From contig ML991791.1 in the NCBI GenBank assembly GCA_010094025.1, positions 334,977-398,976 of the forward strand: a stretch of 64,000 nucleotides of DNA. Direction: 5' to 3'. The stretch comes from Viridothelium virens. Lineage: Eukaryota; Ascomycota; Dothideomycetes; Trypetheliales; Trypetheliaceae. Position numbers and translations under genes: made by a program. The notes beneath the pieces were generated by a model. That model was not told where the DNA came from. It saw only the letters and a list, made by a program, of their open reading frames with translations, and ran no database searches. Shown here piece after piece: positions 1 through 64,000 of the stretch (position 1 is its first letter; every line of letters starts with the position of its first letter).

Positions 1-1240
1 TGGGCTCAACCCACGGAAGCGACGACCCTGAATCCGCATCGGAAATGCCTAATCCATTTGACCCAAGATCTATACAAGCAGCACCTGCTTCCCGGTCCAA
101 CTTTTAGTGGGCTAATCGACAAGTACAAAGCGTCGCTGAGAACCCTAACATCGTGGAAGAGAATTACCGAGAGGCACCATCTAGAGACATCGTCGTCAAG
201 CCATTGTTTTTCGCTTTACGACCTATGTGCTACGATCATGATTGACGCTACACAATTATCGTTATTCGACCCAGTATTGTTTGCGATCGACCCGACCATG
301 ACAGATAACATGAGGACATTCACAGATCAGCTCTGGAAACTGATGTACGAGTCAAAGATGCTCGATTCAAAGGAAATCAAAACGCTGCGTGAAAAATACA
401 CTCGCGCATTCCTGATCTATCAGCGGCTGCCAAAGGAGATGAGAAAGGAGGAGGCATGGATTGTTACCGCTTTGATTGACCAATACAAAACGCTCGCTAT
501 TCATGAGGATGATAGTGCCGCAATGCTGGTTATGGTCTACTGGACGTAAGTTCTTAGTACTATCTGTATTTCGTATGTCTGCTTTGATGCTAAACGATTA
601 TGCCATTCAAAGTGGCGACGCCAACGCCTACAAACTCGCCTTTTGGATTCTGAGTTACATACTGTTCGATAAGCATCTTCATAGAGCGTTGGTCACTGAG
701 ACATCGGTCGCCGTCCAAGATAACGGCGAGATTGATATGGACTACCTTGCACAGAGCTGCCCGCTACTCAAGTCCGTGTACAGCGAGGCTTTACGGTTAC
801 GCAAGCGCGACCTCGCCTTTCGCAAGGTCGAATCCGACACTCATATCGCCGGCAAGGTACTTAGGGGCGGTAATTTCGCGTTGGTACCCGTGTGCCAACT
901 GCACGACGACCGTAGCGTATTTGGCAGCGACGCCAATCGCTTCGATCCGTCACGCTTCGAGAAGAATAACCAGCTGACAGGTTGCACAAGCTTCAAACCT
1001 TATGGTGGCGGCAAGACGTACTGTCCTGGGAGATTCTTCGCCATGCAGGAAATTTTCGCGTTCGTAGCTGTCATGTTGAATCGGTATCGCGTTCAGCTGG
1101 ATTTCCCGGTCCAGGAATTTCCGCGGCCCGACGAAAGTTCCTTGACATTAGGAGTTTCACGACCGCTTCCCGGGCAGGACTTGAGGGTCAATTTAACAAG
1201 GCCGGTCGATTGGGGCTCAGAGGAGGCTGGCGGCCAATAG
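1..1240 (+). CDS. Cytochrome P450 (5' end outside window)
   Basis: This is the C-terminal part of a heme-thiolate monooxygenase. The frame is open from base 1, so the start lies to the left. Two exons are visible, 1-545 and 613-1240, with an intron at 546-612 (GTAAGT...AAAG) that interrupts the I-helix. The ExxR of the K-helix appears as EALR, a PERF-like segment as FDPSRF, and the heme-cysteine loop as FKPYGGGKTYCPGR. The I-helix (YWTGDANAYKLAFW) lacks the usual AGxDTT, as in CYP7/CYP8-like enzymes, so the oxygen-activation chemistry may differ from the second P450 at 5.7-7.5 kb. The substrate is unknown. Its neighbours (hydrolase, methyltransferase, P450, MFS) suggest a biosynthetic cluster, which is inference. 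Confidence 0.9.
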
Positions 1241-1979
1241 ATCAGACAACTGCAAAGATTATGTGGGTAAGCTGAAATGCAATATGCGGCATGTCGGAGC
1301 AAGAGCAAGATAGAAATATTGAAATCCTAGTGAATTAGTACAATCAATTTGCGCAGTCTATCAGATAGCGCGGTGATTCGATCGTTGACGTTTTATATGA
1401 CCAATGCCTTCGCTGCGTCAAGCTTGACTAGGTAGCGCGACTAAACATGTACGGCGCTGCGTAACCGTTGTGTCCTTAGCATCACTGAACAAGCCTGATC
1501 CTAGCTATTCGTCCAGAAACTTGGTAAAGTATCTGACTCTTTATAGTTTAATGCGTAAGGCAAATGAGCTGTTATATGCAAATGAAATGCTGGATAGGTG
1601 TTGGTGGCGTCTGCGGGAATAATGTACAGACCATGCCGCAAGAAGTTAATCAGTAAATTCGCTGCTACAGGTTACTCTACAGGTTTACCCTATCCGACAT
1701 CGTGCATATGCAGGCGGAATGCTGGACTGCCAGTGGCGTCTACGGGGACTAATCTAAGGTAATAAGGTGCTTGCAAGCCATGTCGCAGGAAACTCATAGA
1801 GTAAAGTCAGCAGACATCGATGAAACTGCAACGCCATGGTTTTCTGGTTTTTCTGAGGCTCCTCGAAAGCGGCAAGTTCTACTTGGGTCGTCCTCACATT
1901 CGGTCGTGCTTTTCAGTCACCTCCAACTCGTCCAATTTTCACTCGCAAGCAATACCAGCCAGGAGCTCATAACCTGACG
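1241..1979. other. Intergenic, with a diverged direct repeat
   Basis: No gene is supported here. The stretch contains two related copies of about 70-90 nt (1574-1645 and 1705-1792) that share ATATGCA, AATGCTGGA, GTGGCGTCT and a CCATGYCGCARGAA block. It is probably the 3' region of the P450 and the promoter of the hydrolase. Confidence 0.5.
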
Positions 1980-2972
1980 ATGCAGTCCGATAATTACTCA
2001 CTCGAGACGCTACAAATCGCGACATCATCGGGGCCGCTGGAACTTCTGGCATGCTTGCCCCACCAGCCCAAGCAGCAGCGACCTCTTCTCTTCCTTCACG
2101 GCGCGCATTGCGCCGCCGCCTGCTTCAAAATCCTACTGCCCCTAATGGCACGTGCGGGCTACGCATCCTATGCACTCTCGCTGCGCGGTCACGGCAAGTC
2201 ATGGCAGCCAAGCACCTTTGCCTTCCATGTCCTAACGAGTATCGACTCATATGTCGCCGACGCGCAGGCCGGCCTTGACTTTCTGACAGCTGAGTATCCA
2301 GATACGCCGGCTGTGGTGGTGGGCCACTCGATGGGGGGCGGCGTATGGCAGCGAGCACTATCCTTGCGGCCCGACGCGCCCGTCGCAGGGCTCGTACTAC
2401 TGGCGTCGGCACCGCTCTCCGGCGGTGGCCTGGACGTCGCCCGCAACTGGCAGGCGGCGCAGGCGCAAGCACGCAAATCGGAAGAGCAACCGTCTACGGG
2501 GCCACCTGCCTCAACGGATCAGGGCTGGCTCCCCTGGCTGCTGTCGTTCGTGCCATCACTTAAGCTCGACACGGGCATCGAGACACCAGCGCAGGTGCGC
2601 AGCAAATTTTTCTCGGCTGGCGCGTCGGACAAGGTGGTGGAGGGTTGGATGCGCGACAGCAAGGGTCGTCTCGAGAGTGTCCGCGTATCTATAGAAAGCT
2701 TCTGGCCGCTTGCAGACGCTGGTGCTGTGCTTGCAGGCATTACTAGCATGCCGTCTGGTCGCAAGGTGCTGTGCGTCTCTGCTGAGAAAGATGCTCTGGT
2801 TTCTAGTGAGGTGTCGAGGCAAAACTTTGAGGCCTATCGCAGTATTTGCCAGGGGGAAGAGGAGGTACTGCAGGCAGAATTGTCAGCAAGTGCACATCAT
2901 GTTATGCTGGACGTGGCGCGTGAGCGGTGCGCAACACTGATCATCAACTGGCTTGAAGGAAGAAGTGTGTGA
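1980..2972 (+). CDS. Alpha/beta hydrolase fold protein
   Basis: A single-exon gene for 330 residues with the complete alpha/beta-hydrolase signature. The oxyanion HG is at residues 40-41 (LLFLHG), the nucleophile elbow is GHSMGG with Ser117, a candidate acid is Asp271 (SAEKDALV), and the catalytic His is at 306 or 307 (SAHHVMLD). No signal peptide or transmembrane segment is visible, so it is probably cytosolic. It could be an esterase, lactonase, thioesterase-like or C-C hydrolase; the sequence does not separate these. The ATG follows directly on an in-frame-free leader and gives the usual family length. It lies between a P450 and a methyltransferase, which suggests a tailoring role in a metabolite pathway, but that is inferred from position only. 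Confidence 0.9.
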   Translation: MQSDNYSLETLQIATSSGPLELLACLPHQPKQQRPLLFLHGAHCAAACFKILLPLMARAGYASYALSLRGHGKSWQPSTFAFHVLTSIDSYVADAQAGLDFLTAEYPDTPAVVVGHSMGGGVWQRALSLRPDAPVAGLVLLASAPLSGGGLDVARNWQAAQAQARKSEEQPSTGPPASTDQGWLPWLLSFVPSLKLDTGIETPAQVRSKFFSAGASDKVVEGWMRDSKGRLESVRVSIESFWPLADAGAVLAGITSMPSGRKVLCVSAEKDALVSSEVSRQNFEAYRSICQGEEEVLQAELSASAHHVMLDVARERCATLIINWLEGRSV

Positions 2973-3299
2973 GTTTATCAAAGAAAGAATACTAGCGAGC
3001 CTTGGGACGAGGATTTCACGTTTTCGACCAATAATTTGATAAGTTCTTCGGCCCGAGTGTTGATAGTAGATAATGTTGATTTTTACTCGCATCTACCTCT
3101 ATCAGCTCGCACGATAAACCTCCTCCTGGGTCAAAAAGCTTGAATCTGCAGCTGAAAGTATTAAGTCTCGAGTGTGTACTAATGGTCGAGATGTGAATGC
3201 ATGAACGACCCTTCAAGTTACACGAATAGCAACTTAGCAAGTGTGCAAGCCTTGTTTCTTCAACGAAACAATGAGGCCTACAATCTTTACCCTTTCTAC
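2973..3299. other. Convergent 3' intergenic region
   Basis: This lies between the converging 3' ends of the hydrolase and the methyltransferase. I see no ORF or structured element that I can support. Confidence 0.5.
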
Positions 3300-4621
3300 C
3301 TAGCAAAAGTCTGCTTCTTTTTGGGTCTTATTGTCCTCTCCTTGCTCAACCTCATCTTTCCGCGCCACCCAGACCAGTTTAGGGTAGATGACATGTACCC
3401 CCTTCCTGGTCTCCTCCACCGCATTGTTGATAAGCTCGCGGTTCTGCTTGATTCCTCCGACGACGCGGGTGATGAACTCCTCCCACGAGACCAGGTACCT
3501 GCGGAGAGCAGGCTAATTAGCTGAATATTCCATAAGAGTCGACGTGAAAGTCTCGACTTACATGTCGTGCCAGAATCGCGACGCAGCACCTTCGTACTTG
3601 TAGGTGAAGAGATCGCTTTGCATGAAACCCTGACGGCTCAGAAAAGAGCCAAGATTCCATTTCCAGCTGGAAAGAATCGCCTAGTTAGCGTCACAATAGA
3701 CTCCATACAGCGTTCTCGTCTGGTGGAATGCATATTTGATTGAAGCAAATGGACATTTCAACTCACTCGTCGCGTCCTCGCGTCCCCTTAGGTATTTTAG
3801 TGGCCCGAAAAAGTTTGCTAACAGCCTCGGCTTCGACCGCATCTGGCGCATCGATGTACAGGCCTTCAGTATCAATCTCGTCCCATTGCATATAGCCGCC
3901 GGGCTCTAAGGAGCTGCAGCATCAGTAAAGTCCAAGACTGAGTTATGTCCCGGGCACGTCACGGGTAAGACTTACTCAAGAGGCGTGCTACATTGGCAAT
4001 GAGAGTCGTGGGGTCGCTATTCTTGATAACAAGTGTGACAAGGCGCAGATGGACGACATCGAATGTGCTCACTAGATCCTTTGGGGGTGGTGTGAACATA
4101 TCCCACGTAGCGAGGTGTAAATGTGATGGCAGGCTCTCAGCCGGCGGAGATTGCGTGAGGTCGACATCGAAACCGTAGAGCTCGGTCGTGAGAGGAAGTT
4201 CACGCGCGAGATCAACTAGCCAAATGCTACATCAAAATCGAGTCAGCTTGCTAAACCTTTCATAGTTTCAATGGATCAACAGTGGTCATGATGGAAGGAC
4301 TCGCCTTGTACCTGTGGCGACATCGGCGATGCGAGCGTGTGGGTTGAGTGTCTTCGCGATGTCTGGGTGAAGATTGAAGCGGAGAAGGTCTTTCCAAAGG
4401 AAGAATTGGAGGTTCAGTCTTGCGAGCAAGTCAGCAACAGGTGGTCCGTTTTACGGGAGCTTTTTGACGCCATGGGTCTTGCCTATGGTCTGTTAACAAT
4501 GCTAAACTCACCTAGAGCTTGCAGCATAATCTCGCCTGAGCACGTATTTAGAGTCCCCAGGACGCTTCTTCAGTCTTACAGTGGATAGCAGTGAATTCCA
4601 TAGATCTGATTGCTGCTGCAT
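3300..4621 (-). CDS. SAM-dependent methyltransferase
   Basis: A six-exon gene: 4621-4512, 4418-4305, 4226-3976, 3905-3767, 3666-3562 and 3498-3300, giving 305 residues with no frame break. Motif I reads IADVATGTSIWLVDLA (residues 67-82) and is preceded by the family-typical SSRLNLQFFLWKDLL and NLHPDI. An acidic motif II region (ELYGFDVDL) and the motif IV-like FDVVHLRLV follow, then LLKPGGYMQWDEID. This is the class I fungal methyltransferase family often found in polyketide and other metabolite clusters. Intron 2 (4304-4227) needs a GC donor (AAG|GCGAGT); the nearby GT would cause a stop. The likely role is O- or N-methylation of a small molecule; the substrate is unknown. Confidence 0.88.
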
Positions 4622-5695
4622 ACTCTTACTCTCCAGTATGACGAGGAGTAGGAAATTCGACAAGGAGAGCCAGAGGTACCGATTGCAGCTAATACAACAG
4701 CCGAAGACTCAGCAAGACGCCTACTATCGGCTACAATATACAGAAACCCAAAGCCTTGCACAGGAATGGGATGGCGCCGCTTTCACTTACCACGCGTCGC
4801 TAACTCGCGCGTGAAACGCATTTTTGAGAGAAAAGCGTGACTGTAAGCTAGTGAGGTGGAGCAAGAGAGATTTTGCAGGTCACAAGCAGCAGGGAACGCG
4901 ATTAAAGCAGCATTAGTGAAGCAGGCATGCTTCTGCCTGTTCAGCCAACACGCAGAGAGCTCCTGTACTGTCTGCCTTCTTGTAATAGCATGCATTCTAA
5001 GCCAACAGTGTATTCTTGATCACCCTGTCAACTGCGTTAGTGCTGACAGACAAACTATCTGTGTGCATCAATACCCTGCTGAGCTTGCTGCCTGTTCTTG
5101 GTTGCATCCCACAGCTTGACCTGGAGGACTGATGTACCGTAATCAGGTGGTGTGACATTAAACAGCTTCAAACCACAGCGTTCATGGGTCTCTTACCAGC
5201 GATAGCAATTTTCACACACTCCAGAGGAGTCTATCAAACAGGGGTGACGGCCATAGATGGCATTGCTGTCGGCTCTTGCCAAAGGCATCAGAGCTAAAGG
5301 AGGGAAGGTAGTTATGCGATGTCACAAAGAGGTCGCATGCCTACCCGGCCTTAGCATGTGCTCCTTGTCTAATGGATTGAACAGGCCAATGAGGAAATAC
5401 CTACGCTAGTGGAAATTCCAACAGCTTGCACGCATGAGGCATACGTAAGTGCGTCGTGGTAAAGAAAAGTTTTCGATTATCTTCATGTCCCAGATACCGT
5501 CCCTGCTTATTTATACAGATCTCATACTGGCAGAGGGGTAGTAAAAGGGCTTTTGGGAGTTGATTGGATTTGTGTAAATAATATAGCTCTATAACTTAAC
5601 CAGAAATTCTGCCTCCGTGGATATCATGCTAGGAAATTGAAAATGCAACTGATTCCATATAAATTGTTGCTTGAATCAACCCTATTCCTTCTCCA
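4622..5695. other. Intergenic region
   Basis: About 1.1 kb between the methyltransferase start and the P450 stop. The ORFs present are short, lack family motifs and read as chance frames. No RNA gene or element is supported. Confidence 0.5.
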
Positions 5696-7509
5696 TCACT
5701 CGGCCAAAACCCACGAAAGCCTCACATCGTCCGCGTTTTTCATACGTAATAGCACTCCATGCGAACTCTTCTCCGCGATCTCAAGAAGCCTCTTCCTCGC
5801 CTGTTCCATGCTCTCACCCTCTGCCAAAACCGGCCGTACAAGAAGAGATTGGAAAAGCGACGCCACTACAGCAACGAATTCGACCTGGGAGAATTTCCTT
5901 CCAGGGCAGTTCTGCGCACCCTCAGACCATGGGAAGTACGTGCCTCGCGCTGGGACGAGAAATTCACCATCAGCATCTATCCAGCGCGAGGGCTTCCATT
6001 CCAGGGCATCATCGCCCCAATGCCTAGGATGTGTATGAATTGCCAGAAGAGAGGGCACTACGTAGATGCCTGACGAAACGGTGACAGTTGATCCACCAAT
6101 AGTCAGATCCTGAGAACCTCCACTTGTATACTTTGGTAGAGCCATGATAGGTGGGAAGAGCCGCACTGTCTCGTACTGTGTCTCATTAGGTTGATCACTA
6201 AGAGTATATTACGACGCTCACCATGACCGCCAATGGCCTTTTCAACCGAGGGAAGACGGATTCATATTCCCAATCTTCGCTTGGTTTCTCCCCCAGCACT
6301 CCTCGTACCTCCTCCGCTACCCAATTCTGGACGTGTAGATTTGCAGCTAGGTGAAGGATTGCAAAGGCTAACGTGTTTGCTGTCGTATCATGACCCGCAA
6401 AATTGATTAGAAAGATGTTGCCAAGAAGTTCGTTCACGGTTAACCCCCTGACGACTGGATCGCCGCGGATTTCTGTTCCATTAGGCTTAGGATTCGAGTG
6501 TATTTCAAGAGCCCTCAGCAAACCCGCTGTCAGGTGATTCGCGCCGGCCTTCCCCTCGCTAACTAAACGCTTCTCCTGCTCCAGCAGATCCATCATATAC
6601 CTCTTGAAAGAATGCGTGGCATGGCCTATCTTCTGCCAAGACTTTGGGACGAGGCGCGAGCATAGTATCTTTGGTGGTACTAGCATCATGAAGAGAGCAT
6701 TGTCCATTATGATAGAGAGGGCTTCCCGATAGCTACCAATTTCATCGTCATGCGGTCGGCCGGAGGCATGGAATTTGTAAGATCGGCCAAAACCCGTAGC
6801 GGCCAATACATTCAGCGCCAGCGTACGGGTGTCTTTCTGCAGGCCGAGCTTTCCACTCGCTCTGGTTTGTTTCCAGTCTCTAATCATATCGCTGGCTTGC
6901 TTCAGACTCTCGGTCCATACCAGATGGTTGGTCCCCTCGTTAAAAGGAGCGGCTATGACCTTGCGATGGCGTTTCCAGTCTACCCAACCAACCTACACAA
7001 TGTGACTAAGCATGCTTTCGAAATACTAGGAGATAGAACTGTACCGTCGCAGCATTATGTCCGAATACATTCAGTAGTTCTAACCAGCGGTTAGCGAGAT
7101 TATACTGGGAAATCGTGGTCGACATACGGTAGAGCTCAATTGGCCTGGTAAAGTGTGTGCGTCGTTGAAAGATGTCGATAATAGCATCCGGATCTGCAAC
7201 CTGAAACCATACTTGACCCGGAGTCACTAGCAACCAGGCATCGCCAAACTCGAGATGATGACGTGCCTTTTCGCGAAAGTGCCAATCACGACCTCCGAAG
7301 CGCGTGAAGTGGGAGGTTCCGTGTAGACGTTCGATCAGAGCTATGACGGCAGGCTGGACAATGATCCAGAGTATGTTCATGGTGCTGATGGGTAAAACTA
7401 CGATGGGAAAGCCTAGCTTCTGGGCTTGCGCGTAGTTTGAGGCGAGACATACACCGGTCCAACCGGCCCAGAAAACCGAAATGCCCAAGACAAGCACCAA
7501 CAACATCAT
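5696..7509 (-). CDS. Cytochrome P450 monooxygenase
   Basis: Three exons, 7509-7045, 6992-6222 and 6175-5696, encode 571 residues; the introns are 52 and 46 nt. An N-terminal hydrophobic anchor (MMLLVLVLGISVFWAGW) indicates an ER membrane enzyme. The C-helix WxxxR is VGWVDWKRHRK, the I-helix oxygen-activation motif is AGHDTTA, the K-helix ExxR is ETVR, the PERF-like motif is WKPSRW, and the heme ligand loop is FPWSEGAQNCPGR. All catalytic landmarks are present and the length is slightly above the family norm. It is transcribed away from the MFS transporter across a shared 1-kb promoter region, consistent with co-expressed biosynthesis and export, though this is inference. Confidence 0.93.
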
Positions 7510-8505
7510 GCTGTGAAGTTTTTTCCCGTCAAGTAGATAGGGAATAAATAGGAGAGATTATCGTATTTCGTGGAGATCTTTCCGTCTTTGGGACACAGCA
7601 GACTATTATCTCATACTTTAGACTACCGCCGCTTCGTAAAAGCCAAAGGGGTCACATTTACCAGAGACACTCAAGAAACCAAACTTCAGTGACGAGAAAC
7701 AAGGAAACGAAGTACGAGAAGATATGCGATTAAAGCAGCCCAAGATAGTACGGTAAAACGGATTTGATGAACCCTAGGTACCTAGGCAGAATTGTACTTG
7801 CTGGCCGGCTGGTGTGGCTCGCGAGGCTGGGATTGTTTCAAGGTGTCAGCGGCCAGGTATAAAAGAAAGGCAATTTCGTAGGTTCTTAGCATCTTCCGAT
7901 GATCAGCGGAACTGGATCATTCGGGAACAGGTCACCGTGCATCCGAGCCAGGCACCCCAGGTCCAAAGAACGCCCGCAAAATTATCCTTACTCCACCTAC
8001 TTCAGCCTCGTACCTTTCCAAAGGGAGAAATGGGGCCCCCTGGACCCGCACAGGGAAGGCTCCCATCTGGACGTTTGTCCAATAATGCATCATGCGCTCA
8101 AGACGTTGTGCGACGTTGGATGGCAATGTCTGACCGCACGCCTGCTGCCAGATGTCAGCGCCCGACTCAATGAGAGTGACAGAGACTCGCATGGGTCATA
8201 GAGTATAGCTCGCATGTCGCTTACTCTGCTTGCAGCGTTAGCGAAGGCAAACAGCCCTTTGCTTCGCCTACTAAGGTCATGCTAATCAACGACAATACAA
8301 GTCCGGATCCGGACTACAGGGCGAGGATCTGTCGCGAGAGGCCTGCCAAACTCGGTGTAACTTTAGATGATCAACTTCCGAGTCGACCAAAGATCGAGTG
8401 AGACGCCGCTCACGTATATCCAAGAAGTTCAAACTCAGCATGCAACATTATTTATTGCGCAGGTTTCTTTACGTGCGTGGTCCTCAAAGCCCCAGAACTG
8501 TCGCC
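7510..8505. promoter_or_regulatory. Divergent promoter region, P450 / MFS
   Basis: This separates two divergently transcribed genes. It contains a perfect 14-nt palindrome, CCTAGGTACCTAGG, at 7773-7786. The palindrome could be a dimeric regulator site or simply one of the CCTAGG-type repeats that also occur at the right end of the window. ORFs within the stretch show no family features. Confidence 0.4.
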
Positions 8506-10555
8506 ATGGAGACTGCCATCAAACAGCCTAATAGCGCTGCCACCAAAGCATCGAATGACCCGCGCGCGGGCGAATCACCCTATCTCAAAGGCTGGCGTCT
8601 CGGGATTGTCATCACGTCTCTGTTTCTAGGCGCGTTTCTGATTGCCCTTGATACGAATATCGTAGGAGTGGCTATCCCCAAAATTTCGACAGAATTCGAT
8701 GCTCTCCAGGACATCTCGTGGTATGGATCCGCCTACCTCCTCACAATCACGGCTTTTCAGCCGATGCTTGGCACCTTCTATCGGTTTTTCGCCGTCGAAA
8801 AGACGTACAAAGGAAGCATCGTAGTCTTTGAAAGTAAGTTAATCAGAGTATGACTCGTCCTTATGACAGCTAAGATGACTCAGTTGGCACTACCATCTGT
8901 GCTGCCGCCGTCAGCTCTGAGATGTTCATCGTCGGTCGAGCTATCGCCGGCCTTGGCGCAGCAGGAATCTTACAAGGCGCTCTGAGTATCATTAGCTATG
9001 CCGTCGAACTGAAAGATCGTCCCATGTACATGGGAATAGTCATTTCAGTCTTCGTAGTGTCAGTATGTGTAGGGCCTGTCCTCGGGGGTGTCTTTACCTC
9101 TCGCAGCACCTGGCGATGGTGCTTTTGGATGTAAGTTCAACTTTCATATCCCTTTAAGGGTCGCAATGAACAGAGGTGCTAAGTCTCAGGTAGAAACCTT
9201 CCAATAGGCGTCGTTGTCTTGATCATCCTACAAATCTTCCTTCGAATCCGCGGAACTCAAAGCGCGAACAGGGCGCTTCCGCTGCATCAGAAATTGAACC
9301 ATATGGATCCCCTCGGATGCTTATTCTTCATTGCAGCCGTCTGTTGCCTTCTTCTCGCCTTCCAATGGGGTGGACAGTCCAAGTCTTGGCAGTCATCAAC
9401 GATCATTGGACTCTTTATCGGGTTCGGCCTGCTCTCAGCTGTCTTTGGCTACCTCCAATGGAAACGTGGGGACATGGCAACTATTCCTTTGCGAATCCTG
9501 AGACAACGCTCGATTCTTACTGGTGGTGGTGTTCTGTTCTTCGTTGGAGCATCCTGTTATATTGTAAGTAAACCAGAGCAGCTTACAGAATCTGGACGTT
9601 AGTAACATTTTCTGACATACTCCTAGGACTCATTTTACATACCTTTCTGGTATCAATCTGTGCAAGGCGTCAGTGCAATCACTAGTGGTGTACGCCTTAT
9701 TTCTTTTGCGCTCCCTCAGATAATCGGCCTGATTGTGACGGGCGCACTTGTAACGAAGGTCGGCCACTACGTTAGGATGCCTTTTATTTGAGCCTCTGTG
9801 ATGATTCTAAAAGCTGATAGAGCAAAGGTACCGTTCATAATCTTCGGAGAATTGGTCTGTATTACAGGAACAGTTTTGCTTACTCGACTCGAAATTGACA
9901 CTCCGACGGTGCAGTGGGCAGCTTATCTCGTCGTTGTTGGGCTTGGGATGGGTATCGCGATGCAGCTCCCATACACAGCAGTTCAAGTGGTACTCAGGTG
10001 AGGCCTACAGTTTGTACTGCAGAAACGGCACAACTGACAATGTGCAGCCCTGATGATATTCCTGTTGGGAACGGTATGTTTTGACATCGAGCGTAATGGG
10101 GGGGTTTTTTTTAAACAGCAGTCTGACAGAAAGCAGCGATTGCCGTGTTCTTATGGCAGCTTGGAGGGTAAGTATGCGTATTCACATGTAGTTTCAGTGC
10201 AATTGCTCACAAGCAGCAAAGGGCTATTGCAATCGCCATTGGACAAACAATTACCCTGACCAGCATTCTCTCCGAAGTCTCTGACCGAATACCTACCATC
10301 TCACCTCATGCAGTGGTGGCTGCAGGCGCACTGGGCCTAGAGAAGATCGCGTCCACGCCGCATGTCCTTTTCGAGCTTCGCGATATTTGGAACACAGCAG
10401 TCACTCGCACGATGATCCTATCTCTATCCACTGTATGCGCTGCTGTGCCTTTCGCTCTAGGGATGGAGTGGCTCAACTCGCAGAAAATAGCGGAAGGAAG
10501 AAAGGCTTCGGAACAGCAGACTGGTGATACTGTATGCATGGAACTTAAAAGTTGA
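8506..10555 (+). CDS. MFS multidrug/metabolite transporter (DHA2, 14-TM type)
   Basis: Eight exons: 8506-8833, 8884-9130, 9194-9563, 9627-9770, 9828-9997, 10048-10073, 10137-10167 and 10222-10555. They sum to 549 residues in frame. The first transmembrane helix carries ALDTNIVGVAIPKI, the 14-spanner motif LDxTIVNVALP in divergent form. RAIAGLGAAGILQGAL and the antiporter motif C-like GPVLGGVFTSRSTWRW then follow, with WINLPIG across the exon 2/3 junction. The start is the ATG at 8506 in a good context (CGCCATGG); an upstream in-frame extension exists but is not family-like. Intron 4 has a GTTAGG donor, and the intron at 10074-10136 carries a run of seven G then eight T. It is probably a plasma-membrane proton antiporter exporting the product of the neighbouring enzymes. 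Confidence 0.92.
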
Positions 10556-12259
10556 TTGGTTCTGGTGTAGATGAGGACTCCGTACTTGCGCGGAGTGTGA
10601 GTCTCAAAATCGATGGTTCAAATCCCCACGTGTAGCTCGTTCCGAAGTCCGAGCTTCTGCTCGGCTTGTGGAGGAACTGGCTTCGACGTAGTTCGTTTCG
10701 ATGGACTGAGGGATCGTTACTTTGCTGGTAGGGTCGAGGCTGTCTCTTTACTTGCTTTATGCAAGGCCATTCTGTTTGAGGTCGCTTCGATCCTCTGGAC
10801 TTCGAGTAGTTGTCGTGGTACAAGTTCATCAAACGTCTGACAGATGTCTCCCTGAATCCATTCATCTCATTTCCATTTTTGGTGCTCGAGTCCATGATCC
10901 TGCCGTTAGACAAGGTAGACCATTTCGGATGACAACGCTTCATAGTCATATTTATGTCGCTTATCCTTCTTTGGGGTTTGAAACTGGATCTCCATTGGGC
11001 GACGCTACCTCAACCCGCCCGGCTCAATGATGCATTCATCCTTGGCTTCGAAGTACCTATTGGGGCAAGAAGTTCGGACCCTGTTCTCGTACATCCGATA
11101 TTGTACGATACGTGACGGGCTTGGCATTGAAAACATGCGTGAAGGGAACCCAGGGGTGTTGTTCAACTCCTCCACCGCTTTTTGCTAATAGTTGAGACGC
11201 GGCATAGTGGAACAGTGTCGTCATTGGCCTTAACTTAACTCCGGTGAGCCACATCTAATTATTCTACAGCTTGCCACCTCGCCTTGCCTAGAAGGGTATG
11301 ATTTCCCAAGGTACTCTACGATGCTCCATCTCGCAACTCCTTGCCCTCTGGGATACAAAAACATAAAGGGGATCACGAGCGGAGTGACAACGATCAATTT
11401 GGAACTCTCAGGCCCTTTCCAAGAGGGCAACGAGGGATGCCCTGATATAAGAGGAAGCGCAGACTGCAGCTGGCCGGTCATTGGAGCAGAGCTGAAGCTC
11501 TTGAATATCACACCATTCATCAACGGATTAAGATTGCTCTCTTTATTCGACAAGCCCGTAATGAAGTATGATCTCGCATACAAGAGTGCCTATCGTCAGG
11601 TTTAAATTTTTCAACTCACTGCATTTTTTACCCTCTTGTGCTCACTGCGCTTACTTCTTTATATCAACTACAGTACTGTCAAATTCATTGCTGGCGTGAG
11701 ACTTCTCCTGGGTATCGTATGCGATAAGTGCTAGGATCGTATCTAGCTTTCTCCATGTCGAGCATGAGCCCTGAAGTCGACTGATTCTGCGCAGAGCCAG
11801 TAGTTATAGAGACCTGCCGATGCTACGCATTTTTCCCACGGTACTTAAGTAACACTGGTGTCCTCATACATCATGTCTTACTCGAGGCAGGAAGTCTCGG
11901 CTTGCCGGTGAAGAGATAGTCACAGGCTCTTAACGTAGTTATGGAAATTTCGTTCAATCCACTCAAGGACCAAGACTGGCTCAAGTTGTTTCAGAAAGCT
12001 GATTCAAGAACACTGGTGGCCAGCAACATCACACATGGACAGGATAATTACTGGTATCACTCATTCTACGTTTCGGTCGGCCACTAATGCGAGCTATCGA
12101 GAATATGCCAGGAGTAGTTACTGTTCACGACTAGGTCCAGTTTTCACATACATTTCAATCTTCTCGCTCCTCCAAAAATATTCATAAGCTTCAGTATCGA
12201 CTCTGGTCTAGTCTTTTCCCTCGGACTACCTAAAAGGAGACCCAGTATTGAGGATGACC
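10556..12259. other. Intergenic region
   Basis: About 1.7 kb between the converging MFS and MetE-like genes. No ORF with recognisable domains is present. A tRNA-like GGTTCAAATCC stretch near 10617 does not fold as a tRNA. I see no supported feature. Confidence 0.45.
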
Positions 12260-13333
12260 TCACTCTATCTGCACCGGTGCTGACACCTTTTTTGATATTA
12301 GGAGTATGCTGTCAAGGTCCTCCCTGGCAGTTCTTCCCATACCGCACTCGGTAGCAACACCAAAAGAAGGCCCATATACAGACTGAGCAACCTTTACGCG
12401 CTCCTCTGTCCCGCTCTGGTCTTGGGCATGGACGAGGCCTAGATACAGCTTCGTTTTGCCTAATCTCAACCCCTGCAGCGGCTTGAAGTAGTCGATATCC
12501 GTTCTTTCTCTGGGTACAGGCATGTGAATCCACTGAACTTGACGATCGACCCGCTCCAAGATAGCATTTGCCATTTCTACGAGAAGACTAGTGTCTTTCG
12601 GCTGGACAAAATGTTCATGCCCACGATCTCCGTAGCAAAGATGGATCCCAAGTAAGACTCCTGAATCCACTGCTGAGGATAATTCGGCGACGCGATCGGC
12701 CATCGTCTCCTTCAAAGGTTCCAGCGAAGGATGAGGTTTAAACATCTCATTAATCACCCCCTTTCGCTGGCCCTCGATATAGACGAGATTGGACTGGGAT
12801 AGTCGACCTCGCTCGTACTCTAGATATCCCATCTCAATAGCGCAGTCAATTTGGATGGCGAGATCTTCGGCGGGAATGATAGCTTGTAAATTCTTCAAGT
12901 CTTGGACAACCCGCTGCATATACAGAGGCTCTACTTTTGGTCGATAGGCATAATCCACATGAGCAAAACATGTGTTGATCGGGGTTGGCAATGAGACTTG
13001 AAATCTGATTCCTGGCGGGATGATTCCTTGCTCTCTTAGTTTTTGGAACGTCCGATACGATGCAGCATTAGGTTCTGAGTACTTGGTTGGCTTGATGTCG
13101 TCCAGCGTTGGCTCAAAATCTCCCTGAAGAGGACCATCTCGCTTGTCAGCACGGAGAATGCCTGGAGGAAAGACAAATGTTTGCCAGTCGACAAAGCCGT
13201 GCCGATAACCTGTCTCGCCATCGGGAAGACTTTGCAACCTTTTCGGGATTTCTTGACATATCTTCGTGAAGACTTCTTCAGTCGAGCTCAGCGGTATACT
13301 GCCAACGAGGTGTACACCTGCTGGGTCACTCAT
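12260..13333 (-). CDS. MetE-like (cobalamin-independent methionine synthase C-terminal type) TIM-barrel protein
   Basis: A single exon of 357 residues from the ATG at 13333, where MSDPAGVHLVGSIPL matches the family opening; the frame extends 32 codons further upstream (ATG at 13429), but that extension looks unrelated. The barrel carries the MetE C-terminal landmarks: the IGSFP-like VGSIPL, a DGETG motif, the zinc/thiol-site HxC as GIHLCYGD, and a late conserved Cys in ATECGMGR. True MetE is about 760 residues with two barrels; this is a lone catalytic-type barrel and lacks the N-terminal half, so housekeeping methionine synthesis is unlikely. Family logic suggests a zinc-dependent methyl transfer or related thiol chemistry on a small molecule. 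Its place beside P450, methyltransferase and MFS genes hints at a cluster role. Confidence 0.82.
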   Translation of the reverse strand: MSDPAGVHLVGSIPLSSTEEVFTKICQEIPKRLQSLPDGETGYRHGFVDWQTFVFPPGILRADKRDGPLQGDFEPTLDDIKPTKYSEPNAASYRTFQKLREQGIIPPGIRFQVSLPTPINTCFAHVDYAYRPKVEPLYMQRVVQDLKNLQAIIPAEDLAIQIDCAIEMGYLEYERGRLSQSNLVYIEGQRKGVINEMFKPHPSLEPLKETMADRVAELSSAVDSGVLLGIHLCYGDRGHEHFVQPKDTSLLVEMANAILERVDRQVQWIHMPVPRERTDIDYFKPLQGLRLGKTKLYLGLVHAQDQSGTEERVKVAQSVYGPSFGVATECGMGRTAREDLDSILLISKKVSAPVQIE

Positions 13334-15550
13334 TTTGAGAAGTATGGGATACACCACCTTCAACTTTTCGACTGAGATACGTATCGAAGTTTTGGTTGGA
13401 GAGGGTTGCAGCAATTGATACACTGGCACAGCAATGTATCACGAAAGATTTTGGGCAAAGCTTTATTCTTGCCAAATAGCGGCGAGATGGACCAAGAACC
13501 AAGAGGGTTTAAAGAATTGACTTAACAAAGCGTCTTCACCGTTATACTCATTGGAGAGGCAGTGAAATAGCATTTATATTAGCTCTGGTGAGCAGGGGAC
13601 TGGTTTACGCTGTCCAAGTCACACGAGCTGATCGAAGCTTATGCACATTACCGTGGAAAACGAGGAGCTCCTTCAATCTATGCAGACGGGACTATTCCGT
13701 TGAGGATGCCGTTGTTCCGGGGAGTTCCATCCGTATATCCCTTGAATATAATCATACTAAATGCAAGAATTAGTCCTGATGCGCTCAGGAATAGATTTCT
13801 AAGCCTATTGCAAGCCGGGATCTTGTCCCTGTCGGCCCTGCGTCAAGTCTACAGTGTATTTCAAAGCCAGATTAAAGAAGTATGAGTAGTAGTGGCAGAG
13901 AATATTCAAGGAGTTTAGCTATGCTTACGCGGCTCTATGTAAGCAACTGGGTCCTCTTCACCGGTAGAGTAGCATCCTGGAGACCCCGCAGGCGTTCATG
14001 GCGACGCAAAAGCCGGCTTCTTGTGACGCGAACTCCGAACCGAGCTACCAGCTACATAGGGGTTTGAGTAGAAGGAGGAAACGCACGATCCGACGGACTC
14101 CGAAGACCATTGCACACGAGTAACTCTTGTGGTGTGAAATGCACCGGTCACGAATACACGAAGAACGCATCACGATTTGAAGTATTGACCAATTACCTAC
14201 CGACCGACAGTAGCTGCTGAATAGGGCATTGAAATAAGCGTGTCTTGTCGTCCATATGACGGTGATCTCGATACAGCGCCCAAACGTTGCAGAGGGTGCA
14301 GATGTCCTAGGTAAGGTCGAGGGAACCAGATACCTTACCGTTCAAGGAGTAATGAACGAGAATATATTGGACATTGTTAAATCCTCCTCGGCTTTCGCTC
14401 TTCCTCTCATATACCAGAGCATGGACAATCATGGTCGCCGAAATCCTAATTTTGCCATTTGAACGCAACCAGATTGTCTTGACAGATTGCACGGTTGCAC
14501 GGTTGCCTACCATCGCTAGTTTAGGTGAGGAACTTCAACTGAATCAATACTAATACCTATTTCAGCAGCGACGGGAGAGGACAGCAAAGACGTAGACAAC
14601 GTGACTTCAACAGCAAGAATTGAATATTAGGTGGGAAAAGTGCAGGACAGGAGGTCAAATATTAATCGCCCATCCTGATTCGAGGAGACCGAGAGTAAGG
14701 GTGTCGATGCTGTCCCTTGCAGATGGCGTTCGCTAGGAAGCGGGAAGGGATCCTTCTAGATTCTGGAGCGAAGACCCTCGCACCCCTCGGATCCCATGGT
14801 TTTTTGCACCGCCACACGGAAGAATAATGTCATTGCTCGATACGGAGACTATTGAAATGCAAATGTCGGCAGTGGAGGAGCGACGGCCTCGATAGAATAG
14901 GACATTCATTGACGCCCGCGATGAACGCGACACCAAAAGCTTCTTTCTGTCAGGCAGCGTAACAACTGCTACTGAGGTATTGAGACGCTCCCACTACTCC
15001 ATCATTTGGCGCTGTCAGAAATAAAGCTGGCAAGTCGGGTTTCAGCGAGAGAATCTTGGCCGAATTGGTTGGGCAGACGAAGTGGTTCCCTGAACGAGGG
15101 TAGCGCCCGATCCGGATTAGTGCCAACAAAAATATGACGCGCCTTTCCCAGACGCCGAGACGCATCAGGTACGGGCTGGTGGCCTCCAAATGTGTACGGC
15201 GTGGTCGGTGATGCGGATACGGATGCGGATGCGTGTGATTAAAACTGTCAAATCCCTTCAACCCTTCGTACCTTTACCTCCCTCCTCAACACAAGACTCC
15301 TCTTCCACTGCCGTTGTAGCGTTCAATAGATTCTTTTTAATTGTTATTATCCCTTGTCACACTCGCTTGCCCCTCCGTATTCGCTTTTTTAAGACCCCTT
15401 TGTCTGTCCACCACCATTCCGCTCAAATAGGGTTTCTGCGGCGTCGTCATCATCCTCAACACTCCAGACCGGGCTGTTGCACATAAGAAGCACGGCAGCT
15501 GCTGCTTGATTCTCCAGAGCTGGCCTCTTAGATCTTGAAAGCAGGGCATC
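13334..15550. other. Intergenic region
   Basis: About 2.2 kb. It holds many short unconnected frames and no splice-linked domain. The last 300 bases are pyrimidine-rich and look like the promoter and 5' leader of the channel gene. It marks the boundary between the accessory-looking left part and the core genes. Confidence 0.45.
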
Positions 15551-18500
15551 ATGGAGCCCAGCACAACCCATGGTCTTTTACCGAGACAGTCCCAACAAAG
15601 CAGTACAGATATATTCCTCAGTCTTATCGCCGATCCCTTTTCGAGTCAGGTGAGTGATGGAGATACGAGTCTTGGAAAACATCGATAGAATGGAAATCTG
15701 ACGATACCAAGATCCAATCCTCTGCTTTTCTGTCTGCCCTCGGCGTTTCCGTTGGACTTACCGTCTTAATTACGCTGGCCTTCTCCCTGCTCCGGCCCTA
15801 CAACGCCATCACGTACGCGCCTAAACTTCGTCATGCCGACCAAAAGCATGCTCCTCCACCGATTGGAAAGGGAATCACAGATTGGGTTGTCCCGGTTACG
15901 AAAACGAGAGAGCAGCACCTGGTCGACAAGATTGGTTTGGATGCTGTTGTATTCCTGCGATTCACACATATGTGCCGGAATATGTTTGCTGTGCTCAGTA
16001 TCGTAGGCTGCGCAATCGTGATACCAGTGAATATCAAGGGCGGCTTTGCGGGCGGCCACGGCCAATCATTTGATGACGTCTCGGCATTCATGAAGTTGAC
16101 TCCGCAGTATGTCGCCGGGAACTATTTCTGGGCATTCGTGGTCTGCGCATATCTATTCGATATCATCATTTGCTACTTCCTCTGGTCTAATTATCGGGCT
16201 ATACTACGTCTCAGAAGGAATTATTTCCAGAGCGCCGAATACCAGAAGGGTCTTCACGCTCGTAGTCTTATGGTACATACGTTCGTTGATAATTTAGCCG
16301 CGCTTGCTAACCAATTTAGGTCACAAACATTCCTCGAGAATATCGGACCGATGAAGGCGTTGTAAGGCTTATCGATGAAGTTCGAAATGTTAACGAAATT
16401 CCTCGAGCCGCTATCGCGCGCAACGTCAAGGATCTGCCCGATCTTATTGAAGAACATGAGGACGCAGTACTCGAGCTCGAGGGATATCTCGCCAAATACC
16501 TCAAGAACCCTGACAAATTACCTGCGAAGCGACCTATGTGTAAACCTTCGAAGAAAGATAAATCCCGCTCCCACAATCAGAAAGTGGACGCCATCGACTA
16601 CCTCACCTCTCGAGTGAAGGAGTTGGAGACGGAGATTAAAGAAGTCCGACAATCCGTTGACAAACGAGATGCAATGCCATACGGCTTCGCAAGTTTCGAC
16701 AGTATTGAGCTAGCACACAGCGTTGCTTATGTCGGACGTGGAAGATATCCCCAGGGTAGCAAAATAATCCTCTCACCAAAGCCGCATGACTTGATCTGGA
16801 AAAATCTTGCCATGGAACCCAAGACTCGGAAGACACGGAATATCTTCCTGAATGGCTGGATGGTCATCTTCAGTCTCATTTTCATCGTTCCCAACGCGCT
16901 GACTTCAGTCTTCCTGTCCAATTTATCCCATCTAGGAATGGTGTGGCCGGGCTTCAACAAAACTTTGAAGGCCGAGCCACAATTCTGGGCTGTTGTTCAG
17001 GGTATTGCTGCGCCGTTGGTATCGGCACTATTTTACCTTGGCCTTCCCGCCATGATCCGACGAATGGCAACACATGCGGGAGACCTCAGTAAGACGTCTC
17101 GCGAGAGACACGTCCTCGCAAAGGTCTACGGCTTCTTCGTTTTCAACAACCTCATCGTTTTCTCGATTTTCTCGGCGGTCTGGGCCTTCTTCGCTGCAGT
17201 CATCGCAGCCAAAAAGAACAACCAAGACGGTTTCGAAGCGGTCAAGAATCAACATGTCATACACAACCTTGTGGTGACTCTTTGCAGTACGACTACATAT
17301 TGGCTGACGTTCTTGCTCCAGCGAAGCTGGTCTGCCGCACTTGACCTTTCTCAAGCCTGGACGTTGGCTTGGGGATACTTCCGACGGAGGTTCACCAGTC
17401 CAACTCCGCGACAGTTGATTGAGCTAACTGCGCCACCGCCGTTTGAGTTTGTCGACTACTACAATTCCTTCCTGTTCTATGCCACGGTTGCCATCTGTTT
17501 TGCTACTCTGCAGCCCCTTTGTCTCCCCATTGCTGGCCTCTATTTTGCTCTGGATAGTTATATGAAGAAATACATGCTTATGTATATCTTCATCACCAAG
17601 TACGAATCCGGTGGAAAATACTGGCGGACGGTTTTCAACCGCTTTCTATTCGCTACATTCCTTGGCAATCTCGTCATTGCCGTTGTCGTCGGGCCTCAAG
17701 ACGGAAATGTAAGGTGGGCCATGTTGGCTGCTCTTGCGCCGCTCCCATTCCTACTCGGTGCTTTCAAGTGGTATTGCAAACGGTCTTTTGACGATAGCAT
17801 CGACTTCTATACAAGGGGTGAGGCCGCAGACAGGGATCCAGATCTAGCTTCCTCCGACAAGAAGACTCGCCGAAGTGACCGTGTTGCCGTCAAGTTCGGC
17901 CATCCTGCTTTATACAAACCGCTCATTGTTCCCATGGTAGCAGAGAAGTCACAACACTTACTGAAGGAAGTTTACCGTGGCCGTCTCAGCGCCGATCTTG
18001 ACATGGATGGAAATGGTGGATACGGCGATATCTACATGAACCCGATGTCGCAGAAGCATCCCGGAAAGAGAGATGACGAGCCAGATGGTCCTTTCCAATT
18101 CGTTGCTGAGTCCGAGATGGATTTTGCCAACTTCAAGGACCGCGAGGATTTCCGCGAGGACCATGGAGGTGAAGGTGGGCTCTACTCTCGACCTGATACA
18201 CCCGATAGCTGGACGCTCGGACACAGCAAGCCAGGGAGCCGCAATCAGAGCGGATCGAGATCTAGCAGCGTGGCCAGCGCGGGACGGGAATTTACAGGCG
18301 GAGCCGGTACCACATACCCGGCCGGTTATCACCAGACACCCAGCGCGCTACGGGAGGCAAGTCCTGCTCCAAGCTACGAGTCGGATTCAAGAAGCATGAG
18401 TAGAGGACCGACACTGGATAGAGTGGAGACAAACGGTAGTGGGAGGGGCACGCTGTTGAGGAATGCGGCTCCGATGCCTAGTTCGCTCGTGCCGGGTGGC

Positions 18501-18560
18501 GGTACGAGGGCTCTGGATGACACGAGTTATGATCAATTCAGGAGAGGCAGGCAGAGATAG
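15551..18560 (+). CDS. CSC1/OSCA-type (DUF221, RSN1-like) membrane channel
   Basis: Three exons, 15551-15649, 15712-16272 and 16320-18560, encode 966 residues. The N-terminal part has a first TM (ALGVSVGLTVLITLAFSLL), then the family stretch DAVVFLRFTHMCRNMF and further TM segments. A cytosolic coiled region (VTNIPREYRTDEGVVRLI to VKELETEIKEV) follows, then the channel core with several TM helices (for example SLIFIVPNALTSVFLSNLS and YYNSFLFYATVAICFATLQP). The C-terminal 190 residues are hydrophilic, Ser/Gly/Arg-rich and probably disordered. Members of this family are calcium-permeable, osmosensitive or mechanosensitive channels; in yeast, relatives are Csc1, Rsn1 and Phm7. The overall layout and length fit the Rsn1/Phm7 branch. 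The exon 2/3 junction sits exactly at LM|VTNIP. Confidence 0.92.
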
Positions 18561-19516
18561 AAGGTTAGCAGATCTCTCAATTGCGATATGGGGGGCGATT
18601 GTAGGATAGTACTAATTGCAGGCCAGGCACTGGACGGAGTTCATTAGTTAGGGGTTTGTAGTGCGTTATGGTGGCTGTCTGGTAGAATTTTGCGACGTCA
18701 CGCTAAAGTTATAGACATAGAGGCCTGTCTTGAAGCAGACCGTAATGAGCCCCATGTTATGTATTCAGACTATTTGAAGCCCTTGAGAGCTATGACCTAC
18801 ATATTATGCCTAAGGCTGGGAGGCTGGGCAAGAAGTGTGCTGCACTAAGTCCAAATGCGGTAAGACGTAGCTCCTTCGCCCTTGCTCCGTCTACATGTAG
18901 TATCCCCTACAACATCTATCATCACCGAATAACTTCAGCTCAGGCATTCTTCTTCCTTGCATGACCAAACGCAGCGTCTTCAAAATGCGCCTTCAGCGCC
19001 GTATCGGCCTAACCTTTTAACGAGGGCTGGTTTGTGCATGAAGTCATGCGTAGTGTGTATCGCGGTAGGTTGGTACTCTTACCAGCGGGTGTCATTCCAT
19101 ATTTCGAATGCGTACCTTAGGTACCGTACGCATGCGTGGCTCCATTCATGAATTCGGTTGCTACCAAATCAGGAACTGGTTATGAGTAATCATATCACAG
19201 GATCCAGAATTCCACGATTGTGTGACTGTGTACCACCGTAGCGTGGGGCAAGGCACTCTTCAGGCTGCCCTCAGGCTGTCCATTGAGGTTCAGTTATACC
19301 AAGCTCCCCTGCCGTGATCGATAAGAGTTGCGTACCTAGCAAGCTTCCAACCAGGCTCTTATTACACAGCCATGGCTGTGAAAAGGCTGCACATGGCTTG
19401 AGTGGATTAATAGCCGTTCATTGTAAAGTTCGATCTGCCCCTGCCCCTTCTTGCTGCTTCTCTGCAAATTCATTGTTCAACAGTCGGTGCTTTTCCAATA
19501 CTCCAGGTCTTCTCAG
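18561..19516. other. Intergenic region
   Basis: Nearly 1 kb between two head-to-tail genes. A short duplication CAGGCTGYCC occurs near 19260. No gene is supported. If the RBR gene starts at the upstream in-frame ATG-like codon (19451), its 5' end extends slightly into this stretch. Confidence 0.45.
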
Positions 19517-21635
19517 ATGGCAGCATCTCCAACCTTTCACAAGACCGAGGATGTTTGGGGACCACCATTGCGGGAGAAGCATTTGAAGGGCCTTGCTGGC
19601 CCCAGGCAAATCTGCAACAGTACCGAAAAAACAGGTTTCCTACAAAATCAAATCAAAAAGTGGAATAAGCGACAAGGAAAGAGTCCTGCAAAAAGGCAGC
19701 TCCCATTTCACGTCATCTCCGAAGCCGATGGCCACCCTCTGGAAGCAACAGAGCCTCTGCTACCAAAATTACGCCTGGAGACGGTGACTCATGGGACTGG
19801 CCCCGACATCGGTAATATTGAAAGACAAGTTTGCAATCGAGAGCAAATGCATGCGGTCAATGAAGGCCCCGTAGATGATCAAGCCCCTATGATTTCTCCG
19901 TTTGCATCAAATGTGTCTCCAGTCGGGAGTACGGACTGGGACTGGGAATCGCCTGAGACGATTCCAAAATATGACAACAATTTCAAACCCGGAAAGTTGC
20001 GCAGGAGAAATGCTTTGCATCGGGCGTCTATATGCGCTAAGGCTCCTCTGGCAGTCTTGCGTAGGAAAAATGGTTCTCAGGACACTGCATTCGAGAGACG
20101 TGATTCTGGGAGTATTGTGGATGAACCGATAGATCTTTCCAGGCATTCCCAAGAGTCTGCAAGCAGGGACTCAACTTATTTTACAGCAAGTCCTCATAAC
20201 TCGTTTGTATCTAATCAAACGGCAGGCAGCTCTCACTCATCCGAACGGCAATGGCCGCTAGATTTACCACAGCGACAGTGGCCTTTGGGCTCACCAAACC
20301 CTGCGGAGGCTCTCGCCGAAGGCCTCAGGGATACGTTGACTTCACGCAACAGATCACAAAGATCGCCGCAACAGAGAGATCTTCCCGCGTCCACGTTAGA
20401 GACTCTGAAGATGGATGCCAACTCTGCCTCAGCAGGCGTAACTGCATCAGGGCTTATTTGGGGAGTACCTGGATCTATGATAAACGCAAACTTGAATGAG
20501 CTTTCGTGGTACAGCGCAACACCATGCTCAATCACAACTGCAGACTCGAGCCTAGTAGAGCGAGCAAGTGACAGCGATACTTATGCGAGGGAGCCTCAGA
20601 CTCAGCTCCACTCCGATGCAATGCTATCCAAGCGGCAAGAAATACTTGATCACGAGCTAAGCTTAAAGCTCCAACAAGAGGAAGAAGAAGAACATCAGAG
20701 ACAGCAAGAACAGTCTAGAACAAAGACATGCATCATCTGCACCGACGACTTGCACGTTCTCGATTTCCACGTCCAACCTCCCACCTCGCGATGCGCCCAC
20801 CCAGTCGAGACCTGTCACAACTGTCTTCAGCATTGGGTCGAGATGGAGTTCGATACAAACGGCTGGGAGCACATGAAATGCCCTCAGTGCCCGGAACTCC
20901 TCCACCACGCCGACATGCTAGCCGCCGCGGAACCCGACCTCTTCATACGGTAGGTCACCAGTCCCAAATCTCTTTTTCTTCCTGTGATCTAATATACCGT
21001 CGCGCACAGCTACGACACCCTCAGTACCCGCTCTCTCCTCTCTCACGACCCCAACTTCCGCTGGTGCATCGCGCCCGGCTGTCCCTCTGGCCAGATCCAC
21101 ATTCCCGACGGTGGACCGCAGTTCGTGTGCACGGCATGCCACTACGAGCATTGCACGACGCACCTTGTGGCGTGGCACCACGGCGAGACGTGCACGCAGT
21201 ACGACTATCGGATCAGCGGGCAGCAGCAGCGGGATGAGGAGCAGAAGCGCAAGAGGGAGGAGGAGGAGAGCACCAAGAGGTTGATGGAGCGGACGGTGAA
21301 GCAGTGTCCGGGTCCGAAGGGGAAGGTGTGTGGGTGGGGGATTGAGAAGAGCGAAGGGTGTGATCATATGACTTGTGAGTTTTTCTCTTTCTACTTGGCT
21401 GAATCTTCTTGCGCAAGAGGGGTTGTTTCTCTTTGAAACGCCTTGGGCATGTGGGAAGCGAAATTGAGGAATATTGGTTTCGGCTGACACAGAGTGTGCG
21501 AATCCAATAGGCCGAAAGTGCCGACACCAATTTTGCTGGATCTGCCTTGCGGATTATAAGGAAATCAAGGCGGTGGGGAATACAGCGCATGCGTTGAGCT
21601 GCCGGTATCATTCGAGTAATCTGTATCCCCATTAA
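19517..21635 (+). CDS. RBR-type E3 ubiquitin ligase (RING1-IBR-RING2)
   Basis: Three exons, 19517-20949, 21010-21374 and 21511-21635, give 640 residues; the frame is open back to 19451. The N-terminal 400 residues are low-complexity with no domain. A short Glu/Gln coiled segment precedes RING1, which starts CIICTDDLHVLDF and runs to MKCPQC. The IBR has CTACHYEHC and HHGETC. An Arg/Glu-rich helix links to RING2, where EGCDHMTCRKCRHQFCWIC contains the predicted catalytic Cys (about residue 595, the GC before DHM). The transfer mechanism is therefore HECT-like: ubiquitin moves first to this Cys and then to substrate. The first RING2 pair is spaced C-x7-C instead of C-x2-C, an insertion. The substrate is unknown. 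The acceptor choice at 21510 restores the conserved MTCRKC. Confidence 0.9.
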
Positions 21636-22834
21636 GCATGTTACACGAATGCGCGAAATAATGCGTGTTGGTATGGGATCAGATCTATTGCAAGGGGGAT
21701 GACAAGGACGCATCGCCTAGGTATTCACACCAACAGACTGAATCCTCGTTGGGTCGTCAAGCCTGAGGTATGTTTCCTGGAAACCAAGTTTCGATGCCTT
21801 GAAATTTTCTCTTGGAACTTCAGGAGGCGGGCTTTAGTGTTTGGAAATCTTCGGTGCCTACAGGAAGATTCCATGACACGAGACGTTGCACGCGGCGCGC
21901 GGCATTTCTTGCATGACTTTCTTGGCGTGGAGATCGAGAGAAACGGAAAGCTTGGCATTTGTGATCCGGTGCAGGGACGCGAGTTGTTTTCGGGACAGCT
22001 TGAAACGGAATCACCGACAGAATACCGCCGACCAGTAAGGCTGGTTGGATTTGTTGGAAACTCATTTCCTGTCTGCAAACGCTCACTCCGGATTTCCAAA
22101 ATCCTGCATATCTGATCTGAGACCGAGGTAAAAATTACGACATTTACACCATGTTTAAAAGATTGCTACTTGAGGTAAAGGCTACTGGAAGAGAGAAAAA
22201 TTTGTTAACAGGACATGAAAAGGTGTCACTCAGCACAGTACGTATAGATACATTGCCATAGTAACTACTCGATTGATGCTAGGATTGAATCACTTTATAA
22301 GCTTCATGGTTACATGAAGATTCTCCGTCAAGAAGTATTGGACCTCGACCTTCTAACAACTTCGGCTCGCCGCCCTCTCAAACTATGCGGGGCCGCACGA
22401 AAGCACAGCGATTTCGTTCTTGCGATGCTTGCATGCGCTACTCTGTATGCTCTGCGCTCCAGTCCCCAAGCCGTCCCTTTTCTCGCCGAGGAGTGCGCTA
22501 CCCGATGTGCTCTCGGAACCGGGAGCACTCATGCTCTGGGGCGAATTGAAGTCGTAGGATAGACGTTTAGTGGTTGGAAGAAGGGAATTAGGTCCTGTCC
22601 AGCAGTAAAACGACCATTTTAAGCCTTAGACTCGCAATCGATTACGTCTTCCTGTGATGGATATTCGCCGGTGCTGATTTACGCAATTGGGTAACGATGA
22701 GGTGATTTCGTAGTGGGTCGGAACTATGCCGCAAGTAGAAACCGTTTTCGCTCCCGTTCCGACACCATGCATGTGCCATCGTCACGTCAAAACAGGCTTC
22801 ATTTGATTCAGTCGTTCTGAATGTGAAAGGTCGA
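21636..22834. other. Intergenic region
   Basis: About 1.2 kb between the RBR gene and the small secreted protein gene, which converge. Overlapping frames on both strands at 21.7-22.1 kb lack domains and splice support. No feature is supported. Confidence 0.4.
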
Positions 22835-23080
22835 TCAATCATTATAGGCATGGCTGGGATTGCTGAGGGCCTTCTTGAGAGCATCGCGGGAATCATGCTT
22901 CGGATCCAGATACGAGACCGCAGTTGAGGTGTACCCACCCACGCTCTTGGCATTGTATCCTTCGTTTGACTGAGGAGCAAGATTTGCGCGAGATATGAGA
23001 GACCGGATGTTCATAACAGGTAGAGCTCCAACGGTTCCGACGGCAGCAAGTGAGACCAGCGAGACGGTGGTGACCTTCAT
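22835..23080 (-). CDS. Small secreted protein candidate
   Basis: An 81-residue ORF starting MKVTTVSLVSLAAVGTVGA, a clear signal peptide: a Lys, then a hydrophobic core and small residues before a likely cleavage ahead of LPV. The mature part of about 60 residues is hydrophilic, lacks cysteines and ends in LSNPSHAYND. The frame extends upstream to 23284, but the ATG at 23080 is the one that creates the signal sequence. I recognise no family. It could be an extracellular peptide, a cell-wall protein or an effector-like protein; absence of Cys argues against the common disulfide-rich effectors. Support is the signal peptide and an uninterrupted frame only, so confidence is moderate. Confidence 0.5.
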   Translation of the reverse strand: MKVTTVSLVSLAAVGTVGALPVMNIRSLISRANLAPQSNEGYNAKSVGGYTSTAVSYLDPKHDSRDALKKALSNPSHAYND

Positions 23081-24883
23081 TTTGGCGGATCGACGAATGT
23101 AGTACGATATGTCTTCGGTGTAGTAAACAGGGAGTGAAAGAGGCCGAGAGTGGGACGTATGCCACGAACAGATATTCTGGAGGACGAACCGATCGCCAAC
23201 TGAGGCACCCAAGGGAGTGACTATAAGTATCTGAGAAGGTCTAGCTGAAACACAAGAGCAGTGGCAGGAAAGTGCCGCATTCATATATGAGGGTTGGACT
23301 TGGCGCTAGCATGATGTCGTGACGTGAATTTAGTTACCCAAGTAAAATCGTCTCATCCGGGGCCCTGGTCGACACCTCAGACTTGGTCTGCACCATAACC
23401 CGACTAGCACGACAAACACTTGGCTCTGCTTGGCCGTAATCACTTCCACTACCTAAGGTGCTACTCATTCCAGTCCTTCCTCCTTTAGTAAGCGCCTAGA
23501 CCCTGAGACAGTCTGTCTGTGGAAGAGGCACAGAGGGAATAATACCTCAGTTAGGTATCTGTTAATTGGGGCACGGAGTAATGCCACTCTTCCTTAATGC
23601 TTGCTTTTCTAAATACGGAAAGGAGAAAGTATTGACAGATGGGAAATAAGGTGCTGATGCGAAGCTCGAATCGGGATTCGCCTTTGTTGGCTGCTTAGTT
23701 TTCTTACCTGGTCCAACTTCCAACGTCTGTACACCCACACTCTCTCCCCAGCTTTGCGTCCCGTGAAACCTTCAGGCCGAGTAAGTTTCTCTTAGATTCA
23801 ATCAGAATTGAAATAAAAAGACACAACCTCCAAGAGAATTTTCGCTTGTTGCAATGTAGCTTCTAGCCCTCGTGTGATTTTCTATCTGAGATCAAGACTA
23901 TGAATTGTGTGGCCTTGTTCAATTATCCACAGTGCTCAACATACAGACTACTTGACCAGTATGATAATGCTCACGACACCTTTGCATATTCATCAGCTCA
24001 TGCACCCAAATTCGCAGAATGCGCTGCGGCTTTGCGACTGCGGAATGTATTGGATAAGGTAGGAAAGGCGCGATGTTCTCTCATTGCCACACCGTGAGAT
24101 CCTAGAGATCCTATCGGATCGCTTTACGATAGGTGGGTGATATGACCAACAACTGACGCAGACTCATGCTTCTCCTTAGCGCTTCTTTTGCCTGGATATG
24201 GCTGTCCTAGCCAAACAGTATTTCGTTCCCGAAACGCTCTACCAATGGCTTGTCGGGCACTTGGTTAACTCTCTACATTTCAATGGCACTGCCTCAAGGG
24301 CAATGTGGCTAAGTCTCCCCTATATCCAAACCGACAGATAAGCAGGTTTGCTGGGAATGTAGGTATCTTAACTGCTTATGTGTTAACCCAATCTCCGCAG
24401 CGGTTCGAAGTGAACTCATTACATGAGAGCCTTTTCCCGCTGTTACTCATATTCCTCTTTCTACGGGCTTTGTCCACGTCTTTCAATCCCTATAGCTTAT
24501 CATAGAAAGAGAGTCGTGGCCTTAGCGCAAGGTTCGGGCTGTCGCCTATAATATTCTTATGTTACTCTGCCTCGTAATCTCTCTTCTTTTGCCTGAAGTA
24601 AGGATTACTCGGGGTAAGGCTCCAATAGGAGCATACCAGGTATCCACGCCCATGGATCAGCAGGGGTTCACAATGATCTTATCAGCCCAGGTACGTGGAT
24701 CGCTTGTTGGGGAGAGCAGTCTTTCAGTATCGACAACACGGCTGACGAACAAGCCATCTCATATTCGGACCTTAGTAAGGTACCAACAGTACTGGCAAAT
24801 TTCAGTAAACACAAATTTCCCAATTTCATGCAAGAAACTATGACACAACTATGCACACCAACACCAGTTGCTAATGGACCCAT
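23081..24883. other. Intergenic region
   Basis: About 1.8 kb. The first part is the promoter of the secreted protein gene; the last part is the 3' side of the F-BAR gene. All frames are short and featureless. I see no RNA gene or repeat that I can support. Confidence 0.45.
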
Positions 24884-27800
24884 TTAACAATTGACAAGAT
24901 AGTTACTGGGAACCAGACCGATCCGACCCTGCTTTCCGACCACTTCAGCCTCCCACCACCCATCGTCTTGATGCCGTAATATCGCAAGAACATCGCCCTT
25001 AGCAAACGGTAACTCCTCGGGTATAGCCGCCTGGTACATGTACATAGCACGAGCTACCAATCACGTTAGCCGATATCCAGACGGGGCATACCACCGACGC
25101 GGTGCAAGAATTCCACTTACAGAAATGCATAATCGGCCTTCCATCCGCCGTATACTGCCTATCACCCGCCACACTCCGACTCCTCACCCTCGTACTCAGC
25201 TCCGCACCTCCAGCACCACCACCTCCCCCGCCCGCGCCTCCGCCTCCTCCTCCTCCCCACATACTCATCGGTCTCCCCCCCGCCCCAGCCGCACCCGGCC
25301 GTCCCCCCCGCTGACTCCCATACACGCCTCCCGCATCCCCTGCTCCCGGCTGCGCCAACTGCATCGCCATCCCAGGCTCCCCCCTCGAACTCCCCGGCCG
25401 ACTCCCCGCCCCTCCACTCCCGACACTACTCCGAAATCCCTGCTGCGTCTGCGTCTGCGTCTGCGGCTGCGGCGACACCGCCCTCGGCATCCCTAATCCC
25501 GCGCCGCCCGCCCCAGCATACGCTCCTGCGCCCGCGACACCGTATCCGCCGCCGCCGCCGCTGCCGCTCCCGCCTCGGCCACCAGCGCCGTATTTCGTAG
25601 GCGAGGTGCTCTGCGCTCGCGGCCGCTGGCTCCCGAGTCCCGATGGTGGTGGTCCTCCGCCTCCGCCAGAGTAGGGATTCGGGCTCACGGCGCGGAAGCC
25701 TGGCCCTGGGTTCGTGAGACCCGGTCGGGGGGATGTGGCGCGAGGAATGCCGGGGCTGGGTGCGCGATTGATAGTGCTGGGGGCGCCGCCGCCGCTGCTG
25801 CCGTTCGCGGAGCGTCCTGTGGTGGTGGAAGAGGGATGTTGCGAGTTTGAGCCGGCTCTGCCGTTGCCGCTGCCGAAGACGTCGTGTTTCCCGGCGACGT
25901 ACTTCTGCGTCGTCTGCTGCATCTGACGCGCGGTGAAGGCGGGTTGCGGGGCGCCGAGCCGGCTGCCGGCTGCGGAGGAGGAGGGCGCGGCCTGGCGAGG
26001 GGTGTCGGTGCTGGGTGAGTAGCCTGGGGGGGGAGTGCGGCCTTCTGCTCGGGATTGGCTGGTGACGAGGGGCCCGGGTGCTGATGCTTGAGAGCCTGAA
26101 GCGGACCCGGGGGCGGGTGTCGAGAGGCCATGATAGCGGTCTGCGCTCATCCGAATGGAGCTTTGTTTCGTGACGCCCTTGAGTTCTGCTAGTGCGGCTG
26201 CGATGGGGTCTTCTTCTGCTGCGGCTTGGGATTTTGTTGGTCCGGCTCTAGAAGTCGGGCGTGCATCAGGAGAGGCGACGTCGAAGACGTTTTGGCCTAT
26301 ATTGAGCTGGAAGTTTGCGCGCGGGTCGGCGGGATCGGGATCTGGGGAGGCTGACGCGCCGTTGCGGGAGATGTAGGAGCGTGGGATTTTGGTAGGTGAA
26401 GAATTTGCAGAGACTGGAGGAGGCTGAGATGAGCGCCAGGTGCTGCGGGATCCAGCTGTGGGTGTAATGGATGCAGAGTCTGTAGAGGAATCTTTGTCAC
26501 GTCTCCGAAAAGGTGAGTGTGATTGAAAAAATCCTCCTTTTTTCTTGGGCGAATTGTCGTTGGAGGTGGAGAGCGGCGCTGGGATGTCCATCTGTTTGGT
26601 AGGTGAAGGCGCACCCATAGAGTGGTCGGCGCTGGAGAACGATGTTGGGTTGGAATACTCGCTTTGAGAGCCTTGAGATGAAGGACGATCGTGCGAAGGG
26701 CTGGGTATCGTGCTGCTACGATCGGATGGGGGACCCAGACGACAGAACTGAGTCATGCCATCCATTGGGTGTTCATTGTAGGGAATCCTAGGTATGTCAC
26801 CATACGGATCCTGGCTGCCTTGCTGTTGCGACTGGGGGCGAGGATCGCCGGAGCCACTGCGTCGAAATTCAGAGGCTAATGCAGAATTTGGGTCGTGATG
26901 AGATTCGTATGTGGAGGGTTGCGGTGATGAACTGCGGAAGGCTGGATTCATAGTCCGTTGAAATTGAGCGACGCTATAGGCATCATCCTCGGAGGCTAGC
27001 GATGCAGTATCCACGTCGCCTCGACAGAAGTTGATGAATTTTGGTGGGTCAGGTATTTCTTGTCCAGTACCAGAGTCACGGATGAAGGATGTGATATCCT
27101 TTTCGACGTCACAATCCTCCAGAGAAAGACGAATCTTTTCACACGAGGCGTCATCGCTAACGCAAACAGTGGAGGCAATGTTGGCAAAATTCCAGAGGCT
27201 ACTCTTCATGAAGTCCAAGCGCTCCTCTTCAAGATCTTGGAACTTGTCGCACCCAGCTTTCCAATCCCTATTCCATTTTCCAGTTGTCTCTTCAAGTATC
27301 TTGACCGCAGCCTCGTACTCGTTGCTCGTAGTTGATAATTGGATTTGAGTCTTTTCAAGTTTCGCCTTGTTCTTGCGCTCCTCTTGGCCCATAACCATAT
27401 GGCCCTGTGCGAGATAGCCCTTAATCTTCAAACAGTCTTGTTCATATCGATCTCGAGACTAAATGGAGAGTTCAGTATTCCTGCAATCATTGCACTCAGG
27501 CTTTTAACCTTACCTTATTGACAGTCGATGTCTGCTGATTCTTGGTTTTCAGAAGTTTTTCGATTCCTGATTGTACGATTTTTCTTCTCTCCTTCATGCC
27601 TCCTGCGAATGCGGATAGTGGTTCTTCAAGCTCGCTCTTCATCTGTGCTGCAATGTTTTGATGCTGTTTACCCATTGACTCTACCTCTCCACGGACCACA
27701 TCAAGTGACATGCGAAGAGTGCCCGTCTCCGATGAGCCCAAGGGCTTGCGTGCCAGGCTAAGTAGTTTTTTGGCGTATTCATCTTCCAATTGCGCACGGG

Positions 27801-28000
27801 CAGTGTAAAATGCTTTCAGCTCGTCGTTCGTAACTTTGGCATTGTGCATGCGCGTGAGAAGAGGGTCCACACCAGCATCTTCTTTGCCCCAGAAGTTGTT
27901 CGCAACTGTAAACGGTCAGTATAATGAAGTCCGAGCTGGCGACGTGTGAGCGCTTACAGGACAGTGAAACCGAAGGCGGGTCAGAGACAGTCCCAGGCAT
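24884..28000 (-). CDS. F-BAR and SH3 domain protein (Cdc15/Imp2/Hof1 type)
   Basis: Four exons, 28000-27958, 27905-27514, 27458-25121 and 25053-24884, encode 980 residues. The N-terminus SFANNFWGKEDAGVDPLL leads into an F-BAR domain (about residues 10-260) with coiled segments such as AQLEDEYAKKLLSLARK. A long disordered middle follows, rich in Ser/Pro and then Gly. It contains many SP/TP sites and poly-Gly runs. The last exon supplies a complete SH3 domain: AMYMYQAAIPEELPFAKGD, DDGWWEAE and GLVPSNYL. Proteins of this family bind and curve membrane and scaffold the cytokinetic or septation ring, linking membrane to formin and septum synthesis. The SH3 only becomes visible when the 67-nt intron at 25120-25054 is removed. 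The Gly-rich part is GC-skewed and produces long shadow frames. Confidence 0.93.
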
Positions 28001-28947
28001 GGCGCCTGGCTGTCGAGATCGTCGTGTTGCTTATTCAAAATCAGAGGGGGAGTCTTCCGAGAATTCTGCTTCAGTTCGATAATTGATCGAGGGCAATGGG
28101 AATGGTATTTTGTCCAAGGGTACAGGGTTTGGGGCAGCAGACCTCGGAGGTGAGTCGGGGGGTGTTTAGGCTGGTGTTGCCTAGGAAACCGTAGCGACGA
28201 GCTGCGCACGCAGACGCCACCAAAAACAGCCACTAGCAAGCCTCGCCTCAGCTCCAACGGGCGCTTTTAATTACTAGATCCTTAATTGACCGTTCGGCGA
28301 CATTGGATCAATGCTATCGCAACGTGAAAAACGATAGCCAGTAATACCGCGAATCTTTAAAAACCGTGAAGCGGAACCATCCTTCCCGTCCTCCTTGAGA
28401 TGCCTTTGACAATGTCACGGTAAGTACCCTAAGAGTAGGTATTCAATGGACGACATAGAGTCTCGTAACTCAAAACGGCAAATAAACCACCAATATTTCA
28501 ATGGACGATTATATTTTTCATCAACTCGCTGGATCATGGGATACTAGTAATCCTTCAATCATGATTGACAGAGCATGTCGCATATGGAGCATGTCTTTAC
28601 GTGGAAATCGCCTGAGATAAGCGGGCTGAACCGTGCCTGAGGCAGTATAGGGAGTGTTGTGGTGAAAGTTGTACCTGGAAGAATTTTTAAGAATTCTGTA
28701 GCACACATGTAGACAAACGCGCCGTGCACGTAGTTGTGCATCAATGAATTGCAGGTGGTGAATGATTGCTCCTGCAGGTAGCGCGCTGCAGCAAGCGATT
28801 TTTGTGACACCGCCTTGGCGTTCCATCGTCGCCAAGCCTGCTGTGCTTTGAACCTCATGCTCTGCCAACCCTAGAACCTCACACCTCTCGCCACACCCGC
28901 ACGCTCTCCACTTGCATCCCTATGACCTTTCTCTTCCACATGGGCAA
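28001..28947. promoter_or_regulatory. Divergent promoter region, F-BAR gene / NOT1
   Basis: About 0.95 kb between two divergent core genes. TCAATGGACGA occurs twice, near 28443 and 28498, on the same strand. No other motif is convincing, and small frames here look like chance. Confidence 0.4.
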
Positions 28948-31900
28948 ATGACCTTCCCCTCTTCTGGCCCCCCAGACCCACGCGCCACCTCGTCACACAA
29001 CGCCGGAGGCGCACGAAGCTCAAGATCGCAGCCGTTTGCCTGGGGATCCACTTCCCAGCACGCCACGCGGCGAGCTCTCACCCCGATCTCCACCGCTTTT
29101 GCATCTGCCAATTCTACCTCTTCTCGCCCGGCAGAGGCTAACTCACAGCAACCGCTCTCCCCCGTTGCTGCGGCCCAGCCATCTACTTCAGCATTTAATC
29201 TTCGACATCCTGCAAGCCGCACTTCATCAATCTCCTCCTCCTCTCCCTGGTCTCCTATCCTTTCCGGATCGCAGCAGCTTCCCTCGAGCCAGCTGCTGTC
29301 GTCCGCTCGATCCAGAACAATAGCTTCATCATCCAACAATCCCTCCTCGGCCTCCTCCGCCGCGGCTTTGCCCACCGCAGCGCAAGTAGGTGGAGTGGGT
29401 GCATCTGCCGCTGGCGGAGGGGCCCCGAGGGACACCCGAAGTTCACCTTCAATTTCAATACCCCACTCAAGTATTGCCTCGCCGGGCAATACATCAAACC
29501 CAGCTAGCGCCCAAGGAACTGGCCAAGGAGGCTTGTCCCGAATCATCGTCGCTCAGGTATTTTTACTTCTGAGTACGATCAAGGAGGGTGGCGGATCCCA
29601 GACAGAGCAGATCAAGCGGGTAAGGCTGGATTCGTCGAATTCTTTGCAGAACAAAATTACTGACTACTGTTTCCAGCTTGTTGACGGGAGCAATATGGAG
29701 GTCTTCACAAAATATTTCCGCCGTTTGGTGCAAAGCAATTCAGCCCAAATTTTCCCAGGCCTCACACGCGATGCGCAAAATCCAGCCACCTACTCCATAC
29801 TTGTATCGGAAATAGACAAGATAACACAAGACACACAACAAGCAGATAAGATTGCGGAGTCGTTGGATGCTACCGATCCAGAGTTGTTCAAGGACTTTGA
29901 TCTCTCAACGTTCATGGATCACTTCAAATTGGAGCCATTGCCCAAAATAACACTAGCACTAGCATGCAAGAGTGCATCGAAGCCTGACCTGAGAAGCAAA
30001 GGTATGTAATGATATTGTCTGAGCTTAGACTTTCGCTGAATTGTGTCAAGCGGATGCAATCATTGTCAGTAACTATCAAGCCTTCCTTGTCAATTTGACT
30101 AGTCCTTCTCCACCTTCGAACCCTCATGTCATCGACGATCTCCAACCTGGCTTCATAGCCTCACTCATGGAGCGCTTCCCTCAGTCACCCCCAAGGATCT
30201 GGAATGACGAGAGCAAGCAGGCATTGGCTATGGCAGTGCGAATTAGATATCAGAAGCTGGGTGTTTTCCCATCCGAGATATGCAGTGCGCTACTATTGAT
30301 GGAGCTATTCACGTTGCATAACCCACTTGTCTACCTGGTTCAGCGCACTGGACCACGTGCAACTACCAGCCTCGACGCATGCAAAGGAATGCTTGAGTCA
30401 ACTGAACCGCGGGATATAGACTATCAGCAGGTTGCTAATGTTCTGCTTTACATGGTGCTCTCCGAGCAAGGCCAGAGCTACAAGCCAGCAGTCTTTATTT
30501 CGGCTCTTCGCGAGCATCGCGCTGGTCAACGTCTCGATTGGCAGGACGTTGTGCATTCCTTCGATCGTGAACTGGTCAGGGTAACAAAAGAGCAGTTCTT
30601 GACACTGTACGATGCTTTGCTGCCGTTGGCTCAAGAGTACGAGAACTTTGACATCCAACTCCTATGGGGAGGCAAGTGGCGCTTTCCCGAGGCCCAGCTA
30701 TCTTTTGTCTCGGCATTCCTCAGATGCACCAGCGAAGAAATTGATGTCTCCACAATTCCTCGGCTGCGAAAGTCGTTCGCTTTGGACATATTCCAAGACG
30801 CTTCCGACGAGGTCAAAACGTATGCAGAAAAAGCCGTCATTCATCCAATGGTCTCTTTCGATGCGTCTGCCGCACTTTTCAACATCGTCTTCAACTCATC
30901 AGAGGCCTACAATCACGCGCACAGCCTTGGCATCCCGGACACTATCATCAATCGCAATACAGACATATTCCTTGTCGCAACGGCCGCTGCTCCTAAGCCC
31001 TGGGGCGAGCTGCAAGAACTTGCCATAGGAAAACTGTTCGGTCCATATCTGACGAGGGAGCTTCCACAGCACAGCTTTGTCCTCCATGGAATCCACAAAC
31101 AAAATAGAGTGTGGCTTGCATCACAAATCCTCAATTTCTATCAAATGAGTCCCCTGAACTTACTTGTCATCATGGCACACGTGGAAGAGCATAACTGGTT
31201 TGATCCTTATCTGTCTCTGAGTAACGATCTGAGTCTCGATTTGGCTTTACTCGCTCACGGCCGCGGCGCTTTTGACGCAGAGCCGTGGGTACGCGAGAAC
31301 ATGACCCAAGCACCCAAGGTCTTTCCCCAAGTATTATCTCGGTTCCTTGTCTCACGCGCCGAAAATGAGATGCAAATTCAACGAGACCGCACACCCCCCC
31401 TGTTTGTTCCGCTCACGCTCAAGACAGTTCACTCCATGATCCTGCTTCTACAAGACCACATCTCAGATGATGAAACAGTCGCTTTGCATCGCTCATGCAT
31501 TCAATCCTATCCACGACTTGTGAACTATGGAGAGGGCTTTGACGATGTGCTCGACGCCAATTCTAAAGAGTCAAATGCTATCCCGGACGACATAGATGTT
31601 AAAATGCAGGAACATTACAAGAAGATGTATAATGAGGAAAGCGAAGTCAGGGACATCATTGGACTACTGCAGCAGTACAAGACCTCACGAGCGCCAGAAG
31701 AACAGGATTTGTTCGCTTGCATGATTCATGGGCTGTTCGACGAGTACAACTGCTTTGGTGAATATCCTCAAGATGCCTTAGCCAAAACAGCAGTCCTGTT
31801 CGGTGGTATCATCCAGTTCGACCTTCTGTCTCGTGTTGCTCTTCAAGCTGCATTAGGGATGGTCTTGGATGCAGTCGCTGTGTCACAACCGGAGGACCTC

Positions 31901-34900
31901 ATGTACAAATTTGGGTTACAGGCACTGATGGATTTTGCTTCACGCTTCCCAGAGTGGCCTAGTTTCTGCGAAAGACTTCTTCAGGTTCCCAGCCTCCGTG
32001 GAACTGCGATTGCGCAAAGGGCCAACGAAGTTGTCCTCGGGAGCAGACTTAAAGGTGGTGACCATGAGACAAACGGAACTACTCATGACTCGGAAAACAT
32101 AGCAAACGGCCGGGTTGATGATTTCTTGGCCGCAGAACCTGCCGTTCGACCATTCAGTTGCATCCGCGCCGACCCTCCAGTTCGACAAGAACTGTACGAG
32201 GAACCAGATGAGGAGATCCAAGACAAAGTTTTGTTTGTTCTCAATAACGTGTCGGAGCGCAATCTGGAAGTCAAACTGAACGATCTCAAAGAGGCCCTGG
32301 AAGACAAACATCATCAATGGTTCGCAAGCTACCTCGTGGAAGAGCGCGCCAAGTTGCAGCCCAATTTCCAGCAGTTGTACCTGGAACTCTTGCAACAATT
32401 CAATGACAGGATTCTTTGGGCCGAGGTGTTGCGTGAGACATATGTCAGCGTCGTGCGCATGCTCAATGCGCAGGCTACAGTAGATTCTTCCACGGAGCGA
32501 CGACATCTTCATCACCTAGGCTCATGGCTTGGGTCCCTTACTATTGCCCGGGACAAGCCTATCCGATATCATAACATTTCGTTCAAGCAGCTTTTGGTTG
32601 AAGGCTACGACACTCAGCGACTTATCGTAGTCATTCCTTTCACCTGCAAAGTTCTCTCGCAGGCCATGAAATCGCTTGTGTTCAAACCGCCGAACCCCTG
32701 GATCATAGAGATTGTACGCCTTCTGGTGGAACTCTATCATAACGCGGACTTGAAGCTAAATCTCAAGTTCGAAATCGAGGTGCTTTGCAAGGAGCTTGGC
32801 TTGGATCACACCAACATTGAGCCCTCGGATGTGATTGCAACCCGACAGAGCGAGGAGGATGCTGGCACCCACAACCAGCTCCATGATGGTCTAGTGGAAG
32901 GCTTTGCTGACATGTCATTCCCAAGTATAGACGGAGCGAGGGCTGGTGAGAGGTTGAATGGTAACCTCATCCGTGCAGCACTCGCGGACCTCCCATCTAT
33001 CCTGTCCTTTCCGCCCACCTCCAACCACGGTGAAAATACGACTCAGCTTCAAACTCTCTTCGTGGAAGCTGTCAAACAAGCCATGCTTGAGATTATTTCA
33101 CCTGTCGTGGAGCGTTCAGTCACTATTGCCTCTATATCGACTTCTCAGCTTGTTGCCAAAGATTTCGCCATCGAGGGCGATGAGAACAAATATCGCGATT
33201 CTTCGAACGCCGTCGTCAAATCTCTCGCTGGAAGCCTAGCCTTGGTCACATGCAAAGAACCCTTGCGCATGGCCATTTCGAACAACATCCGAGTGATGGG
33301 GCGGACGTTGGCCCCGACTGAAGGCCTTCCGGAGGGCGTTATCCTGATGTTCACAAATGACAATATCGATACCATTTGCAATTTGGTAGAACAGGCTGCT
33401 GAAGCTCATTCTCATCAAGAAATTGCAAAGCAGATTGAGGACGGTATACAGTATCGCATCCAGCATCGATCGCAGCGACCGAATCAGCCATTCGTCGACC
33501 ACGCCAATCTCAACCAATGGTCAACCTTGATCAACGAGCCATACAAGTTAAGACCTGGTGCAAGCGGTCTCAATCAGGATCAACTGAATGTATATAGAGA
33601 ATTTGGCAGACAAACGCGTGGCATGCCAAGCCATGCAGTGAACGCTTCCCAGGATAGCGGCCGACAGGTATCCGACATACTGCAAGACGCGTTTCCGGCT
33701 ATGCCCAATCTTGCGACCCCCTCGGAACCTCCTGCAGTTGCTCGTCAACCACAGTCGCAGCGTCTTCAATCAGTCCCGCCAATCCAAGGACACCATGGGC
33801 AGCCTCAAATGAATGGATACATGGAGCCGCAGAACGTGGCTGACCGCTCTAAGGATCTCCTGTCTGAACTTCAGCACGCCGTACGAGAGGCATCCGAAGA
33901 GCACATCTCCGACTTTGGACCATCAGCACCAACGCGGCAAATATTCAACGAGCTCGTCAAGCTATTAGATAACGAGGCTCTTCCACAACATCAGCGAGAC
34001 GCGCTCATCTGGCAAGCTGCAAGCGACATAACACAGTCTCTCTATACTCAGGGCCTGAAGCGCTTGGAGATAGAAGTCTTTACGGAGCTCCTCAATCAGC
34101 TCTGCACCATTTCCGTTACGACTGCCAGACATGTCATCATTTGGTTGGCAACTGTCGACGAGGATAGAGTCTTCAATGCCGTGGTTACAGCAAACCTCCT
34201 AAAAGTCCGATTGCTTGACATCCATCAAGTGGACACGACCGTAGCACGCGCCATTCAAAATAAGAGGCAGATCGCGTACGATTTCTTAAAAGAGCTACTG
34301 GATGAATTGTTACTTCAAGACCAACCTGCAGCCTTGAGGGCTGACTTCGCACAATCTTTCGAAGCCGTTACCCAAGAACTTAATCGAGATCCCGACCAGG
34401 AAGACGCGCGTTTCATTGTGTCACGACTACTGTCCACAGCTACGGAGGGTCCAGAAACGCCAAAGTCTGCCAACACATCGGAACAGATTGAATACGTTTT
34501 TGAAGAATGGACACGCCTACAGATGCCAGATACACCCGAGAAGTCGATTGCGGCTTTCATTCGTCAAGTGGCTGACAGGCAGATGCTGGGTTCCAGTGAT
34601 GATTCTATTCTTTTCTTCCGAGTATGCATTGATATGGCTTTGGCCTCGTACGACCATGAGGCGTCGATACCTAATGGTGATCTTGATGCAGCGTATATCC
34701 GTGCTGATGCTCTGGCTAGCTTCATTGCCCGCTTAGTGCAGTATCAGGCACAGAATGATGGGGCAGACCCTGCAAGCAGAGCGCAGTTTCTTGACCCTAT
34801 CCTCAGTCTGCTTGTCATTCTGATTTACGACACGTACAGTCGTGGTCCAGACCGCTTCAATCAAAAGGTCTTCTTCCGACTGTTTTCCAGCCTTCTATTT

Positions 34901-36123
34901 GAACTCAACAAGGACCAAGCCGGTCTCAACAGTGCTCGCAACGACTGTATGCTTGTCATGGCAAAAGCCTTTACCGCCTTGCAGCCATGTTTCGCCCCAG
35001 GGTTTGTGTTTGGATGGCAGTCGCTGATATCCCACCGCGTGTTCATGCCTGGTTTACTCAAGATGCCGGATCATGCTGTAAGGACTTAATGGAATCATTG
35101 TTTGAATAACGTACTGACCAAGAACGAAAACAGGGCTGGGAGCCATACTTGGTACTCTTTGAAATACTACTCACGTACGCGGGTGAGCTGGTCAAGCCGG
35201 TGGATCCATCGCAACTCGCAAGAGACTTCTATCGCGGCGTGCTCCGAATACTTCTGGTGATGCACCACGACTTTCCCGAATTCCTCGCTGAGAACCATTT
35301 CCGGCTCTGCAGCGTCATTCCAGTCCACTGCACTCAGCTTCGTAACTTGGTCATCAGCGCCTTCCCGTCATCTTTCCCCGAACTCCCCGATCCATTCACT
35401 GCTGGTCTCAAGGTGGACCGTATTGAGGAAACACGCAAAGTACCTATTGTCCGCGGCGATATTGAGGGCTTCTTGGAAAAGGCTCACATCAAGGAAGCCA
35501 TCGATGAAATCTTCGCTGGTCCTAGTGAATTGACCGATGATTCCGTCTCTCTCGTTTTGCATGCTATCAATAATTCCACGCGTGTGGAGACCGGACTCGG
35601 ACACGCACTCGTTACCGTTGACACGGTACTTTTGCATGCAATCGTTCTTTACCTGGGATTCAATGCCATCTCTTCCGCGACATCCAAAGGTTCTACGATG
35701 TTCATGGCATTCTCACCTCACGCTAAGCTCCTGCAACGTCTCGCCCGTGACTTGAGCCCTCAAGGTCGTCACTACTTGCTCTCGGCCATTGTCAACCAGC
35801 TTCGCTACCCGAATAGCCATACGCACTACTTCAGCTATGCACTCCTGCACCTCTTCAAAACCCCAGACGACAGCGACAGCATCCTTGGCAACAATCCGAC
35901 AGTAGTTGCTGAGATCCAACAGCAAGTCACCAAAGTGCTATTGGAGCGTCTCCTTGTACATCGGCCACATCCTTGGGGCCTGATTATCACACTTCTGGAA
36001 ATTCTGAAGAATGCTGAATACAACTTCTGGGGACTGGAATTCATCAAAACGGCGCCAGAAGTCGAAAGGACCTTTGCAGCATTATTCCAGCACATCAACG
36101 GAAGTCCCAGGCCGATAGCTTAG
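28948..36123 (+). CDS. NOT1: CCR4-NOT complex scaffold subunit Not1
   Basis: Four exons, 28948-29619, 29677-30001, 30051-35077 and 35134-36123, encode 2,337 residues, the usual size. Not1 is the central scaffold of the CCR4-NOT deadenylase, carrying Caf1/Ccr4, Caf40 and Not2-Not3/5. The N-terminal 200 residues are Ser/Ala-rich and disordered. LSRIIVAQVFLLLSTIKE and SNMEVFTKYFRRLVQ open the HEAT-repeat region. A MIF4G-like region, then a DUF3819 region (NNIRVMGRTLAP, YKLRPGASGLNQDQLNVYRE) follow. The C-terminal Not1 domain ends GLEFIKTAPEVERTF. The first in-frame ATG (28948) is used. The first intron is 57 nt, a multiple of three without stops, and was recognised because it splits KR|LVDGSNMEVF. 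Confidence 0.96.
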
Positions 36124-36868
36124 AACCCACTGGACAAGGATTTGTCGCGTTGTATGCAATAGATGCCTCCAAGCTGGATACAAATTACATCCGGCGTTTG
36201 TGGCTCGCCCCATACCTACCTTACGGCTGTTACATAGCACGCAGCAGATAAACCAACACTGCGCTTTCTTCTGATTACCCCTTACCTTGCTTTTCTCTTC
36301 TTCTGACCCTATTTGGCCTACACATATATTATTTTATTGATCTTCGACGACGGCGGCATGGAAACTTGTGGGAAAATTAAGGTTGCATCGACTTTCTACG
36401 TCTAGCGAGAAAGTCCTGGCGCTGTGACGAAAAGGCATGGAATCATCTACTGAGCCTTGATGTAGCATAATCTCTACAACTCCTCACGAAGATAACGGTG
36501 GCATGCGGAGGATGGGCCTCTGATATCTCTGTTGTAGGATAGGCAAACAATGAAGTTGGTTTGCGCAGATGAGGGTACCTGATTGACGTGACGCGTGCCA
36601 TTGGATGACGAATACCTTAAGTGATTATATGTGCTCATAATCCTCACTCCATCGAATAAGGCGTCAGTCAGTGCCGGCTGCCTTCTTTCCACGCGACTGT
36701 ACGGAGTATCAAGTGCAGGGTCGGCAAATTGCTCGACGTCACGACTGTGTGGAGCATGGGCGGTGAAATTTGGCAGAAAACTCACACCGCCCGCCTCCGA
36801 GCTATTAGCTCTGCAGCATCCAAAATTTTCGGCTCTATCCCACCAACCTCTCCTCGTTCCACTATTGC
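36124..36868. other. Intergenic region
   Basis: The 3' side of NOT1 followed by the promoter of TMA23. A minus-strand frame across 36474-36923 has no domain and overlaps the TMA23 start. No feature is supported. Confidence 0.45.
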
Positions 36869-38715
36869 ATGGACGCACATGCCCATTTGCGAGGCTTAGG
36901 CTGGCGTGGATCCGGACACTCACTTGACTCAGAAGGAAGAGGTCTTAAGAAACCTGTACTTGTGTCGTCTAAGAAGGACAAGGTAGGATTAGGTGGGAAG
37001 CAAGACTTTAATGATCAGTGGTGGCTGAAGGCTCTAGACGACGGACTCAGGTGTATCGGTACTGGAGAGCAGGTAATGCTTCTAAAGATACTCTCACGTC
37101 AACCCTATCGTTGTCTAGAAGTTTGCTCACGAATGCATAGTCGGTGCTCAGTAAGGTACAAAAGAACGATATCAAACTAGGTGGTCTCTACGGATTTTTT
37201 GTCAAAGGGCCAACACTCGGTGCCACTATCGCCAAACATCAAAGCACTTTGAAAAATGTGATATTCACACCCTCCACACTGCCAAGTTTATCGGACGCTG
37301 ACATTAATTTCACACAGTCGCTGCCTGATCGTTCTTGGCCCTTGCAAAGCAAGTACACCACCTCTTCAATTGTAGCAACTGAGGCTACACCGTCCATCGC
37401 CACAGAGACTGAGTCAGAGTCTTGGTCGAATTTCACACTTGAATCATCGAAGCCAGAAAGAGAAACGGAATCGGAGTCGGAGTCAGAGTCAAACACTTCT
37501 GATTCGGATACAAATAGAAGTTCTTCACCAATGGCGAAAGCAAACAAGAAACGCAAAGCCGAAAAAGGTGCGAAAAACGCCGAAAAGAAAACTAAGAAGA
37601 GAAAGCGAGCCGTCTCCGGCAACAACGGTGCTCTAGCTGTTCCTGCTGCCACCACAGCTACCTTCGAAGGTGCTGCAGCTACACCGAACGGACCATTCCT
37701 CCACGCGCAAGCAGCTGGACAATCACAAAGTACCGGAGTCGATGGTGTCCAACCTGGCGAGTACGGCCCTAATGGCTACCTCTACGATCCGAAGCCGCAG
37801 AAAAAACCTACTCATACTCGCGTCAAGACCGACAAAGAGATCAGACAGGAACAGATGCGAAAGTACAAGAAGGAGAAAAGGCGGGAGCGCAAGATCAAGA
37901 ACCAGCAGAAAGATGCCGAGTTGAAGCGGTTCCACAGAGAGAGGAAACAGAAGGCGATTCTCGAGAAATTGAAGCAGGAAGATCCTGAGAAGTACGCCAA
38001 TACATCGTACGAGGATATCGATGTGAAGACAAATGCAGAAATCAAAGCCGACAAGAAAGTCGCGAGGGACGAAAGAAAGGAGCAGAAGAAGCTTAGGCAT
38101 CGGATGTTGGCGAGGCAGAAGAAACAGAACGAGGCGCAGCTCAAAGACGATGTCATTCATGGTATGGATGTTGAAGCAGCGGATTTGTCCAATCGGAAGA
38201 GAAGAATGGCAGAGAGGCTGCAAGCCCGTTTGGAGAGGGTAGTGGCGAAGAAGGGTGGTGGGATCACTTTCGAGGAAGCGGCTCAGGATATTGAGGACAA
38301 GAGGCTGCAGCGAAAGGAGCAGCGACTGAGAAAGAAGGAGAAGAAACAACAAGAAAGGAAGGAGTTGAAGGCGAAGAGGTCACAGAAGTGGGCCGAACAG
38401 CAGAAAAAGAAGACAAACTGGCAGAAGGAGAAAGAGGACAGACTGAAGGCCGCGGCTGCTGGTGTTCCTTACGATCCCGCAATGACTGGTCTCAATGCAA
38501 TTGCATTCAAGGGATTAGGTGGCCAGCGACCGCTGCCGGAGTTCAAGCCTCCAAGTCTCGAGATTGGGATGTCTAAGCTCCAAGGGCTTGCTGAAGACAA
38601 AAGGAAGCAGTACGAAGCGAGAGCGAAGGAGAAAGGCATCAGTCTTGAGGCGTATGCCGCACGGAGAGCCGAGAAGAAGGAGCAGAAGAAGGCCATATCT
38701 GCCGACCTGCCCTAG
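36869..38715 (+). CDS. TMA23: G-patch nucleolar ribosome-biogenesis protein Tma23
   Basis: Two exons, 36869-37072 and 37141-38715, encode 592 residues. The first exon is the G-patch: MDAHAHLRGLGWRGSGHSL, then LKKPVLVSSKKDKVGLGGK and QWWLKALDD, continued in exon 2 by GGLYGFFVKGPTLGATI. This order matches yeast Tma23, a nucleolar protein linked to ribosome assembly that may stimulate an RNA helicase through the G-patch. Yeast Tma23 is about 210 residues; here a very long Lys/Arg/Glu-rich charged tail with an ESESESES acidic patch is added, as is common in filamentous ascomycetes (family knowledge, not checked). The tail is predicted to be helical or coiled and nucleolar by its basic clusters (KKRKAEK, KKTKKRKR). 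The mirrored frames on the other strand are shadows of this biased sequence. Confidence 0.88.
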
Positions 38716-39342
38716 AGGCAAGGTTTCTCAAAGTCACCAGGAAGCACCCAGCTGTTGTTCTCCATTCAGCTTTGGGGTTCCTACCGAGATCAGTCAATCT
38801 TCCGCTCTGAAATAGATGCGGCAGCTTTCTTTGGGAAGCTGAACCAGTTCGCAATGGATTGTCACCACTTGGGCGCAAGCCCTTGACACGGCGTTGAGAT
38901 CAAATTCCACGGTCATGAATGTTTTGAGCCCTGACAGCTTATTCACAGATTGCGTTTGCTGGAATCGGCGACATCTATGAACTTATCGATGCTTGTAAAG
39001 TAGGCTTTCACATGAGCAAGGTCATAATGCCGCAGTATCAGGTTTTGCTTCTTTGTTTCCACGGTCACACTTTTACTTCTTTAATTCTCTTCTTACCCAC
39101 CATTTGTCCATAGCTTACTCCTTTCAAATTCAAGCACTTTTACATTTTGGTTACACAATTCTATTTGTTCCTCGCAAGCATCGATCTGAACTAGACAAGA
39201 GCTTTCACGTTGAACACTCTCGCCACATCTTCCTCCCTGCTGCACTCGTAGTCCCCAACGTCAGTACCGCTTCCGCAGTTTCCCATTCCCAAAACCTCAA
39301 TACACGACTTACTCTCACATCCAGAATCCAGCAGTCAAGACA
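38716..39342. other. Intergenic region
   Basis: About 0.6 kb, T/C-rich toward its end in the manner of a fungal 5' leader. A plus-strand frame from 39053 covers the leader and overlaps the small ORF below; it has no domain. Confidence 0.4.
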
Positions 39343-39591
39343 ATGTGCACCTACGACACCTTCTACTTCCCACGCTGCGGCCACACCACCGTCCGCCTTG
39401 CCCTTCCTTGTCATTTCCGCCGTAACAGTCAGACCCACGCGTGCGACCGGGTCTGCGTCTTTCGTATGGCTATCAACGTGCCTGCGCCTGCCGTATGCGA
39501 GAATTGCGCAACCCGCGGCGGAGGCGGGGGCGGCGGTTTGCACTATAGCCCTCGAACCTTCTCTCAACGAGTGCACGAGCTTCAAGGATAG
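39343..39591 (+). CDS. Small Cys/His-containing protein candidate
   Basis: An 82-residue single-exon ORF beginning MCTYDTFYFPRCGHTTVRLA. It carries C-x9-CGH, LPCHF, HACDRVC and CENC, six or seven cysteines that could form a small zinc or disulfide fold. Similar short MC...CGH... proteins occur across ascomycetes as uncharacterised proteins (general recollection, not checked). The ATG has a good context (AAGACAATG) and sits after a long T/C-rich leader. The C-terminal part has a run of seven glycines and is probably disordered. No function can be assigned. It could be a real small gene or a lucky frame; the motif order makes the former somewhat more likely. Confidence 0.5.
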   Translation: MCTYDTFYFPRCGHTTVRLALPCHFRRNSQTHACDRVCVFRMAINVPAPAVCENCATRGGGGGGGLHYSPRTFSQRVHELQG

Positions 39592-40128
39592 GGTATGGTG
39601 GTAGGACCAACCGTAACGTGAGAAGGGGAGAGCCTTGCGCCCATGAGGCATCAATGAATGGGGTCTATATTTATGTGTATATGGTTTAGACCAGGCCTGG
39701 TAGTTGAGCCAACGGAATTCAGTCGAGCACCAACTGACTCGATGCATTTACTTCCACGCATTTGAGGAGCCCCTCAGTGTGATTTTCATGAAATGGTAAT
39801 TCCTGACCAGATACAATATGGTCCAACGTAGGAGGAAACGAAGCATTGATCAAAAATGGTTCCTCTAGTGTAGGATGTCCTATCTTAGCTCCAAGAGAGC
39901 CAGGAGGCCCCCAGCCATTTTAGCAGGCCTTGTTTCCATGGGCCTCGTTTCCTAAAGGTGGTTCATGAAGCCTGACATCCCCTGGTGAGCTGTTAAACAA
40001 ACGGAATCGATCTCCTGATCGAATTCTATTCTCGCTACAAACACTGATACACCGATCTCGCCTTAATCTATACAATCCATGTATGAGTTCCCCCCTGCCA
40101 AACGCAGCCTCTTCGCCACATAATCCCT
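39592..40128. other. Convergent 3' intergenic region
   Basis: About 0.54 kb between the small ORF and the end of THG1. No ORF, RNA or repeat is supported. Confidence 0.45.
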
Positions 40129-41646
40129 TCACCTCCCACCTTTGCCCGCCTTCCCGGATAAAATCCACGGCCGCTGCATCCAGAACTCGTCTCGTATTAT
40201 GTCGACGTGCTCGATCGCGATGCGTGCCCGCTTGCGCAGCTTCTGCTCCTTCGCAGCCTGCGTCTTGGACTTTGGCGCCGGTGGTTCGTCCGGGATGGGC
40301 ATCTCGCTGGATTCAGGTGCCGAGGCCGGAGTCTCTTCAGCTTTGGGTAGATTGGGTTCGGTGGTGAGAGTGGTAAATGAGGAAGAAGTGGCGATGGTGT
40401 TGGCGTACTGATCGTGAGACATTAGATGTGTTGTCGAGGAGGAAAGATGAAGAATGAAGCATGGGTTGGAGTAGCAGGACCTACATCTCGGTAGAGGACA
40501 CTGCCTTTTTTGAAGATTTCGGGCTCGTTATTGTAGTTGATGCCGAAGCGGGAGAAGAGGATTTCGTTTTTGTCGCTGGAGACGGTGCCCTATTGTACGT
40601 TAGCCACAGGTAGATATTAAGCTCGCCTTGGTTCAATCATTCCATGGGCTTGGACGCGAAGAGTAGCACGAGTAGAAAGGGATAGAAGCATTTGCCCTAC
40701 CATCAGCTCCTTTTCTGCGTCGGTGCCGTTCATATTGCCTTTCTGAACTAACGCCCAGAAGGTTGTATTGTAAAGATTGTTAATGTGGCCTGTGAGTTTG
40801 GTCAACAGCTTGACCTACTAAAATTCGAACCGTATGGATCGACTTCGAAGAGCCCGACGAAGCTTGCGAGGTCTCGAGTATCAGGACCGGTTGATCGGGA
40901 GATACTCACAGTCAACCTGACGCCATGACACATAGTCTCTCAAAATACGGTCAATGGGATATAATACCGCTCTTCCGTCGAAACTAGGTAATGGAGGGAA
41001 CAAGGGCTTGTTTTCGAAGTATGAAGGCCACAGATAGACATAGTACGACGTGAAGGTCGAGACAACGGTAGTAACAAGCTTACTTGACAACACACATATT
41101 AGAGAATATGGTTTGACAAGTTACCCTTATTGGATTATGTTTGGATTTGGAGAGGAAGCATACCTTTCTCTCCTCTCAAAAAGCGTACAGTCTTTATGGA
41201 AAATGAAGCTGAAGCAAAAGCTTTATTAATCGGGAGGCTTTCTTCGAGCGCACCAGATGCAGCGAGACAGATTATCCAAGGTTACGTACCTAAACTCATC
41301 AGAAACGCCGTAGGCGAGCACGAGGTCCGGCAGTTCTTTCATCACGCCCTCTGCTGCAGCGTTCATGAGATTGAGCGCTCTCTTGTCATTTGGCTTTTCA
41401 AACTCGTACTTCGCAGAAAGCCTGATATCGTGATGTGAATATTATTAATCAACTTATCGATTCGAATGAAAGCGATATGCACGAACTTATGAAATCCTCG
41501 CCCGTCAATGCGGATAACTATCCAGGTACTGGGGAGTAAAACATCAGACTCCTCGAAGGCGCGTACGTATTCGTATCTGTCGAGAACATTTCAGCAAGAC
41601 ATTCCCTACGTGTCAGACTGCTGACAACTCACTTTGAGTTTGCCAT
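40129..41646 (-). CDS. THG1: tRNA(His) guanylyltransferase Thg1
   Basis: Eight exons: 41646-41633, 41576-41487, 41421-41290, 41208-41164, 41082-40910, 40789-40701, 40589-40485 and 40407-40129. They sum to 308 residues in frame. Thg1 adds the G-1 nucleotide to the 5' end of tRNA(His) in a reverse 3'-5' polymerase reaction, required for histidyl-tRNA synthetase recognition. The palm carboxylates are in [12 protein letters not shown] and GVSDEFSFIF. Other landmarks are [68 protein letters not shown] and the C-terminal [18 protein letters not shown]. The first exon is only 14 nt (MANSK), and the second intron uses a GTTCGT donor. No single exon alone would be recognised, so the gene is easy to miss. 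Confidence 0.95.
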
Positions 41647-42583
41647 TTCTTTTCAGCATCTTTTGGTATAGGAACCTGAATGAGCATGGTTCAGAGCAGA
41701 GTTTCGTGGTGTTTCATCACGAGTCCTTAGAATAATATTCTCCGCACTTCTAGTCCGCAAAATGACCAATGGACTTACTACACTGTTAAATGGGCAATAC
41801 CTTACAGCAATGTAGGATCACAATGATTTATAGACTTGTCACTTAATTGTCAGACATCGCTTCAAATTACACAGATTCTTCATTCTCCATCTATCTACGA
41901 TTTCTACCTCCACCTCCATCAATCCAACACAATCTTGGTCACCAACCCACTACTTGCTTCCCCTTCCATCCGCCAGCGACAGCATAGACATCGTCAAAGT
42001 AGTAATCACCCATTCTGCTTCACCCCCTGTAACTGAAATTCTCTATCTAAAAAAAAGTCTCCATCCTCGCACTCACTGCAATCTCTCTTTTCTTCAGATT
42101 CCTATAGGAGGACCCTGCCGAAGGGTGCCCAAGCGGACTTGGGGGAAAAGGGAAAGACGGTAAATCAGGAAGAGACACGGAAGCCCACAAACATGACAAT
42201 TTGGTGGTGGGCACAAATGGATGGAAATATGAAATGCGAAAGGGAAGAAGAGGGGAACCAGAGAGAAATTTCCCCCACGGAAGCATTTGCATGCCAGATG
42301 CTGCCGTTCTGCCGTGCCACCAGCGCCGCTCGAAAGTATGACCCGAAGCACAGTCCGAAAACGCCAGTCGGTGTGTGTTGTGAGAGGACTTACTAAGACA
42401 TCTTGCGGTCGAGTCATCGCGCGAAATAATGTAAGCAGGAAATGGAAAAGCAGAATAACGCCGCGAGAACCAGATGCACGGATTTGGATTGTTTTATTTT
42501 TGGTGATGGTGATACAGTGAAGAAACAAGTATGCTCGTGAGCTCATCTAAGAGTACGAGTACAAGTCGATCGTTGCGTGTTGT
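41647..42583. other. Intergenic region
   Basis: This holds the THG1 promoter and the RPB1 3' flank. The frames at 42.0-42.5 kb on both strands have no domain. No feature is supported. Confidence 0.45.
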
Positions 42584-45500
42584 TCATTCTTTTGGAGACC
42601 TGTGTTAAGCTGGTAAGCATTTTTTGGCGACAGGGCTGAACGTCAGAAGACTTACGATGGAGAATAAGCCGCCGGAGAGGTAGGCGACCATTTCGGCGAC
42701 GAAGCCGAGTATGGCGCCGATCCCGGCGTACCTGAGAACTGCGGCGAAGTGGGAGAGTATGATGCATTGCCAGCCGGGCTTGTGGGACTGTAAGCTGGCG
42801 AAGCTGGGCTGTAAGCAGGGGACGTTGGCGAATTTGGTGATTGGCGCTTTGCACCACCACCGCCGAGATTTGGACTCGTTGGGCTGTACATTGGCGAGGA
42901 AGGGCTGAAGGCCGGAGATGTCGGACTGTATGCCGGAGAAGCCGGGCTCGCGCCCTTTCCGGCTGCTGGCGAAGTTGGGGAATAAAAGTTCGGGGATGAC
43001 GGCGAAAAGTTTGGTGAAGAAGGCGAATAGGCTGGCGATGTTGGCGACCCGCTGGACGGACCAAATGAAGGCGAACTTGGAGAGTATGCAGGTGAAGTTG
43101 GAGTGTAGGCTGGGCTGGCTGGAGACATCCGTGGAGAAGTCGAAAATCCTGGGCTCGTGAGAGATATCCCTGGAGAAGAAGGAGAGTACACCGGTGATGC
43201 TGGGGAATAGCCTCCTGGTGACGAAGGGCTGGGGCCACTGAAGGGACTTCGCCCACCTCCCGTGAAAGCAGGACTGGTACCTCCATAGGGACTCATCCCT
43301 CCGTCACCCGCGATGCCACCGTAGGCAGTGAATCCACCTGACTCGTCTCCGCCGCCCGTGACCATTGGAGAGAAAGAAGCACCAGGGTCTTGACCATATA
43401 ATCCCCCTTCTTGCATAGGGGAGCCAAGCTCATAAGGCGTAGCAGAACCATCCATTGCCGCACCCGTAGAGTCTGCGACGCTAGGCATAAGGCCAGCTCT
43501 TGCGTTCTGAGTCAAGTTGTCCAGCATTTTCTGATCCAGAATAATCTCGTGCTCACCTGTACCCATCGGAGCTAGTTGTCCCAACATTACGTTCTCGGAG
43601 ATGCCGCGACAGTCGTCCAGTTCGCCCAAAGACGCTGCATCAAGCAAGATCTCCACTGTCTCCTCGAACGAGCAGCGCATGAGAGCACCAGTATCGGCAC
43701 GATTGATGCCATGACGTGTAATCGCCATGAGGCTACCACGCGCTGTCATGACATCCACCAGAACCTGCATGTGACGGAAGTTGACGTACGAACCATCAAA
43801 TGAAAGCACTTCGTACAATTGAAGGAAGAGAGAAGAACGCGCTGCTTCAATCCCAAAGACCTTGAGAACCTCTGTGAAGGAATTCGTAGTTGTTCGGTAA
43901 GGATCCACGCCCTCAACAGACAAAACGTCAGCAAAAGCGCTACCGTCAGTCTCGAGGTACCACTCCGGCTCGTCCTTGTCATTGACAAGAGCACCCGCAG
44001 CGTTCTCATAGATCCGGTCTCTGGTGTTCATGTATGCTTTGGTAATACCCTGCACTCCGCGCAGTGTCAACATATCAAGCATGTGCATCTCAATCTTCTT
44101 AAGGTAATGCTCAGGCGTTTCTCCCTCCTCTTCATCATCTTTGGATTGCGTGTTGACCGTCCGTACACGGATAACTTGCTCATCAGCGTTGTCGTCGCTG
44201 AAGATGACCGCAAGATCTTGCCCAAATGCCTCCTTGAGTCGAGCACCGACATCCGAAGCGGTGAGGGTCTTGTCCAGGAGTTTTCGACGGCTTAGGATAA
44301 TGCGTAGCAACCACTTTGACTGGCTGGCGATGTCTTCGGACGTATCCTCTGGAATAATGAAGTAGGACTCAACCATATCCCTATCGGCTTCAATGACGGT
44401 CGATTGGATGTCGGGATCGTACCAGATTTCGGTCGACTCAGTAATGGAGCGTAGAGTAGTATGCTCCACCTTACTCCGTAGTGCTTTGCATTTCTCATCA
44501 TTCGTCTCATTCTCGCGAACCTGAAAGACGTGCATCCGCGGAGTCTTGATATTCTCGGCCACATTCAAGATTTCTTTCAGACGAGGAACGCCAAGCGTGA
44601 CGTTCTTAGCCGCAATACCAGTGAAGTGGAAAGTGTTGAGCGTCATCTGCGTTGCAGGTTCCCCGATAGACTGAGCCGCAAGGACCCCGACCATTTCGCC
44701 TGGACTAACCAGGGACCGTGAGAATCTCGCCTCAATATCTCCAAGCACGTTCTCGAACGAGAGCTTGTTGAGAGAGTGGTCAGCTACTAATCGCTTGAAT
44801 GAAAGACGAGCCCGGAGCAGGATTTTGAAGAGTATAGTAGCACTCTCATCGGCTTCTCTGGACAATGGATCATCGCCACGAATGACGATGAGACGATCCA
44901 GTAATCCTTTCACTTGAGGAATGACCTCAGCAGGGTGTAAATCACTCCTAGACCCATCTTTGATCCGAAACTTGTGTTTGGCGGTATCAATGATGCGCAC
45001 AATGTTCAGTGGTAACTGGAGTAGCTCGTCGATTTCGTTCTTCGCCTTGCCTTTCATCCACGTTCGCATGAACTCGCGATCCTTTTGCAGCTGCTCCCAC
45101 TCATCATCAAGGTACCTTTGCACCTCGACATCACCGGCGATTTCATGAGCCTGTTCCAGGATATCTGGTGAGAGAGACAAGTTGGGATCCATGACATCCA
45201 TGCGGAACGTTGAGCGGAACGATTCGCTGCTCTGTGTGATGATGTCGACTTGCTGTTGCTCAATGTGCACTGCATCGAGCCCGTCCTCACCATACACGAA
45301 CTGGACAATGTCTCCAAGCGAATTCCGGATGGTACCGTCGTACTTGACCATGACGTCCTCCAGAGCTTTGACAAGACGACGCTGAATGTAACCTGTTTCT
45401 GCGGTTTTGACAGCTGTGTCAATAAGACCTTCTCGACCAGCCATGGCGTGGAAGAAAAATTCGGTAGGCGTCAGGCCACGGAGATACGAGTTTTCGACGA

Positions 45501-48106
45501 AGCCACGCGCCTCCGGGGAATAGTCGTCTTTGGAGAAGTGTGGCAGTGAGCGATATTTGAATCCAAAAGGGATGCGCTTGCCCTCCACCGACTGTTGTCC
45601 CACGGCAGCAGTCATCTGAGATATGTTGATGGCCGAACCTTTGGAGCCTGAGCGAGCCATTTGGATAGCATTGTTGAGGTCCTTGAGACTGTCCTCAGTC
45701 ACTTTGCCGGCCTTGTTACGTGCTTCGTTTAACGCAGTGGACACCTTGTTTTCAAATGTCTCACGAATGCTCATTCCCGGTGCAGCTTCCATCCTGTTCT
45801 CTGTTGCTTCTGCCGTATACTTCACGACTTCCTCTTTCTGGTCATTGATGACTTTTTCGATCGCTGCGGTCGTGTTCGCGTCTGGAATAGTGTCTCCGAT
45901 TCCAACGCTAAATCCATTATGGAGGAGCCAGAAGCACACAATGCGTTGTGTGGCATTGAAGAAAGCAACAGCAGCTTCCCACCCTTTCTCGTTGTAGACG
46001 CTGTGAATAATGCCTTGGGGACCAGTACCGACAATTTTCTTGCTGAATAGGCCGTACATAAGTTCGCCGCCCTTGACAAGTAGTCCTTGGTCAGCGATCG
46101 GATGATTCGAACCCTGGCGGTAAAGATGTAAGCCAGAAGGGAGCGCCATGCTAATGATCTGTTTCCCAGTCCACATTGGCCGAGGACGAAGGATTGTAGG
46201 GGGTGGCACAACCCCGTCCCAATCTGGAACCCATAGAAGAGTATTCATGACCTGTTCCTTAGTAAGAAAGACATCTTTCCGGCAAACTTTGTAGATTCCG
46301 CAAAGAGTGTCTTGAATGATACCCATCAAAGGTTTGTTCCCTTGAGGCGACACAATGTTCAGAGGAACCATGCACAGCTGCATCACTTCAGCTCTTGTCT
46401 CCTCGCTTTGTGGTACGTGGAGATTCATTTCGTCACCATCAAAGTCGGCATTGTAGGGCGAAGTGACCGAAAGATTAAGGCGAAAAGTCGAATAGGGCAT
46501 CACTTTGACACGATGTCCCATCATTGACTCTTTATGTAAAGAGGGTTGTCGATTGAAGATAATGAAGTCGCCATCCATAAGGTGACGCTCCACTTTCCAG
46601 CCGTATTGCAACGTGATCTCCGACGCCCGCTTATGATGGCGCAAATCAATTCGCTCGCCGGAGTCCCGTATGACATATTTGGCGCCCGGATGTTCATTTG
46701 GGCCATTCCTGACGAGTTCATGTAACTTGGAAATATTGTAGGGCGTAACGGTTTCTGGATAGGTCAGGGTGCGAGCGATACTCCGTGGAACTCCTACTTG
46801 GTCGAGATCCAAATTAGGATCTCCGGTGATGACCGTACGCGCAGAAAAGTCGACCCGCTTGCCCATGAGATTACCACGCAAACGACCTTCCTTTCCTTTC
46901 AGACGGGAGCGAATGGATTTGATGGGTCGTCCGGATTTTTGCATTGCTTGCGGCTGCCCTGCAATATCGTTGTCCATGTAAGTTGCGACATGGTACTGTA
47001 GAAGGGTCTCGAATTCTGCAATAATGTGACCGGGCGAGCCCTCCGACTTGCATTTCTTGACGTTGGCATTAGCACGAATGATGTCGCTAAGTTTGTATGT
47101 CAAGTCGTCTTCGCCACGAAGCCCTTGTCCGGTGCCATCAACAGAGATACTTGGGCGCACTGGAGGCGGAGGCACAGGAAGCACGGTCAGAATCATCCAC
47201 TTTGGCTTGGCATAATCGCTGCCCAAACCAATCTTCTGCAGGTCTTCGTCTGATATACCGTTGAATGCCTCCAGAGCCTGCTGAGGAGTGATGTACTTCT
47301 TCTCGATCCGACGCTCTTCGTCTTCCTCTTCGGATTTGTCGTACTTCCAGGTGCCAAGAAGTTTTAGTCCTTCTTTCCGAATATCTGGTGCAACGTTTCC
47401 GCAACCACCCCGGGAGGATGAAGGCTTCTTGGGTTGGTCTGGATCGTGATCCGCATCGGGATTGTCCTGCGGGTCTCGCTCGCACTTCTTCTTGCTTTTA
47501 CACAACGTCCAAATCTTGTCAAAGCGGCGCTTGCGATCCCTGGTCTTCAAGGCTTCGATGAATGCAGGATTAGTCTAGGTTCAAGCAAGGTCAGTACTCT
47601 GTAAGCGAACGAGGCTCAGAGAAAAGATCGTCACTTACCTCATCCATAAGTATCTTGCCGCAATGATGACAACAGATCTCCAGAAGTTTCTTGATCTTTC
47701 CGATGAAACCTAAGTAACATCAGAGAGAGAACTTGCAGGGCCGAGATATTACAGATGCATACCAACATGGAAGACAGGCACCGAAAGTTCAATGTGCCCG
47801 AAGTGTCCTGGACACTCTTGCATGCTTTCACCGCAAGTGGCGCAAGCAAAGGCGCGATCGATAGAACCGAGCTTAGGGTCATTGAGCCCCTTCTCCCGAG
47901 GACGTTGCTTCTGCTCATCCTAGAAGCAGTTCAGTCTTCAGCACTTCCTGCGACGGGTGCAGGAAGAGGATACAAACCATTGTCTCTGGGTACTCAATAT
48001 GTACCACGCTCATGTTCTTAACCTCTTCGGGTGAGAGGAGGCCGAATTGGATCTCCTCGATCGTTTTCAGCGGTGCGCTGGACGGTGTGAAATTGAAGTT
48101 CGACAT
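42584..48106 (-). CDS. RPB1: RNA polymerase II largest subunit Rpb1
   Basis: Five exons, 48106-47978, 47919-47763, 47709-47639, 47574-42656 and 42599-42584, encode 1,763 residues. The N-terminal zinc sites are [20 protein letters not shown] and CCHHCGKIL. The clamp and active site follow, with the Mg-binding [16 protein letters not shown], the bridge-helix region [20 protein letters not shown] and the trigger-loop region [19 protein letters not shown]. The C-terminal domain has roughly 20 degenerate heptads, interrupted by linkers such as AGKGA and GGGGAKRQ. No exact YSPTSPS heptad is seen. The last intron (42655-42600) lies inside the tail: splicing continues YSPSSPKE then stop; if it is retained, the protein ends at 42652 as YSPS. 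Intron 1 has a GTTTGT donor. It shares a promoter region with SWD1. Confidence 0.96.
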
Positions 48107-48842
48107 CTTGGCCGATTTTTTTCCGAAAATCTATCTATGTGTGATATGCCGGTGCTTGGCTACGTGAAAGAGCGACAGACGCGCTCGACCTCTCCTCCTG
48201 TGTAGACCTCCTCCCTGCCTCTCCGGGCCCTCACGGCCGGGACGATGGCCCTAATGTTCCTGCCAGTACCAATAGTGATGATGGGTAGCAATATGGTGAT
48301 GAAAGACGGCGCGCTTTGTTGCGCTGCAGCCTCGACGGGCTGACGTGAAAGAGGTGGCGCGACCGAAGTGAGGCGACCGACTCAACCGACTTCCAGGATG
48401 GTGATGCCGCAGTCGCTCGACTTCTACGCGTGTGCGGATCGAAGTACGGCCTCGTGCACGTCGCAGCTCGACAGCGCGAGGAGGGTGGATGGGGGATGGT
48501 GTCGATGGCGAAAGGGAGGATTGGAGTTTGAGAGTCGCGGTTGCAGCAGCCTTGAGCCATGGCTGAAATCCGGCCACCGGCCCTGCTCGCTTACGAACTG
48601 CGCTAGTCCGGACAGGGAAGCGGAGCCTCATGCTCCACACCTTGCTGCACACAATACCTTAAGTACCTATTGACGATCGCCTTTCGCTACGACTCCCATC
48701 ACTCACTCGCCCCTCGCACTGCCCCTCCCCGCCTCATTTCTCGAGGCACGAGCTTCCTGTGGGTCATGATTGTGACTCAACGGCTCCTCGCAGTCGCTGT
48801 TGCTGGCTGCCGAGGTAGGCCGTATTGTCTCCATCTGCAGCC
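48107..48842. promoter_or_regulatory. Divergent promoter region, RPB1 / SWD1
   Basis: A 736-nt region between divergent genes for RNA polymerase II and the H3K4 methyltransferase complex. It is pyrimidine-rich near both starts. Long overlapping frames on both strands at 48.2-48.7 kb carry no domain and I treat them as chance. Confidence 0.45.
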
Positions 48843-50572
48843 ATGAATCAAGAGCTGCTCGACCCTTTCATTCTCGTGCAAGAACTCCCGGAAGTTCTTA
48901 GCGGAAAGCTCCGTCAGTTGCGTCTCTATACTGCATTGTGTTGCACATTTGCCTGTCTGTAGTGACTGACTGAACTTTAGGCAGCGGTCACGCCACCTGC
49001 ATACGTTTCAACCGCGGAGGTGATCTTCTCGCCTCTGGTCGAGTAGGTGGACTGTGCATGCACCACCATCACTGCCTGGCTTATTCATCTTCTCATCAGG
49101 CCGACGGAACCGTCATCATCTTCGATGTAGGAACGAATGGCATTGCCCGGAAACTCAGGGGTCACACCCGCCAAATTCAGTCTCTGAGGTTTGCTGGATC
49201 TTGCAAGTAGTGCTGTAAAGAGAAACAATGCTGATCTAGTTAGCTGGTCTGCCAATGGACGTTATCTCCTCAGTGCTTCTCAAGACTGGAAATGCGTGCT
49301 ATGGGACCTTCAAGACGGCTCTCGCGTGCGGACCGTCAAGTTCCAAGCTCCCGTCTTTATCGCTGAACTACACCCACATGATCAGTAAGCCATTCCCAGG
49401 ATGCTTTCGCTGTGCACCTCCTGACCGATTCGAAAGCTTTCAATTCGTTGCCGCTCTTTTCGAAGACCAGCCAGTTCTGGTCGACATTTCCTCCGACATC
49501 CCAAAGAAACGCTCTCTCTCTTCGGCACCGCACCGGACCCAGGTTGAACGGGAGAACGTCTCTGAAAAACAGGCCGCTCAAGACGCGAAACAGCAGACAA
49601 CTGTCGCAACGTTCACAGGGGCTGGCAATTATATATTCACAGGTACTCGGTTCGGCTGGATCAACATGATTGACACACGCTCTTGCGAGACGATTTACTC
49701 TACCCGGCTTTCGACCAAAATTATTCTGTTCATCCGGTTCACAGCATCAGGACAATATTTTGTCGTCAATGCAAGCGATGGCATTATTCGGACTTTAAAG
49801 CTACCCAGCTTCGACGATCATAACATTGACATTGACCATTTTTCGCTAGAAGTGGAGCATAAATTCCAAGATGTTGTCAACCGCCACTCATGGAGCCACG
49901 TGGCATTCAGTCCGACTGGGGATTACGTCGCTGCGTCCACATTTGGAAGTCATGATATCTACATTTGGGAAAGAAAGCAGGGAAGTCTCGTCAAAATTCT
50001 TGCACTCGAAGACGACAAAGAAGAAGTAGGCGCAGTTGAGGTTAGTCAAGAGAGGTACAAATACCAATGAAAATAATGATTAACCGCAAAACTAGTGGCA
50101 TCCCGAAAGACCCTTCATCGTTGCTTGCGGGGCTAGCGAAGGCGAAATCTACCTTTGGTCAATACAAACCCCACAACGTTGGTCTGCACTTGCACCCGAT
50201 TTCGCAGAGGTAGAGGAGAACGTCGAATATGTTGAGCCTGAGGATGAATTCGACATACACCCCATCGAAGAACTTCACAAGAGGAGATTGGACCGTGAGG
50301 ATGAACCAGTCGATGTTTTGACGATAGATCGCAAATTCGTAGGGATGAATGATTCGCAGTTCCGAATGCCCGTGCTTCTCGACGTGGGTGGCAGTGACTC
50401 GGAAGACGATATTGTTGCCATAGGCGCTGGCCAATTCCGTCGCCGAACTCCGGGTCAAGGCAAGGATTGGGCTGGAGATGAGAGCGCTGGAAGCGGCGAA
50501 GACCAAGCAAGCCGTAGAGCAGTAACGAATGGAACAAAATCGCAAGTCACCAAACGGCGACGGGGGGAATAG
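48843..50572 (+). CDS. SWD1: COMPASS complex WD40 subunit Swd1 (RbBP5 orthologue)
   Basis: Six exons, 48843-48912, 48981-49042, 49100-49188, 49244-49384, 49437-50040 and 50096-50572, give 480 residues. Swd1 is a WD40 propeller scaffold of the Set1/COMPASS histone H3K4 methyltransferase. It opens MNQELLDPFILVQELPEV, then HATCIRFNRGGDLLASG, GHTRQIQSLSWSANGRYLL, WKCVLWDLQDGS, FVAALFEDQPVLVD, HVAFSPTGDYVAAST and the last blade FIVACGASEGEIYLW. The C-terminal tail is acidic (EVEENVEYVEPEDEFD, then GGSDSEDD) and ends KRRRGE, as in RbBP5-like proteins. Introns of 52-68 nt fall between blades; donors GTCAGT and GTTAGT are less common variants. Confidence 0.94.
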
Positions 50573-51448
50573 GTAGGGAGAATGAACAGGCATGCCTCAA
50601 TAGGACCCATATCAAGCTTCATTTATGCTCCATTGGATCCATCTAACAAGATACCAAATCACGTCCGGCATAAAATTACTTCGACCAGCTGATCTGCCTT
50701 GGTCCTATGTCCATCTTATAGGCAGATCACCTCTTCCGGCCACCGAAAGAGTTTCGCAATCACTACCGATTTTCACCTTCTGCTCTTGAAACACATGGTG
50801 TTTTTTTGAGAACAAATCACTCACTTCCTTTTGCCGTGAGACTCCATTTGTAATAGTTGGCAATACTTCAGAGATAATTCGCCATATAAGTCTTTTGCAT
50901 TTGCTGCGCGTTTTAAGCCAGGTCTTGCCAACTCACTCAAAACGAGGCAACTATCTGCATTCCTCGCATCTGCTCTGTCGTCCATTACTCACAGTCTGTC
51001 CTTCACGTAGTAGGCCTGGATGCTATAGGCCATTCCAGAAGACCAGAAGCCTTGAGTCTAGTCAGAGAGACAAAAAACATATGGTGTTTGCACCTTTGAG
51101 CGTCTGCTTGCGAAGTAGAAACTCGCTGTGAATCTCATGGAAAACATTGCTTGGATACAAAGACTGGTGAGAAAAACGCTTACTGCGTGCGGGTAAATAC
51201 ATGATAGGTGCAGACAAAGGCGCATCGAAACGCAAATAGAGACAAAGACTGTAATGTTCTGAAGTAAAGTACGCCGTTGTCACTATTCCAGCAGCGTCAT
51301 TTTTCAGATTTCTTCATCATTAGTCCAAGTCTTTCTCTATCCGCTGTGTCTCATCTACGTTGGTTCTTTTCGTCTCACCCTTTTTCCTAAAAAAACCCTC
51401 TACCGCGGAAGAAGCCGCGAGTTGCTCGTTTTGACGACTTCCTGCAGG
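50573..51448. other. Intergenic region
   Basis: The 3' flank of SWD1 and the promoter of the first HMG-like/kinase gene. A T/C-rich leader with a run of A precedes 51449. No ORF of note is present. Confidence 0.45.
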
Positions 51449-53692
51449 ATGCCGCGAGATCGATTCAAGGGCTTTCTCGCGAGAGAGCGGAAAGCTTTTG
51501 CGTCCCGTTATCCAGATGTGACAGATCGTAGGCTATGTATTTTCATGCTTTCGATAGACCGACTAGCTGACAGCATCTGATACTAGGATCTCAAGACGCC
51601 ATCAGAGAAGCCATTCTTGGACGATGGAAAAAGATGGTTGCTTCCGAACGGGTAGACTACTTCAATGGGACCTGGTATTATCCTGCCCAAGCATGGCGTG
51701 AACCGGAGTGCGTTGGTTGCCGTGCGAATAATTCCCGATGCAATTTCGACGCTGAGAACAATATGTGCGAACGGTGCCGTGAATTGAACGCGAGGCTGCC
51801 AATGCCTCAAATGTGCGAGCGTCGCTGCGGAGACCACACAGCGGCGCCAACGCTGCCCAGAGACTGTATCCACTGTCAATTCTTTTCGAGACGGTATTGT
51901 GTGGAATGTCGAGACCGTCGTGTACCGTGTACCTTCGATGGGGACAAGCCATGTCAACAATGCCAACAGTTTTATGCAAACGGAGAGATCATAAATGGCT
52001 GCCTCGAACTTCGTGATGCCTGCGATCTTTCTAAACTTAACAACGGCCCTGGAACTCAAGGTTGCAGTCAATGTGTCTTTCGCCGTGTTTACCGAACACC
52101 AGGTGAGTATCCAAAGTACGATAGAAGTTTTGTGCTAGTCTCACTCTGTTCTAGATGTCGGCACTCCCGAAACGATACGCAAAAAGCGCGAACGCCGTCA
52201 AGAGAAATTTGCACGAGACTTCATCAGATCGCAGCTTGGGGCGGCCATCAGCGGTACTGAAAACTGGGTTGGCAAACAAATACTTGGTCGTGGCGGCATG
52301 GGTTCCGTTGGTGTTTGGGCACGCATAGATGCACACAACGTCATACAAGAGGTGCGATGCCCTGTTGTGCATCTGAATCTGCTCATCTACTAATCAGCTG
52401 AGTAGATGATTGCAGTGAAGGATGTTCCTCTTAAAGAGAGCTCTGCTTGGTCAGGCGAGAGCCCAGAAAACGAGTGGAACCAGCCACACATTTGGTACGA
52501 TAAAGCCACGCGGGTTCCGCTCGAAACAAAACTCCACGAAGTGGTCCACCAGGAGCACTGTCGCAATATTACCTCCTTGTTGGGCTGGCGTCGCTACATT
52601 GAGCGAGGCGCCTTCCGGTTGTATTTGGAGTTTTGTCCACACGGCGACCTTGCCGAGGTCATGTATTCTTATGATCAAAGCCTGAACTTCATCCCAGAGT
52701 CATTTCTATGGTATCTTTTCCTATCTCTCGCAAGAGCCTGTGTCGCGATGGAGCATGTCGGTGCACGCTGGCAAGAGCCGCAAAATCCAAGATGGACAAA
52801 TGACACGGATATTGTCCATTTGGATCTTAAACCGTCGAATGGTGAGTAAGGAGGTCCGATGATCCTAAATAGCTCAAGGCAAATTTCTCACCAGCCATAG
52901 TATTTCTTGGAGCACCCAGGGGCGCGGGATTTCTCGAGTACGAGTACCCAACTCCCAAGGTAAATCTCCTTTCCTGTGAACACTTCAAACGAAGTCAGTT
53001 GGAATCATCTAATGGTCTGTTCTGGCGTCTAGCTGGGAGATTTTGGCTTGGCCGAATATACCGATAGGAACGACCCAAGAAATCCTGGATTTTTCGACTT
53101 TATAGGCACAGAGGGATACAAAAATCCAGTGAGTCCGTCAATATTGTTTATACCGTTTCACTAGAAATGACCATGAAAGGAACAACTTGGGTATGCCAAC
53201 CAATTTAATGACCAGGTGTTGTCGTGGTCGAATATCTTTTCTGTCGGCGTTCTTATGTAAGTCTCTTTCAAGTCCTCTAAGCACTATATCATTTGCTGCG
53301 CTGACATGAGCAGGTGGGGCATGAGCGTACTGAAGTTTCGTTACGAGGAACCAACAGAAGATGATCGCCTGCAGATGCGGACTACAGCGACCGAAGCTTT
53401 CTCACAACTTCCCGTTTTCCAGTCCTGGTACCCATTTAATCCCTGGGTCTACTCGCAGGCATTGGAAGACTTGATCACCACGTGTCTTCGGTACAGGCCA
53501 AACGACAGGCCGACGCCTTCCGATCTTGTTGTGAATATACAGAATGAGATCCAGCAGAGAGAAGGACAGTGGAGACGGGAACAATCAGCCACTCCAGGGG
53601 CGCACAATCTCGACTGTGGCCAGTTCAAGTGGCGTGTAGGCTACTCTGCCACCGGATGGGATGAGACTGGCGTAAGGACCAGGCGAGGATAA
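51449..53692 (+). CDS. HMG-like, Cys6-module, protein kinase fusion (paralogue A)
   Basis: Eight exons: 51449-51527, 51587-52102, 52155-52351, 52406-52841, 52895-52959, 53033-53128, 53180-53256 and 53314-53692, 614 residues. Residues 1-55 resemble an HMG box (FKGFLARERKAFASRYPD, then GRWKKMVASERVDYF). Two Cys6 modules follow at 68-103 and 131-165, each C-x2-C-x6-C-x7/8-C-x2-C-x12-C, like Zn(II)2Cys6 clusters with a longer last loop; extra CxxC pairs lie between and after. A basic stretch (RKKRERRQEKF) precedes the kinase: P-loop GRGGMGSVGVW (243-253), AVK Lys269, HLDLKPSN with Asp404, DFG 434-436, GTEGY, and the C-lobe RPNDRPTPSDL. The HRD is HLD here; catalytic residues are intact. Unrecognised architecture; a nuclear, DNA- or zinc-associated kinase is inference. 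Confidence 0.85.
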
Positions 53693-54905
53693 ATGCCGCT
53701 TATCGTCAAGCGACTCACATCACGCTTCTATTCGAAGGATTTAATTCGATAAGATCTTTCGTCTGCCCTGAAGTTACACTCCATGCGTCAATGGCGATAT
53801 ACAGATCTACTGATATCACAGCTATCGAGTGTTGGTGTTCATGTCACAAGTCTGAAATTATACTTGTCGATCACAGTTTTGGTTGGGATCCAGCGATCAA
53901 AATCGACCTGTACGTCACTCAATGTTTTGGTGAGAGGTGTGAGTTCCATGGACGTTTTCAAACCCCCCTTGCCAATCCAGGCATGAGCCGTACCTCTTCA
54001 CACAAGGATCTTCTTGCCTATTCGCGTGTCTTCTTGGGGGTTTTGCCATCGAAATCTCCGATCATCAAGCCGCCCTGCCTTCTCGTGATAGGGGTTTGTG
54101 AGGGTCAAGGTCTGGATATACGCTCAAACCTCACAACAAACCATCACACCATTGCCTTGTGCACCATCCATAGGTATATATGTATACATAGAAATATCTC
54201 AGCAACTTGCTGCTGTCCTCTACCACTCTCCGTCGCTTGGACGTAAGCCACTTAGTTAGCATTGAGACGTATTGCGCTGCAATAGTCCTAATTGATCCAT
54301 TTTACCTGCTCAAGTCAGCTCCACTACCCACTATTGCGTCGCGCAAGTTTCCTCGCTAGCGAACACTATTCCGAACGGAATAGCAAATTCGATCACACAG
54401 TGTAATTACTTTCCAAGTTTATTGACCAGGGATAACGCACAAGATCTTTTGACACCTTTTCAGGCACAATACGACTGTTAAAGACTATTGTCATTACCCC
54501 TTCAGTGGCATTCTGCTATAGTGGATTTATCAAACAGTACGTTTCATGTTTCAAAACCATATTGTTTCTATTGTGCTGCATGTTGCATCACACAATATCA
54601 CAATGAGTAAGGGGCTATTAGAAAATAATCACTACATCGTCAATAGACATATGTCTCCTGGTTCATAAGTATAAAAGTCATGCTTGTTCAATTTCCCATG
54701 TCCTTTTTCCTCAGTCTTTCCTCCTCTCTCGAATCCTTTACTTCCTTCCAGAATCAAGCCCTCAAAACTTTCTCTAGTCCTCAATATCTAACTTCCCATC
54801 AAAGTCACACTCACGTCTTCTTCGAAGGGGTCTCTCAGCAGGAACTGAGTGATCGCAGTAAACATCATCCAGTAAAGCCCATCAAATACTTGGTGGACTA
54901 CAGCG
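53693..54905. other. Spacer between the two tandem paralogues
   Basis: A 1.2-kb spacer. A 151-codon frame at 53791-54246 contains several cysteines but has no spliced or domain support. The last 250 bases are T/C-rich and look like the promoter and leader of paralogue B. No trace of a third copy is obvious by eye. Confidence 0.4.
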
Positions 54906-57595
54906 ATGGCACCACGGCGTCCAGCCAGGCGAGACTGGAATGGCTTCCGCACACGAGAGGCCCAGCACAAGCACCACTACGCTGGAGTGGTCAAGAGCGG
55001 TAAGAAGCTAGCATGATAACGGATATTCCATTGCTCGGATGCTGATATCTTTATCTTCCAGGGCCAAAGGGGGATGATTATATGAGGGCATATGGCGAAC
55101 GATGGCGCGCCATGGATGCAGAAGAACGGGAGGCCTATTTCAATGGCACGTTCTACTATCCAGGGCAAGCCTGGAGAGAGCCAGATGATGTAAGTGACAG
55201 GCGCAGCAGTCTTCTCTCCGAGAGCGATGTATGCTAACGTTTCAAAGATGGCCTGCACCCGCTGTCGCATCCTTGGCCTGTATTGCGAATTCGCACAATT
55301 CGGGGGCATGTGCAGGCACTGCCGGATCGAATTCAGGCAGACCGGCGCCCCCGATGTCTGTAGAGTCAAGTGCGACAGCTGTCGCCAGCTCACAGCGGGG
55401 CAGCAGCCAGCGGACTGTGCCCAATGCGACATCCGCAAGCCAAAGATGTGCTTGCGGTGTCACGAGCACGGATTGGACTGCGCATTCGTCAGGGATGACG
55501 AGATGTGCATCCAATGCCGCTTGGCAGCGAACAACGCCGTGGCCAAGGATGGGAGCAGGAAGGGCAAGGGGAGGGCAGGAGGGCCGGTCGAGGAGCAGAG
55601 GCTGGAAGATCCCCATTCTGGGGATCACTGCATCCGACTCTGCGATGACCATGTCATCATGACAGATGGATGCGAGGACTGCAGCCACTGCTCGAGATGG
55701 CCTTTGGAGCAAGGGCGACCGGCCGCTCCAGCGCGGCTTGGGACAAGGGGAGCTGGTAAGTACACTGGCTCATAGTAGTACTGCTGTGTTTACCGTCGTA
55801 AGCTAACTCATATTCGATAGAAGTCGGAGACGAGGCTCCCAGACCAGCCGCTCCCGCTCAAGACCCTACGCCACGAGAGGTTCCGGGAGAGGATGACGAG
55901 GTCCCCAACTCGGTAAGCCTCCAGCCCCTTGAGGCCCTATCCGAAAGAGTTTTGAATCGCTAACAGTCTTTGACAGTCCTGCCTGCTGTGCTGGCGCAGC
56001 GGCAAGGAATGTGTTTGGGATGAAGGAACCTCCACGACATGCCAATCTTGCCGGGAAAGTCGCAGGTGGGGGGTTGACGTGCAAACCTGCCGCCGCATTT
56101 GCGGCTATTGCAAGGATGAGGAGGAGGACCAGGGCATGGTCAAGATACCATGTCCCTACAAGGAAGATGGTGAAGGGTGCAAGGAGTATCCTGTGAGAGC
56201 CTCGGAGAAGAGTAAGCCCAATATCAAAAATGTTATCCGAGAGAAATCGCGCCTTTGCTTATCATGAATAACGACAACAGAGAAGAAACGGAAGTTTGAA
56301 GACTTCTGTTCTGACTTCCTGAACTCCGAGGTTGTGGAAGGCGACCCCAGCTGGCGTGGGGTAGGACTTGTAGGTCAGGGGGGCCAGGCCGTCGTGGGTG
56401 TATGGGCCAAGGTCGACGACAAGAATGATATCGTTGACGTAAGTCATCTTGTACGAAACATCGTTGGTAAAACTAGTACTAATCACCATTTCAGCTGATG
56501 GCGGTCAAGAAGACGGATCCAAGGGTCATGGCGAAGGAGTACGGCCGGGATCCGGAGCGTGAACTCCAGGCAAAATCCCACTGGTATGACGCAGTAGGAG
56601 GTCTACCAGCAGAGGCAGCTGTGAACTCAGCTCTGAGTGAAGGCGGTTCCATGGGCATCGTTGGGCATCGGGGGTGGAGGTTTGGTCAAGATAACACCTC
56701 CTGGCTGAACACCTTCGATTATTGCCCGCATGGAACCGTCGAAGAACTCATGAGCACCGGAGAGGAGTTGCGGGCTGCAGGAGCTGGAGGGTTGCTACCC
56801 GGCCCGAAGGACTATACATTGCCAGAGCCATTTCTCTGGTATTTGTTTCTCTCTCTCGCAGAGGCATGTCGGACGATGGAAAACACCAGGGACGATCGTC
56901 GGCCGGCCGACATCGACCTGCAAATCGTCCACCGGGATATGAAACCGGAGAATGTCTTCTGCGGCGAGCCTCGGGATGGGTGGCCATATCCAGCCCCTCT
57001 GCTGGGTGACTTCGGGATGGCACTCTGGACGGATGAGCAAGACGTCAAAAATCCGCACCAGTATATAGGTGTCGGAACCGAGGGCTTCTCAGCCCCGGAA
57101 CAGACAAAGGAGTTCCAGAGTGGCCGAAGGGACCAGCGAAACGAGCCCAAGCCGCGCCTGCTGTCACATACCAATGTGTGGAATACAGCATGGATTCTCT
57201 ACTGCGCGGCGCGAGATTTACCTGAACCACCAAAGCAAATCTGGGAAGACGTTGCGGCTGCAATGCGCAGCCCAGAGGCTTTGGCGGCATGGGTAAAGGA
57301 GGAATACTCGACTGATGGATGGCCATATAGTGAGGAGCTAAGAGCCCTCATCCTAGAATGTCTGTCGCCGGATCCGTCCAGTCGACCCACCGTGGCCGAC
57401 TTGATACAACGGATTCGGAGTGAGATGAACAGACTGAACTTCTTTCCCCATCAGTGGGGAAACCATCCACAGGAGAGGAGAAGAGAGTTCCTCCAGGTAA
57501 AGCCTCGCCCGCCAAGGTGGAGAATCGGCCAAGCACTGGATCCAAGTTCAGGAAGGGTCGAAGAGGAGGGGAACAAGAGGAGGAAAACAAGCTGA
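54906..57595 (+). CDS. HMG-like, Cys6-module, protein kinase fusion (paralogue B)
   Basis: Seven exons: 54906-54999, 55062-55189, 55248-55755, 55821-55912, 55977-56211, 56281-56438 and 56495-57595, 771 residues. The HMG-like start matches paralogue A (RRDWNGFRTREAQ, then GERWRAMDAEEREAYFNGTF; both copies continue into a YYPxQAWREP block). Cys6 modules are at 77-112, 142-164 (lacking the sixth Cys) and 276-312, spaced as in A, plus extra CxxC pairs. A KKKKRK basic cluster precedes the kinase: Gly-rich loop VGQGGQAVVGVW, AVKK Lys410, HRDMKPEN with Asp553, DFG 577-579, GTEGFSAPEQ, and DPSSRPTVADL. The tail ends basic (NKRRKTS). First-intron position and the intron before MAVK are shared with A, showing a tandem duplication; the third module region and extra introns are specific to B. 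Catalytic residues look intact. Confidence 0.85.
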
Positions 57596-57978
57596 GCTGG
57601 ATCCCCGAGAGATGGGAAAAGTTAGCAACAATAGCCAGCTATTTAAGAGGAAATGGGACTCGCTCGTCTGGTCGGACGGACTTGAGCGTCTTAGCTCAGA
57701 CACAATTACATGAGAGGGTTGCCGCCAAGCTCGGCCAAAGCTTCTGACGGGTGATGACCGCTGATGGGTCATCCAAAGCAAGCAACTAACCACAGAAGAG
57801 GGCCTGGATGCTAGAAACCTCAGGTGCCTGAGAGGAACGAGAATAACGACAAGGACAAGCTCGGCCAATTCTTCTGGCGCTTTGATAATCTTGTATTGAT
57901 TGCAGGAACAAAGTGAACTATCACAGAAGGAAGGCTTGGACGCTCGAATTATCATGGAATTTAATCATCTTATCATCT
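57596..57978. repeat. Convergent 3' region with imperfect tandem duplication
   Basis: Two diverged copies offset by about 130 nt. CAAGCTCGGCCAA followed by TTCTG recurs at 57726 and 57856, and ACAGAAGRRGGCYTGGAYGC recurs at about 57792 and 57923. The duplication lies between paralogue B and the EMP70 gene, which converge here. Confidence 0.5.
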
Positions 57979-60363
57979 CTAATCGACTTTAATAGCGCTA
58001 AATGATTTTTGTTAGCAAAGAATTCTAATATCTTGAAGGTCAAGGACGGAAATCTCATTTACCTGTAAATTCGCCGCACAAAGGCATAAGCTGACAGAAA
58101 GCCCACCGTACCTGTCAATAATCCATACACCGTACATGCTAAGAAGCTGTAGCTGAAGAACAGTAACCCTGAAATGACACCTTGAATATGCAGTTTTGCG
58201 TAGTAGTAGTAGAGACAGTACGCAAAGACCCAAATTGAGCTACTACCGCCAACGAGAAAAGATTGCCACCACCAGTGGTAATTCTGGAGTAAGGCCTGTT
58301 AGTAAGAGCCAACTTACTGGGCTCCAGCACCTTCGTAAAGGGAATAAACTCACCTCAGCACATAGCTGGTTGTAAGTCACTACAATAGTGACTTCAACCA
58401 CCGTCAGAATTAGTATAACACTCACAACCGCAAAGAATCCAAAGACGTAATAATACCCGCTTTTGTCTTGCCAAAGGCTCTTAAACACAAACATGAGCTC
58501 GATGAAGATTACGGAGAAGGGAATAAGGCCTGCCAGCAGCACGAGGCGCCAGCTTCTGAAGTACCACTGCTGTGGAGGAACTTGACGAGGGATGGGGTTC
58601 GTCTTAATAGGATGGTCCCAGCCCCCCGCACGGATGAAGCCGAACCAGCTCCCGGCATAGACAAGTGGTAATTGGACGAGGAGCCAAAGTGACAGAAGGG
58701 CGATGAGCGTACCAAACGGAATGGCGGTGCTAGATGCTTGAGCCCAAACAAAGAAATTAAGGATGAAGACTGTTGCGAAGAGAAGACCTGGAAACAGTGT
58801 TGCGGTCTGGACTGAATTAGCACTGCATGTTATGCCAAAGGAGGGTTAATAGGCTTACAACGATGACGTTCTTCTTCCAGAGCTGACCACCAAAAGTCTT
58901 GTAAGCACGACCAGAAAAGTATCCAGAAAAGAGACCGGCGAAAATAAACAACGCGACTCCTACACTAATATAACCACCACGGAAACTAGGGTTTAGAACA
59001 CCGAAGCAGCTTAAAAGGAGAAGGCCAGTAGCCATGAAGACCAACTGCATACCAGAGCCAATGAGAGGGGCAAGAATCCCTGGGAAGGGTGGAGTCCGAA
59101 AGACATCACCATGTAAGAGTTTCCAACCCGTCAGATCTTCAGCAGCTTCTTCGTCTGAAGAGTCACCTGCATCCTTAATCGCGTCTGGTTGGTCTAAGAG
59201 CCCACCTTTGTCGGTGCTCTTCCTTTTCGGAGATTTGGGTGTCCTGCGCTTCAGCTTGATTTTGCCTTCTTCGAGGCTCTTCTCCTTGACGTTCTTGATG
59301 TCACCATAAATAGTGCGAGCGATAATGACGGCGACTAAGGAAGTGAGAAGGCCCGAGATAATTAGAGAATTAACGATGGCCAGCCAATGGATTTTCGAAC
59401 TATCTTCTTGATCCACAAAGTAGAGATCCCATCGGTTTTGCCATTCGACTTTCTCTTCTTCTCGGAAGTAAACCGAGTACGTATACGGAATCGTGAGCGT
59501 GGCATTCTCATCAAAGTCATCAACTTCATCGTTATTGGGATACAGCGAATTATCACGCTTGTCTGTGGAAGTAGTATTGCCACCAATTTGGAGCTGAAGT
59601 CCATTTTCGACGGCTTGAATATCTCCTGGCAGTCCAGTCTCATTCCGACCTTCCGCTTCGAGGCTCTTTGCGTAGACCTCAAATCCTACGATTGTTTTCT
59701 TGCCATTGTTTCCAGCTCGGCCAGGAGCGCGATGATATCGAATGACAATAGTGAAGTGGTTGTTGATGTAATATATTGGGAGCCCAGTCGTTGGAGATAA
59801 ATCCTCGTACCCTAGCTTAAAGCCTGCGGCATAGTACTTGCGTGATCTGTCCACGGTCACAAAACTAGTAGCCCCAGGAAGGTTGTCCACGATCCATTCC
59901 GCTACGAACCCATCTGCCACTAGTTCTTGTGCTCTTTTCAGCCCAGCCCAGTCGATCTTGCGGCTGCAAAGATAGTGTGCTTCATCATCATTTCCCATGT
60001 TTAACTCGTAATCCGACAGGGTGATCCGATCACCACGCAAGACCTGCCCGAGGTTGAGAGCCAGGCTTGAGCCGCTAATGAGGTTCGATGCGCCATGTTT
60101 TCGACCGCTGGGAGGACAGACAAAGGGTAGCTCCGAGTAGGCAAATTGCAGTTGCGAATTATCCGAGTACACTTTATTGACAAATAGAGGTATCGCTTGC
60201 CCGTCACGGTAACTCCTAATTGACCAACCTATAGCAATGTGAGCTCGATATCAAGGTCTTAAGAATTGACAGCCGTACCTGGAATGTAGAAGGCGTTCGC
60301 GAAAGGCAGGATCAGAAAAGCAGAAACAAGTGAGAATAATGTGAACCGGAAATCGCAGTGCAT
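57979..60363 (-). CDS. EMP70/TM9SF (nonaspanin) Golgi-endosome membrane protein
   Basis: Five exons, 60363-60279, 60228-58859, 58806-58354, 58283-58063 and 57997-57979, give 715 residues. It starts with a signal peptide (MHCDFRFTLFSLVSAFLILP, then FANA before FYIPG). The lumenal domain has the family landmarks FYIPGWSIRSYRDGQAIPL and LPFVCPP. Nine TM helices follow (for example HWLAIVNSLIISGLLTSLVA, then the eight-helix core with GLFSGYFSGR and WVFAYCLYYYYAKL). TM9 proteins act in the endosome-Golgi system in sorting, adhesion and nutrient or metal homeostasis. The last exon is only 19 nt (coding) and yields the C-terminal ...YSAIKVD, whose K-x-D is the family's COPI-binding Golgi-retention signal. 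That match strongly supports the 3' splice choice. An acidic loop with SSDEEAAED lies before the core. Confidence 0.94.
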
Positions 60364-60983
60364 GTTGGAAGTCTGACACAGACGTCAAATAGAAGACCGG
60401 CTTGGTGACAACCCTCAGTTATGCTTGCGGATCCTCTCGATGTATACTGAGGTGTGCACAGCTGCGGTTGTTGTTGTATTAGGATCAGAAGTATGTCAAA
60501 TCGTGGCAGGTGCAATTGCTGTCACGGCACAGCAGCGTGGCTGAGCAGAAGAAAACCAAACGAATGTAAGCGGCACAAGGTACCAAAGCACGAAGCATTA
60601 CATGAGGACGGCTTGCCCTGAAGGAAGTTGGGGTTGGGTTGGGGCTGCAAGATGTGACCCAAAATGAGATAAGACCCCTTCCTACTGACCGGTCGTTGTC
60701 GTCTTACCGCGGACAGCCTCACCGGTTCCCTTCCGTCCTTCAGCGCACCACGTTACGGACGGGGCTGCTGATGCGAGGTCAAACTTGGGGCTTCTCGATA
60801 GAGCAATGTTTGTTCCGCTTCAAAAATACATATATGATTGTCCACGCACGGAATAGATGTGGACATACAGCACGCCGCGGCGCCGCAATGCGTAAGCTTT
60901 GCGAGGCAGGATGAAATGACAAACAATACTCATGTAAAAGCGTTGTATTACTCATCGGTGAAACATCTAGGTCGATTCGGGCA
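60364..60983. other. Intergenic region
   Basis: The EMP70 promoter and the ROK1 3' flank, about 0.6 kb. A plus-strand frame overlapping 60838-61458 is the shadow of ROK1. No other feature is supported. Confidence 0.45.
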
Positions 60984-63317
60984 TCAATCATCAAATCCGC
61001 TGAAGTCAGTCTCCATCAATTCTTCATCGAAATCCTGCCCTTCCTCCTCTTCCTGCCTTCGCTTGCTTCCTTCCACCGCGCCTCTCCGGTTATTCTCCAT
61101 CCTCCTATCAAACCCACTTTTCGTCGAGATTCTCATCTTAGCCCTCCCCTTCTGTCCCCTCTCATCACCCAGCCCCTCTCTCCTCGCCTCCATGCCCCTC
61201 CTCTTCAACCTCTTCCTCTCATTCTTACTCACCGATGGCAACGCTTTCATCAACCACTCCGGGACCCCATCATCCTTACCCTCCTCCCCACCCTCCCCCT
61301 TCATCCTCTCACTCGCCTTAATCACGTTCGCCACCCCCTTCACAACCCCAATATCCTCCTTCGTATACAACGTCACCGCAACCCCGCCTTCCCTCCCCGC
61401 CCTCCCTGTCCTGCCCACCCGATGCACATACGCCGCACTACTATTCGGGACATCATAATTCACGACGGCGTTGACGCCGCGAAAGTCCATTCCCCTGGCG
61501 AGCAGATCCGTCGTGATCAGGATCCAGACCTCGCCTTTCCGGAAGCGAGTCAGGATGGCGGCGCGCGCCTTCGGAGGGAGTGAGGCATGCAGGCAGGCGA
61601 TGCGGGTGGAGCCGCCCGCTGAGACGGGGATGTCGTAGAGGAGCTCGGTGTAGAGGGATTGGGCGCGGGGGATGGTTTGGGTGAAGATCAGGAGCGGGGG
61701 AGTGAGGACGGGGAGGGTAGTGTTGAGGGAGGAGGAGTCCGAGCGGGTGCGCAGAGATGTGCTGGTTGGGGCGGTGGGGTGGATCATTTGGCGGAGGGCG
61801 AGAAGTTTGCCTTGTTCGGTGGCGGCGTAGATGAGGCGTTGCGAGATGGTTGGAAGAGCAATGTCCTTCAAGCCAACGACTAGGCGGATGAGAGGTCGGG
61901 GGACAGCTTGTGAGGGGTCACTGAGAGACTTTGTTCTCTCCTCGATTGTGGCTTGAGCCAGTTGCTCGATGTTTGAACCCATTGTCGCGGACCAGAGGCT
62001 TACTTGAAGGGCTGAAGCTGTGCAAGCATGCCAGATGGCTAGAGTTTGTTCTCGAAATAAGGGATCCAGCAGCACATCTGCTTCATCCAGCACCAGATAC
62101 TGAACGTTCTCTAATGATCCAGCTATTCCACTGTTTGATTGCAAAGAATTCAATAACGTCAAAGGCGTTGAGACGATGATTTCAGGTTGAACAGTAAATT
62201 TTTCCCACTCCACATCTCCCGACAAGAAATTCTTTGAAGCGTCTTCATCCGATTCGTCGTCCTCATAAATACCTCCATGATTGCCATTTAAAAGTTCGGG
62301 TGATGTGTCGGTGCTGCTTTGAAAAGGCCAAATCCTCATGCCTTTGCGCATTAGCGTCAGTCGCAATTTTCCAGGAGGAAGTACCACACGCCCTTCAGTC
62401 ACTATCTGTAAGGCTAGCTCTCTGGTAGGTACAACAATGACTGCTTGAGGCCAGTGCATATATTCAGATATCCGAAACTTTGGTCTCCAACCCTGGCAAG
62501 GCCGTTGACTGTGTAGTGCGTGAATGAGAGGGATGAGAAAGGCCAATGTCTTGCCACTCCCTGTTGGAGCAACGGTCAGGAGGTTCGGTCGCGATGATTC
62601 AGAAGATTCTACAGCCGTGGACGAGCCGGACTCTCCGGAGGATTTATAGTTAGGCGGACCACAGAGCAAAGGTAGGCTTCCAAGTTGGACTTCTGTCGGC
62701 ACTGTGAAGCCCTGCGACTCGATGCTCTCTACTACTTTCCTTGACATACCGTACGTGGTAGCAAGCTGGCTGAAAGCTGTAAGAGGCTGAGGATATATCT
62801 GAAGACGGGCTTTCTCTTTTGACAATCCTTTTCGTTTCGTGTATGCTTTCCCCGTCTTACTTGGCCGGGATCCTTCACTGGCTTTTGATTCTACATCCTT
62901 CGTTTTCTGTTTCGTATGTCCTTCGTCCAGAACAACAATTCTGAGCCTATTTGCCTTGAGAACTTTTACACGGTCTTCCTTCATCATAACTTCGGAGCTC
63001 CCCATCGGTTTCGTGACATCGTTCGTTGTCTCCGGCTTTTCCACTTGGTCCGTACCATCATGACGCTCGTCATTTTCCTGCTTGCTAGAGAAGAAGTCGA
63101 GCTCTCTGGGTATTTCGTTGTTATTCCGCCCATAACCTTGAGTCCGTTTGCGCTTCTTTGAGTCTCTGTCGGCAATACTGGATTCAGAGAGTTGTTCCCT
63201 TGCAAATAGTCGTGGATTTTGAGATTGACCGCTAGAGGGTAATAATTTGTCGCAATTAGCTTTCTTGTTGCCTTTGGAAAGAGTTGTTGATCGTGTCAAT
63301 AGTTTTAGGGGGTCCAT
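60984..63317 (-). CDS. ROK1: DEAD-box RNA helicase Rok1 (DDX52 type)
   Basis: A single-exon gene of 777 residues from the ATG at 63317 (MDPLKLLTRST). The frame runs 46 codons further upstream, but that part is not family-like. Rok1 is a nucleolar ATP-dependent helicase for 18S rRNA and early 40S assembly. The helicase core is complete: Q motif GFTVPTEVQLGSLPLL, motif I APTGSGKT, Ia VVPTRELALQI, motif II LVLDEADVLLD, motif III SAT, IV region LLIFTQTIPRAQSLY, V ARGMDFRGVNAVVNYD and VI HRVGRTGRAGREG. The ARGMDFRGVN/NYD combination is typical of Rok1. A long charged N-terminal extension and a basic C-terminal tail (NERKRLKRRG) flank the core. An insertion between Ia and II (acidic, DDESDEDASKN) is present. 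Confidence 0.93.
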   Translation of the reverse strand: MDPLKLLTRSTTLSKGNKKANCDKLLPSSGQSQNPRLFAREQLSESSIADRDSKKRKRTQGYGRNNNEIPRELDFFSSKQENDERHDGTDQVEKPETTNDVTKPMGSSEVMMKEDRVKVLKANRLRIVVLDEGHTKQKTKDVESKASEGSRPSKTGKAYTKRKGLSKEKARLQIYPQPLTAFSQLATTYGMSRKVVESIESQGFTVPTEVQLGSLPLLCGPPNYKSSGESGSSTAVESSESSRPNLLTVAPTGSGKTLAFLIPLIHALHSQRPCQGWRPKFRISEYMHWPQAVIVVPTRELALQIVTEGRVVLPPGKLRLTLMRKGMRIWPFQSSTDTSPELLNGNHGGIYEDDESDEDASKNFLSGDVEWEKFTVQPEIIVSTPLTLLNSLQSNSGIAGSLENVQYLVLDEADVLLDPLFREQTLAIWHACTASALQVSLWSATMGSNIEQLAQATIEERTKSLSDPSQAVPRPLIRLVVGLKDIALPTISQRLIYAATEQGKLLALRQMIHPTAPTSTSLRTRSDSSSLNTTLPVLTPPLLIFTQTIPRAQSLYTELLYDIPVSAGGSTRIACLHASLPPKARAAILTRFRKGEVWILITTDLLARGMDFRGVNAVVNYDVPNSSAAYVHRVGRTGRAGREGGVAVTLYTKEDIGVVKGVANVIKASERMKGEGGEEGKDDGVPEWLMKALPSVSKNERKRLKRRGMEARREGLGDERGQKGRAKMRISTKSGFDRRMENNRRGAVEGSKRRQEEEEGQDFDEELMETDFSGFDD

Positions 63318-64000
63318 GCAGGCTTTGAGCACCTTTTCAGTAATGCTACAAAGTACGAAGCAAAGTTCGGCTGCTGGGATCAAAAATGTGGAGTGATGCG
63401 GTTCACGAAACACCCTCGAACCTCCGACCTCCGACCTCCGACGAGAGCTCCGCAAAATCCCTACAACAATTTATCTCAGTAAACTCAGACGGTTCGGATG
63501 AGACGACAGGGGCCCTACAGGGGCCCCTGTCTAGCCAAATATAATATCCTTTTTAGGCTAGTAGCCCTTTATCCTCTCATCCGACCGTCTGAGCTACACT
63601 TGTCGCGACTTTAGTGTGGGTCAAAAATTAGGATATAGAGATTTTGAACTCTTTTAGTTATAAATAACCTTACAAAGTTACTAAGTATCTAAATGCAGAA
63701 ACCTGCTTATTTTAGGGTATGCGCTTTAACTTAATACCAATTTTAGATGCTAATTTAATCATAAATACTTCAAAATTCAATGCCTCTGTAAGGACTTTGA
63801 CGCGATCGGTCGAAAATTAGCCTCCTCTCTACCTTACCCCCCCCTCCAACCCCCCTTCCCCCCCCCACTACCACCTTACCTAGCTACCTGCCTACCTAGC
63901 TACCTAGCTACCTACCTGCTCACACCCACCTAGGCAGAGGTGCGAGACCTACGCAGACACTCACACAGCAACCTACGCAGCGATCTACGCAGCGACCTAC
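63318..64000. other. ROK1 promoter, then AT-rich and low-complexity end
   Basis: The first part is the ROK1 5' flank with three tandem CCTCCGAC units (about 63419-63442). An inverted-repeat element lies at 63484-63593. From 63600 to 63800 the DNA is AT-rich without ORFs, possibly mutated transposon-derived sequence. From 63830 it changes to C-runs and then ACCTAG/CCTAC/ACGCAGCGA short repeats to the edge. Confidence 0.5.
63484..63593. mobile_element. Small inverted-repeat element (MITE-like)
   Basis: The left arm CTCAGACGGTTCGGATGAGA (63484-63503) pairs with the right arm TCTCATCCGACCGTCTGAG (63575-63593) with one inserted base. Inside, GACAGGGGCCC pairs with GGGGCCCCTGTC, and CTAGCC pairs with GGCTAG. 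The whole 110-nt unit can fold into nested hairpins and has no ORF. This fits a MITE or a similar short non-coding repeat. I see no convincing target-site duplication. Confidence 0.55.

Follow-up and report, generated by a model that had tools for sequence, protein, structure and literature searches.

A candidate lineage-restricted protein kinase family of Trypetheliaceae-type fungi with an HMG-box-like segment and repeated cysteine modules

The window (the whole stretch of DNA analysed, 64,000 nucleotides from Viridothelium virens) carries two adjacent genes, A and B, whose predicted features are collected in Table 1. As proposed in an earlier note on this DNA, both encode, in the same order, an HMG-box-like segment, cysteine repeats, a basic cluster and a protein kinase domain. 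The eight-exon and seven-exon models proposed at that time were rebuilt with GT-AG introns (51-73 nt in gene A) and both frames stay open.

Table 1. Predicted genes A and B and their parts (positions in the window)
Feature	Position	Strand	Details
Gene A	51449..53692	+	predicted model; 8 exons, 614 aa; spliced frame open
Gene A, exons 1-4	51449-51527, 51587-52102, 52155-52351, 52406-52841	+	
Gene A, exons 5-8	52895-52959, 53033-53128, 53180-53256, 53314-53692	+	
A: HMG-box-like segment	51449..51693	+	aa 1-62; split by intron 51528-51586; from a profile of A, B and C
A: cysteine module 1 (A1)	51709..51876	+	aa 68-123; Cx2Cx6Cx8Cx2Cx12Cx3C(x2H)..Cx2C
A: cysteine module 2 (A2)	51898..52074	+	aa 131-189; 17 bits against own-genome Zn clusters, the family's best
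A: basic cluster	52178..52207	+	aa 207-216; RKKRERRQEK
A: protein kinase domain	52274..53530	+	Pfam match aa 239-561; AVK, HLDLKPSN, DFG, GTEG, PEQ
Gene B	54906..57595	+	predicted model; 7 exons, 771 aa; spliced frame open, GT-AG introns
Gene B, exons 1-4	54906-54999, 55062-55189, 55248-55755, 55821-55912	+	
Gene B, exons 5-7	55977-56211, 56281-56438, 56495-57595	+	
B: HMG-box-like segment	54906..55185	+	about aa 1-72; split by intron 55000-55061
B: cysteine module 1 (B1)	55254..55427	+	aa 77-134
B: cysteine module 2 (B2)	55449..55691	+	aa 142-222; loop before the sixth cysteine longer by 25 residues
B: cysteine module 3 (B3)	55980..56180	+	aa 276-342; missing from P0002 as annotated
B: basic cluster	56208..56294	+	aa 352-357; KKKKRK; split by intron 56212-56280
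B: protein kinase domain	56352..57433	+	about aa 377-718 (limits from alignment with A); AVK, HRDMKPEN, DFG, GTEG, APEQ

A third paralogue with the same domain order, gene C, is found on a different contig of the same genome. The alignment of A with C extends from the HMG-like segment to beyond the kinase domain (E 1e-74; 28.8% over 631 aa). For A and B, the N-terminal parts align at 36% over 132 aa (E 6e-20) and the kinases at 32% over 390 aa. Basic clusters of the type K[KR]x[KR] are present in all three. The lichen fungus Trypethelium subeluteriae has orthologues of A (P0001) and B (P0002). As annotated, P0001 carries neither the cysteine modules nor a K[KR]x[KR] match. P0002 joins cysteine modules and kinase in one protein and shares the 25-residue longer loop of B2, but is a weak witness because, as annotated, it has no HMG-like segment, no first or third module and no helix-F stretch in its kinase.

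It is highly improbable that this architecture is an artefact in which adjoining cysteine-rich and kinase genes have been wrongly merged by the splice model. The modules absent from P0001 and the incomplete annotation of P0002 could be read in this way. However, a single uninterrupted frame of 267 codons in gene C (L041, 5678-6481, minus strand) leads from the cysteine modules through the basic cluster to the glycine loop, P0002 was annotated by others, and an intron in the linker has the same phase, 1, in all three genes. The claim that modules and kinase belong to one polypeptide is supported, and the predicted arrangement recurs in three paralogues.

The two introns that A and B had been said to share are borne out, and gene C has both. 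The one in the HMG segment is in phase 1; A and C share its column, and that of B is shifted by one residue. The one before AVK is in phase 0 at an identical column in all three. A and C also share the column of the linker intron, whose identity in B is less sure since the copy of B sits within the basic cluster. The number of modules differs between A and B, as reported earlier (two in A, three in B, and also two in C). Kinase-wide pairwise identities among A, B and C are 35.3, 34.6 and 34.9%. The three genes are therefore equally distant (about 35%), which rules out a recent tandem duplication of the adjacent pair A/B; the scenario of duplication followed by divergence suggested for this pair needs qualifying accordingly.

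The kinase domain is complete, as had been claimed: all catalytic motifs occur in A and B, and both match Pfam Pkinase (PF00069; E 1.9e-17 for A and 2.3e-11 for B). The scores of A, B and C (64.0, 44.0 and 64.5 bits) exceed the cut-off of 31.7, and so do those of P0001 and P0002. In the alignment of A, B, C and P0001 (P0002 was left out), the glycines of the glycine loop, VK, the helix-C PxE, HxDxKxxN, DFG, GTxG and PE are invariant in all four kinases. HLD replaces HRD in A and P0001, and helix F starts with Asn in 4/4, the usual kinase residue at this place being Asp. Judged by these motifs, A, B and C look like serine/threonine-type protein kinases that are apparently working. The nearest solved kinase chains are those of NEK2, NEK7 and TTK (best E of the family profile 1.9e-14, to NEK2), from which the family differs by its distinct N-terminal head and by the lack of any NEK- or TTK-type accessory domain in the Pfam listing. 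FunK1 kinases are likewise fungal, lineage-expanded protein kinases. However, up to E 10 a FunK1-type Pfam model (PF17667) was matched by none of A, B, C, P0001 and P0002, and membership of this group was rejected.

No relatives were found beyond T. subeluteriae in protein-database and contig searches. The protein searches covered 521 candidates, the 8000 candidates that shared most words and 6990 candidates, the last of these matching solely P0002 and the window's own P0003; as they require shared exact 5-residue words, they may miss distant relatives in other fungi. A viral or prokaryotic source was also considered and rejected, tblastn giving no relative in viral_contigs (89 pattern stretches) or genome_contigs (81). 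A scan for sigma-70 promoters between A and B was set aside, this consensus being bacterial and uninformative for a fungus. Outside the family, searches of the own genome gave just matches to the kinase part, at E 1e-4 or worse, and one Zn2Cys6-type match. A described family, named in the earlier note as a refutation, did not emerge: all non-kinase Pfam models on A, B and C are below their cut-offs, and no paper on such an architecture appeared among the matches listed in the open-licence literature, as judged from titles and the start of abstracts.

The HMG-box likeness of the N-terminus, also pointed out before, gains independent support from profiles, though below the Pfam cut-offs. When a profile of the A, B and C segments was compared with the PDB, 22 of the 23 matches were HMG-box proteins (chains of ABF2, HBP1, TFAM, SMARCE1, HMGB1/2 and SOX5), against 0/3 for the reversed-profile control, but the best E-value is a weak 0.0027. 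In hhalign, the score to HMG was reached by 0/200 column shuffles, although the probability given by the program itself is only 1.5% (P-value 0.014). Among the Pfam HMG members (PF00505, PF09011, PF24815), the best E is 0.0013 (HMG_box_2), and the cut-offs are unmet where bits are given (HMG_box_2 on B, 16.0 against 22.4; HMG_WDHD1 on A, 15.4 against 51.6). Unlike an HMG box, the segment is about 62 aa long and stops early in the would-be helix 3. Its net charge is modest (+4, +2 and +6 in A, B and C).

The cysteine modules had been described as units of six cysteines; this is not the case, as each unit has 9-10 cysteines or ligands. Each unit resembles a Zn2Cys6-like half (cysteines 1-6) with a C-x2-[CH]-x9..13-C-x2-C half (ligands 7-10) after it. 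The spacing of the first six cysteines, C-x2-C-x6/7-C-x7..9-C-x2-C-x10..14-C, is matched twice in each of A, B and C; two matches were reached by 1/20000 shuffles of A, 3/20000 of B and 1/20000 of C. B2, with x37, falls outside this pattern. Spacing is otherwise regular over the seven modules, save for Arg at position 7 of A2, Asp at position 8 of C2 and the Cx8C end of B3. Ligand 8, compared by eye, is Cys in A2, B1, B3 and C1, His in A1, B2 and the B2 copy of P0002, and Asp in C2. The pair A1-C1 is strong (0/500 shuffles with fixed cysteines score as well), whereas A1-C2 (412/500), A2-B3 (232/500) and B1-B3 (272/500) are no better than such shuffles. Common descent of all seven modules is thus unsupported beyond the cysteine spacing. 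In the PDB, the best matches include TRAF2 and RING-type chains, and the Zn2Cys6 protein LEU3 is in the same list (E 0.58). A RING/TRAF-type identity of the second half was rejected (E 0.36 and 0.97 or worse; RING histidine position lost, by eye).

Cys/His exchange, as seen at ligand 8, is typical for zinc sites and not for disulphides. The modules would be zinc-binding, folding up as a rigid array. It is rather unlikely that this array is instead a switch, sensing metal or oxidants and relieving or imposing autoinhibition of the kinase. The cysteines are concentrated before the kinase (18 in A, 30 in B and 19 in C, with 5, 6 and 4 from there on) and a short basic linker joins the array to it, as such a role would have it. 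However, no switch is apparent in the sequence, the ligand-8 exchange suggests that the zinc is structural, and no redox-sensor domain was found in Pfam (A, B, C) or NCBIfam (C, P0001, P0002).

The earlier description of the modules as Zn2Cys6-like stands for a weak likeness of their first half but not for family membership, which was rejected after tests of cut-off, spacing and contact residues. Up to E 10, five of eight modules match Zn_clus (PF00172), the best of them with E 0.0019, and no other Pfam family is matched by more than one module. However, the Zn_clus cut-off of 21 bits is unreached by A, B, C and P0002, the best score being 16.8 bits for the N-part of A (14.0 bits for A1 alone), and A, B and C are not among the 112 places of the own genome with Zn_clus at E <= 0.001 (150 of 166 candidates scored). 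The Zn2Cys6 consensus is C-x2-C-x6-C-x5..12-C-x2-C-x6..8-C. Cysteines 1-5 of the modules share its spacing, but the sixth lies at x12, x14 or x37 in 7/7 modules, rather than at x6-8, and extra ligands follow it. Basic residues between Cys2 and Cys3 number 0-3 per module (mean 1.6, n=7), against 2-5 (mean 4.0) in 26 genuine own-genome clusters, namely those fitting the cysteine pattern among the 30 best loci (L052, L054, L059 and L069 were dropped). A1, A2, B3 and C2, with 2-3 basic residues, fall among the lower values of the genuine clusters, and the stretch is net negative in B2 and C1. Against Zn clusters of the own genome, A scores 17 bits, from its second module, which none of 200 shuffles of A with fixed cysteines reaches; the score of B, matched by 6/200 shuffles, is weak, and that of C is matched by 136/200. 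The modules of gene C are not, by this measure, Zn2Cys6-like beyond their cysteines, and over the whole family HMG-likeness is better supported than Zn2Cys6-likeness. The 9-10-ligand module might represent an independent branch derived from the Zn2Cys6 cluster.

These results bear on the idea, already present in the earlier note, of a kinase tethered to chromatin: HMG-like and Zn2Cys6-like modules would attach to DNA and so station the kinase at target genes, with transcription or chromatin proteins there as its substrates. This is possible, if somewhat doubtful. The HMG likeness, the Zn_clus matches, the score of A, the basic clusters and the next-best own-genome match of the N-part of A outside the family, a Zn2Cys6-type protein (E 0.03), are consistent with it; the scores under curated cut-offs, the weak or absent likeness in B and C and the scarcity of contact residues argue against it. 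Moreover, the net charges of the three cysteine arrays are near-neutral (+2, -7 and -1). Together with the modest charge of the HMG segment, this favours contacts with proteins no less than with DNA, and we think that the head is likelier to contact proteins than to bind DNA in a sequence-specific manner.

The reading that we favour, with a probability of roughly 0.4, is that A, B and C form a small lineage-restricted kinase family with a zinc-array docking head. The rigid zinc array and the HMG-like segment would together form a head through which the kinase reaches a partner, probably nuclear, and the kinase would phosphorylate whatever this head holds. The paralogues, with two, three and two modules, would differ mainly in the docking target of the head. 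This role is inferred from position and composition. A bolder reading can be put forward tentatively: an undescribed family, so far only in Trypetheliaceae-type fungi, in which the HMG-like helical segment, together with two or three copies of a 10-ligand zinc module of a new kind, would keep the kinase at chromatin or at a transcription complex.

Fusion of transcription-factor-type domains with a kinase in one polypeptide has a precedent in the plant protein AtWRKY19, which joins WRKY domains, NB-ARC and a MAPKKK (PMC4350883). The domains, their order and the kingdom are different, and common descent is not implied. Like the domains that immune receptors of plants carry, the N-terminal modules could be diverged copies of regulatory domains retained as baits or adaptors, the kinase signalling once the head is engaged. 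A divergent, restricted and paralogous family with a variable number of modules would suit such recognition, but this is decidedly unlikely: A, B and C have no NB-ARC, NACHT or LRR match in Pfam, contrary to AtWRKY19 with its NB-ARC, and only two species are concerned.

Kinases usually get to transcription factors via separate docking partners. A kinase with its own transcription-factor-type modules would allow a direct test of whether such diverged modules are tethers, docking heads or sensors. If the family does act on chromatin or a transcription complex, tether and modifying enzyme would be united in one polypeptide. The family could reveal by what means kinases are steered to their targets.

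Genes A and B, which the earlier note presented as adjacent paralogues joining DNA-binding-type modules to a kinase, have a third paralogue, gene C, on another contig of the same genome; searches of this genome revealed no fourth copy. The alignment of the A and C products spans 631 aa (28.8%, E 1e-74), from the HMG-box-like segment to beyond the kinase, the C-terminal tail being longer in C than in A and B. In gene C, the cysteine-rich modules, the basic cluster and the glycine loop lie in one stop-free frame of 267 codons, with or without removal of a 69-nt linker intron. As far as sequence can tell, the joining of HMG-like segment, Cys modules and kinase in the three genes would not be a fusion artefact.

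Genes A, B and C and the gene flanking B (positions in the window unless stated otherwise)
Feature	Position	Strand	Description
Gene A	51449-53692	+	8 exons, 614 aa; rebuilt model, frame open once spliced
Gene B	54906-57595	+	7 exons, 771 aa; rebuilt model, frame open once spliced
EMP70 (TM9) protein gene	58246-60250	minus	flanks gene B
Gene C	locus L041, 4267-6641; G000:C44 about 31766-34140	minus	4 exons, 730 aa once spliced

Third-position GC is clearly higher in gene B (0.636) than in the adjacent gene A (0.515). An imperfect 24-nt direct repeat (57726-57749 and 57856-57879, 130 nt apart, 88% identical) lies just 3' of gene B.

The cysteine-rich part is made of a repeated unit, present in two copies in A (A1, A2), two in C (C1, C2) and three in B (B1-B3), numbered from the N-terminus. 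Its first half reads Cys1-x2-Cys2-x6-Cys3-x7..9-Cys4-x2-Cys5-x12-Cys6, with x7 before Cys3 in C1 and a Cys5-Cys6 spacing of x14 in C1 and x37 in B2. The second half reads Cys6-x3-Cys7-x2-[Cys/His]8-x9..13-Cys9-x2-Cys10, positions 7 and 8 being assigned by eye and Cys9/Cys10 of B2 being the last two of three closing cysteines. Some modules are irregular: A2 lacks ligand 7, B3 ends in Cx8C and C2 has Asp at position 8. Modules A1 and B2, like P0002 (the Trypethelium subeluteriae orthologue of B), have His at this position, and the remaining modules Cys. Exchange of Cys for His is a behaviour of zinc ligands, which the variation at position 8 therefore matches. If Cys1-6 hold two zinc ions and ligands 7-10 one, each module would carry about three. 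The spacing of the first six cysteines is far from chance, as it was reached by 1 (A), 3 (B) and 1 (C) of 20000 shuffles.

The nearest Pfam family is Zn_clus (five of eight modules, best E 0.0019), and the best score, where bits are given, is 16.8, under the cut-off of 21. At least 112 places of the V. virens genome encode fungal Zn2Cys6 clusters, which, together with the short GT-AG introns of its genes, mark it as a fungus. Against Zn clusters of this genome, A scores 17 bits, and shuffles with fixed cysteines did as well in 0/200 cases for A, 6/200 for B and 136/200 for C; A is thus somewhat Zn2Cys6-like, whereas C is not beyond its cysteines. Of the initial description as repeated six-cysteine, Zn2Cys6-like modules, the repetition stands, but the unit has 9-10 cysteines rather than six.

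The HMG-likeness is better supported than the Zn2Cys6-likeness. Matches of single sequences to HMG models are under the Pfam cut-off wherever bits are given, kinase models alone exceeding it in A and B (Pkinase, E 1.9e-17 and 2.3e-11). A joint profile of the three segments searched against the PDB (E <= 10) nevertheless retrieved HMG-box proteins, including ABF2, HBP1, TFAM, SMARCE1, HMGB1/2 and SOX5, as 22 of 23 distinct matched sequences (best E 0.0027); these are not independent results, since ten are TFAM. The reversed profile gave three matches, none of them HMG. Alignment by hhalign with three HMG boxes encoded in this genome scored 13.1, a value attained by none of 200 column shuffles (highest 12.8), although the program's own probability was 1.5%.

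In the four aligned kinases (A, B, C and P0001, the T. subeluteriae orthologue of A), the glycine-loop glycines, VK, the Glu of PxE, HxDxKxxN, DFG, GTxG and PE are all invariant. Judged by these motifs, which are those expected of a working enzyme, the kinase would be complete and active as first proposed; A and P0001 have HLD in place of HRD. All four also carry Asn at the helix-F position that is usually Asp in kinases. The closest solved kinases (E <= 1e-8) include NEK2, NEK7 and TTK among 42 sequences, which indicates only a general Ser/Thr-type kinase. Pairwise kinase identities between A, B and C (35.3, 34.6 and 34.9%) correspond to equal distances.

The introns proposed as common to A and B were recovered and extend to C. 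The one preceding the VAIK strand (phase 0) occupies the same column in all three genes; that within the HMG-like segment (phase 1) is in an identical column in A and C and shifted by one residue in B. The linker intron (phase 1; 52103-52154 in A, 56212-56280 in B) shares its column in A and C and lies inside the basic cluster in B. The kinase domain of gene A has four extra introns (52842-53313), and a single exon covers the VAIK strand onward in B and C. As these four introns occur only in A, they point to intron loss in B and C or gain in A.

In T. subeluteriae, P0001 (Q9165_006893) shares 81% identity with A across 344 columns of the kinase, and P0002 (Q9165_006894) 72% with B across 424 aa; in the protein database their locus tags are consecutive and their contigs equal in length. 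The A-B pair predates the split from this species. As annotated, P0002 holds Cys modules and kinase in one protein; its model looks incomplete, because it has neither the HMG-like segment nor modules 1 and 3, nor the stretch around helix F. P0001 as annotated lacks the Cys modules, either because the gene differs or because its model is wrong. Within its residues 1-58, the N-terminal stretch SEKPFWDDGKRWFIPN looks, on visual comparison, like the last part of the HMG-like segment (SERVDYFNGTWYYPA), after which the Cys region is skipped. Given these gaps, the full order with the HMG-like segment is found only in the three V. virens paralogues.

In the protein database, the only relatives found were these two proteins and P0003, from the window itself; distant ones in other fungi could escape such a search. 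None was detected in the viral and prokaryotic contigs scanned. This distribution points to a Trypetheliaceae-type host, by the taxonomy of T. subeluteriae probably a lichen-forming Dothideomycete. The V. virens assembly comprises 30.7 Mb in 175 contigs; PMC8809443 gives 31.8-36.4 Mb for four Trypetheliales assemblies, and those it lists include Astrothelium, Bathelium, T. eluteriae and Viridothelium.

The architecture is real and conserved. It is apparently undescribed and narrowly distributed, within the known kinase superfamily: no such combination of HMG-like segment, Cys modules and kinase is described in the titles and abstract openings of the literature matches listed. The principle is not without parallel, since PMC4350883 presents the plant AtWRKY19 as a single polypeptide that contains both a kinase and a transcription-factor domain, and A, B and C also join a transcription-factor-type part to a kinase.

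The main rival reading of the head, the part preceding the kinase, is sequence-specific DNA binding. In Zn2Cys6 proteins, DNA is contacted by basic residues between Cys2 and Cys3; there are 0-3 of these in the modules (mean 1.6) versus 2-5 (mean 4.0) in 26 genuine clusters, a further departure from the Zn2Cys6 type. Because basic contact residues are scarce in the Cys modules, protein docking appears likelier for the head than sequence-specific DNA binding. In such a docking role, the putative zinc array and the HMG-like helices would bring the kinase to a partner, and the basic clusters, by motif match only, suggest that this kinase may be nuclear or enter the nucleus.
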